Part shown: one piece after another, positions 1 through 64,000 of the stretch
How the letters are laid out: every line of letters starts with the position of its first letter
Numbering within the stretch: position 1 is the first letter of the stretch
Assembly: GCF_002101375.1 (NCBI RefSeq)
Contig: NZ_CP015207.1
Coordinates: 920,001-984,000 of the forward strand
Source: Sporosarcina ureae
GTDB lineage: Bacteria; Bacillota; Bacilli; Bacillales_A; Planococcaceae
Length of the DNA stretch: 64,000 nucleotides
Direction of reading: 5' to 3'
Notes under the pieces: model-generated
Database searches by the model: none
What the model was told of the DNA's origin: nothing
Seen by the model: the letters and a program-made list of their open reading frames with translations, nothing else
Position numbers and translations under genes: made by a program

Positions 1-489
1 CTATCCGCACAAATTGTCAGTGGTATTGGATTCCTAGGTGCTGGGGCTATATTGCGCAGGGATAATGATAATATCACAGGGCTCACTACAGCTGCCATGA
101 TTTGGGGCGCAGCGGGAATTGGTATTGCGGTAGGTGCAGGTTTTTATATCGAAGCATTGTTCACTGTAGTTAGTGTAATGATCGTTATCGAGTTAGTAGC
201 ACCATTATTAGGCAGATTTGGTCCTAAGCGATTGCGTACTAAAGAGGCAAATTGTACGATCATTATTACGCAAAAATCTAAAATTGACGACCTCGTACGA
301 TACTTGAGTGAAGAACATATGGAAATTGACCATATGCGTATCAGACAATTCCAGACACCTGAACATCAATACCATCACGAATTACATTTCAAACTTATGG
401 CACATCCAAAAAAATCTACTTCTTCACTTTATATAGAACTCACTACACTTTCCTATGTAGAATCGGTAGAACTCGTTATTTATCCATAA
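1..489 (+). CDS. MgtC/SapB family membrane protein, 5' truncated by window edge
   Basis: The reading frame is open from the first base. It starts within the conserved MgtC block (SAQIVSGIGFLGAGAILRRD) and continues through a second membrane stretch (TTAAMIWGAAGIGIAVGAGF), so the real start lies outside the window. The C-terminal ~80 residues are a soluble, ACT-like domain, as in longer MgtC/SapB proteins. In this family the hydrophobic N-terminus sits in the membrane and is linked to Mg2+ limitation and modulation of ATP synthase or other transporters; its function here is not shown. A hairpin terminator follows directly. The family call is confident, the physiological role is not. Confidence 0.85.
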   Translation, partial: LSAQIVSGIGFLGAGAILRRDNDNITGLTTAAMIWGAAGIGIAVGAGFYIEALFTVVSVMIVIELVAPLLGRFGPKRLRTKEANCTIIITQKSKIDDLVRYLSEEHMEIDHMRIRQFQTPEHQYHHELHFKLMAHPKKSTSSLYIELTTLSYVESVELVIYP

Positions 490-490
490 T

Positions 491-521
491 AAAACGCCAA
501 GTCGACGTGACTTGGCGTTTT
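491..521 (+). terminator. Intrinsic terminator after the MgtC-family gene
   Basis: AAACGCCAAGTC and GACTTGGCGTTT form a near-perfect stem around a short GACGT-type loop, beginning two bases after the stop codon and ending in a T-run. Confidence 0.8.
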
Positions 522-591
522 GAACTGAAAGCAAACTCTTATCAGGCTATGCTTTCAGTCTCTTTATTTTGTTGACAAATAACTACAGAAA

Positions 592-1755
592 TTACAAACT
601 AGCCTTCAATAAAGTGTGAACTTCATCTTTGGATAATTGAGCAAATCTACCAACCGGTCCATTTACAGCAGCTTTTTCTGCCATTAACTCCAATTTAGAG
701 TCATCAATATCATAATCTGCTAACGTGACAGGTGCGCCGATCTTCTTCCAATAAGCACTTAAACGGTCGATTCCTTCCATTGCAATCTCTTCATCCGTCT
801 TATCAGCTGAATCTACTCCGAATACATTAACAGCCAGCTGTACAAAGCGTTGTGGATTTTTCGGGAATGTTTGCTTCATCCAGTGCGGGAATAAAATCGC
901 TAAACCACCGGCGTGAGGTATATCGTAGACAGCAGATACGGCGTGTTCGATAGTATGCGTACCCCAGTCCCCTTTTGTACCCATCGATAAGAAACCATTC
1001 AATCCCCAAACACCCGCAAACATCATAGATTCGCGAAGCTCTGTGTTCTCAGGATCTTTCACGAGTTGCTCTCCAGTCTTCATAACGGAACGCAATGCCG
1101 CTTCACATATTTCATCCTGGAACGAAGCATTGTTTGCAGTATGGAAGTATTGCTCGAAAATGTGGGACATCGTATCGACAATACCGTTGACTGTTTGATC
1201 TAGCGGTACTGACAATGTGTATTTAGGATCCAATATAGAGAACTTTGGATAGCTTAACGGTCCACCCCAGCCATATTTCTCCTGTGTGTCTTCATTGGTA
1301 ATAACAGAACCTGCATTCATTTCTGAACTAGTCGCAGTAAGCGTCAGCACTGTACCAAATGGCAGTGCTTCTTTAGGTGTTGCTTTGCCTGTTACGAAGT
1401 CCCATGGATCACCATCGTATTTTGCTGCAGAAGCAATTAACTTAGTACAGTCAATTACAGATCCTCCGCCTGCTGCGATAATTACATCTATATTATGTTC
1501 TTTACACAGTTCTGCGCCTCTTTTAGCTGTTGACAGTCGGGGATTCGGTTCCACGCCCGGCATATCTACTACTTCAAAATCATTGTCGTTCAATAATGTC
1601 ATGATCTCATCATACAGGCCATTACGCTTAATACTGCCGCCACCATATACGAGAAGTACCTTTTTACCGTATCTTTCCAGTTCTTCAGGTAAATGTTTCA
1701 GTTGATCTTTACCAAATAATAATTTGGTCGGATTATTGAAAATAAAATTATCCAC
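592..1755 (-). CDS. yugJ: Iron-containing alcohol dehydrogenase, YugJ/BdhA type
   Basis: 387 aa from a GTG start at 1755, preceded by AAGGAGG at good spacing. A longer frame reaching 1812 has no ribosome site and adds non-family residues. It shows the [10 protein letters not shown] nucleotide-binding motif of group III metal-dependent alcohol dehydrogenases. The metal-ligand region is present (DTMSHIFEQ, then [21 protein letters not shown]). The family reduces aldehydes such as butanal to alcohols with NAD(P)H in the cytosol. Its neighbour yuzA and the nearby yugI match B. subtilis order, which supports the yugJ assignment; substrate is not known from sequence. Confidence 0.88.
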
Positions 1756-1859
1756 ATCGTACGCCTCCTTCTTCTCATTCCCTATTATGAAAAAGATGTA
1801 TGAACGATGCAAGTATAGTGTTCTAAAAACAGGATATACTTTTCATAGGAGGAGATAAA

Positions 1860-2117
1860 ATGGAGACATTGCAAAAAGTCACGCTAGCGATTGCGTTAAT
1901 CGGCGCATTAAACTGGGGCGTAGTCGGGATTTTTCGTTTTGATGTCATCGCCCAACTAACAGAAGGGGCCTATCAGCCATTAGCACGCTTTCTTTATATC
2001 GTCATCGGATTGTCCGGTCTTATGGCATTACAAGTTCTTTTTACGTATTGGCGCAGAGAAGAGGAACCGAAATCTACCGAAGAGATCCAATCTGCATCAC
2101 CTATTAAACACATATAA
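1860..2117 (+). CDS. yuzA: YuzA-like small membrane protein (DUF378)
   Basis: 85 aa with AGGAGGAG seven bases before ATG. It has two hydrophobic segments (about residues 7-27 and 45-65) and the DUF378 signature ALIGALNWGVVGIF near the N-terminus, followed by a charged tail. The function of this family is unknown. It is transcribed divergently from yugJ and ends in a bidirectional terminator shared with the glutamate dehydrogenase gene. Confidence 0.8.
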   Translation: METLQKVTLAIALIGALNWGVVGIFRFDVIAQLTEGAYQPLARFLYIVIGLSGLMALQVLFTYWRREEEPKSTEEIQSASPIKHI

Positions 2118-2151
2118 AAGGCATCTCCTCACACTCGAGGAGATGCCTTTT
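2116..2151. terminator. Bidirectional terminator between yuzA and glutamate dehydrogenase
   Basis: AAAAGGCATCTCCTC pairs with GAGGAGATGCCTTTT across a short loop. The A/T flanks allow termination on both strands, and both converging genes end next to it. Confidence 0.85.
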
Positions 2152-2158
2152 ACCATTT

Positions 2159-3403
2159 TTATACCCAGCCACGGAAACGGCTTGCTTCCGCTGTTTTACG
2201 TGCACCAACCATATATGCTGCTAAACGCATATCGATATTACGTGTAGTTGCGATGTTATAAACATTTTCAAATGCTTGAACCATCTTCGCTGTCATTTTT
2301 TCACGTACTTCTTCTTCAGACCAGTAATACCCCATATTATTCTGAACCCATTCGAAATACGATACAGTTACGCCACCAGCGCTCGCCAATACGTCTGGCA
2401 CTAGTAGAATACCGCGATCTGTCAGGATTTTAGTCGCTTCCGAAGTAGTTGGACCGTTAGCCGCTTCCACTACGATGTTCGCTTTAATATTATGAGCATT
2501 CTTTTCTGTAATTTGATTTTCGATTGCAGCTGGAACTAAAATATCACATTCCATTTCGAGTAGTTCCGCATTTGTTAGCGTATTGTCGAATAGTGTAGTG
2601 ACTGTTCCAAAGCTGTCACGACGATCAAGTAGATAGTCGATATCCAAACCATCCGGATCATACAATGCACCGTACGCATCGGAAATACCGATTACTTTCG
2701 CGCCTGAATCATGTAAAAACTTAGATAGGAAGCTACCCGCGTTACCGAAACCTTGAATGATAACACGCGCACCCTTCATATCAATATTACGGCGTTTTGC
2801 CGCTTCATTAATAATGATGGTAACCCCTTCAGCTGTTGCGCGCTCGCGGCCATGTGAACCGCCAAGCACGACCGGCTTGCCTGTAATGAAACCAGGTGAG
2901 TTAAATTCATCAATTTTACTATATTCATCCATCATCCATGCCATGAATTGTGAATTCGTAAAGACGTCCGGAGCAGGAATATCCTTTGCAGGTCCCATTA
3001 CCTGACTAAGCGCACGCACATAGCCACGACTCAGACGTTCTAATTCACCCATCGACATTTCTCGCGGATCACATATGATACCGCCTTTAGCACCGCCGTA
3101 TGGCAAGTCTACAATTCCCGCTTTCAGCGTCATCCACATAGAAAGCGCCTTCACTTCATCAGCGCTTACGTTAGGATGGAAACGAATTCCACCTTTTGTT
3201 GGTCCCACGGCATCATTATGTTGTCCGCGGTACCCAGTGAACACTTTTACTTTACCATCATCCATACGGATAGGTATACGCACCTCTACCATAAGAAGTG
3301 GTTCTTTCAATAGTTCATACATTCCTTCATCATAGCCTAGCTTTTCAAGTGCATCTTTTATAACAACTTGTGTAGACGTAAATAGATTCAGGTTTTCTGT
3401 CAT
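2159..3403 (-). CDS. rocG: Glutamate dehydrogenase (RocG/GudB type)
   Basis: 414 aa, close to the usual length for the bacterial hexameric NAD-dependent enzyme. It catalyses L-glutamate + NAD+ to 2-oxoglutarate + ammonium. The substrate-binding and catalytic segment is visible (GGIRFHPNVSADEVKALSMW, then catalytic Lys in PYGGAKGGI). The Rossmann motif GFGNAGSF lies around residue 218. It sits beside rocD and rocA, so it probably completes conversion of arginine/ornithine/proline to 2-oxoglutarate. The paralogues RocG and GudB cannot be told apart from sequence alone; context favours RocG. It has its own promoter-like extended -10 upstream and shares a terminator with yuzA. Confidence 0.88.
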   Translation of the reverse strand: MTENLNLFTSTQVVIKDALEKLGYDEGMYELLKEPLLMVEVRIPIRMDDGKVKVFTGYRGQHNDAVGPTKGGIRFHPNVSADEVKALSMWMTLKAGIVDLPYGGAKGGIICDPREMSMGELERLSRGYVRALSQVMGPAKDIPAPDVFTNSQFMAWMMDEYSKIDEFNSPGFITGKPVVLGGSHGRERATAEGVTIIINEAAKRRNIDMKGARVIIQGFGNAGSFLSKFLHDSGAKVIGISDAYGALYDPDGLDIDYLLDRRDSFGTVTTLFDNTLTNAELLEMECDILVPAAIENQITEKNAHNIKANIVVEAANGPTTSEATKILTDRGILLVPDVLASAGGVTVSYFEWVQNNMGYYWSEEEVREKMTAKMVQAFENVYNIATTRNIDMRLAAYMVGARKTAEASRFRGWV

Positions 3404-3446
3404 TGTATGGCTCGCCTCTTTGTTTGTTATTGTCTTTCACGGACAC

Positions 3447-3455
3447 ATTATAACA
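3447..3455 (-). promoter_or_regulatory. Extended -10 element upstream of glutamate dehydrogenase
   Basis: The minus strand reads TGTTATAAT, a full TGnTATAAT extended -10, about 45 bases upstream of the start codon. There is no strong -35 at 17 bases, which is normal for extended -10 promoters. This suggests the gene is transcribed separately from rocA-rocD. Confidence 0.55.
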
Positions 3456-3538
3456 CGAGCATAGTCAAACATCCACACATCGATTCCAAATTTTTTGCGA
3501 ATTTTTTGTGCGACGGAATTTTAGTGGCAGCATATTAC

Positions 3539-4732
3539 TCACTTGTTAAATACTGTACGAATTTTTCCCAATGCCCAATCTAACTCATCTTTCGTAATAA
3601 TCAATGGTGGCGCGAAACGAATTACTGTATCATGTGTTTCTTTACATAATAAACCGAGTTCTTTTAGTTCCTCACAATATGGGCGTGCTGGTTCCGTTAA
3701 TTCCATTCCAATAAATAACCCGCGTCCACGTACTTCTTTAATTGCAGGATGAGAGAGTTTCTTTAGCTCATCCATGAAATAGTTTCCTAGTTCTTTGGAT
3801 TGTTTCGCGAGCCCCTCATCTTCCAACACTTCAATTGCTGCCAAGGATACTGCACAAGCCATAGGATTTCCGCCAAATGTAGATCCATGAGATCCTGGAT
3901 TGAATACACCTAAGATGTCATCATTCGCAAGTACACAGGAAATCGGGAACACGCCCCCGCCAAGTGCTTTACCAAGGATATACATATCCGGCGTGACACC
4001 ATCATAGTTACAAGCAAACATTTCACCTGTCCGACAGAGTCCAGCTTGGATTTCATCTGCAATAAAGAGGATGTTCTCTTTTTTACATAAATCCGAAGCT
4101 TCTTTCATGAACCCTTCAGGTGGAATAATGATTCCCGCTTCTCCTTGGATCGGCTCAATCAAGAAAGCAGCCGTATTGGAAGTAATTGCCGCTTTCAATG
4201 CATCGATATCCCCGTACTCTACTAACTTGATACCCGGTAGCAAGGGACCGAATCCTTTTTTATATTCAGCATCGGATGACAATGAAACCGCTCCCAGTGT
4301 ACGGCCGTGGAAATTCCCTACACACGCAATAATTTCCGCATGGTTGCCTGCTACACCTTTCACATCATACGCCCAGCGTCTCGCTGCTTTTAAAGCAGTC
4401 TCCACTGCCTCTGCGCCAGTGTTCATAGGCAATACCATATTTTTACCTGAAAGCGCCGCCATCTTTTCATACCACGGACCCAATTGATCATTATGGAAAG
4501 CACGTGAAGTTAACGTAACACGATCTGCTTGGTCTTTCAGCGCTTGAATAATTTTCGGATGACGATGTCCTTGGTTGAGTGCGGAATAGGCAGCCAACAT
4601 ATCCATATATTTATTCCCTTCAGGATCTTTAACCCAGACACCTTCCGCTTCAGAAATTACAATCGGCAGCGGATTATAGTTATTTGCACCGTACTTTTTT
4701 GTTTGTTCAATAACAGTAGTCGTTTTCGTCAT
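3539..4732 (-). CDS. rocD: Ornithine aminotransferase RocD
   Basis: 397 aa class III PLP aminotransferase that converts L-ornithine and 2-oxoglutarate to glutamate-5-semialdehyde and glutamate. Visible motifs are the [16 protein letters not shown] segment, the PLP-pocket stretch [14 protein letters not shown], and the Schiff-base lysine in [13 protein letters not shown]. Length matches B. subtilis RocD. It lies 33 bases downstream of rocA on the same strand, so the two are probably one transcript, with rocA first: RocD makes the semialdehyde that RocA oxidises. Confidence 0.93.
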
Positions 4733-4765
4733 ATCGGTTCACCCCTTCAAATTCACTTCAACGAT

Positions 4766-6310
4766 TTACAGCATTTCCGAAGTAGTTTTCCCTTGCATAT
4801 GCAACTGCAAGTAATCAGGTCCGCCAGCTTTTGAGTCAGTACCCGACATATTGAACCCACCAAATGGCTGGTATCCAACAATGGCGCCTGTACAACCTCT
4901 GTTGAAATATAGATTTCCTACGTGGAAGTCTTCACGAGCTTGCTCAATATGGTGGCGGTTCTTCGTGATGACTGCACCTGTTAGGCCGTAGTCTGTATCG
5001 TTTGCAAATTCAATCGCTTCTGTAAATGATGAGGCTTTTGAGAGCGCGACAACGGGACCGAAGATTTCCTCTTGAGAAATACGCGCATTCGGATCCACGT
5101 CAGCAAATACGGTGGGTGCTATGAAATACCCTTTTGAATCGTCGCCCGTTCCGCCTGCAATGAGACGTCCCTCTTGCTTGCCGATTTCAATATACTCCAT
5201 GATTTTATCGAATGCCGCCTGATCAATAACTGGACCGGCTGTGTTGTTTCCATCGATTGGATCACCCCAGTTATACGCCTTCGTGATTTCTTCTACGCGC
5301 TTCACTACTTCATCGTAGACATCCTCATGAATGATTGCACGGGAACATGCAGAACACTTTTGGCCACTGAATCCAAATGATGAAGAAACGATAGATTGCG
5401 CTGCCAGTTCCAAATCAGCTTCATTATCGACAACAATCGTATCTTTACCACCCATCTCTGCAATCACACGTTTCAACCAAATTTGACCGTCATGTACTTT
5501 TGCCGCACGTTCGAAAATTCGTGTACCTACTTCGCGTGAACCTGTGAAGGAAACGAAACGAGTGTCTTTGTGGTCGACCAAGTAGTCACCAATCTCAGAA
5601 CCTGATCCAGGGATGAAGTTGACGACACCAGCTGGCATTCCCGCTTCTTCCAGTACTTCAATAAACTTATATGCCACGACCGTTGTTGTGGAAGCCGGCT
5701 TCAACAGCACGGTGTTTCCTGTTACAAGTGCACCTACTGTTGTACCTGCCATGATCGCAAATGCGAAATTCCATGGTGAAATGACTACTCCTACACCAAG
5801 TGGTACGTAATCGAATCGGTTATACTCACCTGGTCTGCTCTCCACATGCATACCATCTTTTAAAGTAAGCATCTGTCGAGCGTAATATTCCATAAAGTCG
5901 ATACCTTCAGCGACATCTGCATCCGCTTCATTCCAAGGCTTCCCTGCTTCTCTTGTAAGCAGTGCAGAAAACTCAAACTTGCGACGTCTGACGATGGCAG
6001 CTGCCTTGAATAATACGTCAGCACGAAATTCAGGCTTGACTTTTCTCCACGTTTCGAAAGCTTCTTTCGCGGTATTCATCGCTTGCTCTGCTAAATCGCG
6101 ACTAGCTTGAGAGACATTACCGATGACCTCTTTTTTATCAGAAGGGTTAGTGGATGCTAACTTCTTGTCTGTCATTATGCGTTCACCGCCGATAATTAGC
6201 GGATAATCTTGTCCTAGATAACTTTCTACGAGTTTTAATCCTTCTTCATACGCTTTGCGGTTTTCTTCCACTGTAAAATCTGTGAATGGTTCGTGTTTGT
6301 ATGGAATCAT
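4766..6310 (-). CDS. rocA: L-glutamate gamma-semialdehyde dehydrogenase RocA
   Basis: 514 aa aldehyde dehydrogenase of the RocA/PruA type, which oxidises glutamate-5-semialdehyde to glutamate with NAD+. It shows the [16 protein letters not shown] cofactor loop, the general base Glu in [13 protein letters not shown], and the catalytic Cys in [13 protein letters not shown]. The N-terminus ([13 protein letters not shown]) is typical of the family. GGAGGA precedes the ATG. It is first in the rocA-rocD unit and divergent from the RocR-like gene, with a catabolite-repression site and inverted repeats between them. Confidence 0.94.
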
Positions 6311-6338
6311 TTGGAATCAAATCCTCCTTTATAAGTAG

Positions 6339-6359
6339 AACGCAAAATTTATTTGCGTT
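6339..6359. promoter_or_regulatory. Perfect 8-bp inverted repeat upstream of rocA
   Basis: AACGCAAA, a 5-base spacer, then TTTGCGTT. It lies 29-49 bases upstream of the rocA start and so within the likely leader or promoter. It is a candidate operator for the divergent RocR-like protein or an ArgR/AhrC-type regulator; which one cannot be decided from sequence. Confidence 0.5.
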
Positions 6360-6373
6360 TGATAGCGTTTACA
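6359..6373. promoter_or_regulatory. Candidate catabolite-responsive element (cre)
   Basis: TTGATAGCGTTTACA fits the CcpA-binding consensus WTGNAANCGNWNNCA at all but one defined position. It lies about 50-63 bases upstream of rocA, where CcpA binding would repress arginine/ornithine catabolism when glucose is present. That is established for B. subtilis roc genes and inferred here. Confidence 0.55.
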
Positions 6374-6382
6374 TTTATAATG

Positions 6383-6401
6383 ATGCAAGAAAACATTGCA
6401 T
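6383..6401. promoter_or_regulatory. Second inverted repeat in the rocA/rocR-like intergenic region
   Basis: ATGCAA, a 7-base spacer, then TTGCAT, followed within a few bases by another TTGCAA. It lies roughly midway between the divergent rocA and RocR-like genes, a fitting place for an activator binding site. The TGCAA half-sites are the only repeated motif in this interval. Confidence 0.4.
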
Positions 6402-6490
6402 ATTGCAAGTGTTTTGTTGTAATTATTTTTAAATTCTACTAACTTAGCAACTAAAATACGATATGTACTTATGTTAGGAAGGTGTTTCAC

Positions 6491-7792
6491 ATGAACATAT
6501 ACGAAAATTTATTGAATATATGCAATCAGTTTGCAGTGGATCATGCAAATATCGGGATACACGCTGTAGATCATACAGGAAGGACTATTATCTATAATCG
6601 CAAAATGAAGGATATCGAAGGATTAAATCTCGAAGACATAAAAGACCATTCTATTTTGGAGCTTTTTAACTTTGAGAAAAATGAGAGTACGTTATTGAAA
6701 GTATTGCAAAGTGGAGAACCTCAATTACGCGTTAAGCAGAGATACTGGAATGCGAATAAAGTAGAAATCACGACAATGAATGATACGTACCCTATTTATG
6801 AACAACAAGACTTAATCGGTGCGATTGAGTTCGCTCAAGATATTACGGCATTGGAAAAATTCGTTTTACAACCTTTACGTAAAAATCGCGGACCGATTAC
6901 ATTTAATCAAATTACTGCCCATTCATCCGTTATGAAATCGGTCATTTCCACCGCTGAAAAAGCAGCAGCGGCTGGCTTGCCAGTATTATTGATCGGAGAA
7001 ACAGGTGTGGGGAAGGACTATCTCGCCGAAGCTATTCACTACGGGTCTGTGGGAAACAAGCGGGTTTTCCACACTTTTCATTGTTTACATGCTGATACAG
7101 ACATCATCCAACAACTCAGAGAAACACTGCAACAGCAACCGCCTATGACGTTATTTTGCGAACGTATCGATAGTTTATCGATCTCTTTACAACAAGCATT
7201 GCTATATGTTTTGCAGAAAACTTCCAGACATCAATTCATTGCAAGTATTGGAGACGATCCAGTTGAGCTGATCGCATCGGGCACATTGCTAAAAGAGCTT
7301 TATTACTTCTTCGCGTCTTTCGCTATTAGGATTCCGCCTCTTCGGAAGCGACCGGAAGATATTATCCCTTTCGCTGAATCGTATTTAAAGAGTAGAATAG
7401 AGTCGCTAGGAACAGGTTTGACGAAGATTGATGACAAAGTGAAGGAATCACTTGTTGTATACGGCTGGCCAGGGAATTTGCGAGAGCTCGAGCTACTTCT
7501 CGACGAAGTTTCATCCATGCGCACAACAGAAAATACGCTGATTTTCGATATGTTGCCTCTGCAATTTAAGATGAAGGTGGAGTCTATAGCAAATGACGCT
7601 TCACAACCAAGAGATTTTATCGTGCAGAGCGGTTCGAAACTACTACCTTTTGATCAGTATTTACGAGAAGCCGAGAAGTATTATCTTCAAAAGGCAATGG
7701 AGCTACATGATCATAATATTACAAAAACCGCCAGCTCACTCGGTATGAGCAGACAAAACTTGCAGTATCGTTTGAGGAAACTGAAGGAATAG
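6491..7792 (+). CDS. RocR-like PAS/AAA+/Fis regulator with degenerate AAA+ domain
   Basis: 433 aa from the ATG at 6491 (AGGAAGGTG just upstream); an in-frame GTG at 6482 overlaps that ribosome site. N-terminal PAS-like sensor (about 15-125), central AAA+ domain (about 133-350), Fis-type helix-turn-helix at the C-terminus (HNITKTASSLGMSRQNLQYR). Walker A is intact (GETGVGKD, ~169-176). The GAFTGA loop that contacts sigma-54 is absent: only ~44 residues separate Walker A from the Walker B position, which reads TLFCERID instead of a TLFLDEI-like sequence. The usual LYYRLN segment is LYYFFASF. The divergent position next to rocA-rocD implies control of those genes, probably not as a classical sigma-54 activator. 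Confidence 0.85.
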   Translation: MNIYENLLNICNQFAVDHANIGIHAVDHTGRTIIYNRKMKDIEGLNLEDIKDHSILELFNFEKNESTLLKVLQSGEPQLRVKQRYWNANKVEITTMNDTYPIYEQQDLIGAIEFAQDITALEKFVLQPLRKNRGPITFNQITAHSSVMKSVISTAEKAAAAGLPVLLIGETGVGKDYLAEAIHYGSVGNKRVFHTFHCLHADTDIIQQLRETLQQQPPMTLFCERIDSLSISLQQALLYVLQKTSRHQFIASIGDDPVELIASGTLLKELYYFFASFAIRIPPLRKRPEDIIPFAESYLKSRIESLGTGLTKIDDKVKESLVVYGWPGNLRELELLLDEVSSMRTTENTLIFDMLPLQFKMKVESIANDASQPRDFIVQSGSKLLPFDQYLREAEKYYLQKAMELHDHNITKTASSLGMSRQNLQYRLRKLKE

Positions 7793-7817
7793 AGAAGTAG
7801 TCAAGATTTCAAAAACA

Positions 7818-7864
7818 AAAAGGACTGACGTAGAAGTTGTATGTACTTCTACGTCAGTCCTTTT
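7818..7864. terminator. Long bidirectional terminator between the RocR-like gene and yugI
   Basis: A perfect 20-bp stem, with arms at 7818-7837 and 7845-7864, and a 7-base loop. A-rich and T-rich ends serve both converging genes. Confidence 0.9.
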
Positions 7865-7865
7865 A

Positions 7866-8240
7866 TTAACGTCCGGATTGTTCAATCCAGCCCTGTAGTT
7901 TATCTTTCAGTGAATTAAAGCCATCCGCGTCTTGCTGATCTACGCGTTCTTGTAATGATTGACGAGAACGGGAGTGATTCAGGTAAGAACTTGGTGGCTC
8001 CTGTAATGCACGGATCGACAAACTAATTTTACTAGCTCCTTCATCCACATCCAATACTTTGACGTGAACTTCTTGCCCAACTTCCAAAAACTCGTTAATA
8101 TCTTTGACGAATCCGTACGTGATTTCAGAGATGTGCACTAAACCTTGCGTTGAAGCATCCAGCGCCACAAACGCACCGTACGGCTGTATCCCGGTAACTT
8201 TTCCGGTCAGCTCATCTCCTACTGCAAATTTGTGAGACAT
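7866..8240 (-). CDS. yugI: S1-domain RNA-binding protein, YugI / general stress protein 13
   Basis: 124 aa. Residues ~5-75 form one S1 fold (GDELTGKVTGIQPYGAFVAL, then GLVHISEI and VKVLDVD), followed by a charged, probably flexible tail. YugI/GSP13 homologues associate with ribosomes and RNA in the cytosol. The gene is single, convergent with the RocR-like gene, and belongs to the same conserved neighbourhood as yuzA and yugJ. Confidence 0.85.
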   Translation of the reverse strand: MSHKFAVGDELTGKVTGIQPYGAFVALDASTQGLVHISEITYGFVKDINEFLEVGQEVHVKVLDVDEGASKISLSIRALQEPPSSYLNHSRSRQSLQERVDQQDADGFNSLKDKLQGWIEQSGR

Positions 8241-8322
8241 GCAAAACAGCTCCCAATCTAAAATAGTATCTAGTCTGCCACTAAGGCCGTTTCATAGTAT
8301 ACCATATTTCAAAGTTTTGAAC

Positions 8323-8348
8323 AAAAAAGAGCCATCCGAAAAGATGGC
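8323..8348 (-). terminator. Terminator after the yugE-like gene
   Basis: On the minus strand GCCATC, a CTTTTCG-type loop and GATGGC are followed by TCTTTTTTG, ten bases after the stop codon. Confidence 0.75.
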
Positions 8349-8357
8349 GTCGAGTAG

Positions 8358-8624
8358 TTAATATTGAACGATTGATTTGGCTTCATATTTAACAGCAATC
8401 AATTTATAGGATATGTCCATACAATTCTCTAAAGGTATCCAAATTTCATGGGTGTGCTCATAGACATCACGAATATACTTAGCCAAGTCTGCTGGATGAT
8501 CTACACAATGAAGTTCCTTCACTATTTCAGTGATTTCCACATTATATGCATATTCCCCTTCTTGGAATGGATCCCATTGTTTAAGAAGTGAGACTGCTTT
8601 TTTATTCATTTCAATGGTTTGCAT
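8358..8624 (-). CDS. yugE: YugE-like protein (DUF1871)
   Basis: 88 aa cytosolic protein of unknown function. The LLKQWDPFQEGEYAYNVE start and the LAKYIRDVYEHTHEIWIPLE centre resemble the DUF1871 family of B. subtilis YugE. Nearby yugI and yugJ agree with that. No catalytic motif is visible. The gene is monocistronic, with its own terminator. Confidence 0.6.
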   Translation of the reverse strand: MQTIEMNKKAVSLLKQWDPFQEGEYAYNVEITEIVKELHCVDHPADLAKYIRDVYEHTHEIWIPLENCMDISYKLIAVKYEAKSIVQY

Positions 8625-8719
8625 GATTCGTCACCTGATTTGTATTTTCTTTTAATGATAGCACAACAGCTAGTAAGAAAACAGTTAGAGATATTTTGGC
8701 AGTTTATGAGGTATCGTGA

Positions 8720-8758
8720 TGTAAAAAGAACATCCCGATCAATCGATGGGATGTTCTT
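8720..8758 (-). terminator. Terminator overlapping the 3' end of the small membrane-protein gene
   Basis: The arms AAGAACATCCC (8726-8736) and GGGATGTTCTT (8748-8758) pair. On the minus strand the stem is followed by T-rich sequence. The hairpin includes the last codons of the gene. Confidence 0.7.
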
Positions 8759-8960
8759 GATTTTTAAGTTGTTGTCGTTCTTTTAAAATACGTTGTTCCA
8801 GCTCTCTCGTTTCTTCTTCCTGCCGTTTGGATTTCTTAATAACCCAACGAAATACGAACAGCATTAGCGTCATGAAGATGACGAAAGAAATCGCTGCCGG
8901 GATGTATTCTGATTTATCTTCAGGAAAATAAAGAAACGGCATTAATAGAACGAAGTCCAT
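8739..8960 (-). CDS. Small membrane protein with coiled-coil-like tail
   Basis: 73 aa; AGGGGGAAA precedes the ATG. It has an N-terminal hydrophobic stretch (MDFVLLMPFLYF), a clear transmembrane helix (about 20-42), then a strongly charged helical tail (KKSKRQEEETRELEQRI) that could form a coiled coil. I do not recognise the family. It lies 29 bases downstream of ppiB on the same strand and may be co-transcribed with it. Confidence 0.65.
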   Translation of the reverse strand: MDFVLLMPFLYFPEDKSEYIPAAISFVIFMTLMLFVFRWVIKKSKRQEEETRELEQRILKERQQLKNQEHPID

Positions 8961-8989
8961 GCGAGTTTCCCCCTACGAATCAAATCTGC

Positions 8990-9580
8990 TTACTTTTGGA
9001 TAATTTCGATTGATTCAATTTTAATTTCTTCTTTTGGCTTATTATCGCGGTTAGCTTTAGCATTGGCAATTTTGTCGACAACGTCCATTCCTTCTAACAC
9101 TTGACCAAATACAGTGTGCTTTTGATCTAAGTGTGGCGTTCCACCGTTTTCTTCATATGCATCTGCAATTTCTTCAGGCCATCCGCCCTTTTTCAATTGT
9201 GAAGCTGAAGCGCCTGCTAGTGATGATGCTTGTACGATGAAGAACTGGCTACCGTTAGTGTTTGGTCCAGCATTCGCCATAGATAGTGCGCCACGCAAGT
9301 TGAATAGATCCATCGTAAACTCATCTTGGAATGTGTTGCCGTAGATACTCTCTCCGCCCATTCCTGTTCCAGTTGGATCCCCACCTTGGATCATGAACTC
9401 AGGAATAACGCGGTGGAAAATAATACCGTCATAGTAACCATTTTCTGCGTGCGTCAAGAAGTTTTCAACTGTCTTTGGAACTTGCTCTTTAAAAAGCTTT
9501 ATTTTGATTGGCCCCATTGTGGTGTTCATCGTTACTAGTGCTTCGTTTTCTGCTACTTCAGTCGATAATTGTGGATACAT
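8990..9580 (-). CDS. ppiB: Cyclophilin-type peptidyl-prolyl isomerase PpiB
   Basis: 196 aa from the ATG at 9580, which has GAGGAGG seven bases upstream; the longer frame to 9613 lacks one. It shows the core cyclophilin motifs [19 protein letters not shown] and GSQFFIV. A Bacillales-type insertion ([19 protein letters not shown]) lies between the active-site block and [15 protein letters not shown]. No signal peptide, so cytosolic; it catalyses cis-trans isomerisation of X-Pro bonds during folding. Confidence 0.93.
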
Positions 9581-9770
9581 GATATTCCTCCTCAAATTTG
9601 CGTGCTCGTTCATTTTGATGCGTATTTTCTACATGAAATCAGTCTATCATATATGGTGGGAAAATTCGATAATTGTAACTGTGACAGTTAGTTGACAAAG
9701 TTTATTTTGCTAAGAGAAAGCACAATATTAAAAGTGGACAACCTTGATGACTCCTAAGAAAATGCGAGTT

Positions 9771-9900
9771 CGCTCATTATTTTGTAGAACTGCTCATAGT
9801 TCATGTGTAACCGCTCTATGGCCACCTCCAACCGCTCTATACCGGTCCGTTACCGCTCATACTTTACATCACATCGCTCTATGACAAGCTATAACCGCTC
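9771..9900 (-). repeat. 21-bp-period GAGCG array no. 1 in the ppiB-yuxJ gap
   Basis: On the plus strand CGCTC (minus strand GAGCG) recurs at 9812, 9833, 9854, 9875 and 9896, exactly 21 bases apart. A TGCTC variant at 9791 is in phase, and another core at 9771 is one base out of phase. Minus-strand units begin with TAGAGCG or TGAGCG. The 13 bases between cores are not conserved. The array fills the centre of a ~495-bp gap between divergent ppiB and yuxJ; the rest of the gap is AT-rich with no gene I can support. Confidence 0.85.
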
Positions 9901-10075
9901 ATAGCACTCCGCTTTACTACTTCTCATGAATCCAAACAGCCAATGTACATCCCATAACAAGATCAGTATTCCCCATTCGCTCTCACTTTTGATGTAAGCA
10001 CTATATTTCCTTCGGCTACCGAATTGTTTTATACTTAATATCATTGATGCTTTACAGGAGGAAGGCGGTTCAACG

Positions 10076-11317
10076 TTGAGTCGACATAAGAAAAATTTCA
10101 TTATCATCTGGGTCACGAACTTTCTTGTAGCAGGGACGATGACGATGATTATGCCGTTCCTGTCGTTATACATTGAAACGTTTGGAGATTATTCTGACGC
10201 GTATGTCCAGAAGTGGGCAGGATTGATTTTTGGTGCTACGTTTATTACCGCGCTGATCATGTCACCTATTTGGGGACGTTTTGCAGATCGTTTCGGCTTT
10301 AAGCCCATCTTGCTCATCAATGGTTTCGGGATTACGATTTCGGTCTTTTTAATGGGCTTTGTCAATTCCGTAGAAACCTTTTTTGTCTTGAGACTACTGA
10401 TGGGGTTGGTTACCGGTTTCTTACCGACTTCACTAGCTTTCATTTCTTCTCAAACACCTCGCGAGGAAGCTGGCAAGATGCTTGGGACGTTGCAAATGGG
10501 CGGTGTTGCGGGAATGTTATTTGGCCCCGTTCTCGGCGGTCTAATGGCCGATACGTTCGGTTTTGAGTATGCTTTCATCATTACGTCCGTTTCCGTTGTC
10601 ATGGCGACGTTGCTTGTGCTATTTGGGATCAAAGAAGAAGCACGTGTTAAAGTGCGGAAAGTAGTGAAGTATTCGCGGACAGTCATTTTGGGTGGATTGT
10701 TCAAACACCGTTTGATGTTCAACGTGATGATCGTTACAACGCTGATTCAAGTCGGGAATTTTAGTATTCAGCCGTTGCTATCACTTTATGTAGCGGATTT
10801 GACTCATGCCGCATCCAATGTAGCGTTCCTAGCAGGGTTGACGTTCAGTGCAACAGGCTTGGGTAATTTACTATTCGCTAGGTATTGGGGGAAGGTAGGC
10901 GACGATATCGGCTATGAAAAAATTCTTGGGATTCTGCTCATCATGTCATTCATCTTCATTATTCCGCAGGCGTTCGTTACGTCACTTTGGCAACTTGTAT
11001 TGTTGCGGTTTTTATTTGGTATCTCAACAGGCGGTATGATTCCTCTTACGACAGCGCTTGTTCGTCGTGAGGCCCCACTGGAAGTTCAAGGTGAAGTCAT
11101 GGGGTATAACACCAGCTTCCGTTTCCTCGGCAATATTATCGGACCGATGTTTGGCGGAATTGTCAGTGGATATATTGGGATTCCTGCAGTATTCATCGTG
11201 ACGGGTATCTTATTCATTGTCGGTTATCTGTTCCTATCCATGGCGGTACGACGGCCTACACAAGATTTCGAACATTTCCTAGAAGACCGGCAAGATGAAG
11301 CGAATGAACACACGTGA
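10076..11317 (+). CDS. yuxJ: MFS multidrug efflux transporter, YuxJ-like
   Basis: 413 aa from a TTG start with AGGAGGAAGG upstream. Twelve hydrophobic segments in two halves; the MFS loop 2-3 motif is clear (GRFADRFGFKPILLI), and RLLMGLVTGFLPTSLA and PREEAGKMLGTLQMGG are typical of the drug:H+ antiporter-1 group. Expected role: proton-driven export of small toxic compounds. Placement directly before the pbpD homologue and yufK matches the yuxJ-pbpD-yuxK-yufK order I recall in B. subtilis. Substrates unknown. Confidence 0.82.
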   Translation: MSRHKKNFIIIWVTNFLVAGTMTMIMPFLSLYIETFGDYSDAYVQKWAGLIFGATFITALIMSPIWGRFADRFGFKPILLINGFGITISVFLMGFVNSVETFFVLRLLMGLVTGFLPTSLAFISSQTPREEAGKMLGTLQMGGVAGMLFGPVLGGLMADTFGFEYAFIITSVSVVMATLLVLFGIKEEARVKVRKVVKYSRTVILGGLFKHRLMFNVMIVTTLIQVGNFSIQPLLSLYVADLTHAASNVAFLAGLTFSATGLGNLLFARYWGKVGDDIGYEKILGILLIMSFIFIIPQAFVTSLWQLVLLRFLFGISTGGMIPLTTALVRREAPLEVQGEVMGYNTSFRFLGNIIGPMFGGIVSGYIGIPAVFIVTGILFIVGYLFLSMAVRRPTQDFEHFLEDRQDEANEHT

Positions 11318-11321
11318 ATTT

Positions 11322-11358
11322 AGCCACACAACCGTCTATCGGTTGTGTGGCTTTTTTA
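11322..11358 (+). terminator. Terminator after the MFS gene
   Basis: AGCCACACAACC and GGTTGTGTGGCT (12-bp perfect stem), then TTTTTTA. Confidence 0.9.
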
Positions 11359-11438
11359 TTCCCTATTGATTCAGGCGGCAGTTGCCATGTTATGTTATAT
11401 TTTTCTATAGCTATATGAAAGTACAGGAGGCTAGTCAG

Positions 11439-13292
11439 TTGAAACAAACGGTTGGATTAGTGATTACGCTTGCTTGCGTACCGCTATTGTTATTTATCCA
11501 AAATCAAATCTACGCAGAAACCGTGCAGACGGAAGCATTGCACGCCTCCATTCGTGACGCAGTGCAGTTGGATGTGCCTGCCATGGTGTCCCCTATTCAA
11601 ATGAAAGACCGGAACGGTACACTATTTGCGGAAGAATATATTGAATGGCGGCAGCCGATCCATTTGCAAGATATAACGTTTTTCACGCGACAGTTGTTTT
11701 TGAAAAGTGAAGACCGGACGTTTTATGAGCATCGCGGCTATGATATCGCCGCGATTATTCGAGCTTTCACGATCAATGCAGCGGCAGACGAAAAACAGCA
11801 AGGCGCTTCGACCATCACACAGCAAGTCGTGCGAATGCGCTATTTATCGACAGAGAAAACGTATGAACGAAAGTTTAAAGAGCTCTTCTTTGCAGCAGAG
11901 TTGGAGAAACAATCGACAAAAGATGAAATCCTAGAAATGTATTTGAATGAAATGTATTTCGGCAATCAAGTGTACGGAATTGGTGGCGCGGCAAGCTACT
12001 ACTTCAGCCGTCCACTTGAAAAATTACATGAAGCGGAAATCGCATTTTTGGCTGCTATTCCAAATAATCCGTCGCTTTATAACCCACTCAAGCATTTTGA
12101 TCAAACGAAAGAACGTCAAATACGACTTCTTCAAGTTATGCTCAATCAGCAAGTGATTTCGCAAGAGCAATTTGAAGAGTATAGTAACATGCCCATTCAA
12201 TTAAACGTTAAGAAAAAAGAACAGCGTTACCCCATGTACAGTTCATATGTATTAGAAGAGTTGAAAGAGCTCATAGCGCAGACGGAAGGACTCGATGTGT
12301 CATTGAGTAAAGCCAAAACACCAGAAGAACGTCAACGCTGGCAAAATGAAATCAATCGACGGACGCGAGAAGTAATCGGCAAAGGCGTGACAATTGATAC
12401 GGCACTTGATCAAAATAAGCAACAGCATGATGAAAATCGATTGAATGCACTTATTGGAACGAACGGTGTGCAGGCTGGAGCTGCTGTTATCGACAATGAG
12501 ATGCGTGAGATTATCAGTCTGTATGCAGGTTCAGGCTATAAAAAAACAGATTTCAACCGAGCTTATCAAGCCGTTCGGCAACCAGGGTCAGTAATCAAAC
12601 CATTGCTTGTCTATGCACCATTTTTCGAAAGTGGACCGTATCACGCGGATACGCCTGTAAACAGTAGTGATATTTGTATTGGTGGTTATTGTCCGAAAAA
12701 CTTCGGCCACTATCAGTTTGGCACGACTACAGTACGAGAAGCCTTCCGGAATAGTTATAACTCGACGGCTGTACGATTATTGCAACGAGTTGGAATAGAC
12801 GAGGCTTTCTCGCATATAGCGCCTTTTCATTTTCAGCACATCGTTGCAGCTGACCGTTCCTATCCTGCAGCACTTGGCGGATTCTCCAACGGCGTCACGC
12901 CATTAGAGCTTGCCGGTGCGACTACGAGCTTTATCGATGGGACATATTTGACTCCTCATGCGATTCGCTCAGTAAAGGATCATAAAGGCGAGGTATTATA
13001 TAAATGGAAAGATACGTCAAAAGCGGTTTGGTCCCCTTCCACAGTCAATAGCATCCGCTCCTTGATGAAAGAAGTTGTCGTGAACGGGACAGGCAAAGGT
13101 ATTGCTTATACAACGAGCTATACTGGAGCGAAAACAGGGACAACTGATTCGTTTAAAGACTTGTGGACAATCGGCATGAATGACCACTATACGTCGGCTG
13201 TCTGGATCGGTTACGACAGACCAACCCCCATCCCACGTCTGCGTGATCAAAAAATTCATCTGCGTGCATTTTCCTCGACGATGCGACCATAA
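11439..13292 (+). CDS. pbpD: Class A penicillin-binding protein, PbpD-like
   Basis: 617 aa from the TTG at 11439 (AGGAGG eight bases upstream). Frame upstream to 11382 is open but lacks a ribosome site. It has one N-terminal membrane anchor (about 3-20). The glycosyltransferase 51 domain has catalytic Glu in KSEDRTFYEHRG (~91) and QGASTITQQ (~121-129). The transpeptidase domain has Ser384 in PGSVIKP, SYN at ~439-441 and KTGT at ~564. So it polymerises and crosslinks peptidoglycan outside the membrane. Length and neighbours match B. subtilis PbpD (PBP4, ~624 aa). Confidence 0.9.
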   Translation: MKQTVGLVITLACVPLLLFIQNQIYAETVQTEALHASIRDAVQLDVPAMVSPIQMKDRNGTLFAEEYIEWRQPIHLQDITFFTRQLFLKSEDRTFYEHRGYDIAAIIRAFTINAAADEKQQGASTITQQVVRMRYLSTEKTYERKFKELFFAAELEKQSTKDEILEMYLNEMYFGNQVYGIGGAASYYFSRPLEKLHEAEIAFLAAIPNNPSLYNPLKHFDQTKERQIRLLQVMLNQQVISQEQFEEYSNMPIQLNVKKKEQRYPMYSSYVLEELKELIAQTEGLDVSLSKAKTPEERQRWQNEINRRTREVIGKGVTIDTALDQNKQQHDENRLNALIGTNGVQAGAAVIDNEMREIISLYAGSGYKKTDFNRAYQAVRQPGSVIKPLLVYAPFFESGPYHADTPVNSSDICIGGYCPKNFGHYQFGTTTVREAFRNSYNSTAVRLLQRVGIDEAFSHIAPFHFQHIVAADRSYPAALGGFSNGVTPLELAGATTSFIDGTYLTPHAIRSVKDHKGEVLYKWKDTSKAVWSPSTVNSIRSLMKEVVVNGTGKGIAYTTSYTGAKTGTTDSFKDLWTIGMNDHYTSAVWIGYDRPTPIPRLRDQKIHLRAFSSTMRP

Positions 13293-13333
13293 AAGCCTTG
13301 CACGATCCGTTAGGTCGGATCCGCAAGGCTTTT
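13291..13333. terminator. Bidirectional terminator between pbpD and yufK
   Basis: AAAAGCCTTG (13291-13300) pairs with CAAGGCTTTT (13324-13333), with further pairing of CGATCCG and CGGATC inside. Confidence 0.88.
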
Positions 13334-13337
13334 CAAT

Positions 13338-13910
13338 TTATTTCACTGGATTGGCTAACGGAATGCTAGCGAGCAGCCCATTGTAAAGACGGAAGATGAT
13401 ATACACCAGTCCCGCCACTAAGACACTCCAGATGATAATTTGAAAGAATATCAAACCGACTGTGTGCGTCAATGGCATAAATGGACTTAATTTGTAGACT
13501 ACGTAAATAAAGTAGACAAAAGTAGTGATAAAGAAGATCAATGCTAGCATCTTCCATGATTGAATACCAATTACCGATGCAAGTGCGCCGATAAAATAAA
13601 TGATGACACCTGATTTCGAAGCGCTATACGAGGCATCCGCTTCTTCTTTCAGGAAAAATAATAAGGCCGTTTCATGAATGGTGACCGCAATCAGTTTTAA
13701 AGCTGCAAATAACATAAAGAATACTAATGCATACATGGTCAGTAAAAAAATGCGTAATTGAAGGTCTGATAAGAACTCCCTCATGCCTTGATAGAGACCG
13801 ATTTCCTTAAAGAGGATCAGCGTCTCTCCTACACTATAGACACCAAAGGTCAAACTGAATAGTAAGATGGAGACAAATGGTAAATAGCTGAACAAATATG
13901 GATTTTTCAT
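13338..13910 (-). CDS. yufK: YufK-like polytopic membrane protein (DUF5366)
   Basis: 190 aa with five to six hydrophobic segments and no soluble domain. Function unknown. Size, hydropathy and position between pbpD and the mrp operon match B. subtilis yufK. The gene is divergent from mrpA and shares a terminator with pbpD. Confidence 0.65.
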   Translation of the reverse strand: MKNPYLFSYLPFVSILLFSLTFGVYSVGETLILFKEIGLYQGMREFLSDLQLRIFLLTMYALVFFMLFAALKLIAVTIHETALLFFLKEEADASYSASKSGVIIYFIGALASVIGIQSWKMLALIFFITTFVYFIYVVYKLSPFMPLTHTVGLIFFQIIIWSVLVAGLVYIIFRLYNGLLASIPLANPVK

Positions 13911-14091
13911 AATACCCCCAAAAAATATTTTTTCCCCTTCTAATAATATAAGAAGGAAGTCGAATAAAGCAATAATTGGTCAACTGTCGTCTATGCAATT
14001 TGAAATGTTTTACGCTATACTAACAAATACGCCCACGCTTATGCCTCGGGAATTTGAATAGGTGAAGAACATGGTTGGAAGGAGGATTCTT

Positions 14092-16500
14092 TTGGAATTC
14101 GTGTTATTGATTTTTTTACCTGTAATCTTCGCGGTACTTGTTCCTTTTATTTATAAGAAAATTAAAGGAATACATACGGGTTGGTTTGTGTTAGTAGTAC
14201 CTCTTGTGTTATTTGGCTATTACGCTAGTTTTTTGCCGTTAGTTATGGATGGTGGTCATGCTATTTCTGAATTGAAATGGATTCCTTCACTTGGAATTGC
14301 GTTTACTTCATACATAGATGGTCTTAGTTTATTATTCACGCTATTGATCACCGGAATCGGCTCGTTAGTTGTATTGTACTCTGTGTTTTACATGGATAGG
14401 GAGAAAGAAGATCTTGGTAGTTTTTATGTCTACTTACTGATTTTCATGACCGCTATGCTCGGAGTTGTGCAATCTGACAACACGATGACACTCTATTTGT
14501 TCTGGGAGTTAACGTCCATTTCGTCCTTCTTATTGATTGGCTTTTGGTATACGAAGGACAAGTCACGATTTGGCGCATTGAAATCGATGATGATTACGGT
14601 GTTTGGTGGGCTAATGATGCTCGGGGCATTCATTTTACTCAGCATCATGGGGGAAACGTTCTCTGTACGGGAATTAATTGCCCAAGCTCCTGACCTAGTG
14701 AGTCAACCGTACTTTACTCTGGCATTAGTTTTACTTTTGCTTGGTGCTTTTACGAAGTCGGCACAATTTCCATTCTATATCTGGTTACCGGATGCAATGG
14801 AAGCGCCCACACCAGTTAGTGCGTATTTACACTCTGCCACAATGGTGAAGGCGGGTATTTATTTGGTCGCACGATTTACGCCGATTTTCGGCTCGGCGTC
14901 CACTTGGATTTGGCTCGTTACAGGAATCGGATTGTTGACGCTGTTCTGGGGTTCATTCTTCGCAGTAAAGCAAACGGATTTGAAAGCGATTTTAGCATTT
15001 TCAACAGTCAGTCAACTTGGTTTAATCATGTCTTTACTTGGAGCAGGTGCCATTTCGTATCATACGACCGCAGCCATGTTTAGCATTGCGACGTATGCGG
15101 CCATCTTCCACTTGATTAACCACGCGGCATTTAAAGGTGGGCTCTTCATGATCGCCGGGATTATTGATCATGAAACCGGTACCAGGGATATTCGTAAGCT
15201 CGGCGGATTAATGAGCGTGATGCCGATCAGCTTTACCGTGGCAGCGATCGGTTCATTATCTATGGCCGGTTTGCCTCCATTCAGTGGATTCTTAAGTAAA
15301 GAAATGTTCTTGGAATCTATGGTAGCGCTTCGACACTTTGAGTTATTCAACTTCGATACATGGGGGATTATGTTCCCAATCATCGCTTGGATTGCTAGTG
15401 TATTTACGTTTACGTACAGTATGTATTTCGTTTTGAAAACATTTATTGGACAGAAGAAGTTTGACCAATTGCCGAAACAACCACATGAAGCACCGATCGG
15501 TATGTTAATTTCGCCTATCATTTTGGCATCCATTGTCATTCTGGTGTTCTTCATTCCGAATGTCATCGGAAAGTGGATTATTAAACCGGCTGTCATGGCG
15601 ATTCAACCGACATTGTACGCCAATCCGTCCGCTATCGATATTCATGTCAAAGCATGGCATGGTTTTGGAGCTGCCGGCTTATGGCTGACTATCGGTGTAG
15701 TGGTATTCGGTACGTTACTCTATCTAACCATTCCGAAATGGCAACCGCTTTATCGTATCCAGCCTGATAAGCTATCGCTGAATCAAGGTTATGATGCAAT
15801 TATGCGCGGAAGTGAAAAAGGATTGAATCGGGTTTCTCGTCTTTATATGACAGGCAAGATCCGGACATACTTATTGTATATGTTTGCCTTTATGTCTGTT
15901 ACAATCATCGCGATTTTGTTCCTTAAGGACGCATTCGTTCTCGATATGAACAGCTTCGCAGCAATCACATTATACGGATCACTGAATGCCATCGTGTTGA
16001 TTTTATCTGTCGGATTTGTTGTATTTGCGAAGTCACGTCTTGCTGCGATCATCGCGCTCGGCGGCGTCGGGTATTCCGTCGCGTTATTCTTCGTCATCTT
16101 TAAAGCGCCAGATTTAGCACTGACACAACTTGTCATCGAGACCGTATCCGTTGCATTGTTCTTGCTGGCATTCAAGCATTTGCCGGCACTTAGTACGCAT
16201 GGGGAAACGAAACGCAATAAAATGGTCAATTTGATTGTTTCATTGAGTGTTGGTGTGATGGTGACGTTGGTTGCCCTATCCAGCCACTCACAAAAAATGA
16301 TCCCTTCGATTTCTCAATACTATAAAGATACGGTCAAGACAGAAGCAGCTGGCGGAAATATCGTCAACGTCATTCTTGTAGATTACCGTGGATTTGATAC
16401 ATTATTTGAGATCGCAGTACTCGCTATTGCAGGGATCGCGGTACTTGGTATGATTCGTTTGCGTGTATCGAGAAAGGAGCCGACTGATGAAAACAAATGA
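14092..16500 (+). CDS. mrpA: Mrp antiporter subunit A
   Basis: 802 aa from the TTG at 14092, which has GGAAGGAGG six bases upstream; an in-frame GTG at 14062 has no such site. The long N-terminal half is homologous to complex I NuoL (SAQFPFYIWLPDAMEAPTPV, then YLHSATMVKAGIYLVAR). The C-terminal extension carries the MrpA-specific domain (KAPDLALTQLVIETVS). MrpA and MrpD form the ion-translocating core of the seven-subunit Na+/H+ antiporter in the membrane. A -10-like TATACT lies at 14016-14021. First gene of the operon; it overlaps mrpB by 14 bases. Confidence 0.96.
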   Translation: MEFVLLIFLPVIFAVLVPFIYKKIKGIHTGWFVLVVPLVLFGYYASFLPLVMDGGHAISELKWIPSLGIAFTSYIDGLSLLFTLLITGIGSLVVLYSVFYMDREKEDLGSFYVYLLIFMTAMLGVVQSDNTMTLYLFWELTSISSFLLIGFWYTKDKSRFGALKSMMITVFGGLMMLGAFILLSIMGETFSVRELIAQAPDLVSQPYFTLALVLLLLGAFTKSAQFPFYIWLPDAMEAPTPVSAYLHSATMVKAGIYLVARFTPIFGSASTWIWLVTGIGLLTLFWGSFFAVKQTDLKAILAFSTVSQLGLIMSLLGAGAISYHTTAAMFSIATYAAIFHLINHAAFKGGLFMIAGIIDHETGTRDIRKLGGLMSVMPISFTVAAIGSLSMAGLPPFSGFLSKEMFLESMVALRHFELFNFDTWGIMFPIIAWIASVFTFTYSMYFVLKTFIGQKKFDQLPKQPHEAPIGMLISPIILASIVILVFFIPNVIGKWIIKPAVMAIQPTLYANPSAIDIHVKAWHGFGAAGLWLTIGVVVFGTLLYLTIPKWQPLYRIQPDKLSLNQGYDAIMRGSEKGLNRVSRLYMTGKIRTYLLYMFAFMSVTIIAILFLKDAFVLDMNSFAAITLYGSLNAIVLILSVGFVVFAKSRLAAIIALGGVGYSVALFFVIFKAPDLALTQLVIETVSVALFLLAFKHLPALSTHGETKRNKMVNLIVSLSVGVMVTLVALSSHSQKMIPSISQYYKDTVKTEAAGGNIVNVILVDYRGFDTLFEIAVLAIAGIAVLGMIRLRVSRKEPTDENK

Positions 16501-16909
16501 TGTTATTTTACAAACCACAGCTAAAGTAGTGTTTTTCATCATCTTCTTGTTCTCCATACACATCTTTTTCGCGGGTCACTATGCACCAGGGGGAGGATTC
16601 GTCGGTGGCTTGTTGACGACAGGAGCGATTGTACTGTTGTTATTGGCATTCGATTTACGGACGATTCAACAGATTCTACCGTTTAACTTTACAGTAATGA
16701 CTGCGATTGGATTATTGCTTGCATTAGGTACAGCAGCGGGCTCGATTTTCTTTAATGTGCCATTCTTCACGCATGCATTCAGTGACTTTGATTTACCACT
16801 GTTTGGTCACACGTCCCTTCACACAGCGATGTTGTTCGATAGTGGCGTTTACTTAGTGGTCGTCGGTTCCGCCATCACGATTATTCAATCGATTGGAGGC
16901 GATGACTGA
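16487..16909 (+). CDS. mrpB: Mrp antiporter subunit B
   Basis: 140 aa from the ATG at 16487, preceded by AAAGGAG inside the end of mrpA. Four hydrophobic segments with the MrpB-typical HYAPGGGFVGGLL motif. Required for assembly and activity of the antiporter. Its stop overlaps the mrpC start (TGATG), so translation is probably coupled. Confidence 0.94.
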   Translation: MKTNDVILQTTAKVVFFIIFLFSIHIFFAGHYAPGGGFVGGLLTTGAIVLLLLAFDLRTIQQILPFNFTVMTAIGLLLALGTAAGSIFFNVPFFTHAFSDFDLPLFGHTSLHTAMLFDSGVYLVVVGSAITIIQSIGGDD

Positions 16910-17250
16910 TGGAGTTTATTCTTGCGATTCTCATCGGTATATTATTTACGGCAGCCGTCTATTTAATTTTATCGAGGAGTTTACTGAAAGTAATTTTAGG
17001 CACTGGTTTGCTCAGTCACGGAGCGCACTTACTCATTCTTACGATGGGTGGACTTGGTGGCTCAGCGCCTCCTGTTCTAATCGATGGTGTGACGGACTTT
17101 GCAGATCCCCTGCCTCAAGCATTAATCTTAACTGCGATCGTCATCAGTTTTGGTGTGACGGCGGTCATGCTTGTCATGGCATATCGGATGTATGCTGTAC
17201 ACCAAACAGATAATATGAATGAATTGAGAGGGAATGATGAACATGATTAA
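16909..17250 (+). CDS. mrpC: Mrp antiporter subunit C (NuoK-like)
   Basis: 113 aa with three transmembrane helices, homologous to complex I NuoK. Conserved segments LGTGLLSHGAHLLILTMGG and DPLPQALILTAIVISFGVTA, the second containing the typical intramembrane polar residues. Overlaps both neighbouring genes. Confidence 0.94.
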   Translation: MEFILAILIGILFTAAVYLILSRSLLKVILGTGLLSHGAHLLILTMGGLGGSAPPVLIDGVTDFADPLPQALILTAIVISFGVTAVMLVMAYRMYAVHQTDNMNELRGNDEHD

Positions 17251-18727
17251 TCTTCTTTTATTTCCGATCATTATTCCTTTCTTTTTCGCGATGATCTTAT
17301 TGTTTTTCAAAGAGCAGGTGGTCGTCCAGAGAGTTTTGACACTGATCGGATTGGCTCTCAGTCTAGTTGCTTCTTTTTGGCTTATCGCGACAGTGAAGAC
17401 AGAAGGAATCCAAACCGTGACACTCGGAAGCTGGCCTGCACCATTCGGGATTACGATGGTGTCGGACATGTTCTCCGCCATGCTCGTCACGACGACGATT
17501 ATCATCACATTTTTTGTCGTCATCTATAGCTTTTCATCCATTGGTGTAGAAAGAGAACGATTTTTCTACTATCCTGCGATTCTGTTCATGATTACAGGGA
17601 TCAATGGTGCCTTTACAACAGGCGATATTTTCAATATGTTCGTATTTTTCGAAGTGCTACTGATCGCGTCGTATTTGCTCATTGTGCTTGGCGGCGAGAA
17701 ACGGCAGCTTCGTGAATCTATCAAATACATATTGGTGAATGTCATTTCATCTGCCATCTTTGTCATTGCGGTAGCGTATTTGTACTCTATCATCGGCACA
17801 TTGAATATGGCGGATATTTCGGTGAAGATCGCCGAGATCAATCAACCAGGAATTATTTCTGTCATCGCGATTTTGTTTTTGATCGTCTTCGGAATTAAAG
17901 GGGCAATCTTTCCCTTGTATTTCTGGTTACCCAATTCGTACGCTGCACCACCGATACCAGTCCTCGCATTATTCGGTGCCTTATTGACTAAAGTAGGTGT
18001 CTATGCGATTACGCGTACCTATACGTTGTTTTTCGTGCATGACATTGGATTCACGCATCAGTTTCTGATGGTTCTATCTTTACTAACTATCATTGCAGGT
18101 TGTATCGGCGCTCTTGCGTATTTCGATTTAAAACAAATTATCATTTACAATATCATCATTGCAGTAGGTGTCATCTTGTTCGGTGTAGCTCAAATGAACA
18201 CATCTGGACTTGAAGGTGCAGTTTACTATTTGATTCATGATATGTTGATCAAAGGTGCACTGTTTGTCTTGATCGGTATCATCATTTACGTAACCGGCAC
18301 TTCAAACTTGCGGGAAATGGGTGGTTTAATTAAAACGCATGGAACGCTTGGTTGGACGTATTTAATCGCTGCGTTCGGTCTGGCTGGTATCCCTCCGTTG
18401 AGTGGATTTATCGGGAAAGTACTCATCACAAAAGGTGCGTTTGAAGCGGATCATGTAATCGGTAGTATCATTATTTTGGCCTCTAGCCTAGTGGTACTAC
18501 TGTCTGTCATTCGGATTTTCATTTATGCATTTTGGGGTACTCAGAAGAACGAGCTGCCTGTTCGCGATCAACGTACGTATCGGCATATGATGTTCCCAGC
18601 TATTATGTTGGTACTCATTACGGTAGCGTACGGTGTGGGTGCGGAGTGGCTTATGCCATATATGACGGATGCTGCTGATGTCTTAACAGATCCATCCATC
18701 TATATAAATGCGGTGTTAAAGGAGTAG
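17234..18727 (+). CDS. mrpD: Mrp antiporter subunit D (NuoN/M-like)
   Basis: Up to 497 aa. Three ATGs (17234, 17237, 17243) lie close together; the GAGAGGG site ends at 17232, so 17237 or 17243 is the likelier start. About 14 transmembrane helices of the proton-translocating NuoN/NuoM family: conserved Glu in FFEVLLIASYLL, and KGAIFPLYFWLPNSYAAPP with its Lys. Forms the antiport channel with MrpA. Overlaps mrpC by 17 bases. Confidence 0.95.
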   Translation: MMNMINLLLFPIIIPFFFAMILLFFKEQVVVQRVLTLIGLALSLVASFWLIATVKTEGIQTVTLGSWPAPFGITMVSDMFSAMLVTTTIIITFFVVIYSFSSIGVERERFFYYPAILFMITGINGAFTTGDIFNMFVFFEVLLIASYLLIVLGGEKRQLRESIKYILVNVISSAIFVIAVAYLYSIIGTLNMADISVKIAEINQPGIISVIAILFLIVFGIKGAIFPLYFWLPNSYAAPPIPVLALFGALLTKVGVYAITRTYTLFFVHDIGFTHQFLMVLSLLTIIAGCIGALAYFDLKQIIIYNIIIAVGVILFGVAQMNTSGLEGAVYYLIHDMLIKGALFVLIGIIIYVTGTSNLREMGGLIKTHGTLGWTYLIAAFGLAGIPPLSGFIGKVLITKGAFEADHVIGSIIILASSLVVLLSVIRIFIYAFWGTQKNELPVRDQRTYRHMMFPAIMLVLITVAYGVGAEWLMPYMTDAADVLTDPSIYINAVLKE

Positions 18728-18733
18728 AGGTCA

Positions 18734-19216
18734 ATGGCTTTTCAGATACTATTAAATTTCTTCATTGCAGTCGTTTGGATGTTCATGTCAAGTTCATTGA
18801 CACCTTCTACGTTCATCATCGGATATCTTATTGGGCTGTTGATGATCATCATGACACGCCGTTATTTCAGTGGACGCTTGTACATTTGGCGAATCTGGTC
18901 CGCACTAAAACTGACAGCGATTTTCCTAAAAGAACTGATCATGTCGAATATTTCCGTGTTGTTACTAGTGATCAAGCCGGATTTATCGACTATGCGACCG
19001 ATGTTCTTCGCTATGCCAACAGAACTTGAAAAAGATTGGGAAATTACGTTGTTATCTAGTTTAATTACGTTGACACCTGGTACGGTCGTCGTTCATGTTT
19101 CAGATGATCAGCGTACGTTGTATATCCATGCGATTGATGTAGACGATGTGGATGAAGCAATCGATTCTATTAAAAACACATTCGAGAAAGCCATTATGGA
19201 GGTGAGCCGAGGATGA
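18734..19216 (+). CDS. mrpE: Mrp antiporter subunit E
   Basis: 160 aa: two N-terminal transmembrane helices, then a soluble domain with the MrpE-family LSSLITLTPGTVVV and YIHAIDV segments. Structural subunit of the Na+/H+ antiporter. Six bases after mrpD; its stop overlaps the mrpF start. Confidence 0.94.
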   Translation: MAFQILLNFFIAVVWMFMSSSLTPSTFIIGYLIGLLMIIMTRRYFSGRLYIWRIWSALKLTAIFLKELIMSNISVLLLVIKPDLSTMRPMFFAMPTELEKDWEITLLSSLITLTPGTVVVHVSDDQRTLYIHAIDVDDVDEAIDSIKNTFEKAIMEVSRG

Positions 19217-19494
19217 TTATATTTTATTCTGTCTGTCTCGTGCTAGTCATCCTGTCTATGCTCGGATTATTATATCGTGTATGGAAAGGTCCTTCCGTGC
19301 CGGATCGTTTAGTCGCTCTCGATGCGATCGGTGTCATGCTCATATCGGCGATTGCACTGTTTTCCATCTTGTTCGACACACCATTCTTCATCGATGCCAT
19401 TCTATTGATCGCCATTATGTCGTTTATCGGCACAGTGTCCTTCTCAAAATTCATTGAGAGAGGAGAGATTATCGAACGTGGATCTGATCGCTGA
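19213..19494 (+). CDS. mrpF: Mrp antiporter subunit F
   Basis: 93 aa, three transmembrane helices, with the MrpF motifs RVWKGPSVPDRLVALDAIG and the DTPFFIDAILLIA helix. AGGTGAGCCGAGG-type ribosome site inside mrpE; 4-base overlap with mrpE and a 17-base overlap with mrpG. Confidence 0.94.
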   Translation: MIIFYSVCLVLVILSMLGLLYRVWKGPSVPDRLVALDAIGVMLISAIALFSILFDTPFFIDAILLIAIMSFIGTVSFSKFIERGEIIERGSDR

Positions 19495-19861
19495 TATTAT
19501 TATTGTGTTACTCGTCACAGCGGGGATTGTTTTTACGATCGTCACAGTCATTGGAATCTTACGGCTTCCGGATGTCTATACACGCGCACATGCTGCTTCA
19601 AAGAGTGCTACACTTGGGGTCATGAGTTTATTGCTCGGAGTTTTCCTCCACTTTTGGTGGAATGAAGGCCACTTTAGTATTCAGCTACTGCTCGGTATCG
19701 CCTTCTTATTCATCACTTCTCCAATTGGTGGTCACTTAATGACACGTGCTGCTTATATGTCGGGTGTAGAACCTACCAAATTGACAATTGGTGATGATCT
19801 AAAAGAAGCTGTAATAGAACATCGCAAAGAATCAAATAAAAACACACCGGATGACAAATAG
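19478..19861 (+). CDS. mrpG: Mrp antiporter subunit G
   Basis: 127 aa from the GTG at 19478 (AGAGGAGAG upstream, within mrpF). Three transmembrane helices and the MrpG signature LRLPDVYTRAHAASKSATLG. Last gene of the operon; the terminator hairpin begins within its final codons. The complete group-1 order A-B-C-D-E-F-G suggests a functional cation/proton antiporter for pH and Na+ homeostasis. Confidence 0.94.
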   Translation: MDLIADIIIVLLVTAGIVFTIVTVIGILRLPDVYTRAHAASKSATLGVMSLLLGVFLHFWWNEGHFSIQLLLGIAFLFITSPIGGHLMTRAAYMSGVEPTKLTIGDDLKEAVIEHRKESNKNTPDDK

Positions 19862-19881
19862 TCATCTCGGTGTGTTTTTTT
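19839..19881. terminator. Bidirectional terminator shared by mrpG and the Gly/Tyr-rich gene
   Basis: AAACACACCGGATGAC pairs with GTCATCTCGGTGTGTTT with one internal mismatch, flanked by T-runs on both strands. Both convergent stop codons lie in or next to it. Confidence 0.88.
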
Positions 19882-20122
19882 AATAGTATGGATAATAAGG
19901 GTAATATGGTTGCGGATAGTATGGATAGCTGTTGTAGTAAGGTGGATAATATCCTCCACCGTAACCATAGCCCGGGGAAATAGCATTACCTAAAAATCCG
20001 CCAACTAAACCACCTAGGAAAGGACCCCCGAATCCGCCGAAACCACCAAATCCGCCGCCATAGCCGCCACCATGATGACCACGACCGCCACCGTATCCAC
20101 CTCTATAATTATGTCTTGTCAT
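19880..20122 (-). CDS. Gly/Tyr-rich low-complexity protein
   Basis: 80 aa with AAGGGGGAG before ATG. Residues ~8-34 are Gly-rich (GGYGGG, GGFGGF), followed by a short hydrophobic patch (FLGGLVGGFLGNAISPG) and a Tyr/Pro tail ending YPYYPYY. No family recognised. Such compositions occur in spore-coat and surface proteins of Bacillales, but nothing here proves that. The ribosome site, clean stop and terminator make it a real gene. Confidence 0.7.
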   Translation of the reverse strand: MTRHNYRGGYGGGRGHHGGGYGGGFGGFGGFGGPFLGGLVGGFLGNAISPGYGYGGGYYPPYYNSYPYYPQPYYPYYPYY

Positions 20123-20192
20123 CCAAGCTCCCCCTTTCCCTCTATCCTATGACCAACCGGGAAGAAGGAGTGAGGAAAGCGCCTATATCAAA

Positions 20193-21707
20193 TTATTCTT
20201 GTTGTTCTGTTTCAGCAGCCAAGCGCTCCACAAAGGTCGCCAATGTACGGACCATAACGCCCGTCGCACCTTTCGGACCGAGCGCATGTGGACTGGCCGC
20301 GTCAGACGTACCTGCAATGTCTAAATGAATCCATGGTGTATCTCCAACAAATTCTCCGACAAAGCCGCCTCCAAAGATCATATGGCCATCTCGTCCTGGT
20401 GAGTTATTTACATCGGCGACATCACTTTTGCGAATCCGCTTACGATCACTTTCAGTCAATGGCAGTTGCCAAATGAATTCCCCTGTTTCATCCGCCGCCT
20501 CTTGAAATTTTTTATAGAATGCGTCATCGTTGGTCAATGTGCCCGTTTTATCATTACCGAGTGCTACAATAACACCGCCCGTTAGTGTGGCTACATCAAT
20601 CAAATACTCAGCGCCCGCTTGCTTCGCATAGGTCACTGCATCAGCCAGCACTAAACGGCCTTCCGCATCTGTATTCAACACTTCAATTGTCTTACCGCTT
20701 AATGATGTGATGACATCATCCGGCTTGAACGCTTCACCTGAAATCATGTTATCTGAAGAAGCAATGACCGCCATCACATTTTTCTTCGGTCGTGATTCCC
20801 CAATGATTGCCATAGCGCCGAGTACAGCCGCTGCGCCACCCATATCACCTTTCATGCCAACCATGCCGTCTTTAGGCTTCAATGAATAGCCACCCGTGTC
20901 ATACGTGATACCTTTACCGACTAAACCCACGACATCTTCCCACTGTTCCGTCGCTTGATACTTGAGAACAATGAGTTTCGGTTCTTCTACTGAACCTTGA
21001 TTGACCGCAAGAATCGCTCCCATACCAAGCTCTTCCATTTCAGCTTTACCCAGTATATCTATTTCCAAGTCATAGCTTTCCGCTAATTCTTGTGCGTATT
21101 CCGCCATCTTAGTTGGTGTCAACAAATTGGGTGGTACATTGACTAGCGTCCTAGCTTCGTTCACCGCATGTGCGGAGATCATGCCCACTTCTCCTGCAGC
21201 AGTAACACGCTCTTCATCTTCCGTCGTAATAAATGTAACCGTAGTTAGGGGGATATCTACTTCATTGGATGACGTCTTGAATCCCTCATATGTGTATGAG
21301 CCCATTCCGATACCCTCAGAGGCTAGGAAAGCTACGTCCTCACTATTTATCTCTTCATTGCAAAACGGCGCTATCCAGACGCCTACAGTGCGCACACGGT
21401 CTTGGTTTAGTTGTTTACCTACCTCAGCGAATAATTCACGCAGAGGCTGTTCTGTCAGTCGCTTCTGATTGCCGACGCCTACAAAGTACACGCGGTCGTA
21501 ACGTTGCTTGGATAGTGCAGGCATTTTGGTAATCGTCTTAAACTTCTGTTGAACGTCCTGTGATTTAATCCAATCCGGCAAAAGAGGATGGAAAGATTCA
21601 ACGAACAAATCGAAGCCTTCTACGTTCTCTGGATGATCTGGTATGCCTATAATAAGTACTTCTACTTCTGTCTGATCGATTGCGGATGCTGTTTCTACGT
21701 TTATCAT
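20193..21707 (-). CDS. pepA: Leucyl aminopeptidase PepA (M17)
   Basis: 504 aa. Metal ligands and catalytic residues are in place: Lys265 and Asp270 (GKGITYDTGGYSLKP), and the M17 signature NTDAEGRL at ~345-352. Dizinc/Mn cytosolic aminopeptidase that removes N-terminal Leu and other residues from peptides; as a rule hexameric. Followed by yuiD in divergent orientation, as in the B. subtilis yuiE-yuiD pair. Confidence 0.94.
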   Translation of the reverse strand: MINVETASAIDQTEVEVLIIGIPDHPENVEGFDLFVESFHPLLPDWIKSQDVQQKFKTITKMPALSKQRYDRVYFVGVGNQKRLTEQPLRELFAEVGKQLNQDRVRTVGVWIAPFCNEEINSEDVAFLASEGIGMGSYTYEGFKTSSNEVDIPLTTVTFITTEDEERVTAAGEVGMISAHAVNEARTLVNVPPNLLTPTKMAEYAQELAESYDLEIDILGKAEMEELGMGAILAVNQGSVEEPKLIVLKYQATEQWEDVVGLVGKGITYDTGGYSLKPKDGMVGMKGDMGGAAAVLGAMAIIGESRPKKNVMAVIASSDNMISGEAFKPDDVITSLSGKTIEVLNTDAEGRLVLADAVTYAKQAGAEYLIDVATLTGGVIVALGNDKTGTLTNDDAFYKKFQEAADETGEFIWQLPLTESDRKRIRKSDVADVNNSPGRDGHMIFGGGFVGEFVGDTPWIHLDIAGTSDAASPHALGPKGATGVMVRTLATFVERLAAETEQQE

Positions 21708-21865
21708 GTGTGGTTCCTCCCCTTTTCTTTACGCTTTCCCCATACTAGTATAAACTAGTCTGATTAGCACTAGCAACGGCAAGTATTGTTGGTTGGATAC
21801 AACGAGTAGATCCAAATTATGTTATACTAATTGCTAAACTACCGACAGTAAAGGAGTGGAACCAC

Positions 21866-22342
21866 TTGGCTATTTTTGAAAATATACCGCTCCTCGCAGC
21901 GCTATTCGCCATCTTTTTTGCCCAATTTGTAAAAATTCCTATTCATTTTTTATTAACGCGTAAACTCGATTTCGGACTCATGACTTCCACAGGCGGCATG
22001 CCGAGTTCTCACTCAGCAGCAGTCACCGCACTCACAACTGCCATCGCATTCGAAGCGGGCCTAGATTCACCACTATTCGCCATATCCGCTATATTCGCAG
22101 TCATTGTTATGTTCGATGCAACCGGCATCCGCTACCAAGCCGGACAACAAGCCGTCATCATCAACCAAATGCGCTCCGACTTCCAAATATTCGTCAGTGA
22201 CTTGAAAGACTGGCCGAAGAAAGACAATGACGCCAAAATTCAAGAACTCAAAACTTTACTCGGTCACAAACCAAACGAAGTATTCTTTGGAGCGCTAACA
22301 GGTATCCTCATCTCGATCATTACGTATACCGTTATCTTGTAA
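21866..22342 (+). CDS. yuiD: YuiD-like membrane protein (DUF212, acid phosphatase/haloperoxidase-related)
   Basis: 158 aa from a TTG start with AAGGAGTGG upstream. It has the family motif GGMPSSHSAAVTALTT, resembling part of a PAP2 phosphatase active site, then FDATGIRYQAGQQA. Membrane segments at both ends. The biochemical activity of the family is not established. Confidence 0.82.
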   Translation: MAIFENIPLLAALFAIFFAQFVKIPIHFLLTRKLDFGLMTSTGGMPSSHSAAVTALTTAIAFEAGLDSPLFAISAIFAVIVMFDATGIRYQAGQQAVIINQMRSDFQIFVSDLKDWPKKDNDAKIQELKTLLGHKPNEVFFGALTGILISIITYTVIL

Positions 22343-22512
22343 CGTCGCAGCCATTACGGGGCTTGCGGACGACTCACGTTTTATAGTTGGAAGTATTTAT
22401 TCGTCACTCTATTTAGAAACATATACGAGTTGATCGTAAGTGAAAGCATCCGCCTGGAGCGTCGATCAAAGGCGCCCTTCTTCTCTACTCTTTTTATCTC
22501 TAAAGCAACGTA
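22343..22512. other. Gap between yuiD and its terminator; contains a repeat remnant
   Basis: No gene is supported. Around 22442-22470 the sequence GAAAGCATCCGCC followed by TGGAGCGTCGATC resembles the right end of the GC-rich elements at 54.3-54.8 kb (GAAAGCGTCCGCC... TGGAGCTTCAATC). It is therefore probably a degraded copy of that dispersed repeat. Confidence 0.45.
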
Positions 22513-22573
22513 AAAAACGGAACTGTCACAAGATGTCGTAATTCACGACTTCCTGTCCAGCTCCGTTTTTTCA
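22513..22573. terminator. Bidirectional terminator between yuiD and yuiB
   Basis: AAAAAACGGA...CTG pairs with CAG...TCCGTTTTTT across a long, partly paired interior (GTCG/CGAC). Poly-A and poly-T ends serve both converging genes. Confidence 0.8.
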
Positions 22574-22594
22574 TGTCCACACCTAGCAAAAGCA

Positions 22595-22921
22595 TTAGAA
22601 CATCTGATAACCCATTTTGCGTAAAACCTTCATCACGAAACCTGCGATAATCGCACCGACCATACCGCTCGCCAAAATCACGATATCTACGGCATGCAGC
22701 GACATAATATTCGCCCCTAGCTCACTAAAAGCAAAACCAGGCTTCGTAATGTATTCATACATCGATACATCATCAATAATAAAAATCACGATAATCGGAT
22801 AAATGATAGCCATAAGCCACGTCATACGTAACAGCATATTTAATAAAAAACCGATACCGAAAAACATCACAATAAATATCAAGATCGATAGCATCACTTG
22901 TGCTATGGATATAGTTTGCAT
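22595..22921 (-). CDS. yuiB: YuiB-like membrane protein
   Basis: 108 aa from the ATG at 22921, with TGGAGGTT upstream; the frame to 22945 has no such site. Three transmembrane segments (about 10-35, 38-52 and 78-98). Function unknown. Its position between yuiD and NDH-2 matches B. subtilis yuiB. The small yuiA gene expected next to it is not visible in the following 216 bases, which hold nothing else I can support. Confidence 0.72.
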   Translation of the reverse strand: MQTISIAQVMLSILIFIVMFFGIGFLLNMLLRMTWLMAIIYPIIVIFIIDDVSMYEYITKPGFAFSELGANIMSLHAVDIVILASGMVGAIIAGFVMKVLRKMGYQMF

Positions 22922-23103
22922 GCTTGCTAACCTCCAGTTCATCACTTCAACATTTTACAGGATGAAGCGATGGCTTTCAACAGAATGAGACAGTGTACAC
23001 AGAACGTTCTTTTCAGATGTCATGAATTATTAAAATTTGACAGATGTTTTTCTCTACTTCGACTGCTTTCACGGTTGACTTGTTGTCTATTTTAATGCAT
23101 ACA

Positions 23104-23131
23104 AAAAGCACTCGCTGATGCGAGTGCTTTT
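23104..23131 (-). terminator. Terminator after the NDH-2 gene yumB
   Basis: AAAAGCACTCGC and GCGAGTGCTTTT, a perfect 12-bp stem with a 4-base loop, immediately after the yumB stop. Confidence 0.9.
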
Positions 23132-23137
23132 CGATAT

Positions 23138-24355
23138 TCATTTGAGAACGTTGAATTTACCTTTTTTAATCGTTAATCCTAGACCGCCGATCATGAATAG
23201 CGCACGATTATCGATCATTTTCTTCATGAATGACGCTTTCGTACCCGTCACTTTTTTATCGAATACTACACCAATCGCATCAGAATCACCTAGAGAACAC
23301 ACGCTACCTTTTAAATCCGGTACGAATTCTTTAGTTGGGTTTCCTTTCATCAATGCGATGATATTGTTAGCAATTATTTCGCCTTGTTGCATAGCGATTT
23401 GTGCAGTTGGTGGATACGGACGATTAATCGCTTCGTTGATCATCAATGCACAGTCACCTACTACAAATACATCGTCGAATCCTGGCGCACGCATATCTTT
23501 TTCAACTTTCACGCGAGCACGCATGTTTTCTATACCCGATTCTTCGATCAAATGGTTACCACGAACACCGGCAGCCCATACAACTGTACCCGCTTTGATG
23601 AATTCAAACTCATCTTCGCCTTTTTTAATCTTCACGCCTTCAGGAGTTGCTTCTACAACCGGTGTACCGATAGAGAATTCTACACCTTTTGCGCCTAATT
23701 GACGCACTGCGTATTCCACAAGTTCCGGATCGAAACCAGGCAATACCATTGGCGCAGCTTCTACACAGAGAATGCGCACCTTTTTGGCTGGCACATCATA
23801 TTCTTCACATAATTCAGGTACACGGTTTCCTAGTTCACCAAGATACTCAATTCCCGTGAAACCAGCTCCACCTACGATGATAGTCAAACGGCTATCATCT
23901 TTTACTTCTTCAGTAGACCATGTAGCGAATTGATATTCCATATGATCACGAATATGACGAGCTGCATTGACATTGGCAATAGACAGTGCATACTTGTCCA
24001 AACCTGGAATTCCGAAAGTTTCACCTTCGAAACCAAGGCCGATTACTAAGTAGTCATATGTGTGAGAACCGAGGTTCGTCTTTACGTTTTTCGTCGCCAC
24101 ATCGATGCCAGTAACTTCTGCTTCGATGAACTTTACTTTATTGCTATTGATTACGCTTGAAATATCATAGCGAACTTGTTCTGGAGATAATGTTCCAGCT
24201 GCCGCTTCATGCAACCATGTAGATTCATAGTGATAGTCATTTTTGTTGATCAGAACGATATCTGCTTCATCTGTACCTAATGACTTTTGTAAATTCACAA
24301 CAGTCATTAAACCGCCATAACCTGCACCCAATACTAAGATTGTTGGTCTTTTCAC
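23138..24355 (-). CDS. yumB: Type II NADH dehydrogenase, YumB-like
   Basis: 405 aa from a GTG start (AAAGGTGGTT upstream). FAD-binding GxGxxG at the N-terminus ([12 protein letters not shown]), NADH-binding motif [17 protein letters not shown] (~160), and VFVVGDCAL near residue 300. NDH-2 enzymes pass electrons from NADH to menaquinone without proton pumping, bound to the inner membrane face through the C-terminus. Context (yuiB, yutM) matches B. subtilis yumB rather than the main enzyme Ndh. Confidence 0.88.
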
Positions 24356-24590
24356 GTAAATCGAACCACCTTTTAGTTTCTTAAACGCCGAGTACGTGTA
24401 AAATCAATCTTAATTGGTTTTGCAGTGTCGGCATTTAGTTTGATAATATAGAATCTTACTTTCATTACTTATAGTAGACCTTTTGAGCATGTATTTCAAC
24501 AGAATTATTATTGTGCAAATAATCAATTTAGACTAGTAGTAGATCATTTTTATAATTCCATCAAATCCTGCTCGACTGATATGTTTTAAT

Positions 24591-24956
24591 TTATTCGCAA
24601 TCTGCCGGTGTGCCAGCTTTTTTAGCTGTTCTAAATGAAGTACCGCAACCACAATTTGCAATGGCATTCGGATTATCGATGGTAAAGCCACCACCCATTA
24701 GTGATTCTTTATAATCCACTTTTGTACCTACAAGAATAGCTGCATCCTCTTCTTTAATCACTACAGGGATGCCATGCGCTGTATAAGAAAGGTCATCGTC
24801 TTCTTTCTCTTGGGCAAAACCAAGACCATATGTTAACCCGCTACAACCTCCGCCATTAACGGAAACGCGCAAGAACGATCCTTCTTCTTCATTATGAGTC
24901 ATCATTTTCTTCACGTGAAATGCTGCTGCTTCTGTAATCTCTACTGTATTCGTCAT
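24591..24956 (-). CDS. yutM: HesB/IscA-type Fe-S carrier, YutM-like
   Basis: 121 aa A-type carrier. The three conserved cysteines are present: GGGCSGLTYGLGF and the C-terminal CGCGTSF pair. A-type proteins accept clusters from the Suf scaffold and deliver them to apo-enzymes. lipA and the Nfu protein in this window, and the suf operon, fit this role. A short Ala/Thr tail extends past the last Cys. Confidence 0.9.
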   Translation of the reverse strand: MTNTVEITEAAAFHVKKMMTHNEEEGSFLRVSVNGGGCSGLTYGLGFAQEKEDDDLSYTAHGIPVVIKEEDAAILVGTKVDYKESLMGGGFTIDNPNAIANCGCGTSFRTAKKAGTPADCE

Positions 24957-25085
24957 TCATACCACTCACTTTCCACGTTTTCTTTTTATCATATCAATCT
25001 TTTTCATCACAATGCAAACAAATAGTCGCCCTACTAGGTCTATTTTAATGTATAATAAGACTTAGGAAAGAAAGGAATGATACTA

Positions 25086-25781
25086 GTGGAAATCAGCCCA
25101 TTTTATGAGAAGAAGATGCAGTGCTTACTGTGTAAAGAGCATTTCCCTACTACTAAAATTCGTTCTCGCCAAGTAAGAGTAGTTGATCATGATAGCGATT
25201 TTAGACCTATTTATATGAACAAGGAAGTTAATCCTATTTTTTATAATGTTGCCGTTTGTCCGACTTGCGGTTTTGCATTTACTGATGATTTCGTTCCGTA
25301 CTTTGCGCCCGGCACAAAAGAAATAATCGCCAAAAATATAACAGCCAAATGGCATAGTCGCTCATTTGGTGGCGAACGGACGAAAGGACAAGCGATTGAA
25401 GCCTATAAATTAGCGTATTTAAATGCCCACTTTAAAAAAGAAAAGCATTTAACGATGGCAGGAATGATGTTGCGTATAGCCTGGATTTATCGTAATGATG
25501 AAAACCGTCAGAAAGAAATGCGTTATCTGGAAATATCACGTGACCTGTACATAAAAGCATTTTCTGAAGGTGATTATATGGGAACACAAATGTCTGAAAC
25601 TCGTGTGCAATATATAATTGCAGAATTATCTTGGCGCATCCATGATCGTGAAGAAGCCATACGAAACTTCTCACGTGTAATTGAAACGCAAAAAAAATCG
25701 ACCGAACCTACAATAATCCAAATGGCGAAAGATCGATGGCAAGAAATCCGTGATGAAGAACCCGCACATAAAACGAGCTGA
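25086..25781 (+). CDS. DUF2225 family protein with two CxxC pairs
   Basis: 231 aa from the GTG at 25086 (AAAGGA nine bases upstream); the ATG at 25077 overlaps that site. Two Cys pairs, CLLC (~12-15) and CPTC (~58-61), form a likely zinc site near the N-terminus. The C-terminal half is helical with TPR-like character (LAYLNAHFKKEKHLTMAGMM). Cytosolic, function unknown. It stands where B. subtilis has dapF/yutK between yutM and yutI-type genes. Confidence 0.82.
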   Translation: MEISPFYEKKMQCLLCKEHFPTTKIRSRQVRVVDHDSDFRPIYMNKEVNPIFYNVAVCPTCGFAFTDDFVPYFAPGTKEIIAKNITAKWHSRSFGGERTKGQAIEAYKLAYLNAHFKKEKHLTMAGMMLRIAWIYRNDENRQKEMRYLEISRDLYIKAFSEGDYMGTQMSETRVQYIIAELSWRIHDREEAIRNFSRVIETQKKSTEPTIIQMAKDRWQEIRDEEPAHKTS

Positions 25782-25790
25782 ATAAGTAAA

Positions 25791-25832
25791 ACCGTGCAAA
25801 GAAGGTCATACTTCATTGCACGGCTTTTTTAT
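25791..25832 (+). terminator. Terminator after the DUF2225 gene
   Basis: CCGTGCAA (25792-25799) pairs with TTGCACGG (25816-25823), followed by CTTTTTT. Confidence 0.8.
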
Positions 25833-25841
25833 TTAATGAAA

Positions 25842-26081
25842 TTAAAAAACCTGTTCCACTTCTACTACGCCTGGTACTTCTTCAAGTAATGCACGTTCAA
25901 TACCCGCTTTTAATGTAATTGTCGAACTAGGGCAAGTTCCGCATGCTCCTAAAAGGCGAAGCTTCACTATACCTTCATCGATATCCACTAGTTCGCAGTC
26001 CCCTCCGTCTCGCAAGAGGAATGGGCGCAATTTATCTAGCACTTCTTTTACCGGCTCATATAATTTAATATCTGTTGTCAT
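25842..26081 (-). CDS. yutI: NifU C-terminal domain (Nfu) Fe-S protein YutI
   Basis: 79 aa from the ATG at 26081; a GTG three codons upstream lies too close to AAGGAGAG. The whole protein is one Nfu domain with the cluster-binding CGTCP motif ([20 protein letters not shown]). Nfu proteins carry 4Fe-4S clusters to client enzymes such as LipA and aconitase. Confidence 0.9.
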
Positions 26082-26164
26082 TGTAATCACACTCTCCTTT
26101 CCTTATACTTATTATAAACTGCCAAGCAGAAAAAATCCAATAATGAATCGGAGGTTTGAGTAAT

Positions 26165-26491
26165 ATGTCACAATCCCCAGTAACAATCGAAGTATATGGT
26201 GCAGAAATCGTCTGTGCCAGCTGTGTAAATGCACCATCTTCTAAAGATACGTATGAATGGCTACAAGCAGCGATATCAAGAAAGTACCCTGAACAACCGT
26301 TTACTATTACGTATATTGATATCGACCAAGATTTAGCAGAATCCAGGCAGCGTGAAATTGTCGAGAAAATTCGTGAAGACGAGTATTTTTATCCACTCGT
26401 ACTGATTAATAACGAAATGATTGGAGAAGGTCATATTCAACTGAAGCCCGTTTTTAACGCATTAGAAGCACATGGTTATCAAGCACAATAA
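26165..26491 (+). CDS. yuzD: YuzD-like thiol protein (DUF1462)
   Basis: 108 aa from the ATG at 26165 (GGAGG ten bases upstream), the same length I recall for B. subtilis YuzD. Thioredoxin-like layout with a CASC motif near the N-terminus (GAEIVCASCVNAPSSKD) and the cis-Pro-like FYPLVLINNEMIGEG segment. Function unknown; the position between yutI and yutJ is conserved. Confidence 0.8.
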   Translation: MSQSPVTIEVYGAEIVCASCVNAPSSKDTYEWLQAAISRKYPEQPFTITYIDIDQDLAESRQREIVEKIREDEYFYPLVLINNEMIGEGHIQLKPVFNALEAHGYQAQ

Positions 26492-26538
26492 ATAGAGAAA
26501 ATGATAATTGGATGTATTAATTGAGAACAATACATTCA

Positions 26539-26579
26539 TTGAAGTGGTCGTTCTACATTGAACTGACCGCTTCTTTTTT
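26539..26579 (+). terminator. Terminator after yuzD
   Basis: GAAGTGGTC pairs with GACCGCTTC (one mismatch) over a 16-base loop, then TTTTTTG. Confidence 0.65.
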
Positions 26580-26615
26580 GTATCCAATTAATGAAATGCA
26601 CTATCAGGGCTAAAG

Positions 26616-26640
26616 AAAAAGCCACTTCATGGAAGTGACT
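26616..26640 (-). terminator. Terminator after yutJ
   Basis: On the minus strand the CCACTTC/GAAGTG stem is followed by GCTTTTTCTTT, 15 bases after the yutJ stop. Confidence 0.65.
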
Positions 26641-26654
26641 TGCAAATAGTTGAG

Positions 26655-27722
26655 TTACCCGTTGTGCCATTTGTACATCCATAGCAAGCCAGATTTCATT
26701 AAACGTGCAATTCTTCCTGTTACGGTACGATCTGCTAAGTACGCAAATCCTTGCTTCTTTCCTAATGAACCCATAAAGCCTTTTAGTTTCAGCTCTGGCA
26801 TTTCAGGCATCAACGGTTCACCTTTCCAAGTAGAGCGTAAAACTTGAACGATTTGCTCTCCTTGTACTTCTGCCAACTGAGCGCTTGGTGCGTGTGTGAG
26901 CGCGGCAATATCTCCGACAACATAAACGTTTCGGTAACTTGGAACTTGGTGATATTGATTGAGTACGATACGGCCTGAACGGTCTTTCTGAATGACTAAA
27001 TCATCCACGACCTTACCTGGCTTAATGCCAGCTGTCCAAACTACTGCATCTACATCAATTGTATCTTCATGGTTATACAGAATATGTTCGCCTACTTTAG
27101 TAATGTTGGAATTCGCAACGACTTCTACTTCGTTCTCATCAAACCAACCTTTTACAAAGTTACTCAATCGTTCAGGGAAGTCACGCAAAATACGCGGGCT
27201 ACGATCAAATAATTTAATTTTCAAATCGGGACGACTCTCACGTAACTCACTCGCTAATTCAATACCGCTTAGTCCCGCACCCACGATTCCTACGGTTGCG
27301 CCATCGCCTAATCCGAGTAACGTTTGATACGTCCGACGGGATTTTCCAATCGTTTGGATACTTAGCGTATGTTCAGCTGCCCCAGGCACGTTGTGGTAGT
27401 TATCTTCACTACCTAGTCCGATAACTAATTCGTCGTATGCAAGTGCTTGTCCGTTTGCCAACAACACTTGTTTTTCTTCGAGCTTAATTTCTTGAATCTC
27501 GCCTTCTACTACTTTCAATTGATCATGAATAGGAATGGCAACGCGGACTTCGGAGTCAGAAACGGTTCCTGCTGCCAATGCATAAAATTCTGTTTTCAAA
27601 CTATGAAATAACGTTCTATCGACAAGTGTAATTTCAATATCGCTTGGTAATTCTTTATTTAACAAACGCAATAAAATTCTCATATTACCATAGCCGGCAC
27701 CTAGTAAAAGTAATTTTCTCAT
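26655..27722 (-). CDS. yutJ: NADH dehydrogenase-like flavoprotein YutJ
   Basis: 355 aa, second NDH-2 family member of the window. N-terminal FAD motif LLLGAGYGNMRILLRLL, second dinucleotide motif VGIVGAGLSGIELASEL, and VYVVGDIAAL. It is ~50 residues shorter than YumB and lacks a clear C-terminal membrane helix. It may be a soluble FAD-dependent oxidoreductase rather than a quinone reductase; substrate unknown. Confidence 0.82.
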   Translation of the reverse strand: MRKLLLLGAGYGNMRILLRLLNKELPSDIEITLVDRTLFHSLKTEFYALAAGTVSDSEVRVAIPIHDQLKVVEGEIQEIKLEEKQVLLANGQALAYDELVIGLGSEDNYHNVPGAAEHTLSIQTIGKSRRTYQTLLGLGDGATVGIVGAGLSGIELASELRESRPDLKIKLFDRSPRILRDFPERLSNFVKGWFDENEVEVVANSNITKVGEHILYNHEDTIDVDAVVWTAGIKPGKVVDDLVIQKDRSGRIVLNQYHQVPSYRNVYVVGDIAALTHAPSAQLAEVQGEQIVQVLRSTWKGEPLMPEMPELKLKGFMGSLGKKQGFAYLADRTVTGRIARLMKSGLLWMYKWHNG

Positions 27723-27861
27723 AACGTTCTCCTTCTATGTCTATTTTCTCGTGCATCTCTATTTGTTATTATAGCAGTTTGTGATAACTTTCACAATATG
27801 TCATGTTCATTGACGCTTTTGAGAAAAAAGAGTACCATTTCTAGTAGGCGAGGTGAGAAAG

Positions 27862-28098
27862 ATGAATCCCATCGTGGAATTTTGTATGAGTAATTTGGCA
27901 AATGGAGCCTACCCCGTATTTGAAACGTTGGAGCGCGATCCAAACATCGACGTACTGGAATACGGCTGTTTGAGCTATTGTACGAAGTGTAGTGATACGT
28001 TGTACGCGATTGTTAATGGTGAACTTGTCGAAGCGGATACTGCGGATGAACTGACGAAGCAAATTTATCAGTTTATTGAAGAGAATCCACTTTTTTAA
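27862..28098 (+). CDS. yuzB: YuzB-like protein (DUF1450)
   Basis: 78 aa from the ATG at 27862 (GAGGTGAGAAAG upstream). Four cysteines, in [15 protein letters not shown] and YCTKC, suggest metal or cluster binding. Function unknown. Divergent from yutJ, as in B. subtilis. Confidence 0.82.
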
Positions 28099-28116
28099 TA
28101 AAAATAAAGTCAACAG

Positions 28117-28156
28117 GATGTCTTGGAAGCTACTGCGCTTTTAAGGCATCTTTTTT
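28117..28156 (+). terminator. Terminator after yuzB
   Basis: GATGTCTT pairs with AAGGCATC (one G-T-like mismatch), followed by TTTTTT. Confidence 0.7.
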
Positions 28157-28235
28157 GGCGTTTCAGATTGAACATTTACAACAAAAAAGCCATCACAAGA
28201 AGCCGTAGCGGTACGGCTCCTTAGATCGCTTCTTA

Positions 28236-29003
28236 TTACTTCAGCCAATCTGCAAGTGAATGCAGCAAATAAGTAGGTGGTTGTGCCTTCTTTAACACTT
28301 CTTCCATAGGTGTGACGCCGGTTGCGACATACGCCGTATCTATACCATAGCGAATACCCGCCATGATGTCCGTATCATAATTATCGCCGATCAGAAGCAT
28401 TTCTTCTTTCTCGTACCCACCTTGCTGTCGGATGAACTCCAGCATATGCGGCTCTGGTTTTCCTACGATAAGCGGCTTCGTATCAGTCGCCGCTTCCATC
28501 AACTTTAGAAAAGAACCGTTAGCTGGTACTAGTCCTTTTTCGGTAGGGAATTTGATATCTTGATTGGTACCTAAGAAATGGGCACCGTTACGTATCGCCA
28601 GACAAGCATCCGCAAGTTTATCGTATGTAATCTGACGATCGAGTCCCATTAACACCACATCAGGATTCGTCGTAGTGATTGTGATATTTTCAAGTTCCAA
28701 CGCTTCACGCAATCCTTCTTCACCAATCATCATGACGTGGGCGCCATCATAATGCAGTTTGCAATAACGAGCCAGTGTGGTAGCTGAATTTATGATGAAA
28801 TCCGTTTCTGTCCTCACTCCAAAACCAGCTAGTTTCTTCTGTTGCGCAGTGCGTGTCAAGGCAGCGTTATTCGTAATGAAATACGTCCCCTTACCTCCAG
28901 CTTGGCATGCTGCAACGTAATCTACAGCTTCTTGGATCGGTTCACTACCGCGATACATCGTGCCATCCAAATCGAAGCAATACGCGTTATATCGGCCCAT
29001 CAT
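28236..29003 (-). CDS. yutF: HAD-family phosphatase, YutF/NagD type
   Basis: 255 aa HAD subclass IIA hydrolase. Nucleophile and acid Asp in CFDLDGTMYRG, threonine motif FITNNAALTR, Lys in VGKPEPHMLEF, and acidic motif LLIGDNYDTDI. Cytosolic sugar- or nucleotide-phosphate phosphatase; the exact substrate cannot be read off. It overlaps the upstream yutE by 4 bases, so it is in the lipA-yutD-yutE-yutF run. Confidence 0.88.
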   Translation of the reverse strand: MMGRYNAYCFDLDGTMYRGSEPIQEAVDYVAACQAGGKGTYFITNNAALTRTAQQKKLAGFGVRTETDFIINSATTLARYCKLHYDGAHVMMIGEEGLREALELENITITTTNPDVVLMGLDRQITYDKLADACLAIRNGAHFLGTNQDIKFPTEKGLVPANGSFLKLMEAATDTKPLIVGKPEPHMLEFIRQQGGYEKEEMLLIGDNYDTDIMAGIRYGIDTAYVATGVTPMEEVLKKAQPPTYLLHSLADWLK

Positions 29004-29446
29004 TCTGTTGGAAGAAACGCCGAAACTGGACCTAATTCATTCGTTAAGTAGTCTCGAACTTGTCCTGGGAATTGTTGTAGTTCATTAAGCGTTTCTCGAA
29101 TGGATAGGACTACTTTATCTGCATCGACTTCCACGAATTGGCGGACAATCATTGGACGTAATGAAATAAAAGCTTTTAATGGAATAGCTTGTTCAGATTT
29201 TATCACTTTTTCATCTTCAAGAATATCGATAATATCGTCGTAACTTCCAGGATCACGCATGATGAATCCGTCGATCATAGAATTTCCTACGTCAATGATT
29301 CCTTCAATCAAGCCATGTGCAATTCGTTCTAAAGCCAACTTATTTATATCGCTTTGAAGCCAGTTCGTTTCCTTTTCAAAAATATCGATTAACTGCTCCA
29401 TATACACTAACGTTTTATTGATTTGATTTTGATCTACAAAATACAT
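29000..29446 (-). CDS. yutE: YutE-like DUF86 protein
   Basis: 148 aa from the ATG at 29446 (AGGAGGAAGAAC upstream). All-helical DUF86/HepT-like fold with LALERIAHGLIEGIIDVGN as the family block. No nucleotidyltransferase antitoxin gene lies beside it, so a HepT-MntA toxin-antitoxin role is unlikely. Function unknown; 4-base overlap with yutF. Confidence 0.75.
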   Translation of the reverse strand: MYFVDQNQINKTLVYMEQLIDIFEKETNWLQSDINKLALERIAHGLIEGIIDVGNSMIDGFIMRDPGSYDDIIDILEDEKVIKSEQAIPLKAFISLRPMIVRQFVEVDADKVVLSIRETLNELQQFPGQVRDYLTNELGPVSAFLPTE

Positions 29447-29507
29447 AATGTTCTTCCTCCTCATATACTTCATACTTCTATCTTACCATATTTATTGTAA
29501 AACGAAT

Positions 29508-29539
29508 GAAAGCCCCGAGCAAATTTGCCCGAAGCTTTC
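29508..29539. terminator. Hairpin between yutD and yutE
   Basis: GAAAGC...CGAGCAAATTTGCCCG...GCTTTC folds into a long interrupted stem, 5 bases after the yutD stop. The T-run is modest, so it may only attenuate transcription into yutE. Confidence 0.55.
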
Positions 29540-29543
29540 ATTT

Positions 29544-29915
29544 TTATTGTTCTATTTTTGGAGTAGATGCCGTTTCAGGTGCTGCTTCGGCTACAGCTTC
29601 CACTTCTGTTTGTTCTGCTTTTACTTTCCCAATCTTTTTCAAGATAAAATAAGCACAACCGAAATTACAGTATTCATAAATATAATCTTGGACAGTGCTG
29701 ATTTTCGTTTCATACGTAGATTTGGAATTACGGTCTTCGAAAAAGCCTTTTAATCGTAATTGTCCATATCCCCAGTCACCCAAAATAAAGTCATACTTTA
29801 GCAGTACTTCGCTAAAGCGTTCGTTCAAGGCTTCTTCATTAAACCCATCGCGAAACTCTTCTGCAATTTCATACTGCATATTCTCTAAAATAACCATTCT
29901 CTGCTTCACTTCCAT
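29544..29915 (-). CDS. yutD: YutD-like protein (DUF1027)
   Basis: 123 aa. Family core is ALNERFSEVLLKYDFILGDW followed by GYGQLRLKGFF and YEYCNFGCAYFILKK, plus an Ala/Glu-rich tail. Function unknown. Its ATG directly abuts the lipA stop (TAAATG), so translation is probably coupled. Confidence 0.82.
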   Translation of the reverse strand: MEVKQRMVILENMQYEIAEEFRDGFNEEALNERFSEVLLKYDFILGDWGYGQLRLKGFFEDRNSKSTYETKISTVQDYIYEYCNFGCAYFILKKIGKVKAEQTEVEAVAEAAPETASTPKIEQ

Positions 29916-30881
29916 TTAACTGCTCGCTTGTCCTTCAAGTTTCAGCAGTTCGTCACCTTGGCGCTGTTTTTCTTTAGCCGAAGCATTAACTTGCTCGTCT
30001 GCGTGGTAACTTGAACGCACAAGCGGCCCCGCCTCACAATGAGAGAACCCTTTAGACATTGCGATTTTACGCAATTCACCAAACTCATCAGGCGAATAAT
30101 ATTTTACCACTTTAGCGTGTTTTTTTGTTGGTTGCAAGTATTGACCAATTGTCATGATATCTACGTTGTGTGCACGAAGATCATCCATTGTCTCAATAAT
30201 TTCTTCCACTGTCTCTCCGAGTCCTACCATTAAGGAAGATTTCGTCGGGATCTCAGGATACATGTTTTTTGCACGTTGAAGTAATTCCAGTGAACGATCA
30301 TATGTTGCACGCGCACGAATTCTCGGAGTTAACCGGCGTACTGTTTCGATATTATGATTGAGGATATCTGGTTTTGCATCCATCAGACGTTGCAAGTTTT
30401 CTATGTCTCCACCCATATCCGATGGCAGTACTTCAATAGAAGTAAATGGATTTTTCCTGCGAATCGCACGAATGGTTTCCGCGAAAATCGTAGATCCCCC
30501 ATCCTTCAAGTCGTCACGTGCTACAGCTGTGACAACGGCATGTTTCAAATTCATCAATTCAACTGATTCTGCTACGCGTTCCGGTTCAGCGGTGTCAAGT
30601 TCGTTAGGTAAACCTGTTTTAACTGCACAGAAACGACATGCCCGTGTACACACAGCCCCTAAGATCATAAAAGTAGCTGTACGTCGCTCTCCCCAACACT
30701 CGTGAATGTTCGGACAACGTGCTTCCTCACATACGGTATTCAAGTTTTTTTCGCGCATTAATTTCTTTAAACCTGTATAGTTCTCATTGGTGTTTAGCTT
30801 AATTTTCAGCCAATCCGGCTTTCTAACATGCTCAGATTTTCTTCCTGTTTCAGGTTTGCATGACAACGCTACCGACTCCAT
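29916..30881 (-). CDS. lipA: Lipoyl synthase LipA
   Basis: 321 aa radical-SAM enzyme that inserts two sulfurs into octanoyl groups on proteins such as GcvH and E2 subunits. Both cluster sites are visible: auxiliary cluster [12 protein letters not shown] and radical-[11 protein letters not shown]. The RSSYHADEQ tail carries the conserved RSS. The N-terminus is ~10-15 residues longer than I expect and the ATG at 30881 has a weak ribosome site; an in-frame TTG five codons in is an alternative. GcvH is encoded 23 kb away. Confidence 0.95.
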
Positions 30882-31030
30882 TCTGTTGATAGATTCTACT
30901 CATGTCAATGTAACATAAATTCAGATAACCTTCAATTATAGACAGCATTTGATATGCACTATAAAGACGAATTCTGCTAGAATAGCCCCACTGGTGAAAC
31001 AACTGAAAGGAGCTCATGCCAACTCACAAC

Positions 31031-31069
31031 AAAAAAAACACTTGCAACCAAATGTCCGGTTACAAGTGT
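31031..31069 (-). terminator. Terminator after the NSS transporter/MetS pair
   Basis: On the minus strand ACACTTGTAACC pairs with GGTTGCAAGTGT, followed by TTTTTTTT, just past the metS-like stop. Confidence 0.9.
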
Positions 31070-31079
31070 CCATCGTTTA

Positions 31080-31214
31080 CTATTCGATTTTGAATTTCTT
31101 TCGAAACTTACTGAGGATCGTAGCGTAAAAGATGCTAATAAATAGACCGCCCCAGATGATGGTCACACCGAGTAGCATCATGAGAATTGCAGAGCCGCTC
31201 ATTCCTGTATCCAT
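31080..31214 (-). CDS. metS: MetS-type 44-aa small subunit of an NSS transporter
   Basis: 44 aa: MDTGMSGSAILMMLLGVTII, then WGGLFISIFY and a basic end (KFRKKFKIE). One transmembrane helix, then a positive cytoplasmic tail. Its ATG directly follows the TAA of the upstream NSS gene, with AGGGGGGC as ribosome site; a strong terminator follows. This matches MetS-type small subunits that accompany NSS methionine/alanine importers (MetP-MetS of Corynebacterium). The gene is short enough to be missed by annotation cut-offs. Confidence 0.82.
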   Translation of the reverse strand: MDTGMSGSAILMMLLGVTIIWGGLFISIFYATILSKFRKKFKIE

Positions 31215-32735
31215 TTATAGCCCCCCTTTATCTTCTTCATAATCTGATACGATTCTTGTGTTGTCTTTCCATTTTAATGAGGTGAAAACGATCGACATCA
31301 CGAATGCGCCAATTGCTACCGGCCAGCCAATCGTCCATAAGAACGATGTAGGATATCCTTCATAGTTTTCTGCAATATTGTCTTTAATCAGGAAGAATAA
31401 CATCGTACCCAATACTAACGGTGTGATGAATGATAACGATACTTTCCACCACCAGCCAAGACGAATATCTGATACTGCATTCGCATGCTGTTCGAATAAT
31501 CCGAGTTTTCTGAACACCCAAGCTAGTAAGATAACTTCCACTAAACCGATGACTGCGATACCAAATTGGTTGATGAAGTAATCTGCCACGTCTAGGAAGT
31601 ATAACCCCCCGTTCGTTGCATACAGCATGGAGATGACTGCTGACAGTCCAATACCGATCGTCACCGAGCGACGTCTTGAAATATTGAATTTATCTGACAT
31701 ACCTGCAATGTACGTTTCACAAATCGAGATGAGTGATGTGATACCAGCTAGTGTCAGTGACAGAAAGAAGAATGCACCGAACAGGCCATTTAATCCTGGC
31801 ATTTGATTAATAATTTCAGGGAATACGACGAATGCAAGCCCTACACCTGCAGTAGCAACGTCTGCTACATCTACTCCTTGATTTGTTGCCATGAATCCTA
31901 GTACGGCAAACACTCCGATACCTGCCAATAACTCGACAGAAGAGTTGGCAAAACCTGTAATAAAGGCGTTATTTGTAATATCCGATTTCTTCGGTAAATA
32001 ACTAGAATACGTGATCATAATTGCAAACGCGATCGATAAACTAAAGAAGATATGTCCATACGCTGCAACCCATACACGGGGGTTCAGTAATTTATCGACA
32101 TCTGGTTTAAAGAACGCATCCAGTCCAATCATGGCTCCATCAAGTGTGATGGCGCGGATGACGACAAATAAGAAGAGTAGGAAAAGAACAGGAATAAATA
32201 TCCGATTCGCCAACTCAATCCCTTTCTTGACTCCGCCAATTAAGATGATGTAACAAATCACCCAGACAAGGAGCAATGGTAGTACTACGCCTCCAACGAG
32301 TCCTCCAACTTCCCCAGGGTTATCGGCTAAGCTCAGAACGTCTCCAAAGAAGAATCCTTCCGGGTCTTTTCCCCACGATAAACTAAATGAGTAGACGGTA
32401 TATTTCATGGCCCATGCAATGATTACGGCATAATAGGTAGAAATAACGAAGGATACAAAAATCCCCCACCAGCCTAGAAACTCAGCTTTTTTTCCATTCA
32501 GACGGAAGAATGAAAGAGGAGCTGATCCACGGTATTTATGACCAATCGTGAATTCCATGATCAGAATCGGAATACCTGCTGTTAAAAGTGCAAATAAGTA
32601 CGGGATAAAAAATGCGCCGCCGCCATTTTCATAAGCGACATAAGGAAAGCGCCAAATGTTTCCGAGTCCTACAGCCGATCCCACCGCAGCTAGTATAAAA
32701 CCTGCTCTCGTTCCCCACTGTGAACGATTCTCCAT
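31215..32735 (-). CDS. Sodium-dependent amino-acid transporter, NSS family
   Basis: 506 aa, ~12 transmembrane segments. The N-terminal NSS signature is WGTRAGFILAAVGSAVGLGN followed by IWRFPYVAYENGGGAF, with Na+ and substrate contacts in TM1. TM6-like segment FSLSIAFAIMITYSSYLP. Imports an amino acid with Na+; the adjacent MetS-type subunit suggests methionine and/or alanine, by analogy with MetP. No regulatory RNA is visible in the 160-base upstream gap. Confidence 0.88.
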   Translation of the reverse strand: MENRSQWGTRAGFILAAVGSAVGLGNIWRFPYVAYENGGGAFFIPYLFALLTAGIPILIMEFTIGHKYRGSAPLSFFRLNGKKAEFLGWWGIFVSFVISTYYAVIIAWAMKYTVYSFSLSWGKDPEGFFFGDVLSLADNPGEVGGLVGGVVLPLLLVWVICYIILIGGVKKGIELANRIFIPVLFLLFLFVVIRAITLDGAMIGLDAFFKPDVDKLLNPRVWVAAYGHIFFSLSIAFAIMITYSSYLPKKSDITNNAFITGFANSSVELLAGIGVFAVLGFMATNQGVDVADVATAGVGLAFVVFPEIINQMPGLNGLFGAFFFLSLTLAGITSLISICETYIAGMSDKFNISRRRSVTIGIGLSAVISMLYATNGGLYFLDVADYFINQFGIAVIGLVEVILLAWVFRKLGLFEQHANAVSDIRLGWWWKVSLSFITPLVLGTMLFFLIKDNIAENYEGYPTSFLWTIGWPVAIGAFVMSIVFTSLKWKDNTRIVSDYEEDKGGL

Positions 32736-32895
32736 ACAACTTCACCTCTCTTTTGTTATTTTACAAAACTTTCACCATTCAATTTATTCTGACAACTTTA
32801 GTTCTGTATATTTAGTATAAACAGCCCAATTAGAGATGTCAAAACAAATTTAGACTAAGAATGAAGTAATTATCACTCTTAGTCTAAAAGGGAAA

Positions 32896-34464
32896 CTATG
32901 CTATTTGTTCTGAACGTTTCTTACCTTTGGTGCTCAAATACGTAAATAAAACTATCAGAGTAATAATAACAGCTACTAAACCGATCCAGACAGAACCAGT
33001 CACTCCGAGAACGATGTACCCAATTGCAGCTACACCAGCTGCGACAAGCGCATAAGGTAACTGTGTGGATACGTGATCCATATGGTTACAACCCGCTCCA
33101 GTAGAAGAAAGTATAGTCGTATCAGAAATCGGTGAACAGTGATCACCAAATACCGCGCCTGCAAGTACTGCCGCCAATGCCGGTAATAATAATTCAGGTG
33201 CTGCATTGACCATGATCGTACCCGCAATTGGCATTAAAATACCGAAAGAACCCCATGAAGTGCCTGTCGAGAACGCCATTAATCCTGCTAATACGAAGAT
33301 CAATACCGGAAGGAAAGTGACAGGAATATTCATACGCTCTACCATCGTAGAAAGGAATAGACCTGTATCGAGGGAAGCGATTAGTTCAGTCAATCCCCAA
33401 GCGAAAATCAAAATAAGAATAGCAGGCATCATCGCTCTCACTCCGCTAATCAATGCACGGCCCATCCATGATACACTTGCAGTTTCGTTCTTTTTCATTT
33501 GTAGAATATATAACAACATAGCTAGCAAAGTAGCTGTAACACCACCAATTACTAGAGAGAACGGTACATCAGTATTTTCAAATATTGCCCAAATATCGAA
33601 AACGCCTGCTTCTTTATAGCCCGTGAAAATCATCATGCCGAGTGTCACCGCAATTAACGTCAAGATCGGCGCAACCAAATCGCGAACTTTTCCATGCGTA
33701 TGCTCAGGGAATTCTTCTTTCAACTGACCTGGGATTTCTTTACTTGGGTCATATAGTTCACCTTTGTTCATGGCGCGATCTTCATGCTTCTTCATCTCAA
33801 AGAAGTCATTATTCGTCCAAGCAAAGAAGAAGACCATGGACAATGTCGCAATGACATAGAAGTTCATCGGCGCCATCAAAACGAATGCAGTTAATGGTGA
33901 ATAGCTCACCGCTGCCGTCGTACCTAAAATAAGCGCAAGTTGTCCAATCAAGAATGCGCCCCAGCTTGAGATGGGCGACACAACACAGATGGGTGCCGAC
34001 GTAGAGTCGATGAAATAGGCCAATTTCGCACGAGAGATTTTGTGCTGATCTGTAATTGGTCTTGCAATTTGTCCAACTGCCAAAGCATTGAAATAGTCAT
34101 CCACAAAAATTGCAATCCCAAGCCCCATCGTCAACAGCTTGGCTCCACGTTTTGTACGGATACGCGTAACTGCCCAGCGCGCAAATGCAGCGCTTCCTCC
34201 AGATAGACTGACGAATGCCGTAATGACACCTAGTAATAATAGAAATAGCATAATAAATATATTGTATGTATTAAGCCCGCCATCCCAAAATGAAACTGTC
34301 ATGGCCTTCCATATACCTTTCAGTGTCTCAAATGGAGCAAAGTTCGCTAAAAGTAAAGCCGCTGTAACAATTCCCGCTCCTAATGATAATAATACTCTCC
34401 TTGTCACTAACACCATCACGATGGCGATAATAGGAGGCAAAATAGAGACCCATGTTCCGATCAT
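32896..34464 (-). CDS. lysW: NhaC-family transporter under lysine riboswitch, probable lysine transporter
   Basis: 522 aa with ~12 hydrophobic segments of the NhaC Na+/H+ antiporter superfamily (IFVDDYFNALAVGQIARPIT; FGDHCSPISDTTILSSTGAG). AGGAGGAATTACA precedes the ATG. The leader carries a lysine riboswitch plus terminator, so expression should fall when lysine is abundant. NhaC-superfamily genes behind lysine riboswitches have been proposed as lysine transporters (LysW). Lysine import, rather than bulk Na+ extrusion, is therefore the best guess. Family confident; substrate inferred from regulation. Confidence 0.82.
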   Translation of the reverse strand: MIGTWVSILPPIIAIVMVLVTRRVLLSLGAGIVTAALLLANFAPFETLKGIWKAMTVSFWDGGLNTYNIFIMLFLLLLGVITAFVSLSGGSAAFARWAVTRIRTKRGAKLLTMGLGIAIFVDDYFNALAVGQIARPITDQHKISRAKLAYFIDSTSAPICVVSPISSWGAFLIGQLALILGTTAAVSYSPLTAFVLMAPMNFYVIATLSMVFFFAWTNNDFFEMKKHEDRAMNKGELYDPSKEIPGQLKEEFPEHTHGKVRDLVAPILTLIAVTLGMMIFTGYKEAGVFDIWAIFENTDVPFSLVIGGVTATLLAMLLYILQMKKNETASVSWMGRALISGVRAMMPAILILIFAWGLTELIASLDTGLFLSTMVERMNIPVTFLPVLIFVLAGLMAFSTGTSWGSFGILMPIAGTIMVNAAPELLLPALAAVLAGAVFGDHCSPISDTTILSSTGAGCNHMDHVSTQLPYALVAAGVAAIGYIVLGVTGSVWIGLVAVIITLIVLFTYLSTKGKKRSEQIA

Positions 34465-34566
34465 TGTAATTCCTCCTCTTTCTAGTTGCTAGATGATATC
34501 GAAATGCAGAAGATCTTTCGAAGAGTGGAAAGCAGATACTATCTTGTAATTCCAAAATTTCCCGAT

Positions 34567-34611
34567 AAAAAAGCCAACCCCACAGGCAGTAGCATACGTG
34601 TAGGAGTCGGC
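34567..34611 (-). terminator. Riboswitch-controlled terminator before lysW
   Basis: GCCGACTCCTACACG pairs imperfectly with CTGCCTGTGGGGTTGGC on the minus strand, ending in GGCTTTTTT. It lies between the lysine aptamer and the start codon. Confidence 0.8.
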
Positions 34612-34659
34612 CAGTCAATTGGTCAAAGCAAAGTATTGAATAAATCGCAGTACAATTGG

Positions 34660-34830
34660 CAACTGTAGCTCTCCATACATTTATCGCTGTATGACAGTGT
34701 CATTCCTCTTCGAAATGACCCCAACTTGAGAAGTTGACTCTTCTCAAACTTCGGCATTGCCTCCTTTCGCTCGCGGTCATAGATGTCACTCTCTCGCCAG
34801 GTACTCATAAACAATGCAGCCTCTACGTAA
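34660..34830 (-). promoter_or_regulatory. Lysine riboswitch (L box)
   Basis: Read on the minus strand the leader has, in order, the conserved pieces of the lysine aptamer: GTAGAGGCTGC, TATGAGTA, GAAAGGAGGCAATGCCGAAG, a hairpin around GTTGGGGTC...ATGACACTG, and CATACAGC...GTATGGAGAGCTAC closing P1 against GTAG at the 5' end. A terminator follows at the expected distance. By analogy, bound lysine favours the terminator and shuts off the downstream transporter. Confidence 0.85.
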
Positions 34831-34888
34831 GTCTCGATATTCTTCTATACTTAGTGTAGCAATAATCGACATTGTTCACAACACCCAT

Positions 34889-35656
34889 TTACTCCGTCTT
34901 CTCAAGTGGGACTTCGATTTGTGCTGGCGTTTGCTCTCCTTTCGAATAGATTTGAGGTACTTTCCCTCTAATTAATCCCATTGCGATAGGAATTTCCTGT
35001 TCTACGACACTCTTACTTGTCGCTAGCGGAACTATGATTTGTACATTCACTTGCAACATCAGATTCACTTCTACATACGCATTGTTAATGCCGAATTCCC
35101 GTATATTTGTTTCAACGTTCGCATGTACATCACCCACGACATGAAAACGTATAGGGATTTTCGGTCCCAAGTTACCGATTAGCGGTATATTCGTCGCTTG
35201 CCCAAGTGGAACGAAGAACACGATACCTTGTTCTTTTTGCATGCGATCTGGATTATACTCGAGATCTCCGAGTGGCGGTAACATATCCAAATCTCCGCCT
35301 TCAGCACGCTCTAGATGATCTTCTACGAGTTGATGAATTTCTGACATGACTTGGCTGATGATTTCTGCGTTAAATTTAGTCGTCACCGTATCTGTCGTAT
35401 TATCGGGAATATTTTCGATAATTTCATTAACATCGTAGACACTCGTGGACCGATTTTTAATAGCTTGACTGATAACGTGACTAGCTATTTTCTGCGTTTG
35501 CACTTCGGCATATTGTGTATAGATTGGCGTTAACTGTTTATTGACCGTATAGAAAAATATCGCCACTCCCACCAAAATAGTCGGGATGACAAAGCGCAGT
35601 ATAGTTTTGCCATAATTAAATTTCTTTGGTCGTTTCTGATTCGTATAAAACCGCAT
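34889..35656 (-). CDS. yunB: Sporulation protein YunB
   Basis: 255 aa, close to B. subtilis YunB. One N-terminal transmembrane helix (about 20-42, FVIPTILVGVAIFFYTV) and a large extracytoplasmic domain with family segments (IPLIGNLGPKIPIRFHVVGD, then YVEVNLMLQVNVQIIVPLAT). In B. subtilis yunB is under sigma-E control in the mother cell and its loss reduces sporulation. Supports a spore-forming host. AGGAGGCG before ATG. Confidence 0.9.
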   Translation of the reverse strand: MRFYTNQKRPKKFNYGKTILRFVIPTILVGVAIFFYTVNKQLTPIYTQYAEVQTQKIASHVISQAIKNRSTSVYDVNEIIENIPDNTTDTVTTKFNAEIISQVMSEIHQLVEDHLERAEGGDLDMLPPLGDLEYNPDRMQKEQGIVFFVPLGQATNIPLIGNLGPKIPIRFHVVGDVHANVETNIREFGINNAYVEVNLMLQVNVQIIVPLATSKSVVEQEIPIAMGLIRGKVPQIYSKGEQTPAQIEVPLEKTE

Positions 35657-35703
35657 GAAAACGCCTCCTACTTCACATTATGCGAAATAAGAGGCGGACA
35701 TAA

Positions 35704-37083
35704 CTAGCGCTCATTGAAATATTTTCTTCCATACCAACCGAGAATATCGCGAATCATTTCTGGCATGATATATTCTTTTTTCGCTTCCTTTAATAACGGA
35801 TAGAAAAAGCCGAACGTGAACATATCAAGTGTGGCCAACGTATACATTTCACCAGGCTCCACCAAACGATTGCCTGCAAATAATTTTCCGTCCATGTTGC
35901 GGTATAAATGTTCATGTATCATGCTACCCATCAGCGTACCACGAAATCCTAAACCTCTTATCGGAAGTTCTGTCCACTTTGGATCAAGTGACTCCTCGTA
36001 GATCGTCAACAAATCAGCACCATCCAGATGGATAAGGCAGGGATTGATAGGGTGTGGCAATAAAGAATGCAAATCCCCTTTCGTCACCCACCCTTTACCT
36101 AAACTACCAAGGAAAATCCCTGCATTGAATAGCGCACAGTCGGCATCGAGATACGTAAGTAACGCGCGACCAAACAGCGACGATAATGGACTATCTCCTG
36201 TTAAGCGCTGTGATAATGGAGCAGGATTATAAAATACTGGAGCTTCTAGAGCCTCTTCTCCTTTAGCAAATAAGCTATTCACTTGTTCAATATCCGCTTC
36301 TGACATTTCCATCATCTGTGTTGGAAAAACCTCTGCTTTCATATGAACGACTTGACCTGTCATACGGTCTACATCAACTTGAACATGACCGACATAATGA
36401 CCAAACTTTTCTGCTGCCGCAAGTAATGTGTCATCGATCCATTCACCATGTTGTAATAAATGATGCGTGTGTGCACCTAAAATAACATCGATTTCCGGAC
36501 ATTGCGCAGCCAAAAGACGGTCTTCATTGATGCCTAAATGCGAAAGACAAACGATGACATCGCATTGCGGACGCAAGTTGCGTGCCATTTCCTGCAACGC
36601 CGTGTGCGGTTCGCCTACGCTCCAGCCAAGTTGTTCATAAAACGCGTAGTATGGCGCCGTGGCACCTATGACACCGACGCGCACACCTTCTGTAGTCTCA
36701 AATACCTTGGACGTTTTCGCCCAGTACGGCAGCTTACCATCCAGTTCAGTCAAGTTGCAGAGCATTACATCAAAATGCGCGTCTTCATATAATCTATTCA
36801 GCGCTTCCTTAGACATGGTGATTCCTTCATTATTGCCAATCGTTACTGCGTCATATCCTGCGTCGTTTAATAATTCGATATTTCCTTTACCTTCTGTTCC
36901 TTCGGTAAACGGATGTGACCGATCAATATGGTCTCCAATATCAAATAGAAAACAAGACTCCCCATTGGCTTCCGCTAGTTGCTTCCGCTTTTTAAGAAAG
37001 TGATGAATTTGCGGCCAATTTTCGAAATGACTATGGATGTCATTCGTATGATAAATATGAATCGTCGCTACTGTTTCCTTCAT
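35704..37083 (-). CDS. yunD: Metallophosphatase/5'-nucleotidase YunD
   Basis: 459 aa from the ATG at 37083; in-frame TTG codons at 37092 and 37098 are alternative starts. N-terminal calcineurin-like metallophosphatase domain: HTNDIHSHF, IGDHIDRSH (D with H), TIGNNEG, and GAHTHHLL as metal ligands. C-terminal 5'-nucleotidase domain (~300-430, ALFNAGIFLGSL). No signal peptide, so probably an intracellular member, as in B. subtilis. Substrate likely a nucleotide or UDP-sugar. 5' end overlaps or abuts the yunE stop. Confidence 0.85.
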   Translation of the reverse strand: MKETVATIHIYHTNDIHSHFENWPQIHHFLKKRKQLAEANGESCFLFDIGDHIDRSHPFTEGTEGKGNIELLNDAGYDAVTIGNNEGITMSKEALNRLYEDAHFDVMLCNLTELDGKLPYWAKTSKVFETTEGVRVGVIGATAPYYAFYEQLGWSVGEPHTALQEMARNLRPQCDVIVCLSHLGINEDRLLAAQCPEIDVILGAHTHHLLQHGEWIDDTLLAAAEKFGHYVGHVQVDVDRMTGQVVHMKAEVFPTQMMEMSEADIEQVNSLFAKGEEALEAPVFYNPAPLSQRLTGDSPLSSLFGRALLTYLDADCALFNAGIFLGSLGKGWVTKGDLHSLLPHPINPCLIHLDGADLLTIYEESLDPKWTELPIRGLGFRGTLMGSMIHEHLYRNMDGKLFAGNRLVEPGEMYTLATLDMFTFGFFYPLLKEAKKEYIMPEMIRDILGWYGRKYFNER

Positions 37084-37088
37084 ATGTG

Positions 37089-37913
37089 TCAACCCCAAAT
37101 CCCCTCATAAATGGAACGTAGTCCAAAGACGAGTAAAATGATGCGTATGACTAAAACTAATGTCTCTGATTTCATTTTGCTATTTAAATAGGCTCCGAGC
37201 ATTCCACCGAAATAGGCTCCCGGCACAACAGGAATCGTATAGAGCCACGGCACATGACCGAGTGAAATATGCGAAATCGAATTGACGATTGCTGATAAAA
37301 ATACCATCAGCATGGATGTCGCGACAGCCACATGTGGCGGGAACAAGAAGAGTAAAATCATTGCCGGCACGATCATCGTACCGCCACCAATTCCGAATAA
37401 CCCCGATGTAAATCCAATGAACAACGCCAATAGGATAGCAAACCAAATTGGGTATCCATAGATATGCGTTTTACCTTGGGGATCAGTAAATTTGATCTTT
37501 TTTCCGTTGTCCACAAACCATCTAATCGGTTTCAAATATTTCCTCGTTAATAACAGTGTAGATAAAACAATGAGCAATATACCAAAATATAAATTAAATG
37601 AAGACAAACTTACGCTTTTATTGACTAGCGCACCGAGTACGATCCCAGGTATACTCGCAGCGAAAAATAAAATGGCACTACGATAATCAATCGTCTTTAC
37701 TTTCATATAGGACAGCGTTGATCCAAGTCCGTTCGCAATCATCATGATGACCGACAAGCCCACTACACTTTGTGGTGTAATATCAGGTATCATTCCTAAA
37801 TTTAATCCGACAAATAATGTGACGGGAACCAAAATTGTTCCGCCACCCAGGCCAGCAATCGAACCGATAATCCCCGATGCTAAACCAATGAAAGCAAGTA
37901 CAACAAACTCCAT
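37089..37913 (-). CDS. yunE: TauE/SafE-family permease YunE
   Basis: 274 aa, about eight transmembrane helices in two repeats, each opening with a glycine-rich motif (GIIGSIAGLGGGTILVPV and GFTSGLFGIGGGTMIVPA). The family exports sulfite or organosulfur anions; the substrate here is unknown. Its ATG overlaps the yunF stop (TAATG) and it is followed closely by yunD, so yunF-yunE-yunD form one unit. Confidence 0.88.
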   Translation of the reverse strand: MEFVVLAFIGLASGIIGSIAGLGGGTILVPVTLFVGLNLGMIPDITPQSVVGLSVIMMIANGLGSTLSYMKVKTIDYRSAILFFAASIPGIVLGALVNKSVSLSSFNLYFGILLIVLSTLLLTRKYLKPIRWFVDNGKKIKFTDPQGKTHIYGYPIWFAILLALFIGFTSGLFGIGGGTMIVPAMILLFLFPPHVAVATSMLMVFLSAIVNSISHISLGHVPWLYTIPVVPGAYFGGMLGAYLNSKMKSETLVLVIRIILLVFGLRSIYEGIWG

Positions 37914-38773
37914 TAGTGATCCTCCTCAAACAAATCCATTTGCTTGGTGAGAGGCTGACCGTATTCTATGTTGAGTAATCCTGCAAATTGTTTGGCGTTT
38001 TTCGCGGCATGCTGGCCTGAGTTATTATTAAAGATGACAAATACTTCTTCTGTCTGTTTCTCAAGATGTTTAACGATTTCACTCATACTCTCTAACTCTT
38101 TTTCATTATAATCATAAAGATAGCGAACTTTACGCCATGCCTTACTATCTCCCATTGTATTGACCCATCCTTTATCATTGCGTCCGTGGAGACGTAACAG
38201 CACTTTCGGATCAGTCGCAACGGGGACTAGAGGCACACTGCCGTCCCCTACTTGTGGCTCATCACAAACGACGTGGATGATGTGCAAGTCTTTTAGAAAG
38301 TCGAGTGTTTTTTCTCGATAAGCTGGAGAATACCACGTTTGATTGCGAAACTCCACAGCAATCGGTAACGGCTGTAATTGTTCATGCACATAGCGAATGC
38401 GATCAACGTTTTCCTTCTTGCAATCAAACCAAGGCGGAAACTGTACCAGTACCATCGCGAGCTTCCCCGCTTCAACAAACGATGTCATCGACAGTTTAAA
38501 CAGCGAGAACATCTCTTCTTCAGAATCATAGGGTAATTTTCCACGCTGATGACCTGTGATGCCTTGATACGCCTTCACGATGAATTGGAAATTAGCAGGC
38601 GTTTCCTCTGTCCATTTATCCATGACTTTCTTTGATTGTATAGCATAAAACGTCGAATCTAGTTCGACGATTGGAAAGTGTTTACTATAGTCTAGTAGTT
38701 TTTTATTTGCGACTGTATTTTCATTATATAGGCTCGGATGGTCTCCCCACCCTGTCAGACCAACATGTATCAT
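37913..38773 (-). CDS. yunF: DUF72 family protein YunF
   Basis: 286 aa TIM-barrel-like DUF72 protein. Family motifs are VGLTGWGDHPSLY at the N-terminus, ELDSTFYAIQSKK, VLVQFPPWF, VEFRNQTWY and VIFNNNSGQHAAKNA. Cytosolic, function unknown. First gene of the yunF-E-D unit. Confidence 0.88.
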   Translation of the reverse strand: MIHVGLTGWGDHPSLYNENTVANKKLLDYSKHFPIVELDSTFYAIQSKKVMDKWTEETPANFQFIVKAYQGITGHQRGKLPYDSEEEMFSLFKLSMTSFVEAGKLAMVLVQFPPWFDCKKENVDRIRYVHEQLQPLPIAVEFRNQTWYSPAYREKTLDFLKDLHIIHVVCDEPQVGDGSVPLVPVATDPKVLLRLHGRNDKGWVNTMGDSKAWRKVRYLYDYNEKELESMSEIVKHLEKQTEEVFVIFNNNSGQHAAKNAKQFAGLLNIEYGQPLTKQMDLFEEDH

Positions 38774-38902
38774 GGAAAGACCTCCTCTTATTATCTTTAG
38801 CTTAGTGTATCATATCTTATGTATTTTTAGAAAAACCGGACTTCTTGACTTGATTTTACTATTCTCTATATTTCCTAGGTTCCGATCAATTGTATTTCCA
38901 AG

Positions 38903-38936
38903 TAAAAAGCGCCTCGAGATAGAATCCTCGAGACGC
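38903..38936 (-). terminator. Terminator after the thiol operon
   Basis: GCGTCTCGAG pairs with CTCGAGGCGC on the minus strand, then TTTTTAC, twelve bases past the rhodanese stop. Confidence 0.85.
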
Positions 38937-38947
38937 CTCTTTACTAT

Positions 38948-39301
38948 TTACCCTTGCCACGCATTCATTCCACCACGTACATTCGTTACATTCAAGAATC
39001 CTGCTTTTTTCAGTTGGCCTGCTGCATTCGAACTACGCATGCCACTTTGACAGATGACAATAACTTCTTGATCTTTCTTCAGCGTTCCCATTTTATTCGA
39101 AAGCACATTCAATGGGATATTCTTAAATTCCTTTATATGGCGTCCTTTATATTCAGACGGTGAACGCACATCGATAAACTGGACGTTCTGTTCTTTTATT
39201 CTAGCTTTTAATTGTTCAGTCGTGATTGAATGCACACCTTTTGCAGGCTTCATTCGCCAAACGACTAAGCCAACGATGAGTGCTATGACGATCCATCCCA
39301 T
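38948..39301 (-). CDS. Membrane-anchored rhodanese, YqhL-like
   Basis: 117 aa from the ATG at 39301 (AAAGGAGGT upstream). One N-terminal transmembrane helix (MGWIVIALIVGLVVW), then a single rhodanese domain with persulfide-forming Cys in VICQSGMRSSNAAGQL and the FIDVRSPSEYKGRHI motif. Likely handles sulfane sulfur on the inner membrane face. Third gene of a glutaredoxin / 50-aa peptide / rhodanese run. Confidence 0.88.
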   Translation of the reverse strand: MGWIVIALIVGLVVWRMKPAKGVHSITTEQLKARIKEQNVQFIDVRSPSEYKGRHIKEFKNIPLNVLSNKMGTLKKDQEVIVICQSGMRSSNAAGQLKKAGFLNVTNVRGGMNAWQG

Positions 39302-39315
39302 AATGCGTACCTCCT

Positions 39316-39468
39316 TTAGTGAGTCCATTCTATGATGACGAGAATCACGCCCATCACCGCAAACGCTATGTTGCCGATACAAAAGCGCGGAAATAATTTC
39401 TTTTCCATTTCTTCTGTTGATTGGATTGTACAGCTTCGTTTAAATAAAATCTGCTGGAATTTATTCAT
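39316..39468 (-). CDS. 50-aa single-span membrane protein in thiol operon
   Basis: 50 aa, start MNKFQQILFKRSCTIQSTEE. One C-terminal hydrophobic segment (IGNIAFAVMGVILVIIEW) and two cysteines (positions 13 and ~33). The ATG overlaps the TGA of the glutaredoxin gene (ATGA), and 14 bases separate its stop from the rhodanese start, where the rhodanese ribosome site lies. No family recognised. The tight coupling is the main evidence that it is translated. Confidence 0.55.
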   Translation of the reverse strand: MNKFQQILFKRSCTIQSTEEMEKKLFPRFCIGNIAFAVMGVILVIIEWTH

Positions 39469-39701
39469 GCATCCAGTGCAGCGTGAATACTTGCTGGATC
39501 AAAGCCGATAATCCACTTTCCATTCAACTGAGTTTGCGGAACGCCCATCTGTCCTGTTAATTCCACGAGACGTTCTCCCGCTGCAGGATGTGTAGAGACA
39601 TTGATCGTCTCATAAGGCACATGGATTTCATCAAGATAATTTGTCATCATCGTACAATAAGGACAAGTAGAGGATACATATACAGTTGCTTTTTCAGACA
39701 T
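39465..39701 (-). CDS. Glutaredoxin-family protein
   Basis: 78 aa from the ATG at 39701 (AAAGGAG upstream). Dithiol active site CPYC in VYVSSTCPYCTMMTNYL, cis-Pro in GVPQTQLNGKWIIGF. Similar to NrdH/glutaredoxin-like proteins; probably a cytosolic thiol oxidoreductase. First gene of the thiol operon. Confidence 0.85.
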   Translation of the reverse strand: MSEKATVYVSSTCPYCTMMTNYLDEIHVPYETINVSTHPAAGERLVELTGQMGVPQTQLNGKWIIGFDPASIHAALDA

Positions 39702-39871
39702 ATGAAAAACTCCTTTCCATTCGTTTATACATGTAGTATATACCCCGCTAGGTATAAAATCAATCAATTGATTCTTAGACGCGAAGGTGTTTGTCTTTAA
39801 AGAAGAGCAGGCTACTTACTTCTTTAACCGAATGCAAACCAAATCTATTCACAAACACTACATATCAATAG

Positions 39872-39910
39872 AAAAAACAAGCATGTCTGAATTAAACCAT
39901 ACTTGTTTTT
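39872..39910. terminator. Terminator after the nitronate monooxygenase gene
   Basis: AACAAGTATG and CATGCTTGTT pair (minus-strand reading), flanked by T-runs on both sides. It also faces the 247-base gap before the glutaredoxin gene, which holds nothing else I can support. Confidence 0.75.
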
Positions 39911-39948
39911 TCATGATTCTATGGACGTTTTAATTTCACGCAATATTC

Positions 39949-40926
39949 TTATCTGCTCGCTGTATTTACTCTATCGCCTACCAACTTATCCTTTGCTTCA
40001 CTATACTCTTTGGCTAATTGTGCAACATAATCTTTTGTCGGTTGTACTTTATCGATTATACCGATTCCTTGACCACAGCCCCAAATATCTTTCCAAGCTT
40101 TTTGGCCCGCTTCCCCGCCAAAATTCATTTTACTAGGATCACTTTCCGGTAAGTTATCTGGATCTAAGCCCGAAGCACGAATGGACGTAGCTAAATAATT
40201 TCCGTGTATACCAGTGAAATAATTACTGTACACAATATCATCCGAAGTTGCGTCTACGATTGCCTGTTTATATTCTTCAACTGCTCTCGCTTCTTCAGTA
40301 GCGATGAATGGCGATCCGATGTATGCAAAGTCTGCCCCCATAGCTTCTGCTGCCAATACGCTTCCGCCAGTCGCTATAGAACCTCCAAGTGCCAGTGGCC
40401 CATCGAACCATTCACGGATTTCTTGAACGAGTGCGAACGGGCTTTTAGGACCCGCATGCCCTCCCGCTCCTGCAGCGACTGCAATTAAACCATCTGCACC
40501 TTTTTCAATTGCTTTCTTTGCGAACATATTATTGATCACGTCATGCAATACAATACCGCCATAACTATGGGCTGCCTCGTAGACGTCTTCTCTTGCACCT
40601 AGAGATGTAATAATGATGGGAACTTTATACTTCACACATAGTTCCATATCTTCCTGCAATCTTTCATTGGACCGGTGAACGATTTGGTTGATCGCAAATG
40701 GCGCAGCTGGTTTAGTAGGATTTTTTGCGTTGTAGTCAGCTAATTCTTCTGTGATCTCGATCAACCACTCTTCGAATTGGGCAACCGGTCTTGCGTTTAG
40801 AGAAGGCATAGAACCGATTACTCCTGCTTTACACTGCTCAATCACCGTCTTAGGATTACTAATAATGAACATCGGGGATGCGATCACCGGAAGACTCATA
40901 CTCTTTTTCAATTCTACTAAATTCAT
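39949..40926 (-). CDS. Nitronate monooxygenase family FMN enzyme
   Basis: 325 aa from the ATG at 40926 (AAAGGAGAG upstream). FMN-binding TIM barrel of the 2-nitropropane dioxygenase/NMO class: LPVIASPMFIISNPK at the N-terminus, GAGGHAGPKSPFALV with the conserved active-site His, and LALGGSIATGGSVLAAEAMG plus ADFAYIGSPF for FMN phosphate. Oxidises alkyl nitronates in characterised members; some relatives act as enoyl-ACP or other reductases. A cre-like site and an 18-bp palindrome lie upstream. Confidence 0.85.
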   Translation of the reverse strand: MNLVELKKSMSLPVIASPMFIISNPKTVIEQCKAGVIGSMPSLNARPVAQFEEWLIEITEELADYNAKNPTKPAAPFAINQIVHRSNERLQEDMELCVKYKVPIIITSLGAREDVYEAAHSYGGIVLHDVINNMFAKKAIEKGADGLIAVAAGAGGHAGPKSPFALVQEIREWFDGPLALGGSIATGGSVLAAEAMGADFAYIGSPFIATEEARAVEEYKQAIVDATSDDIVYSNYFTGIHGNYLATSIRASGLDPDNLPESDPSKMNFGGEAGQKAWKDIWGCGQGIGIIDKVQPTKDYVAQLAKEYSEAKDKLVGDRVNTASR

Positions 40927-40946
40927 CAATAACACTCTCCTTTTAT

Positions 40947-40961
40947 CGTAAGCGCTTTCAA
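40947..40961. promoter_or_regulatory. cre-like site before the nitronate monooxygenase gene
   Basis: The minus strand reads TTGAAAGCGCTTACG, matching the CcpA consensus except for the last base. It lies 21-35 bases upstream of the start codon, a position where CcpA would block transcription. Confidence 0.5.
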
Positions 40962-41026
40962 AATGTGTTCAGTGTATTTCTGTAAAGAACGTACACTGCT
41001 ACTCTTCAAAAATCTTCATTCTTTGA

Positions 41027-41044
41027 TACATGTATATACATGTA
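41027..41044. promoter_or_regulatory. 18-bp palindrome, candidate MarR operator (copy 1)
   Basis: TACATGTATATACATGTA is a perfect palindrome about 100 bases upstream of the nitronate monooxygenase start and just downstream of the marR stop. An identical 18-mer stands before the thioesterase gene on the other side of marR. Confidence 0.7.
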
Positions 41045-41105
41045 TTTTACTTGATTTTTTTGAGTTGTCAATCAATTTATGAATGAAGATTCATTTTTAT
41101 GTGGT

Positions 41106-41570
41106 TCAACTTTTAAATTCATCAATCACTTTCTGTAGTGACTCCAACTTCTTCAGTAAGTCCATATACTCTGATTTGCCGATAGCGCCTTCAATTTGTT
41201 CCTGCACTTGTGTCCAGATAGGAGTAGCCTCATTTAACTTCCCGTAGCCTAATTCTGTTATCGTGACCACTTTAGTTCGCGAGTCCTGTTTCGCTCTCTT
41301 GATCTGCACAAAGCCGGAATCATGTAATATGTTCAAGTTACGCGTAACAGTCGTTTGATCCAACAACATAATCTCGCCTAATTTACTAATCGAAATATCT
41401 GGCGATGTATAAATATTGCCGAGCATATAATATTGAGTGATTTTCAATCCAGTAGGTTTCAATAAATGATTGTACAGTTGCGTTAGTGAACCAGATACCG
41501 TTCGAAGATTTGCACTAGCACACACGTCAATAATATAATTTGCTTGCTCTTGATCCAACTCTTTTGTCAT
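41106..41570 (-). CDS. MarR-family transcriptional regulator
   Basis: 154 aa from the ATG at 41570 (AAAGGGATGG upstream); the ATG three codons earlier overlaps that site. Winged-helix core: ISISKLGEIMLLDQTTVTRN (recognition region) and wing DSRTKVVTITELGYGKL. Dimeric repressors of this family usually bind 16-20 bp palindromes and release on binding a phenolic or oxidised ligand. It sits between two genes that each carry the same palindrome, so it probably controls both. Confidence 0.88.
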   Translation of the reverse strand: MTKELDQEQANYIIDVCASANLRTVSGSLTQLYNHLLKPTGLKITQYYMLGNIYTSPDISISKLGEIMLLDQTTVTRNLNILHDSGFVQIKRAKQDSRTKVVTITELGYGKLNEATPIWTQVQEQIEGAIGKSEYMDLLKKLESLQKVIDEFKS

Positions 41571-41699
41571 GATGTCCATCCCTTTCCTTACAATGAAGAT
41601 CGCAATGTTTCAGCCGTCTTGATAATTTATTCTAGTATATATGTATGTGTATACTTTTAAAAGTTGGATTTCTCTTGACTCTTAGTAGTATGCTTCTAT

Positions 41700-41717
41700 T
41701 ACATGTATATACATGTA
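41700..41717. promoter_or_regulatory. 18-bp palindrome, candidate MarR operator (copy 2)
   Basis: TACATGTATATACATGTA again, base for base, 35 bases upstream of the thioesterase start and in the marR-thioesterase divergent region. A weaker related stretch (GTATATATGTATGTGTATAC) lies at about 41635-41654, nearer marR. Confidence 0.7.
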
Positions 41718-41751
41718 GTAGAAGTATATCATTGAAATGGAGGCAGGGAAA

Positions 41752-42165
41752 ATGATGAAAGAACTTAATTTATTGGATAGTATGGATTTAGAACAAACAT
41801 TGATTGGCGCATTGGGAATTACTTTTAAAGAACTTGATCCTGACAAAGTCGTCTGTGAAATGCCGGTTGGTCCGAAAACCATTCAGCCTATGGGATTGCT
41901 GCATGGAGGTGCTTCAGTAGCTCTCGCAGAAACTGCGGCTAGCATTGCAGCTGCTTTAAACGTAAATCCCGAAACGCATTATCCAGTCGGCCTGGAAATC
42001 AATGCGAATCACATACGAGGTAAAAAAGATGGCATCGTCACCGCTACTGCCGTTCCATTCCATAAAGGACGCACATCAATGGTTTGGGATATCCAAATCA
42101 CGGATGAGGCAGGTAAATTAATTAGTGTTTCGAGATGTACGATTGCTGTTGTTGAGAAAAAGTGA
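41752..42165 (+). CDS. Hotdog-fold thioesterase (PaaI/YuxO-like)
   Basis: 137 aa from the ATG at 41752, eight bases after GGAGG; the upstream ATG at 41737 overlaps that site. Hotdog motif QPMGLLHGGASVALAETAAS with the catalytic acid in the long helix, and NHIRGKKDGIVTATAVPFHK. Cleaves acyl-CoA thioesters; relatives include DHNA-CoA hydrolase YuxO/MenI and phenylacetate-pathway PaaI. MarR-type control and the nitronate monooxygenase partner suggest a detoxification or aromatic-acyl role here. Confidence 0.85.
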   Translation: MMKELNLLDSMDLEQTLIGALGITFKELDPDKVVCEMPVGPKTIQPMGLLHGGASVALAETAASIAAALNVNPETHYPVGLEINANHIRGKKDGIVTATAVPFHKGRTSMVWDIQITDEAGKLISVSRCTIAVVEKK

Positions 42166-42173
42166 GATAAATA

Positions 42174-42224
42174 CAAAAAAACGTGCCGACCATCCGAATT
42201 GAATCGGCATGAAATCGGCACGTT
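42174..42224 (-). terminator. Terminator after the suf operon
   Basis: On the minus strand ACGTGCCGA pairs with TCGGCACGT, with an inner CCGAATT/AATCGG pairing, then TTTTTTTGT. The T-run is on the sufB side, so it serves mainly the suf operon. Confidence 0.8.
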
Positions 42225-42273
42225 GCTTTATTCAACTGTTAGGAATATCGCATAAACGTTGAGTTAACAACCC

Positions 42274-43671
42274 TTACCCAATACTACCTTCCATTTCGAA
42301 CTTGATCAGACGGTTCATCTCTACCGCATATTCCATCGGTAGCTCTTTTGTGAATGGCTCGATGAAGCCCATAACGATCATTTCTGTTGCTTCCAATTCA
42401 GGAATACCGCGGCTCATCAAATAGAAGAGCTGCTCTTCAGAAACTTTCGATACTTTTGCTTCGTGTTCCAATGAAATATTGTTATTCAAGATTTCATTGT
42501 ATGGAATTGTATCTGAAGTAGATAGTTTATCCATGATCAACGTATCACACTCAATGTTGGCACGAGCTCCGTCCGCATTACGTCCGAAGTGGACAATTCC
42601 GCGATACGTTACTTTTCCGCCGTGTTGAGAGATGGATTTTGAAACAATAGTAGAAGACGTGTTAGGTGCCAAGTGCATCATTTTCGCGCCGGCATCCTGG
42701 TGCTGTCCTTTACCTGCTAATGCGATCGATAGCGTCATACCACGTGAGCCTTCACCTTTTAGGATGACTGCTGGGTATTTCATCGTCAATTTAGAACCAA
42801 TGTTGCCATCAATCCATTCCATTGTCGCATTTTCTTCACATACTGCACGCTTCGTTACCAAGTTGTAGACGTTGTTCGCCCAGTTTTGGATCGTTGTGTA
42901 ACGGCAATATGCATCTTTTTTGATGATGATTTCAACAACCGCACTGTGTAGTGAGTTAGTTGTGTAAACAGGTGCTGTACACCCTTCTACGTAGTGAACG
43001 CTTGCGCCTTCGTCTACGATGATCATCGTACGCTCGAACTGTCCCATGTTTTCCGAGTTAATACGGAAATAGGCTTGTAGCGGTGTTTCTACTTTTACGC
43101 CAGGTGGTACATAGATAAATGATCCACCAGACCATACAGCAGAGTTTAACGCTGAGAATTTATTGTCTGAGTTCGGTATTACCGTACCCCAATATTGTTT
43201 GAACAACTCTTCGTTTTCACGAAGTGCAGAATCCGTGTCTTTAAAGACAATTCCTAGATCAGTTAGTTCTTCTTTCATATTGTGGTAAACCACTTCAGAT
43301 TCATACTGTGCAGATACACCTGCCAAGTATTTTTGTTCCGCTTCAGGAATACCTAGTTTATCAAACGTACGCTTGATCTCTTCAGGTACTTCATCCCAAG
43401 AAGTTTCTGCACCTTCAGATGGTTTTACGTAGTACGTGATTTCATCAAACTTCAATGAATTCAAGTCTCCGCCCCATTGTGGCATTGGCTTACTATAGAA
43501 AATCTCAAGAGATTTCAAACGGTAATCCAACATCCATTGTGGTTCTTCCTTCATTGAAGAAATTTCTTCCACTATCTCACGCGTTAATCCACGCTCTGAA
43601 CGGAACACAGAAACGTCTTTGTCATGGAAACCGTATTTGTAATCGCCGATTTCCGGCATTTGTTTTGCCAT
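42274..43671 (-). CDS. sufB: Fe-S assembly scaffold SufB
   Basis: 465 aa. Family blocks [49 protein letters not shown] and a right-handed beta-helix core; C-terminal [20 protein letters not shown]. SufB forms the SufBC2D scaffold on which 4Fe-4S clusters are built. Last gene of the sufC-D-S-U-B operon. Confidence 0.96.
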
Positions 43672-43713
43672 TATTATTCCTCCGTTCCATAATTGCTCGT
43701 ACTATGGCCAAGG

Positions 43714-46677
<2,964 letters not shown>

Positions 46678-46695
46678 TTTGAGTCGTCCCCTTTC

Positions 46696-47475
46696 TTATG
46701 CTTCTTGTCCAACAGTTTCGTCTTCGATACCTAGTTCATCTTTGATCCAGTCATAACCTTCAACTTCAAGTTTCTTAGCTAATTCAGAACCACCCGTTTT
46801 CACGATTCTACCTTGCATGATGATATGCACTTTATCCGGCGTGATATAGTCTAACAAACGTTGGTAGTGAGTGATGATCAAGCAACCAAAACCTTCGCCG
46901 CGCATTTGGTTGATTCCGTTAGAAACAATTTTCAATGCGTCGATATCCAGACCTGAGTCAATTTCGTCAAGTACTGCAAACTTCGGTTTCAACATCATAA
47001 GTTGGAGAATTTCATTACGCTTTTTCTCTCCACCTGAGAAACCTTCGTTTAAATAACGAGTTGCCATATCTTCATCCATTTCAAGAACTTCCATCTTGCT
47101 ATCCATTTCACGAATAAATTTCATCAAAGAAATCTCATCGCCTTCTTCACGACGTGCGTTCACTCCAGAACGAAGGAAATCTGCGTTTGTTACGCCAGTG
47201 ATTTCACTTGGATATTGCATAGCTAGGAATAGACCGGCTCTCGCACGCTCATCTACTTCCATCGCCAATACGTCTTCTCCATCAAGAGTAACTGATCCGG
47301 ATGTAACTTCATATTTCGGGTGACCCATGATTGCTGATGCAAGCGTAGATTTCCCCGTACCATTTGGCCCCATGATTGCATGGATCTCATTTGTATTTAT
47401 TGTTAAGGTAACACCTTTTAAGATTTCTTTGTCCTCAATTCGGACATGAAGATCTTTAATTTCCAAAATTGCCAT
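46696..47475 (-). CDS. sufC: Fe-S assembly ATPase SufC
   Basis: 259 aa from the ATG at 47475, eight bases after TGGAGG; the longer frame to 47583 has no ribosome site. ABC-type ATPase: Walker [10 protein letters not shown], signature [10 protein letters not shown], Walker [13 protein letters not shown]. Drives conformational change of the SufBD scaffold. First gene of the operon. Confidence 0.96.
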
Positions 47476-47539
47476 TCCAATACCTCCAGTATAATCGCGT
47501 TGAATGGTTATTATCCATTCTCTATTTAGTATCATTCTA

Positions 47540-47568
47540 ATCTTAACCCATATTCGAGTGGGTTGCAA
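47540..47568 (-). promoter_or_regulatory. Probable sigma-A promoter of the suf operon with spacer inverted repeat
   Basis: On the minus strand TTGCAA, 17 bases, then TAAGAT, about 65 bases upstream of sufC. The spacer contains AACCCA, 8 bases, TGGGTT, an inverted repeat that could be an operator. Confidence 0.45.
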
Positions 47569-47706
47569 ATCTTTAAGAATCATTACACATATTGACTAAT
47601 TTCATTGCAACCACGCGGATGAGTATATTTTTCACGATATTTATTTTTCATTTGACAACTAGTGAATGAGAATCAATCAGATCTTAGTACATAAGAAGTA
47701 GACAGC

Positions 47707-47734
47707 AAAAAAGCCGGTCAAGTAACCGACTTTT
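47707..47734 (-). terminator. Terminator after the DAACS symporter
   Basis: AAGTCGGTT pairs with ACCGGCTT on the minus strand, then TTTTTTGC, eight bases past the stop. Confidence 0.8.
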
Positions 47735-47742
47735 CTACTACT

Positions 47743-48924
47743 CTATACTTTTTTAGTGAAACGGTCGACGATCATCGCAAGCGCCCCGTCACCTGTAACG
47801 TTTGTTGCTGTTCCGAAACTATCTTGCGCTAAATACAACGCGATCATCAATGCTACCATGCTCTCATTGAAGCCGAGCATGCTCGTAAGGAGCCCGGTTG
47901 CCGCAACGACTGCGCCACCCGGTACACCAGGAGCGGCAATCATCGTAACACCTAGCATAAAGATGAATTGTAAATACGAACCAAAACTTACATCAAACCC
48001 GTTCATCAGCATAACCCCGATAGAACAGGAAACAATCGTAATCGTACTACCCGATAAATGGATCGTCGCGAACAACGGCACCGCGAAATCCGTTACACGT
48101 TCTGAAGCACCCGTCTTTTTCGCTTGACGCAACGTAACCGGAATCGTTGCAGCAGAAGATTGTGTTCCGATAGCCGTCAAATACGCAGGTAGCATCGTTT
48201 TCATTAACACGAACGGATTCCGTTTGTTCAATGCACCCGCCACTGTGTACTGGAATGTTAGCATGGTTAAATGAAGAATGATGATCATGATGAAAACAAA
48301 TACAAAGACTGAAAGCACATTCGCTACTTCACCTGTATATGTCATATTCAGGAAAATCCCAAAAATATGGAAAGGTAGTAATGGAATAATGACGACAGAA
48401 ATGACTTTGTTGATAATTAAATTAAATTCATCGAAGAACGACATCATCGTCTTCCCTTTAATCGCTGCCATTCCAATGCCAAGCACAAATGCCAATAGCA
48501 AAGCGGTCATGATCCCCATCATTGGGTCCATTTCCATTTCGAAGAACGCTACTCCAGCTTCACGCGCGCCTTCTGCAATGTCCGTCTTCGTCGTGGGTTG
48601 AATGAAGTTCGGCAAAATATTCGTTGCTGCGAAATACGCAAGCAATCCCGCGATCACCGTAGATCCATACGCAAATGCAGCAGACATTCCTAGCAATTTC
48701 CCGGAACCTGCTCCAAGCTTTGCAATACTTGGTGCGATAAACGCAATGATAATCAGTGGAACGATAAAGTTCAAGAATCCACCGAATAACATATTAAATG
48801 TAGCTGCTAAGCGAACGAACCAATGCGCAAATCCTTCATGGATCATCGGCAATACTAAACCAAGTCCGATCGCCAGCCCAATGGCGATTAGAATTCGCCA
48901 AATGAGCCCTAATTTAAACTTCAC
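47743..48924 (-). CDS. Dicarboxylate/amino-acid:cation symporter (DAACS)
   Basis: 393 aa from a GTG start (GAGGAGGAC upstream). Eight-helix glutamate-transporter-like fold: serine-rich re-entrant loop GTQSSAATIPVTLRQAKK, HLSGSTITIVSCSIGVML, second loop APGVPGGAVVAATGLL, and GTATNVTGDGALAMIVDR. Na+- or H+-coupled uptake of dicarboxylates or amino acids; the substrate cannot be read from sequence. Confidence 0.88.
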   Translation of the reverse strand: MKFKLGLIWRILIAIGLAIGLGLVLPMIHEGFAHWFVRLAATFNMLFGGFLNFIVPLIIIAFIAPSIAKLGAGSGKLLGMSAAFAYGSTVIAGLLAYFAATNILPNFIQPTTKTDIAEGAREAGVAFFEMEMDPMMGIMTALLLAFVLGIGMAAIKGKTMMSFFDEFNLIINKVISVVIIPLLPFHIFGIFLNMTYTGEVANVLSVFVFVFIMIIILHLTMLTFQYTVAGALNKRNPFVLMKTMLPAYLTAIGTQSSAATIPVTLRQAKKTGASERVTDFAVPLFATIHLSGSTITIVSCSIGVMLMNGFDVSFGSYLQFIFMLGVTMIAAPGVPGGAVVAATGLLTSMLGFNESMVALMIALYLAQDSFGTATNVTGDGALAMIVDRFTKKV

Positions 48925-49109
48925 AATACGTCCTCCTCAAATACACATATGTATTACTCAAACAAAATCAACTTTATCACAAGTCGATAGAATAAAGAAG
49001 ATTTTGTTTGAATTTATTTGATGTTTTTCTAGTCAGTTGTGAGGAAGTGGATCTAGTGGAGTTGTTTGGAAGTTGGATGGTCTGCGGTAGTGGGGAATGT
49101 TACTACTTG

Positions 49110-49340
49110 TTGAGCGGGGATTGTGTGGGATTGAACGGATAACTCTACACATTGAGCGGGAAACGCGCTGGATAGAGCGGATAACTCTACACATTGAGCG
49201 GGGCACGCGCGGGATTGAGCGGATCACGCCACTCATTGAGCGAGTCACACGCGGGATTGAGCGGATAGCCGCACTCATTGAGCGGGTCACACGCAGGATT
49301 GAGCGGATACACCCCCCCATAGAGCAAATCTCCCATCATA
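49110..49340 (+). repeat. 21-bp-period GAGCG array no. 2, eleven units
   Basis: GAGCG-type cores fall at 49112, 49133, 49154, 49175, 49196, 49217, 49238, 49259, 49280, 49301 and 49322: every step is exactly 21 bases (the unit at 49133 reads GAACG, the last GAGCA). Most units begin TTGAGCGG. Alternating units are more alike, with tails ending in GGGA or TGGA versus tails ending in CACA or CTCA, giving a 42-base dimeric order. It fills a 465-bp gap upstream of the symporter and downstream of the metQ terminator. Open frames through it are artefacts of a period divisible by three. Confidence 0.92.
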
Positions 49341-49350
49341 TATACAAATA

Positions 49351-49378
49351 AAAAACCGGTAGCTGCGATAGCTACCGG
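49351..49378 (-). terminator. Terminator after metQ
   Basis: CCGGTAGCT, 5-base loop, AGCTACCGG; on the minus strand followed by TTTTTTATTT. Confidence 0.9.
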
Positions 49379-49389
49379 CATTCATGGTT

Positions 49390-50241
49390 TTATTTCACGG
49401 GAACAACGGATCCAGACCATTCTTTCAAAATGAAATCTTGAATTTGCTCTGAAGTCAATACTTCTACTAATGCTTTGATTGCATCGCTGTCTTCATTACC
49501 GCTCTTTACAGCAATTACGTTAACATATGGAGACTCTTTATCTTCCAATGCGATCGAGTCTTCCATTGGATTCAAACCTGCATCGATTGCGAAGTTGGAG
49601 TTGATTAATAATGCGTCGCCTTCATCGTTATTATACAACTGAGGCATTAGCGCTGCTTCGTAATTCGCATCAAACTCCAAGTTCTTTGGATTTTCTACGA
49701 TATCGCCTACTTCAGCTTTCACTTTTTCCACGTCATCCGCTAGCTTGATCAATCCTTTTTCTTCAAGCATAGCAAGTACTCGACCGTGATCTGCAACAGA
49801 GTTACTGATTAAGATCGTCGCTCCGTCTGGAAGTTCTTCCAATGAGTCATATTTCTTAGAATACACACCGATTGGCTCGATGTGGATCGCGCCTGCATTG
49901 ACGAAATCATAACCGAAATCGGCAATTTGGCTCTCTAGATAAGGAATGTGTTGGAAATAGTTCGCATCCAGTGTGCCTTCGTCCAAATCTTTGTTTGGCA
50001 GTACATAATCTGTGTAACTTTCAATTGTTAAATCATAGCCTTTTTCAGCTAATAATGGCTTAGCTTCTTCCAAAATTACAGCGTGTGGTGTGTTAGATGC
50101 GCCGACTACCAATGACGTTTTCTCGCCTTTTTCTGCTCCATCTGATGCTGCATTATCTTTACTACCTTCGTCTTTCGTTCCGCAAGCTGCCAATGCAAGC
50201 ACTAGTACGGCTGCGAATAGACCGAATAAAAACTTCTTCAT
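49390..50241 (-). CDS. metQ: Methionine-binding lipoprotein MetQ
   Basis: 283 aa from the ATG at 50241; an in-frame GTG two codons upstream lies too close to GGGAG. Lipoprotein signal peptide with lipobox LAAC (~residue 20) and a NlpA/MetQ domain (VVGASNTPHAVILEEAKPLL, DANYFQHIPYL). Delivers methionine outside the membrane to MetI/MetN. Last gene of the metN-metI-metQ operon. Confidence 0.93.
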   Translation of the reverse strand: MKKFLFGLFAAVLVLALAACGTKDEGSKDNAASDGAEKGEKTSLVVGASNTPHAVILEEAKPLLAEKGYDLTIESYTDYVLPNKDLDEGTLDANYFQHIPYLESQIADFGYDFVNAGAIHIEPIGVYSKKYDSLEELPDGATILISNSVADHGRVLAMLEEKGLIKLADDVEKVKAEVGDIVENPKNLEFDANYEAALMPQLYNNDEGDALLINSNFAIDAGLNPMEDSIALEDKESPYVNVIAVKSGNEDSDAIKALVEVLTSEQIQDFILKEWSGSVVPVK

Positions 50242-50306
50242 ATCCACATTTCTCCCTCTCCATTATGGAATATTTCTATGGTTAACAGGTCTCCCTGAAA
50301 ATCCTA

Positions 50307-50975
50307 TTATCGCTTGTCCAAACGTTTTGCGATGAAATCACCGATAAATTGAATGATAAACACGATAATCAATACCAAAATCGTTGCCATTATAGTTACA
50401 TCTTCGCGGCTGCGCTGGAACCCTTCCAAATACGCGAGTGTACCTAGACCACCTGCACCGATCACTCCCGCCATTGCCGTATATCCGACAAGTGCAATCG
50501 AGGTTACGGTAATTCCCGAGACTAGTGCCGGCATGGATTCAGGTAACAATACTTTGAAAATGATCGTCGACGTCTTAGCCCCCATTGAGCGCGCTGCTTC
50601 GATAACCCCTTTATCGATTTCCTGCAATGCAATCAATACCATACGGCCATAAAACGGAGCGGCACCGATAATCAATGCGGGCAAGGCGGCATTCGGTCCA
50701 CGCATACTGTCGAATAATAATTTCGTAAGAGGAATCAATAAAATAATCAAAATGATAAACGGAATCGATCGGAAAATATTCACGAATGCGCCTGTAAAGA
50801 CATGGGTTATTTTATTTGACCATAACTGACCAGGACTTGTTAAAAACAACAACAAACCAAGTGCGATACCGAAGACAAATGTAAAGAACGTGGAGTAGGC
50901 AGACATATAAAGTGTCTCACCGGTTGCTTCCCACATTTTATCCCAATTCACGTTCGGGAACCATTGCTCAATCAT
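50307..50975 (-). CDS. metI: Methionine ABC transporter permease MetI
   Basis: 222 aa with five transmembrane segments and the EAA-type coupling loop EAARSMGAKTSTIIFKVLLP. RSIPFIILIILLIPLT is typical of MetI/MetP. Overlaps metN by 8 bases. Confidence 0.94.
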   Translation of the reverse strand: MIEQWFPNVNWDKMWEATGETLYMSAYSTFFTFVFGIALGLLLFLTSPGQLWSNKITHVFTGAFVNIFRSIPFIILIILLIPLTKLLFDSMRGPNAALPALIIGAAPFYGRMVLIALQEIDKGVIEAARSMGAKTSTIIFKVLLPESMPALVSGITVTSIALVGYTAMAGVIGAGGLGTLAYLEGFQRSREDVTIMATILVLIIVFIIQFIGDFIAKRLDKR

Positions 50976-51993
50976 GGATCAGCACCTCCGTCTTCACTTC
51001 ATTGGCATCCAAGAAAGCAATGGCTTCCTCTATAATCGCCGCGTCTCCTACTAGTTGCAAGACGAGTGTGCCGTATGCGCCGTCACGTGTCGTTGAAATA
51101 TTTCCTTGCACGATGTTGACGTCGATTGGGAATTTGCGGATCAACTCCGCAAGTACTGGCTGCTCTGTACGTTCACCAATGAAAGCTAGCTTGATCAACT
51201 TGCCATCAGGTGATTCTTGCTGTAAATGCGCCATCGCTGCGTCCGTATCACCGGTATCGGTCACCTGTGAAATGAAGCGCTTGGTAATTTCCGCTTGTGG
51301 AGATTGGAAGACATCCAGTACATTGCCGATTTCTACGACTTTCCCCGCTTCCATGACCGCCACGCGATGACAGATCTTGCGGATGACATGCATTTCATGC
51401 GTAATCAACACAATCGTTAGTCCAAGACGTTCATTAATGTCCGTCAATAAATCAAGAATCGCATTCGTCGTCTCAGGATCGAGTGCGGACGTTGCTTCAT
51501 CACAAAGTAAGACTTCCGGATCATTTGCAAGCGCTCGCGCAATGCCGACACGTTGCTTCTGACCACCTGATAACTGCGATGGATATGCCTGTTCACGACC
51601 TGTCAATCCAACGAGATCGATCAATTCCTTCACTTTTTGCTTACGTGCCGATTTCTTCACGCCAGCAATTTCTAGAGGAAACATGATATTTTCTTCTACC
51701 GTTCTAGACCATAGTAAGTTAAAGTGCTGGAAGATCATGCTGATTTTTTGACGCGCATTGCGCAGGCCAGCACCTTGTAATGTCGTCATTTCTTGTCCGT
51801 GAATCAGAATACTGCCCGACGTCGGTGTTTCAAGACCGTTCAATAGTCGAATTAATGTACTTTTTCCTGCTCCACTGTACCCGATGACGCCGAAAATTTC
51901 TCCTTCTTCGATGGCTACTGTCACATCATCTACCGCGACAATTTCTGAACGGTTCAATTGGTATTTTTTATGAACGTTTGTTAGTTGAATCAT
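50968..51993 (-). CDS. metN: Methionine ABC transporter ATPase MetN
   Basis: 341 aa from the ATG at 51993 (GAGGTGGTG upstream), the usual MetN length. Walker A GYSGAGKST, signature LSGGQKQRVGIARAL, Walker B LLCDEATSALDP, His switch VLITHEM. C-terminal ~100 residues are the NIL/ACT-like methionine sensor (NVIVQGN-like region FPIDVNIVQGNIS). Downstream of a SAM riboswitch, so repressed when SAM is plentiful. Confidence 0.95.
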   Translation of the reverse strand: MIQLTNVHKKYQLNRSEIVAVDDVTVAIEEGEIFGVIGYSGAGKSTLIRLLNGLETPTSGSILIHGQEMTTLQGAGLRNARQKISMIFQHFNLLWSRTVEENIMFPLEIAGVKKSARKQKVKELIDLVGLTGREQAYPSQLSGGQKQRVGIARALANDPEVLLCDEATSALDPETTNAILDLLTDINERLGLTIVLITHEMHVIRKICHRVAVMEAGKVVEIGNVLDVFQSPQAEITKRFISQVTDTGDTDAAMAHLQQESPDGKLIKLAFIGERTEQPVLAELIRKFPIDVNIVQGNISTTRDGAYGTLVLQLVGDAAIIEEAIAFLDANEVKTEVLIHD

Positions 51994-52044
51994 TTTCCGC
52001 ACCACCTCATTAAGTCTTTTTAATATGTCTTTCAGAACACTACT

Positions 52045-52204
52045 AACGCCTGTCGTGCCTACACGGCGCTTTCCGCTTTAGTATCATCCAGCTACAAGCG
52101 CCAGGCTCTCGGGTCGTTTCAGACTTTCCAAAAAGGCAAAGAGCGCCTTTGTGGTAAGTCTTCCAACGCCTGTCGAGCCTACACGGCGCTTTCCGCTTTA
52201 GTAT
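52045..52204. repeat. Dispersed intergenic repeat with 40-bp direct copies, between SAM-riboswitch terminator and metN
   Basis: A 40-base sequence starting AACGCCTGTCG and ending CGCTTTAGTAT occurs at 52045-52084 and 52165-52204, 120 bases apart, differing at one position. The stretch between contains CCAAAAAGGCAAAGAGCGCC and other inverted pairings (AAGCGCC... GGCGCTT). From memory, similar GC-rich intergenic elements are common in Bacillaceae genomes; not checked. No gene is supported here. Confidence 0.75.
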
Positions 52205-52238
52205 AAAAAAAGCCTTCCTGCAGACAAGCAGAAAGGCC
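52205..52238 (-). terminator. SAM-riboswitch terminator before metN
   Basis: GCCTTTCTGC, short loop, GCAGGAAGGC with one mismatch, then TTTTTTTAT on the minus strand. Confidence 0.9.
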
Positions 52239-52265
52239 GAACGTATGTAGTTATGTACGTTACCA

Positions 52266-52376
52266 TTTCTCTCATCTATCAAAGCATTACGCTTTGAGTG
52301 ATTTGGCACCATTTCACATATGTGACGGTTGCCGGGCTTCATAGGGCACTTCCCTCCGCCGCTCTTTATAAGAGTT
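52266..52376 (-). promoter_or_regulatory. SAM riboswitch (S box)
   Basis: The minus strand shows the S-box landmarks in order: CTCTTATAAAGAGCGGCGGA, GGGAAGTGCCCTATGAAGCC, CGGCAACC, then variable stems and GATGAGAG pairing back to CTCTTAT. A terminator follows about 30 bases downstream. Controls metN-metI-metQ: SAM binding favours termination. Confidence 0.95.
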
Positions 52377-52423
52377 ACATATTCATTTGATTAACTACTT
52401 ATACCATACATCGACTCCTATTG

Positions 52424-52723
52424 TCAACTGAGCTTCTCTAGCAAATACGGGACGGATTGAAAGGCGTAAATTTTTTCTATTGGCTGTCCTTTGCGCTGAA
52501 TAAGTAAACAAGGAACGCTTTCTATCTCATATTCTATTGCGATAGCCTGGACATAGTTCAAATCCGCCTTTCCAATCGGTAGTTTCGGACGCATTGTCTC
52601 GATTACCGTAAGCATTTTTGAAGCGACTGCGCATGTTCCACACATCGGTGTATATAAATAAAAAGCGGCTACTTGCTCTGCCGCCTGTGTGCGTTGCCAG
52701 TCTTCAATTGTCCAATTATTCAT
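52424..52723 (-). CDS. yusE: Thioredoxin-like protein YusE
   Basis: 99 aa from the ATG at 52723 (AGGTGG upstream). Thioredoxin fold with CGTC active site (LYTPMCGTCAVASKML) and cis-Pro in ESVPCLLI. No signal peptide. Overlaps the end of yusF by 8 bases; order yusF-yusE as in B. subtilis. Substrate unknown. Confidence 0.85.
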   Translation of the reverse strand: MNNWTIEDWQRTQAAEQVAAFYLYTPMCGTCAVASKMLTVIETMRPKLPIGKADLNYVQAIAIEYEIESVPCLLIQRKGQPIEKIYAFQSVPYLLEKLS

Positions 52724-53069
52724 GTGGTCCACCTGCCAAGTATTTGGAATGTACTTTAAAATTAGCAGCAGCTAAAATGCTTGCCAATAGCTTAACGGGA
52801 GTCGTTTCTACTTCGCGGTAGAGACGATCCGTATATAAATGTCTCGCTTCAGGGTACAGTTGTTTGAACAACTTACGAATGGACTCACCGGAAGCGTCCG
52901 CATCCATAAAGACGAACAGGTCCTGCTGCTCGTACGGTTCAAGCAGTTCTTCAATATGGTACGCACTGATGGTACCATTCGTACAAAGAATCTCTACAGG
53001 CTCTGCAAGGATCGGCACTAGCCGCTTACGATCCGAACCGCCTTCTACAATGAGAACTTTCGGGTCCAT
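52716..53069 (-). CDS. yusF: Toprim-domain protein YusF
   Basis: 117 aa, a stand-alone Toprim domain: catalytic Glu in VLIVEGGSDRKRL and the DxD motif in LFVFMDADASGESIRK. Related to RNase M5 and small primase-like proteins; activity not established. AGGAGGAAACAG before ATG; downstream of gcvH. Confidence 0.87.
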   Translation of the reverse strand: MDPKVLIVEGGSDRKRLVPILAEPVEILCTNGTISAYHIEELLEPYEQQDLFVFMDADASGESIRKLFKQLYPEARHLYTDRLYREVETTPVKLLASILAAANFKVHSKYLAGGPHE

Positions 53070-53090
53070 CTGTTTCCTCCTAGCGTATAA

Positions 53091-53118
53091 AAAAGCGCTG
53101 AGACGTTCCAGCGCTTTT
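53091..53118 (-). terminator. Terminator after gcvH
   Basis: AAAAGCGCTG and CAGCGCTTTT, perfect 10-bp stem with an 8-base loop and T-run, 14 bases after the gcvH stop. Confidence 0.9.
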
Positions 53119-53131
53119 TTCTTTTAGAATA

Positions 53132-53512
53132 TTATTCAGCTGTCATTTCTTCATACTGCTCAGCTGTCATTAACTCATCAAGTTCAGCTTTGTTATCGAT
53201 TTCAACTACTACCATCCATGCGTCTTCATATGGTGATTCGTTAACCAATTCAGGGCTATCTTCAAGGTTTTCGTTCACTTCTACCACTTTACCAGTTAAT
53301 GGAGCGTACAATTCAGAAACAGTTTTCACTGATTCAACGCTTCCGAAAGGCTCGTCTGATTTTAATTGATCGCCAACCTGTGGCAGTTCAACGAATACAA
53401 TATCGCCTAGTTCAGACTGTGCGAAATGTGTGATGCCGATACGGTATTTACCGTCTTCTTCTTTTACCCACTCGTGCTCTTCTGAATATCGTAAATCTTT
53501 TGGTGTGCTCAT
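53132..53512 (-). CDS. gcvH: Glycine cleavage H protein GcvH
   Basis: 126 aa. Lipoylation site Lys63 in [15 protein letters not shown]. Carries the aminomethyl group in glycine cleavage and, in Bacillales, acts as the relay for lipoyl transfer to 2-oxoacid dehydrogenases. Cluster with yusI, yusF and yusE matches B. subtilis. Substrate of LipA, encoded in this window. Confidence 0.95.
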
Positions 53513-53588
53513 GTCGTTACCTCCAAAAATATAATAGTTTATCTACCCTTAGTTTGCCATAGTTCCTGTATAAAGACAAGAATCTAAA

Positions 53589-53948
53589 TCACTTCTTCCA
53601 CGTTTCCGTGAATGTTGTTTCATTAAATCCGACTGTCACTTTTTGGTTATCAGAAACGATTGGACGTTTGATGAGCATTCCGTCTGAAGCGAGGAGTGCG
53701 ATTTTTTCATCTTCTGTCATGGTTGGTAGCTTGTCTTTCAAGTTAAGCTCACGATATATCTTGCCGCTCGTGTTGAAGAACTTTTTCATGTCAAGTCCAG
53801 AGTTCGCGATCATGTTGCGCAGCTCGTCTTCGCTTGGAGGTTGTTCGGCGATGTTCTTTTCTTCAAATGAAATCCCTTCGTCCGTAAGCCATTTCTTCGC
53901 TTTGCGGCACGTGGTACATGTCGGATAGCCGTAGTATGTCATAGTCAT
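53589..53948 (-). CDS. yusI: ArsC/Spx-family protein YusI
   Basis: 119 aa from the ATG at 53948, about ten bases after AAGGAGGG. N-terminal CxxC in GYPTCTTCRKAKKWL, LLIKRPIV-type C-terminal motif (MLIKRPIVSD). Similar to arsenate reductase-like and Spx proteins, but lacks Spx-specific RNA-polymerase features I could confirm. Probably a thiol-redox protein. Confidence 0.85.
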   Translation of the reverse strand: MTMTYYGYPTCTTCRKAKKWLTDEGISFEEKNIAEQPPSEDELRNMIANSGLDMKKFFNTSGKIYRELNLKDKLPTMTEDEKIALLASDGMLIKRPIVSDNQKVTVGFNETTFTETWKK

Positions 53949-54043
53949 AATAGTCAATCCCTCCTTTTTTTCAGTATAGCAAATAAAGGTGTGTGGGTAC
54001 TAGCTAAGCGCAAGAAGAATAAGCTGATACGAGGCTAGGGGTG

Positions 54044-54174
54044 GGAATTGGCGCTACGGAGGGGGACGCTTTCCTAGAGGGCCCGCGGTGAGCCAACCAG
54101 TCGCGTTGCTCCCTCGGTTGTCTCACCTGTCGGGCTGATCCTCTGGGAGTCGCCCCCTCCTACGCGCCAATTCC
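54044..54174. repeat. 131-bp GC-rich element with terminal inverted repeats
   Basis: The left end GGAATTGGCGCTACGGAGGG and the right end (reverse complement GGAATTGGCGCGTAGGAGGG) form ~23-base imperfect terminal inverted repeats. Inside are GACGCTTTCCTAGAGGGCCC and CTGATCCTCTGGGAGTCGCC, the reverse complement of motifs in the two direct elements at 54.25-54.78 kb. So it is a related element in opposite orientation. No coding capacity. Lies in the 900-base gap between yusI and fadE. Confidence 0.75.
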
Positions 54175-54246
54175 TTGCAATGTGTGCGGGTGTTACTATT
54201 TTGGGGTATTGAAGTTAGTGTTGTGATTGATGTTGAACTTCGGTAC

Positions 54247-54526
54247 TTGAACTGAAATAAGTCAAGACCCAACAATAATTAACATACGCTCTCCAGTAAG
54301 TGATCTAAGTCCCCTCACTGTCCACGTAGGATGGAAGCGGATGTTGGGGGCGACTCCTGGAGGATCAGCGAGAGCCGTAGCGAAGGACGGCTTTTGCGAG
54401 TAAAAGCGAAGCGTTAGGAGCATGTGCTTTCACACACTACCTTGAGTAAGCCACGCCCTCCAGAAAGCGTTGCCAGCTGGAGCTTCAATCCCCTCACACT
54501 CACAAATTCCACCACCACTCTCGCTT
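54247..54526 (+). repeat. Tandem repeat unit 1, 280 bp
   Basis: Begins TTGAACTGAAATAAGTC and contains CGTAGGATGGAAGCGGA, GGCGACTCCTGGAGGATCAG, and, after a variable core, GCCCTCCAGAAAGCGTTGCC then AGCTGGAGCTTCAATCCCC. The same blocks recur in unit 2 in the same order, but the ~80-base core between GATCAGCG and GCCCTCC is unrelated to that of unit 2. No gene. Confidence 0.8.
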
Positions 54527-54781
54527 TTGAACTTAAATAAGTTCAAAGACAACAATCATTAACACACTATCTTCAGTGATTGATCTACGTACCTCCACCA
54601 TCAACGTAGGATGGAAGCGGAAGCTGGCGGCGACTCTGGGAGGATCAGCGCGAGTTCGAGACCCCGCAGGAAGCGCAGCGGACGAGGAGGCTCGGGCCGC
54701 GCCCTCCAGAAAGCGTCCGCCAGCTGGAGCTTCAATCCCCTCACACTCACAAATTCCCCCACCACCCCAATACTCTCACTC
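54527..54781 (+). repeat. Tandem repeat unit 2, 255 bp
   Basis: Begins TTGAACTTAAATAAGTTC, repeats the flanking blocks of unit 1 (CGTAGGATGGAAGCGGA; GCCCTCCAGAAAGCGTCCGC; GAGCTTCAATCCCCTCACAC) and has a ~50-base core, ACCCCGCAGGAAGCGCAGCG followed by GACGAGGAGGCTCGGG. The next TTGAACTTAAACAA at 54782 starts a third, truncated unit. Confidence 0.8.
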
Positions 54782-54810
54782 TTGAACTTAAACAAATACC
54801 AACCAAAACA

Positions 54811-54836
54811 AAAACGCCCCACATAGGAGGCGTTCT
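54811..54836 (-). terminator. Terminator after fadE
   Basis: AACGCC, 10-base loop, GGCGTT; on the minus strand followed by TTTTGTTTTGG. 14 bases past the fadE stop. Confidence 0.75.
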
Positions 54837-54849
54837 GTCTAAACTATAC

Positions 54850-56649
54850 TCACACGATATACTTCTCTGCTTCGATCAGCTTCACTGAAGCCTCACGCTT
54901 CTTCGCAATCAAGTTATACGGATTATTACGAGTCAACTTACGCAAAGCCGAAATCATCATACGCTGGTTATCACCGTCGACCGCTGCAAGCAACGTCTCT
55001 TTTGCTGCCGCTTCGATACGTCCGAACGCTTCCTGACAGAAAATCTGTGTATAAAGAAGCTTCTGGTTCTCTTTCTCTTCACCATTCTTGTTGATCGCCT
55101 TCTCCGTACGAAGCACTGCAGACTCCATACCGAATAAATCATTCGCAATATCTGCGATGTTCACAAGAATCTCCTGCTCCTGATCGAGCTTCGTGCCATA
55201 ACGCTGTGCTGCAAGTCCTGCAACCAAGATGCCGATCTTCTTCGCGTTCTTCACGAGCGCCTTCTCTTGAGCCAATGCTTCGTCGCCCACTTCTTCCGGC
55301 ATCAGCATTAACAACTCTTCTTGCAACGCTTGTGCTTGTTGAAGCAATGGCAATTCGCCTTTCATTGCTTTCTTCAAGAATGTGCCTGGGACGATCATGC
55401 GGTTGATTTCATTTGTTCCTTCGAAGATACGGTTGATACGAGAATCACGGTAAATACGCTCTACTTCATACTCCGCCATGAAACCGTAACCGCCGTGAAT
55501 TTGAACGGCTTCGTCAGAAATATAGTCCAAAACTTCTGAACCTACTACTTTATTGATAGAACATTCAATTGCGTATTCAGCAATGGAAGCCGCTACTTTT
55601 GCACCGTCTTTTTGCTCTTCCGGGCTCATCGCCGCGTTACGCTCTTCAAAGTATCCAACTGTACGATAGATCAAACTTTCTGTTGCGTACAACATAGAAG
55701 CCATCGTACCAAACTTTTCTTTCGTTAAGTTGAATGAAGAAATCGGTGTGTCGAACTGCTTACGCTGGTTAGCATATTTGATAGCCAATTCAAGTGCACG
55801 CTTCGATCCGCCGATTGTGCCTACTCCAAGCTTGTAACGACCGATGTTCAAAATGTTGAACGCGATCACGTGTCCGCGACCAATTTCACCTAATAAGTTT
55901 TCAACAGGTACTTCTGCATCTTCTAGAATCAATGTACGTGTAGATGATGATTTAATACCCATTTTCTTCTCTTCCGGTCCAACTGAAACGCCCGGGTACT
56001 CTTTTTCAACGATAAATGCTGTGAATTTGTCGCCATCTACTTTTGCGTATACTACGAAAACATCAGCAAATGCAGAGTTCGTGATCCACTGTTTTTCACC
56101 GTTCAGTATATAGTGTGTACCGGCAGCGTTTAATTTAGCAGTCGTCTTCGCGCCTAGTGCATCTGACCCTGAGCTCGGCTCTGTCAATGCATAAGCTGAG
56201 ATTTTTGCTCCACTTGCAGAGTTCGGCAAGTACTTCATTTTTTGCTCATGATTACCGAATAACACAATCGGCAATGTACCGATGCCTACGTGTGCACCGT
56301 GTGTAATCGAGAAGCCGCCACCTACTGATAATTTCTCAGCAATCAACGCAGACGAAATCTTATCTAGTGCGAGACCTTCATACTCTTCTGGAATATCTGC
56401 CGCTAGAAGTCCTAAATCTCCAGCTTTCTTCAACAATGTTACGGAGTTTTCAAACTCATGGTTCTCTAGCTTTTCAATCAACGGCGTTACGTCGTTTTTT
56501 ACGTACTCTTCCGTTGTTTTAGCGATCATCTTTTGCTCATCTGTAAAATCCTCTGGTGTGAAAACGCGACTAGCGTCCATGTCCTCAGTTAAAAACGCTC
56601 CACCTTTTACGAATTCCGTCATAGTAGTTCCCTCCATAGCTTTAGTCAT
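54850..56649 (-). CDS. fadE: Acyl-CoA dehydrogenase FadE
   Basis: 599 aa from the ATG at 56649 (AGGGGGAAA upstream); longer frame to 56742 runs into fadA and lacks a ribosome site. ACAD motifs: YALTEPSSGSDALG, WITNSAFADVFVVYAK, and IHGGYGFMAEYEVERIYRDS with FAD contacts; ~200 extra C-terminal residues (from ~400) as in FadE/very-long-chain types. First oxidation step of fatty-acid beta-oxidation. Last gene of fadN-fadA-fadE. Confidence 0.94.
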   Translation of the reverse strand: MTKAMEGTTMTEFVKGGAFLTEDMDASRVFTPEDFTDEQKMIAKTTEEYVKNDVTPLIEKLENHEFENSVTLLKKAGDLGLLAADIPEEYEGLALDKISSALIAEKLSVGGGFSITHGAHVGIGTLPIVLFGNHEQKMKYLPNSASGAKISAYALTEPSSGSDALGAKTTAKLNAAGTHYILNGEKQWITNSAFADVFVVYAKVDGDKFTAFIVEKEYPGVSVGPEEKKMGIKSSSTRTLILEDAEVPVENLLGEIGRGHVIAFNILNIGRYKLGVGTIGGSKRALELAIKYANQRKQFDTPISSFNLTKEKFGTMASMLYATESLIYRTVGYFEERNAAMSPEEQKDGAKVAASIAEYAIECSINKVVGSEVLDYISDEAVQIHGGYGFMAEYEVERIYRDSRINRIFEGTNEINRMIVPGTFLKKAMKGELPLLQQAQALQEELLMLMPEEVGDEALAQEKALVKNAKKIGILVAGLAAQRYGTKLDQEQEILVNIADIANDLFGMESAVLRTEKAINKNGEEKENQKLLYTQIFCQEAFGRIEAAAKETLLAAVDGDNQRMMISALRKLTRNNPYNLIAKKREASVKLIEAEKYIV

Positions 56650-56680
56650 GTAATTTCCCCCTATTTGTTTGTCTGTTTTT

Positions 56681-57856
56681 TTATAGAACTTCGAATACTC
56701 CAGCTGCTCCCATTCCGCCACCGATACACATCGTGACGACACCGTACTTTTTGCCTTGGCGTTTCAATTCATTAATTAATTTCAAAGTCAAAATGGTCCC
56801 TGTTGCACCTAATGGGTGACCTGATGAAATCGCTCCACCGTTGACGTTCACTTTATCCATATCCAATCCTAGTTCGCGAATAACTGCGAGTGACTGAGAT
56901 GCGAATGCTTCATTGAGCTCAAACAGATCGATGTCATCAATAGATAGACCGGCTAGTTTCAATGCTTTTGGCACGGCTACAATCGGCCCAACTCCCATCA
57001 CTTCTGGTGGAACGCCACCTACTGCGAATGAAAGGAATTTCGCCATTGGCTTCAAGCCGCGCTCTTCAGCCACTTCTCTATCCATTAATAAGACCATTCC
57101 CGCACCGTCAGAGGTTTGTGACGCGTTACCTGCTGTTACGGAGCCTTTCGCTGCGAATGCCGGACGTAATTTCCCCAGTACTTCAGTCGTCGTACCAGGA
57201 CGCACACCTTCATCCATTTCGAATAACATAGTTTTTTCCTGATACTTGCCGTCTGCACCGACAAAACGCTTCGTTACTTCAACCGGTACAATCTCATCAA
57301 CAAATTTGTCTTCTTTGATTGCAGCTTCCGTACGTTTATGTGATTCAACCGCGAACGCATCTTGATCTTCACGGGAGATACCGTACTTTTGCGCCACTTG
57401 CTCCGCTGTATGCCCCATTCCCATATAGTATTCAGGTGCTTCTTCAGCTAGTTTATAGTTCGGACGAATCGTATTGCCCATCATCGGGACCATACTCATC
57501 GATTCAACGCCACCCGCTAAAACGGCTTCTGAGTGACCTAGCATGATGCGTTCTGCCGCATAAGCGATCGACTGCAAACCGGATGAACAAAAACGGTTGA
57601 TCGTTACGGCTGGAGTGGTATCCGGTAAACCTGCCAATGCGCCGATGTTACGTGCTACGTTCATTCCTTGCTCTGCTTCTGGCATTGCACAACCGATGAT
57701 TAAATCGTCGATTGGCCCATCATAATTCCCTGCACGCTTCAATGTTTCCTTTATAGTCAACGCCCCTAGATCATCCGGACGGACAGTTGCCAAAGAACCT
57801 TTTCCTGCTTTTCCAATCGGTGTTCGAGCACCGGCTACAATTACTGCTTCGCGCAT
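56681..57856 (-). CDS. fadA: 3-ketoacyl-CoA thiolase FadA
   Basis: 391 aa thiolase: nucleophilic Cys in [14 protein letters not shown] (~91), conserved [25 protein letters not shown] (His) and second Cys in [13 protein letters not shown]. Cleaves 3-ketoacyl-CoA to acetyl-CoA. Between fadN and fadE in one operon. Confidence 0.95.
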
Positions 57857-57883
57857 TCTGTTTCCTCCTTTAACTATCTCTCA

Positions 57884-60268
57884 TCAGTTACGTAACGGCT
57901 TACCCTTGACCAGCATATGCTGCATACGCTGCTGTGATTTCGGTTCTGCCACTAAACTTAAAAATGCTTCGCGTTCTAAATCCAGTAAGTACTGCTCATC
58001 AACACGTGTACCATACGGAATCTTTCCGCCTGACAGTACATATGCAAGTTTCTTCGCAATCTTCAAATCATGTTCGCTAATGAATCCAGAACTGAACATG
58101 CCTTCAGCTGCAAGCAATAATGTCGCATACCCTGAATCGCCTGTTACAGGAACTTTCGCTCTCTTCGGCGCTACATAGCCTGCTTCATATAATGACAAAG
58201 CGGCTTGCTTCGCGTCGTAGATCAAATGATCCGGATTGACACTTATGCCGTCTGCAAAGTCGAGGAAGTTGTTCTCTCTTGCTTCTTCAGCAGATGTCGA
58301 CGTTTTCGCCATGGCAATGGATTCAAATACTTTATTTGCAATATGTTGATAATCAGTAGGTACACCGTTCGGTAAACCTTTAAGGTGCTTCTGATACAAG
58401 TTGACGTTTCCGCCGCCACCTGGAATCAACCCTACGCCTACTTCAACAAGTCCTATATACGTTTCCATAGATGCTTGAATATGTGCAGCTGGAAGACAAA
58501 CTTCTGCTCCGCCACCTAGCGTCATCTGGAATGGTGCCGCCACAACCGGCTTCCCGCTATATTTAATCTTCAACATTGCGTTCTGGAATGAACGGATGAC
58601 AAAGTCGAGTTCAAAGATATTATCATCTTGGGCTTCCATTAAAATCATGCCAAGGTTTGCTCCGACACAGAAGTTTTTCCCTTGGTTCCCAATTACTAGC
58701 CCTTTGAAATTCTTCTCCACTTCGTCTACTGCGAAATTGATCATCTGAATGATGTCCAGACCGATCGCATTCGATTGTGAATGGAATTCCAGTAATGCTA
58801 CACCATCGCCAAGGTCAATCAAGCTGGCGCCCGAGTTCTTCTTGATGACACCGTGCTTTTTCTTGTACTGCTTCAAGTTGATCGCTTTCTCATTTACTTG
58901 CACTATCTGATAGTCTGAGCCGTCGAAGTAGTACGTATCGCCATCCTCTTCTTTATAAAAAGTTTCATAGCCTTTATCGAGCAATGACTGAACAAGTTCA
59001 GGAATTTCCTTGCCTTCTTCTTTCAGCATGTCAACAGATTTCTTTACGCCGATTGCATCCCAAATTTCAAACGGCCCTTGCGTCCAGCCGAAGCCCCATT
59101 TCATTGCGTTGTCGATCGATACGATATCGTCTGCAATTTCCCCGTGAAGCTGTGCTGCATATAGCATAGTGGGTGTTAACGTATTCCACAAAATCTCGCC
59201 TGCACGATCTTTTGCATACAATAACGTCTTCATTTTATTAGCTAGTCCTTTTTGCTGTTTCGCCATTTCTATTGAAGGCGCTTTCATTTTCTGTGTAGGA
59301 ACATATTCAGATGTCTTCATATCCAGTTCCATAATGTCTCGACCTTTTTTCACATAGAAGCCTTGCTTTGCTTTCGCGCCGATCCAGCCGTTATCGATCA
59401 TTTTAGTTACGACATCAGGTAATTCAAATGTTTTTTGCTCTTCACCCGTTGTCTGGTCGTAGACGTTTTTCGCAACGTGCATATACGTATCCAGTCCAAC
59501 AACATCTAATGTACGGAATGTCGCGGATGTCGGGCGACCAATTAATGTACCTGTGATCGAGTCGATTTCGCCGATTGTATAACCGCGTTCTAGCATTTCA
59601 TGCAATGTCACTTGTAAACCATACGTACCGATTCGGTTACCGATAAAGTTTGGAGTATCCTTCGCAATAACGACTCCCTTACCTAAACGATCCTCGCCGA
59701 ACACCGTCATGAACTCTACCACTTCAGGTGATGTCGCGTGTGTAGGAATAATCTCAAGCAATTTCAAGTATCTTGGAGGATTGAAGAAGTGTGTGCCAAG
59801 GAAGTGCTTCTGGAAATCTTCTGAACGTCCTTCTGTCATCGCTTCAATACTGATCCCCGATGTATTGGATGAAATGATAGTGCCTGGCTTTCGCACATTT
59901 TCAATCTTTTCATATAAACTCTTTTTAATATCCAAGTTTTCTACGACGACTTCAATGATCCAATCTACGTCTTTTAATTGATCCAAATGGTCTTCGAAGT
60001 TTCCTGGTGTAAGTAATGATAAGCTTTTCTTCGTTGTCAGAGGCGCTGGCTTTTGTTTTTGTAATTTCTCCAATGCTGTAGCCGCAAACTTATTGCGGAA
60101 TTGTGGATGATCATACGTTAATCCTTGTGCCTCGTCCTCTGCACCTAATTTCGGTGGAACGATATCTAGTAAAAGTACGGGAATGCCAATATTCGCTAAG
60201 TGCGCCGCGATACCAGAACCCATAACTCCAGATCCTAAAACTGCCGCTTTTCTAATTTGATAAGTCAC
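57884..60268 (-). CDS. fadN: 3-hydroxyacyl-CoA dehydrogenase / enoyl-CoA hydratase FadN
   Basis: 794 aa from the GTG at 60268 (AGGGAGGA upstream); a longer frame to 60310 has no ribosome site. The N-terminal NAD domain (VLGSGVMGSGIAAHLANIG) and 3-hydroxyacyl-CoA dehydrogenase core (~10-420) come first, followed by the crotonase-like hydratase domain (~480-690; CVGANLGMILMEAQ, TLGGGAEVCLPA). First gene of the operon, controlled by a FadR-type box. Confidence 0.95.
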   Translation of the reverse strand: MTYQIRKAAVLGSGVMGSGIAAHLANIGIPVLLLDIVPPKLGAEDEAQGLTYDHPQFRNKFAATALEKLQKQKPAPLTTKKSLSLLTPGNFEDHLDQLKDVDWIIEVVVENLDIKKSLYEKIENVRKPGTIISSNTSGISIEAMTEGRSEDFQKHFLGTHFFNPPRYLKLLEIIPTHATSPEVVEFMTVFGEDRLGKGVVIAKDTPNFIGNRIGTYGLQVTLHEMLERGYTIGEIDSITGTLIGRPTSATFRTLDVVGLDTYMHVAKNVYDQTTGEEQKTFELPDVVTKMIDNGWIGAKAKQGFYVKKGRDIMELDMKTSEYVPTQKMKAPSIEMAKQQKGLANKMKTLLYAKDRAGEILWNTLTPTMLYAAQLHGEIADDIVSIDNAMKWGFGWTQGPFEIWDAIGVKKSVDMLKEEGKEIPELVQSLLDKGYETFYKEEDGDTYYFDGSDYQIVQVNEKAINLKQYKKKHGVIKKNSGASLIDLGDGVALLEFHSQSNAIGLDIIQMINFAVDEVEKNFKGLVIGNQGKNFCVGANLGMILMEAQDDNIFELDFVIRSFQNAMLKIKYSGKPVVAAPFQMTLGGGAEVCLPAAHIQASMETYIGLVEVGVGLIPGGGGNVNLYQKHLKGLPNGVPTDYQHIANKVFESIAMAKTSTSAEEARENNFLDFADGISVNPDHLIYDAKQAALSLYEAGYVAPKRAKVPVTGDSGYATLLLAAEGMFSSGFISEHDLKIAKKLAYVLSGGKIPYGTRVDEQYLLDLEREAFLSLVAEPKSQQRMQHMLVKGKPLRN

Positions 60269-60291
60269 GTGCAATCCTCCCTTATGTTCTT

Positions 60292-60309
60292 TGAATGAAC
60301 ACTCATTCA
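60292..60309. promoter_or_regulatory. FadR (YsiA-type) operator before fadN
   Basis: TGAATGAACACTCATTCA: arms TGAATGA and TCATTCA with a 4-base centre, matching the Bacillus FadR operator form. It lies 24-41 bases upstream of the GTG start, with a TATAAA-like -10 just upstream of it. Long-chain acyl-CoA would relieve repression. Confidence 0.85.
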
Positions 60310-60475
60310 TTTATAGCGTAAAAAAAATACGCGTTGTCTATGAATCTAAGTATAGATCATTCGAAACTATTTCGCAATATTTAATTTGTATTTAATCAGA
60401 CTTTTTAAAATAAGCAATTTAATACCAAACCGTCCTTATTCATTGTACACTATTTATTGAATGGAGGCGATTTAA

Positions 60476-60796
60476 ATGAAAGAAATTAAAACGGTAACTG
60501 AGTTTGAAGAAATCATTGCGAGTGACCAACCAGTACTTGTGAAGTTTGAAGCAGACTGGTGCCCAGACTGTAAGCGTATGGATATGTTCATTGATCCAAT
60601 CGTTGAAAAATACGATACATACACATGGTATGAAGCGGATCGTGACGTTATTCCTGAAATTGCTGAAAAGTATGAAGTGATGGGAATCCCAAGTCTGTTA
60701 GTCTTCCAAAATGGTGAGAAGCATGCACATCTACATAGTGCGTTTGCGAAGTCACCTGAACAAGTTACGCAGTTTTTAGACGAAGTGAAGATCTAA
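60476..60796 (+). CDS. Thioredoxin-family protein
   Basis: 106 aa, GGAGGCG before ATG. Thioredoxin fold with CPDC active site (KFEADWCPDCKRMDMFI), cis-Pro in MGIPSLLVFQNGEK. The CPDC motif and length resemble YtpP-type thioredoxins of Bacillus. Cytosolic. Divergent from fadN. Confidence 0.88.
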   Translation: MKEIKTVTEFEEIIASDQPVLVKFEADWCPDCKRMDMFIDPIVEKYDTYTWYEADRDVIPEIAEKYEVMGIPSLLVFQNGEKHAHLHSAFAKSPEQVTQFLDEVKI

Positions 60797-60807
60797 AGAT
60801 GATATGT

Positions 60808-60846
60808 AAAAATGCTGAGAGCCTATAGGTTCTCAGCATTTGCTTT
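60808..60846 (+). terminator. Terminator after the thioredoxin-like gene
   Basis: AAATGCTGAGA pairs with TCTCAGCATTT over a 10-base loop, then GCTTT. Confidence 0.8.
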
Positions 60847-60847
60847 A

Positions 60848-61015
60848 TAGAGCGGTTGTGTAACTTGTATGAGCGGTTGCCACGCGTGATAGAGCGCATA
60901 ACTGGATGGATAGAGCGAATATGCTACAACTATGAGCGCTCGGCCCGCTACATAGAGCGCATTACCAACGGGATTGAGCGGGTACACAGCAATTATGAGC
61001 GCCACACATTGCCCC
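60848..61015 (+). repeat. 21-bp-period GAGCG array no. 3, eight units
   Basis: GAGCG occurs at 60850, 60871, 60892, 60913, 60934, 60955, 60976 and 60997, every step exactly 21 bases. Units start TAGAGCG, TATGAGCG or TTGAGCG; the remaining bases vary. The array begins within a few bases of the thioredoxin terminator and ends about 40 bases before the C39 peptidase start. A frame reading ...IERITGWIER... is open through it into the peptidase gene, but only because 21 is divisible by three. Confidence 0.92.
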
Positions 61016-61056
61016 CTCATCAACCAACAACATTTCCTAGAAAGGAGAAGTTCTAC

Positions 61057-61572
61057 ATGTCCAAATACATAGAAGTGAAAGGCAAATCCCAATATGACCA
61101 CGACATTGAACCTAGCTACCGTCCGTCGGCTTGCGGACCTGTTACAGCGTATGTTTTGCTGCGCCATTTCTTCCCTTATGAACCAACTCCTTCTATTAAT
61201 GAGTTGTATCGAACATTAGGTAGTACGAAGATTGGTTTGCCTACTTGGCGCTTTGTTCGTAGGCTGAACCAAATGGTCGGCTCGCAGTGGAATGTGAAAA
61301 TTTGTACTGTACAGCAGGCTATGGAGCAAATCGATGAAGACCGTCCCGTTGCGTTAAAATTTGATAAGTGGTTCAAGTTCAAATGGCGTAGTCGATTTTC
61401 ATTCGATTATCATTGGGTCGTGATGGTTGGGTATGAATACGTAGAGAATCAACTGCATGTACTCGTTCATGACCACGGTGGCAGAAATTGTGCGAGCCGT
61501 GTACGCTCCATCCCCTATGGGCCAAATAAACTGATTTTGACGTTTGTTAAAATCGAACCATTAAAACGGTGA
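61057..61572 (+). CDS. C39/papain-like cysteine peptidase-fold protein
   Basis: 171 aa from the ATG at 61057 (AAAGGAGAAG upstream); the longer open frame through the repeat array is rejected. Catalytic Cys26 in RPSACGPVTAYVLL, His119 in FDYHWVVMVGYE, and D139/H140 region (VHDHGG). This is the Peptidase_C39_2 layout. No signal peptide or membrane helix, so substrate and location are unclear. Its 3' end overlaps the convergent exonuclease gene by 12 bases. Confidence 0.75.
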   Translation: MSKYIEVKGKSQYDHDIEPSYRPSACGPVTAYVLLRHFFPYEPTPSINELYRTLGSTKIGLPTWRFVRRLNQMVGSQWNVKICTVQQAMEQIDEDRPVALKFDKWFKFKWRSRFSFDYHWVVMVGYEYVENQLHVLVHDHGGRNCASRVRSIPYGPNKLILTFVKIEPLKR

Positions 61573-62448
61573 AACAGGTAGTCCTTGTTTTGCAATCATG
61601 GAATATCCGAGTTCTTCCATCACTTTTGCTGTTTCTGCAGTGAACTCCGGAATGATCAATTCTTCTAGAGGATCGTCGAGTGTAATTTCACAATGAATCG
61701 TTGCGAGATCCTTTGAAATCATTAACATTTCCTCTTCTGCATTCAGTTTCTTTTGTACTCCTGCTGTTAATTTTTCTCTCGCCGCGAGCACACCATCGAC
61801 CGAACCGTACTCCTGTATGAGCTTCAATGCCGTCTTCGGCCCAATCCCTTTCACTCCTGGATAGCCGTCACTAGAATCGCCAGTGAATGCTTTCATATCA
61901 ATGAATTGCTTAGGAGTAATTCCATACTCTTCTATAAAACGAGCTTCTGTGTATTCATCATACTGCGTGAAGCCTTTTTTCGTCAGCGCAATCGACACAT
62001 CGGGCTGTAGTAACTGAAGTAAGTCTTTATCTCCCGATACCACTGTCAATTTCGCTTCGTCTTTCCACGTTTCAATCAGCGAACCAATCAGATCATCCGC
62101 TTCCATATTCTTGATCCCATAACTTTTCCACCCTAGTGTTTCCGATACTTCCCGTGCCATATCAAATTGGGGAATTAATTCCGGCGCTGGTGCAGGACGA
62201 TGTGCTTTATAGTCTGCGAATAATTCATTACGGAATGTTTTGGATCCCATATCCCAACACACCGCTAAATGTGTCGGTTGGAAAATTGAGATGGCACTCA
62301 TCGTATGCCGCGCGAATCCTTGTACGCCATTCGTTGGTACATCCAATGCATTGCGGAAAAACTGCCCGCTATGTGCCGTCGCAAAAAATGAACGGAATAA
62401 CAAAGCCATTCCATCCACTACTAAAATATGCGGTTTATTTTCATTCAT
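61561..62448 (-). CDS. ypcP: 5'-3' exonuclease (PolA N-terminal-like), YpcP type
   Basis: 295 aa FEN-family nuclease without polymerase domain. Acidic metal-binding residues are present: VVDGMALLFRSFFA, NMEADDLIGSL, VVSGDKDLLQLL, and TGDSSDGYPGVKGIGPKTA (with the H3TH motif). Removes RNA primers or flaps during Okazaki-fragment processing. Monocistronic; the 3' end overlaps the C39 gene. Confidence 0.9.
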   Translation of the reverse strand: MNENKPHILVVDGMALLFRSFFATAHSGQFFRNALDVPTNGVQGFARHTMSAISIFQPTHLAVCWDMGSKTFRNELFADYKAHRPAPAPELIPQFDMAREVSETLGWKSYGIKNMEADDLIGSLIETWKDEAKLTVVSGDKDLLQLLQPDVSIALTKKGFTQYDEYTEARFIEEYGITPKQFIDMKAFTGDSSDGYPGVKGIGPKTALKLIQEYGSVDGVLAAREKLTAGVQKKLNAEEEMLMISKDLATIHCEITLDDPLEELIIPEFTAETAKVMEELGYSMIAKQGLPVSPF

Positions 62449-62562
62449 TCTAATCCACTTCCTTTGTTAATAGTTTAGCACAGCTGTCGTACGAAGAGAT
62501 AATAAGGTCAAATAACCAACAGACTGCATATGATAAAACGAATAGAAAAGGAGGCGTAATAG

Positions 62563-63078
62563 TTGAATCCACAAGATGAATTTATGGGGTATCCGCACTT
62601 TACAGATTCATGGCAAGGTGCTGACCCGCAAGGCTTCTCCACAGCGCAATCGTTTTCTTCATGGCAACCTTGGTTTCCGGGGATGCAAGGACCTCAAAGT
62701 TTCCCAGGTATGCAATGGTTTCCGAGTATGCCCGGCTTCCCTGCATCACCTAGTTTTCCACAGCAACCGAATTTCCCTGGACATCAGCCAAGTCGGCCAG
62801 GGAATCCAGCCGGTCAGGCAGCTGCTCCTACTTCCCCGCCACCGAATCAAATCCCGAGCTATCCAGAATTTCAGACGTTTGCGGTTGATCCGGGTGCCAT
62901 AGCAGGTTGTTTGTATCGCTTTACGTATGTATGGACTTCACGACGTAATGGATTCTGGTTTTATCCAACATTTGTCGGTCGACAATCCGTCGCAGGGTTT
63001 CAGTGGAATCCACGCAGATTCCGCTGGGAGTATATAGGCATTGATTTGCAACGTATTGATCAGTTTCGTTGTGTGTAA
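62563..63078 (+). CDS. Pro-rich protein with conserved C-terminal domain, paralogue 1
   Basis: 171 aa from TTG (AAAAGGAGGCG upstream). The N-terminal ~95 residues are low-complexity, rich in Pro, Phe, Gln and Gly, with FPGMQ/FPSMP/FPQQP repeats. The C-terminal ~75 residues are compact and aromatic: PPNQIPSYPEFQTFAVDPGA, then GCLYRFTYVWTSRRNGFWF and a YPTFVGRQSVAGFQWNPR stretch ending QFRCV. Two cysteines. I recognise no family. The next gene carries the same C-terminal domain behind a different N-terminus. Confidence 0.7.
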   Translation: MNPQDEFMGYPHFTDSWQGADPQGFSTAQSFSSWQPWFPGMQGPQSFPGMQWFPSMPGFPASPSFPQQPNFPGHQPSRPGNPAGQAAAPTSPPPNQIPSYPEFQTFAVDPGAIAGCLYRFTYVWTSRRNGFWFYPTFVGRQSVAGFQWNPRRFRWEYIGIDLQRIDQFRCV

Positions 63079-63103
63079 TGAGTCTAAATGAAGGAGTGAT
63101 AGT

Positions 63104-63739
63104 TTGAATCAGCAAGACGAAGGCATGTGGTATCCGAAGCTACCTGACGGATATCCAAGTCAGCAGAATGAAGCACACCATCAACAGTATCGTCCGCCAT
63201 ATGGCCAACAACAGCAGGGGTGGCCAGGTGGGTATCCAGGATATCCACCACCAAATCAACAAAACCCGCAATGGCCTCCTAGTTATCCAGGTCACCAACA
63301 AGGGTATCCACCGCAGCATCAACCGGGTTATCCAAGTTATCCAAGTTCCCCTCATCAACCGGCTTATCCAGGACACCCTGCGTTTCCCGGACATCCAGGT
63401 CAGCAAGGATATCCAGGACATCATCAACAGCATGGGAACCACGGACATCATCAAGGACAGCCAGGAGGTCATCCACAGCAAAGTGCACCGACTTCCGCTC
63501 CTCCCAATCAAATACCGAGCTATCCGGATGCCCAACTACGCGCAGTGGATCCGGGCGGCATAGCAGGTTGCTTGTATCGGTATACGTATGTATGGACTTC
63601 ACGAAACAAAGGGTTCTGGTACTACCCGACATTCGTCGGTAGAACTTCGATCGCAGGATATCGATGGGATCCACGTCAGTACCGCTGGGAGTATTATGGA
63701 TTAGACTTGCAGAAGATCGATTCATTCAGGTGTATGTGA
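63104..63739 (+). CDS. Pro/Gly/His-rich protein with conserved C-terminal domain, paralogue 2
   Basis: 211 aa from TTG (GAAGGAGTGA upstream), 25 bases after paralogue 1. N-terminal ~135 residues are built from YPGY, YPGH, YPSYPS and GHHQ-type repeats. The C-terminal ~75 residues are ~65% identical to paralogue 1 by eye: PPNQIPSYPDAQLRAVDPGG, GCLYRYTYVWTSRNKGFWYY and PTFVGRTSIAGYRWDPR, ending SFRCM. Both probably share one transcript and a terminator. Spore-coat, exosporium or surface location is possible but unproven; no signal peptide. Confidence 0.72.
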   Translation: MNQQDEGMWYPKLPDGYPSQQNEAHHQQYRPPYGQQQQGWPGGYPGYPPPNQQNPQWPPSYPGHQQGYPPQHQPGYPSYPSSPHQPAYPGHPAFPGHPGQQGYPGHHQQHGNHGHHQGQPGGHPQQSAPTSAPPNQIPSYPDAQLRAVDPGGIAGCLYRYTYVWTSRNKGFWYYPTFVGRTSIAGYRWDPRQYRWEYYGLDLQKIDSFRCM

Positions 63740-63771
63740 ACTGAAATGTAGTGATTCGAAAGCGTTCTAAG

Positions 63772-63806
63772 AGAAGCCTGACGATTTGTCAGGTTTCTCT
63801 TATTTT
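63772..63806 (+). terminator. Terminator after the tandem paralogues
   Basis: AGAAGCCTGAC, 4-base loop, GTCAGGTTTCT, then CTTATTTTT. Confidence 0.85.
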
Positions 63807-63885
63807 TCATCCATCTCCAAATACCTTCTTTATACTTTACGACCGGAACAAAGGCTCTTTAAACATGCAGTTTACATAGCTAAAA

Positions 63886-63907
63886 ACCTAGTCACAAGAC
63901 TAGGCTT
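63886..63907 (-). terminator. Terminator of the gene at the right edge
   Basis: CCTAGTC, TTGT loop, GACTAGG on the minus strand, followed by TTTTTAGC. Lies just past the stop of the partial gene. Confidence 0.75.
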
Positions 63908-63910
63908 TTG

Positions 63911-64000
63911 TTAGCGCCTTTTCATACTGCGGATCACTTTCTTCATTTCTTGGTCCACGCGCGTCGATTCCGTGATTTTCTGTAATGCTTTATTATACGT
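63911..64000 (-). CDS. C-terminal fragment of an unidentified gene cut by window edge
   Basis: 29 codons are open to the edge (TYNKALQKITESTRVDQEMK... ending SMKRR, TAA). Charged, helical composition. The adjacent terminator supports a real gene end, but too little is present to name it. Confidence 0.4.
   Translation of the reverse strand, partial: TYNKALQKITESTRVDQEMKKVIRSMKRR

Follow-up and report, generated by a model that had tools for sequence, protein, structure and literature searches.

The window studied here, the whole 64,000-nucleotide stretch between positions 920001 and 984000 of a single contig of 3,353,765 bp, carries an array of eleven 21-bp units on its plus strand (49109..49339) that lies between two genes transcribed from the minus strand. 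In terms of transcription, the array is preceded by a gene for a presumed MetQ-like lipoprotein (49390..50247, minus strand; nearest named locus in Sporosarcina sp. P34, 97% identical in MetQ), whose relatives assign the genome to Sporosarcina, and is followed by a gene that presumably encodes a GltP-like dicarboxylate/cation symporter (47743..48924, minus strand). The array is adjoined by a putative terminator-like hairpin of metQ (49350..49380, minus strand) that was recognized by eye and appears on the plus strand as CCGGTAGCTGCGATAGCTACCGG together with a run of A. Two further GAGCG arrays are found in the window, one on the minus strand with six exact cores and one degenerate core (9758..9903) and one on the plus strand with eight exact cores (60847..61014). 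Rfam matches in the window are limited to a lysine riboswitch (34658-34833) and a SAM riboswitch (52269-52374), both on the minus strand and away from the array; the latter precedes a metNIQ-like operon.

The cores of the metQ-side array start at 49112, 49133, 49154, 49175, 49196, 49217, 49238, 49259, 49280, 49301, and 49322, and the next position at a 21-bp distance reads TACAA. Of the eleven GAGCG-type cores at 21-base steps described in an earlier note on this DNA, the phase thus holds at 11/11 positions but the exact word at only nine, with GAACG as the second core and GAGCA as the eleventh. The 42-bp dimer that had been proposed as the true unit is real at this locus, where Tandem Repeats Finder reports a period of 42 (4.4 copies, 85% matches, score 233) versus 62% matches at a period of 21, and it recurs at some other loci (e.g., L027, L039, and L040). 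It was not seen in simple seven-unit arrays, however, and therefore looks like a state of local amplification and not like the basic unit.

The array beside metQ is one of a large family on the same chromosome. In the 3.35-Mb genome, the pattern TTGAGCGG-N13-TTGAGCGG with up to two mismatches has 138 matches on the plus and 213 on the minus strand (351), and four exact cores at 21-bp steps are matched 159 and 188 times (347), while the same two patterns read backwards each gave 0 and 0 matches, so that chance is excluded genome-wide. All array counts are lower bounds because they come from 39 stretches fetched around places among the matches listed; the complete listing of array ends comprises 50. 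Within these 39 stretches, pairs of GAGCG are spaced by 21 bp 521 times, by 20 bp 24 times, and by 22 bp five times, while no other step between 5 and 28 bp occurs more than twice. They contain at least 78 chains with a minimum of three cores and, after two short chains that are mere reverse readings of other arrays had been left out, at least 76 arrays with 741 units (577 of them distinct), which merge by distance into at least 50 clusters. Simple arrays have around seven units, their spacers are position-specifically alike from locus to locus, and a 20-bp step recurs close to the end, whereas expanded loci reach up to 56 units per cluster, often as multi-unit blocks. The suggestion of a replicating repeat family is therefore borne out in part, by a dispersed form of around seven units with related spacers and by local amplification at several loci. 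As a side observation, the 20-bp step precedes the last unit and is common to dispersed copies such as L011, L015, and L016, where it perhaps indicates that the element ends there. The strongly expanded loci of this genome (G000) in which multi-unit blocks are repeated lie near 1098-1099, 1189-1190, 2152, and 2276 kb as well as near 2423-2424, 2441-2444, and 2754 kb.

Across the 577 distinct units, the strand that carries GAGCG has the consensus S-AWW-GAGCG-SWTR, with A or T in 97 to 100% at the three bases 5′ of the core and near-random letters at positions +13 to +17; only 5 bp and, more softly, 12 bp recur in each 21-bp unit. Degenerate cores that are in phase mostly carry a single mismatch (51/55), most commonly an A in place of the last G (24) or a T at the third base (14), though the figures for units and degenerate cores take in copies made by amplification.

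The arrays are not placed evenly among the gaps between genes. Based on simple ORF-based gene calls, by which small spurious ORFs may misplace some gaps, 22 of 49 array gaps are convergent, 19 tandem, and eight divergent, compared to 12, 51, and 35 among the 98 remaining gaps of 100 bp or more in these stretches (22/49 versus 12/98 convergent; Fisher p = 2e-5). Gene ends adjoining arrays are 3′ ends in 64 cases, at a median distance of 79.5 bp, and 5′ ends in 35 cases, at a median of 172 bp; a terminator-like hairpin within 170 bp was found on 22/64 sides facing 3′ ends versus 5/35 facing 5′ ends.

The arrays are also oriented with respect to replication. With the origin taken at dnaA (1,886,786) and the terminus at the opposite point, an assumption made without a skew test, GAGCG and leading-strand genes are on opposite strands in 37/50 clusters (p = 0.0009), and the same polarity is seen for 31/40 clusters away from the terminus and for 17/22 in convergent gaps (p = 0.017). 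That arrays of the favored orientation are larger (p = 0.018) could also be a product of replication slippage. Outside the arrays (372 kb), GAGCG is close to its expected frequency on either strand (235 versus 243.6 and 217 versus 221.5) and leans the other way (263 versus 189), so the polarity belongs to the arrays and not to the word as such. In the related genome G229, 26/35 loci follow the same orientation rule (p = 0.006) when loci are grouped by hand and the origin is inferred from synteny, though this result is not independent of the first genome because the loci are partly orthologous.

The metQ gene is present in 68/68 genomes of the genus, and we read 30 of these loci. Where metQ identity reaches 81% or more (11 genomes, the source genome among them), an array lies beside the gene in every case (11/11) and is adjoined by a terminator-like hairpin of metQ (judged by eye), while no GAGCG chain was found beside metQ in the 19 other loci read, where only this core was sought. 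The 11 arrays range from 3 to 29 exact cores and all keep both core and 21-bp step, yet their spacers are not recognizably related except for the pair G230/G231 and a partial likeness among the nearest genomes. For a direct comparison of G000 with G229, 20 stretches of the latter were fetched, nearly all of them picked for listed array ends, so that the presence of arrays in them is not independent evidence; one locus picked by synteny alone (L322) also carries an array. The 24 orthologous pairs have the same orientation throughout (24/24) but differ in the number of exact cores in 22/24 cases.

In ten aligned orthologous arrays of these two genomes, the core differs at 6/370 bases (GAGC at 0/296, the last G at 6/74), compared to 189/565 (33%) for spacer positions +10 to +17 and 512/2598 (20%) for the flanking 150 bp. 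Because only cores that read exactly GAGCG in G000 were compared, those that G000 has lost are missed, but this choice cannot yield a twelve-fold difference. Our central result is thus that the core is held at the DNA level and the remainder of the unit is not, in agreement with the earlier view of selection on core and spacing with little constraint in between. The 21-base phase, whose loss from related genomes would have spoken against that view, is kept at the close metQ loci, and four exact cores at 21-bp steps occur in 85/261 genomes of the family and in 11/19 of its genera. The reversed control is non-zero in 27/261 of these genomes (counted by hand), and single matches elsewhere may therefore be coding or other repeats.

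From genus to genus within the family, the bases that surround GAGCG vary. A search at the level of the order repeats the family search since the order holds only this family in our genome set. At class level, five exact cores were matched in 18/398 genomes, ten of them within the family and eight outside, and the outside matches listed look by eye like coding repeats or near-exact short tandems (a 7-bp repeat in G473; G459 is the least clear case). Viral contigs contain 52 stretches that match five cores, which is a raw count without reversed control, while all matches in plasmids (6 records) and phages (10 records) are partial and cover at most 34% of the query.

The 21-bp step extends further than the word GAGCG. 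An unbiased period score over six units and seven columns was applied to 391 intergenic regions from 80 named metQ neighborhoods, where 14 regions exceed a score of 45 at period 21, compared to between 0 and 5 for every other period in the range of 15 to 30 and to 0 in five Markov controls; the count for period 21 is a lower bound because arrays that are open as ORFs are masked. This score-based scan replaced an exact 5-mer scan at any period and a stricter 6-of-6 version, both of which miss most arrays with other cores (the latter found one region in the 80 loci). Ten loci with scores above 54 carry different words, namely ATAGCCCATAA (L062), GCCCGAG (L069), CTCCTAA (L074), and CGCTCCTAA (L077) in Psychrobacillus; CCGAGCATAA (L071, sp. 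FJAT-22090) and TGTCYTG (L100, sp. EB01) in Bacillus; CCCGGTY (L054, S. luteola), ATGTCCGC (L087, uncultured), and CGCTC (L052, S. ureae) in Sporosarcina; and TTTTATC (L080) in Lysinibacillus. At L062, L069, L074, L077, and L100, the array starts 58 to 125 bp past the end of the metQ match and lies beyond a terminator-like hairpin with a run of T. The array of Bacillus sp. EB01, for example, has six 21-bp units with its word directly past the metQ terminator (L100:6912-7038).

At the two loci with two arrays each (L062 and L071), both arrays share their word, but a rule of one core per genome is not proven by these loci and G000, on which it rests. Samples from other genomes varied: 400 kb of G184 contain no period-21 region above a score of 42 with any core, 400 kb of G220 contain two (62.4 and 48.3), and around 470 kb of G033 contain a single clear one (59.6, with the word CTATCCGTC) besides weak ones, so that 21-bp arrays are far from universal. 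We further note that the reversed pattern GCGAG is frequent at 21-bp steps in G033 (42/32), G034 (15/46), and G057 (33/40), where the matches are perhaps arrays with yet another word. Separately, intergenic arrays of 26/52 bp with conserved words (e.g., GTGCCCGTGACA in L120) were seen at loci named Neobacillus, Peribacillus, and Paenibacillus (L095 at ca. 475-790, L097 at ca. 632-890, L118 at ca. 9445-9650, and L120 at ca. 416-800) and are perhaps a parallel system with another step.

The main rival to a binding array is a self-propagating or neutral minisatellite that spreads by slippage or recombination and whose core would be needed by the copying step itself, as a word for breakage, nicking, or priming, and not by the host. 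This explanation, which we consider possible though rather unlikely, accounts for dispersal, expansion, and size bias better than a binding array would: copies with related spacers are dispersed over the chromosome, whole blocks have been amplified, unit numbers vary widely between strains (3 to 29 cores among the 11 genomes and differences in 22/24 pairs), array size is biased with replication orientation, and the arrays sit in 3′ gaps that should tolerate them. Whole-unit copying alone, however, does not explain why so few core bases have changed while spacers outrun their flanks, an unevenness along the unit that differs from the even divergence of a minisatellite, and it leaves unexplained, too, that other lineages have unrelated words at an identical 21-bp step.

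Much less probable is a transcribed RNA element or rut-like aid to termination with CGCTC on the sense strand. The location of many arrays near gene 3′ ends would suit such a role, as would CGCTC being the sense strand in 15/19 tandem gaps. On the other side, RNA folding of ten arrays on both strands gave z-scores scattered around 0 (lowest -2.01 and -1.77, highest 1.48), 22 arrays lie between convergent genes, and an exact step of two helix turns has no obvious meaning for an RNA. With ordinary folding on both strands, the ten arrays also do not look like REP/BIME elements or other structured RNAs.

The Chi sequence of Bacillus subtilis is AGCGG, which is contained in GAGCGG, and the arrays are polar in 37/50 clusters, so that one may think of clustered Chi-like or KOPS-like words for recombination or chromosome segregation, an idea to which we attach very little weight. 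G follows GAGCG in only 54% of distinct units, and the orientation in 37/50 clusters, with the origin assumed at dnaA, is opposite to what the rule for fork repair would predict; we have thus rejected a Chi cluster. A KOPS/SRS-type guide was likewise rejected since the word, besides being unenriched outside the arrays, leans the other way there.

Least credible of all is a translated heptad repeat protein in the IER frame, which is open in the window and in the most arrays of all six frames (29/76) with fewer spacer stops than the position-specific expectation (52 versus 76.9), because stops interrupt it in 47/76 arrays, another frame has a similar deficit (42 versus 58.6), the 20-bp steps shift the frame, and the comparison of G000 with G229 revealed neither a period of three among spacer substitutions nor any synonymous excess, with GAG changed to GAA in 0/74 cases. 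The array had been described as unrelated to this frame, and that independence is upheld, including with respect to codon-level conservation, of which the third base of GAG bears no trace. A CRISPR array would require long near-identical repeats with unique spacers and does not match units in which 5 bp, or softly 12, recur.

We are evenly divided on whether the arrays are helix-phased sites for a putative sequence-specific DNA-binding protein with a target that drifts from one lineage to another. The phased binding site proposed in the earlier note nevertheless remains the best reading of the constraint on core and phase; the partner protein, its filament, and its role are what we infer from it. 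The putative protein would read the core of ca. 5 bp (GAGCG in this genome) with a softer surround of 12 bp, and its copies would align on one face of the DNA, because a 21-bp step is two helix turns, and would probably touch one another. There are at least 50 strips of this kind, most of them close to gene 3′ ends and many past an intrinsic terminator or between convergent genes, and they might then be covered by a protein filament that most likely separates transcription units, acting as an insulator or roadblock, or that marks a site of chromosome organization. Spacers would be free to change, units could be gained and lost, and the target word would drift between lineages. Against this binding strip stand the 20-bp steps, which occur recurrently close to the end of arrays, and core numbers that differ in 22/24 orthologous pairs are odd for a finely tuned regulator. 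The presence of the GAGCG form in only 85/261 genomes and the lack of any 21-bp array in the 400 kb sampled of G184 indicate that the system is dispensable.

More speculatively, the arrays of the different lineages could together represent an unrecognized system of the Bacillales in which words particular to each lineage recur every two helix turns, often after terminators, and may be read by a fast-evolving partner (a protein or a guide) to form a phased filament that insulates or organizes transcription units. Each genome would then have its own word with the phase shared by all, and the locus past metQ would be kept while the word is replaced. A literature search over titles and the beginnings of abstracts, with most subscription papers outside its reach, found no paper that describes these arrays, and the portion of PMC5930826 available to the search has "repeat" once (for a repeated analysis) and neither "intergenic" nor "tandem".

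If core and phase are indeed kept for a binding protein, hundreds of sites in these genomes would belong to a new chromosomal DNA-binding system, and each genome would display the exact bait for catching the partner. Together, the constant phase, drifting word, and fast spacers would directly document how a protein and its target have co-evolved, and dedicated insulators between convergent operons would become testable in bacteria. If the arrays are instead selfish, a minisatellite that preserves its core through its own copying would also be unusual.

Among known systems, REP/BIME elements are extragenic and dispersed near gene 3′ ends like the arrays described here, but REPs are palindromic hairpins while the arrays are direct repeats without unusual folding. 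DNA uptake sequences, Chi, and KOPS/SRS are short, asymmetric, strand-polar words that differ between lineages, and in all of this they resemble the array word; they are scattered singly, however, whereas the array word has a fixed 21-bp step and is not enriched outside the arrays. Bacterial minisatellites of the VNTR/MIRU type share with our arrays the dispersed intergenic location, the tandem arrangement, and the variable number of units, though here core and step are kept while the spacers outrun the flanks in divergence. There is also a likeness in geometry to the iterons of plasmid origins and to direct-repeat centromere sites, repeats of ca. 20 to 22 bp in one orientation that are bound by oligomerizing Rep or ParR-type proteins, since the arrays are likewise direct repeats in helical phase with a conserved core, set in one orientation and on one face of the helix. 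Unlike these sites, they form at least 50 arrays dispersed over one chromosome, mostly near gene 3′ ends, and only ca. 5 bp of each unit are strongly constrained.
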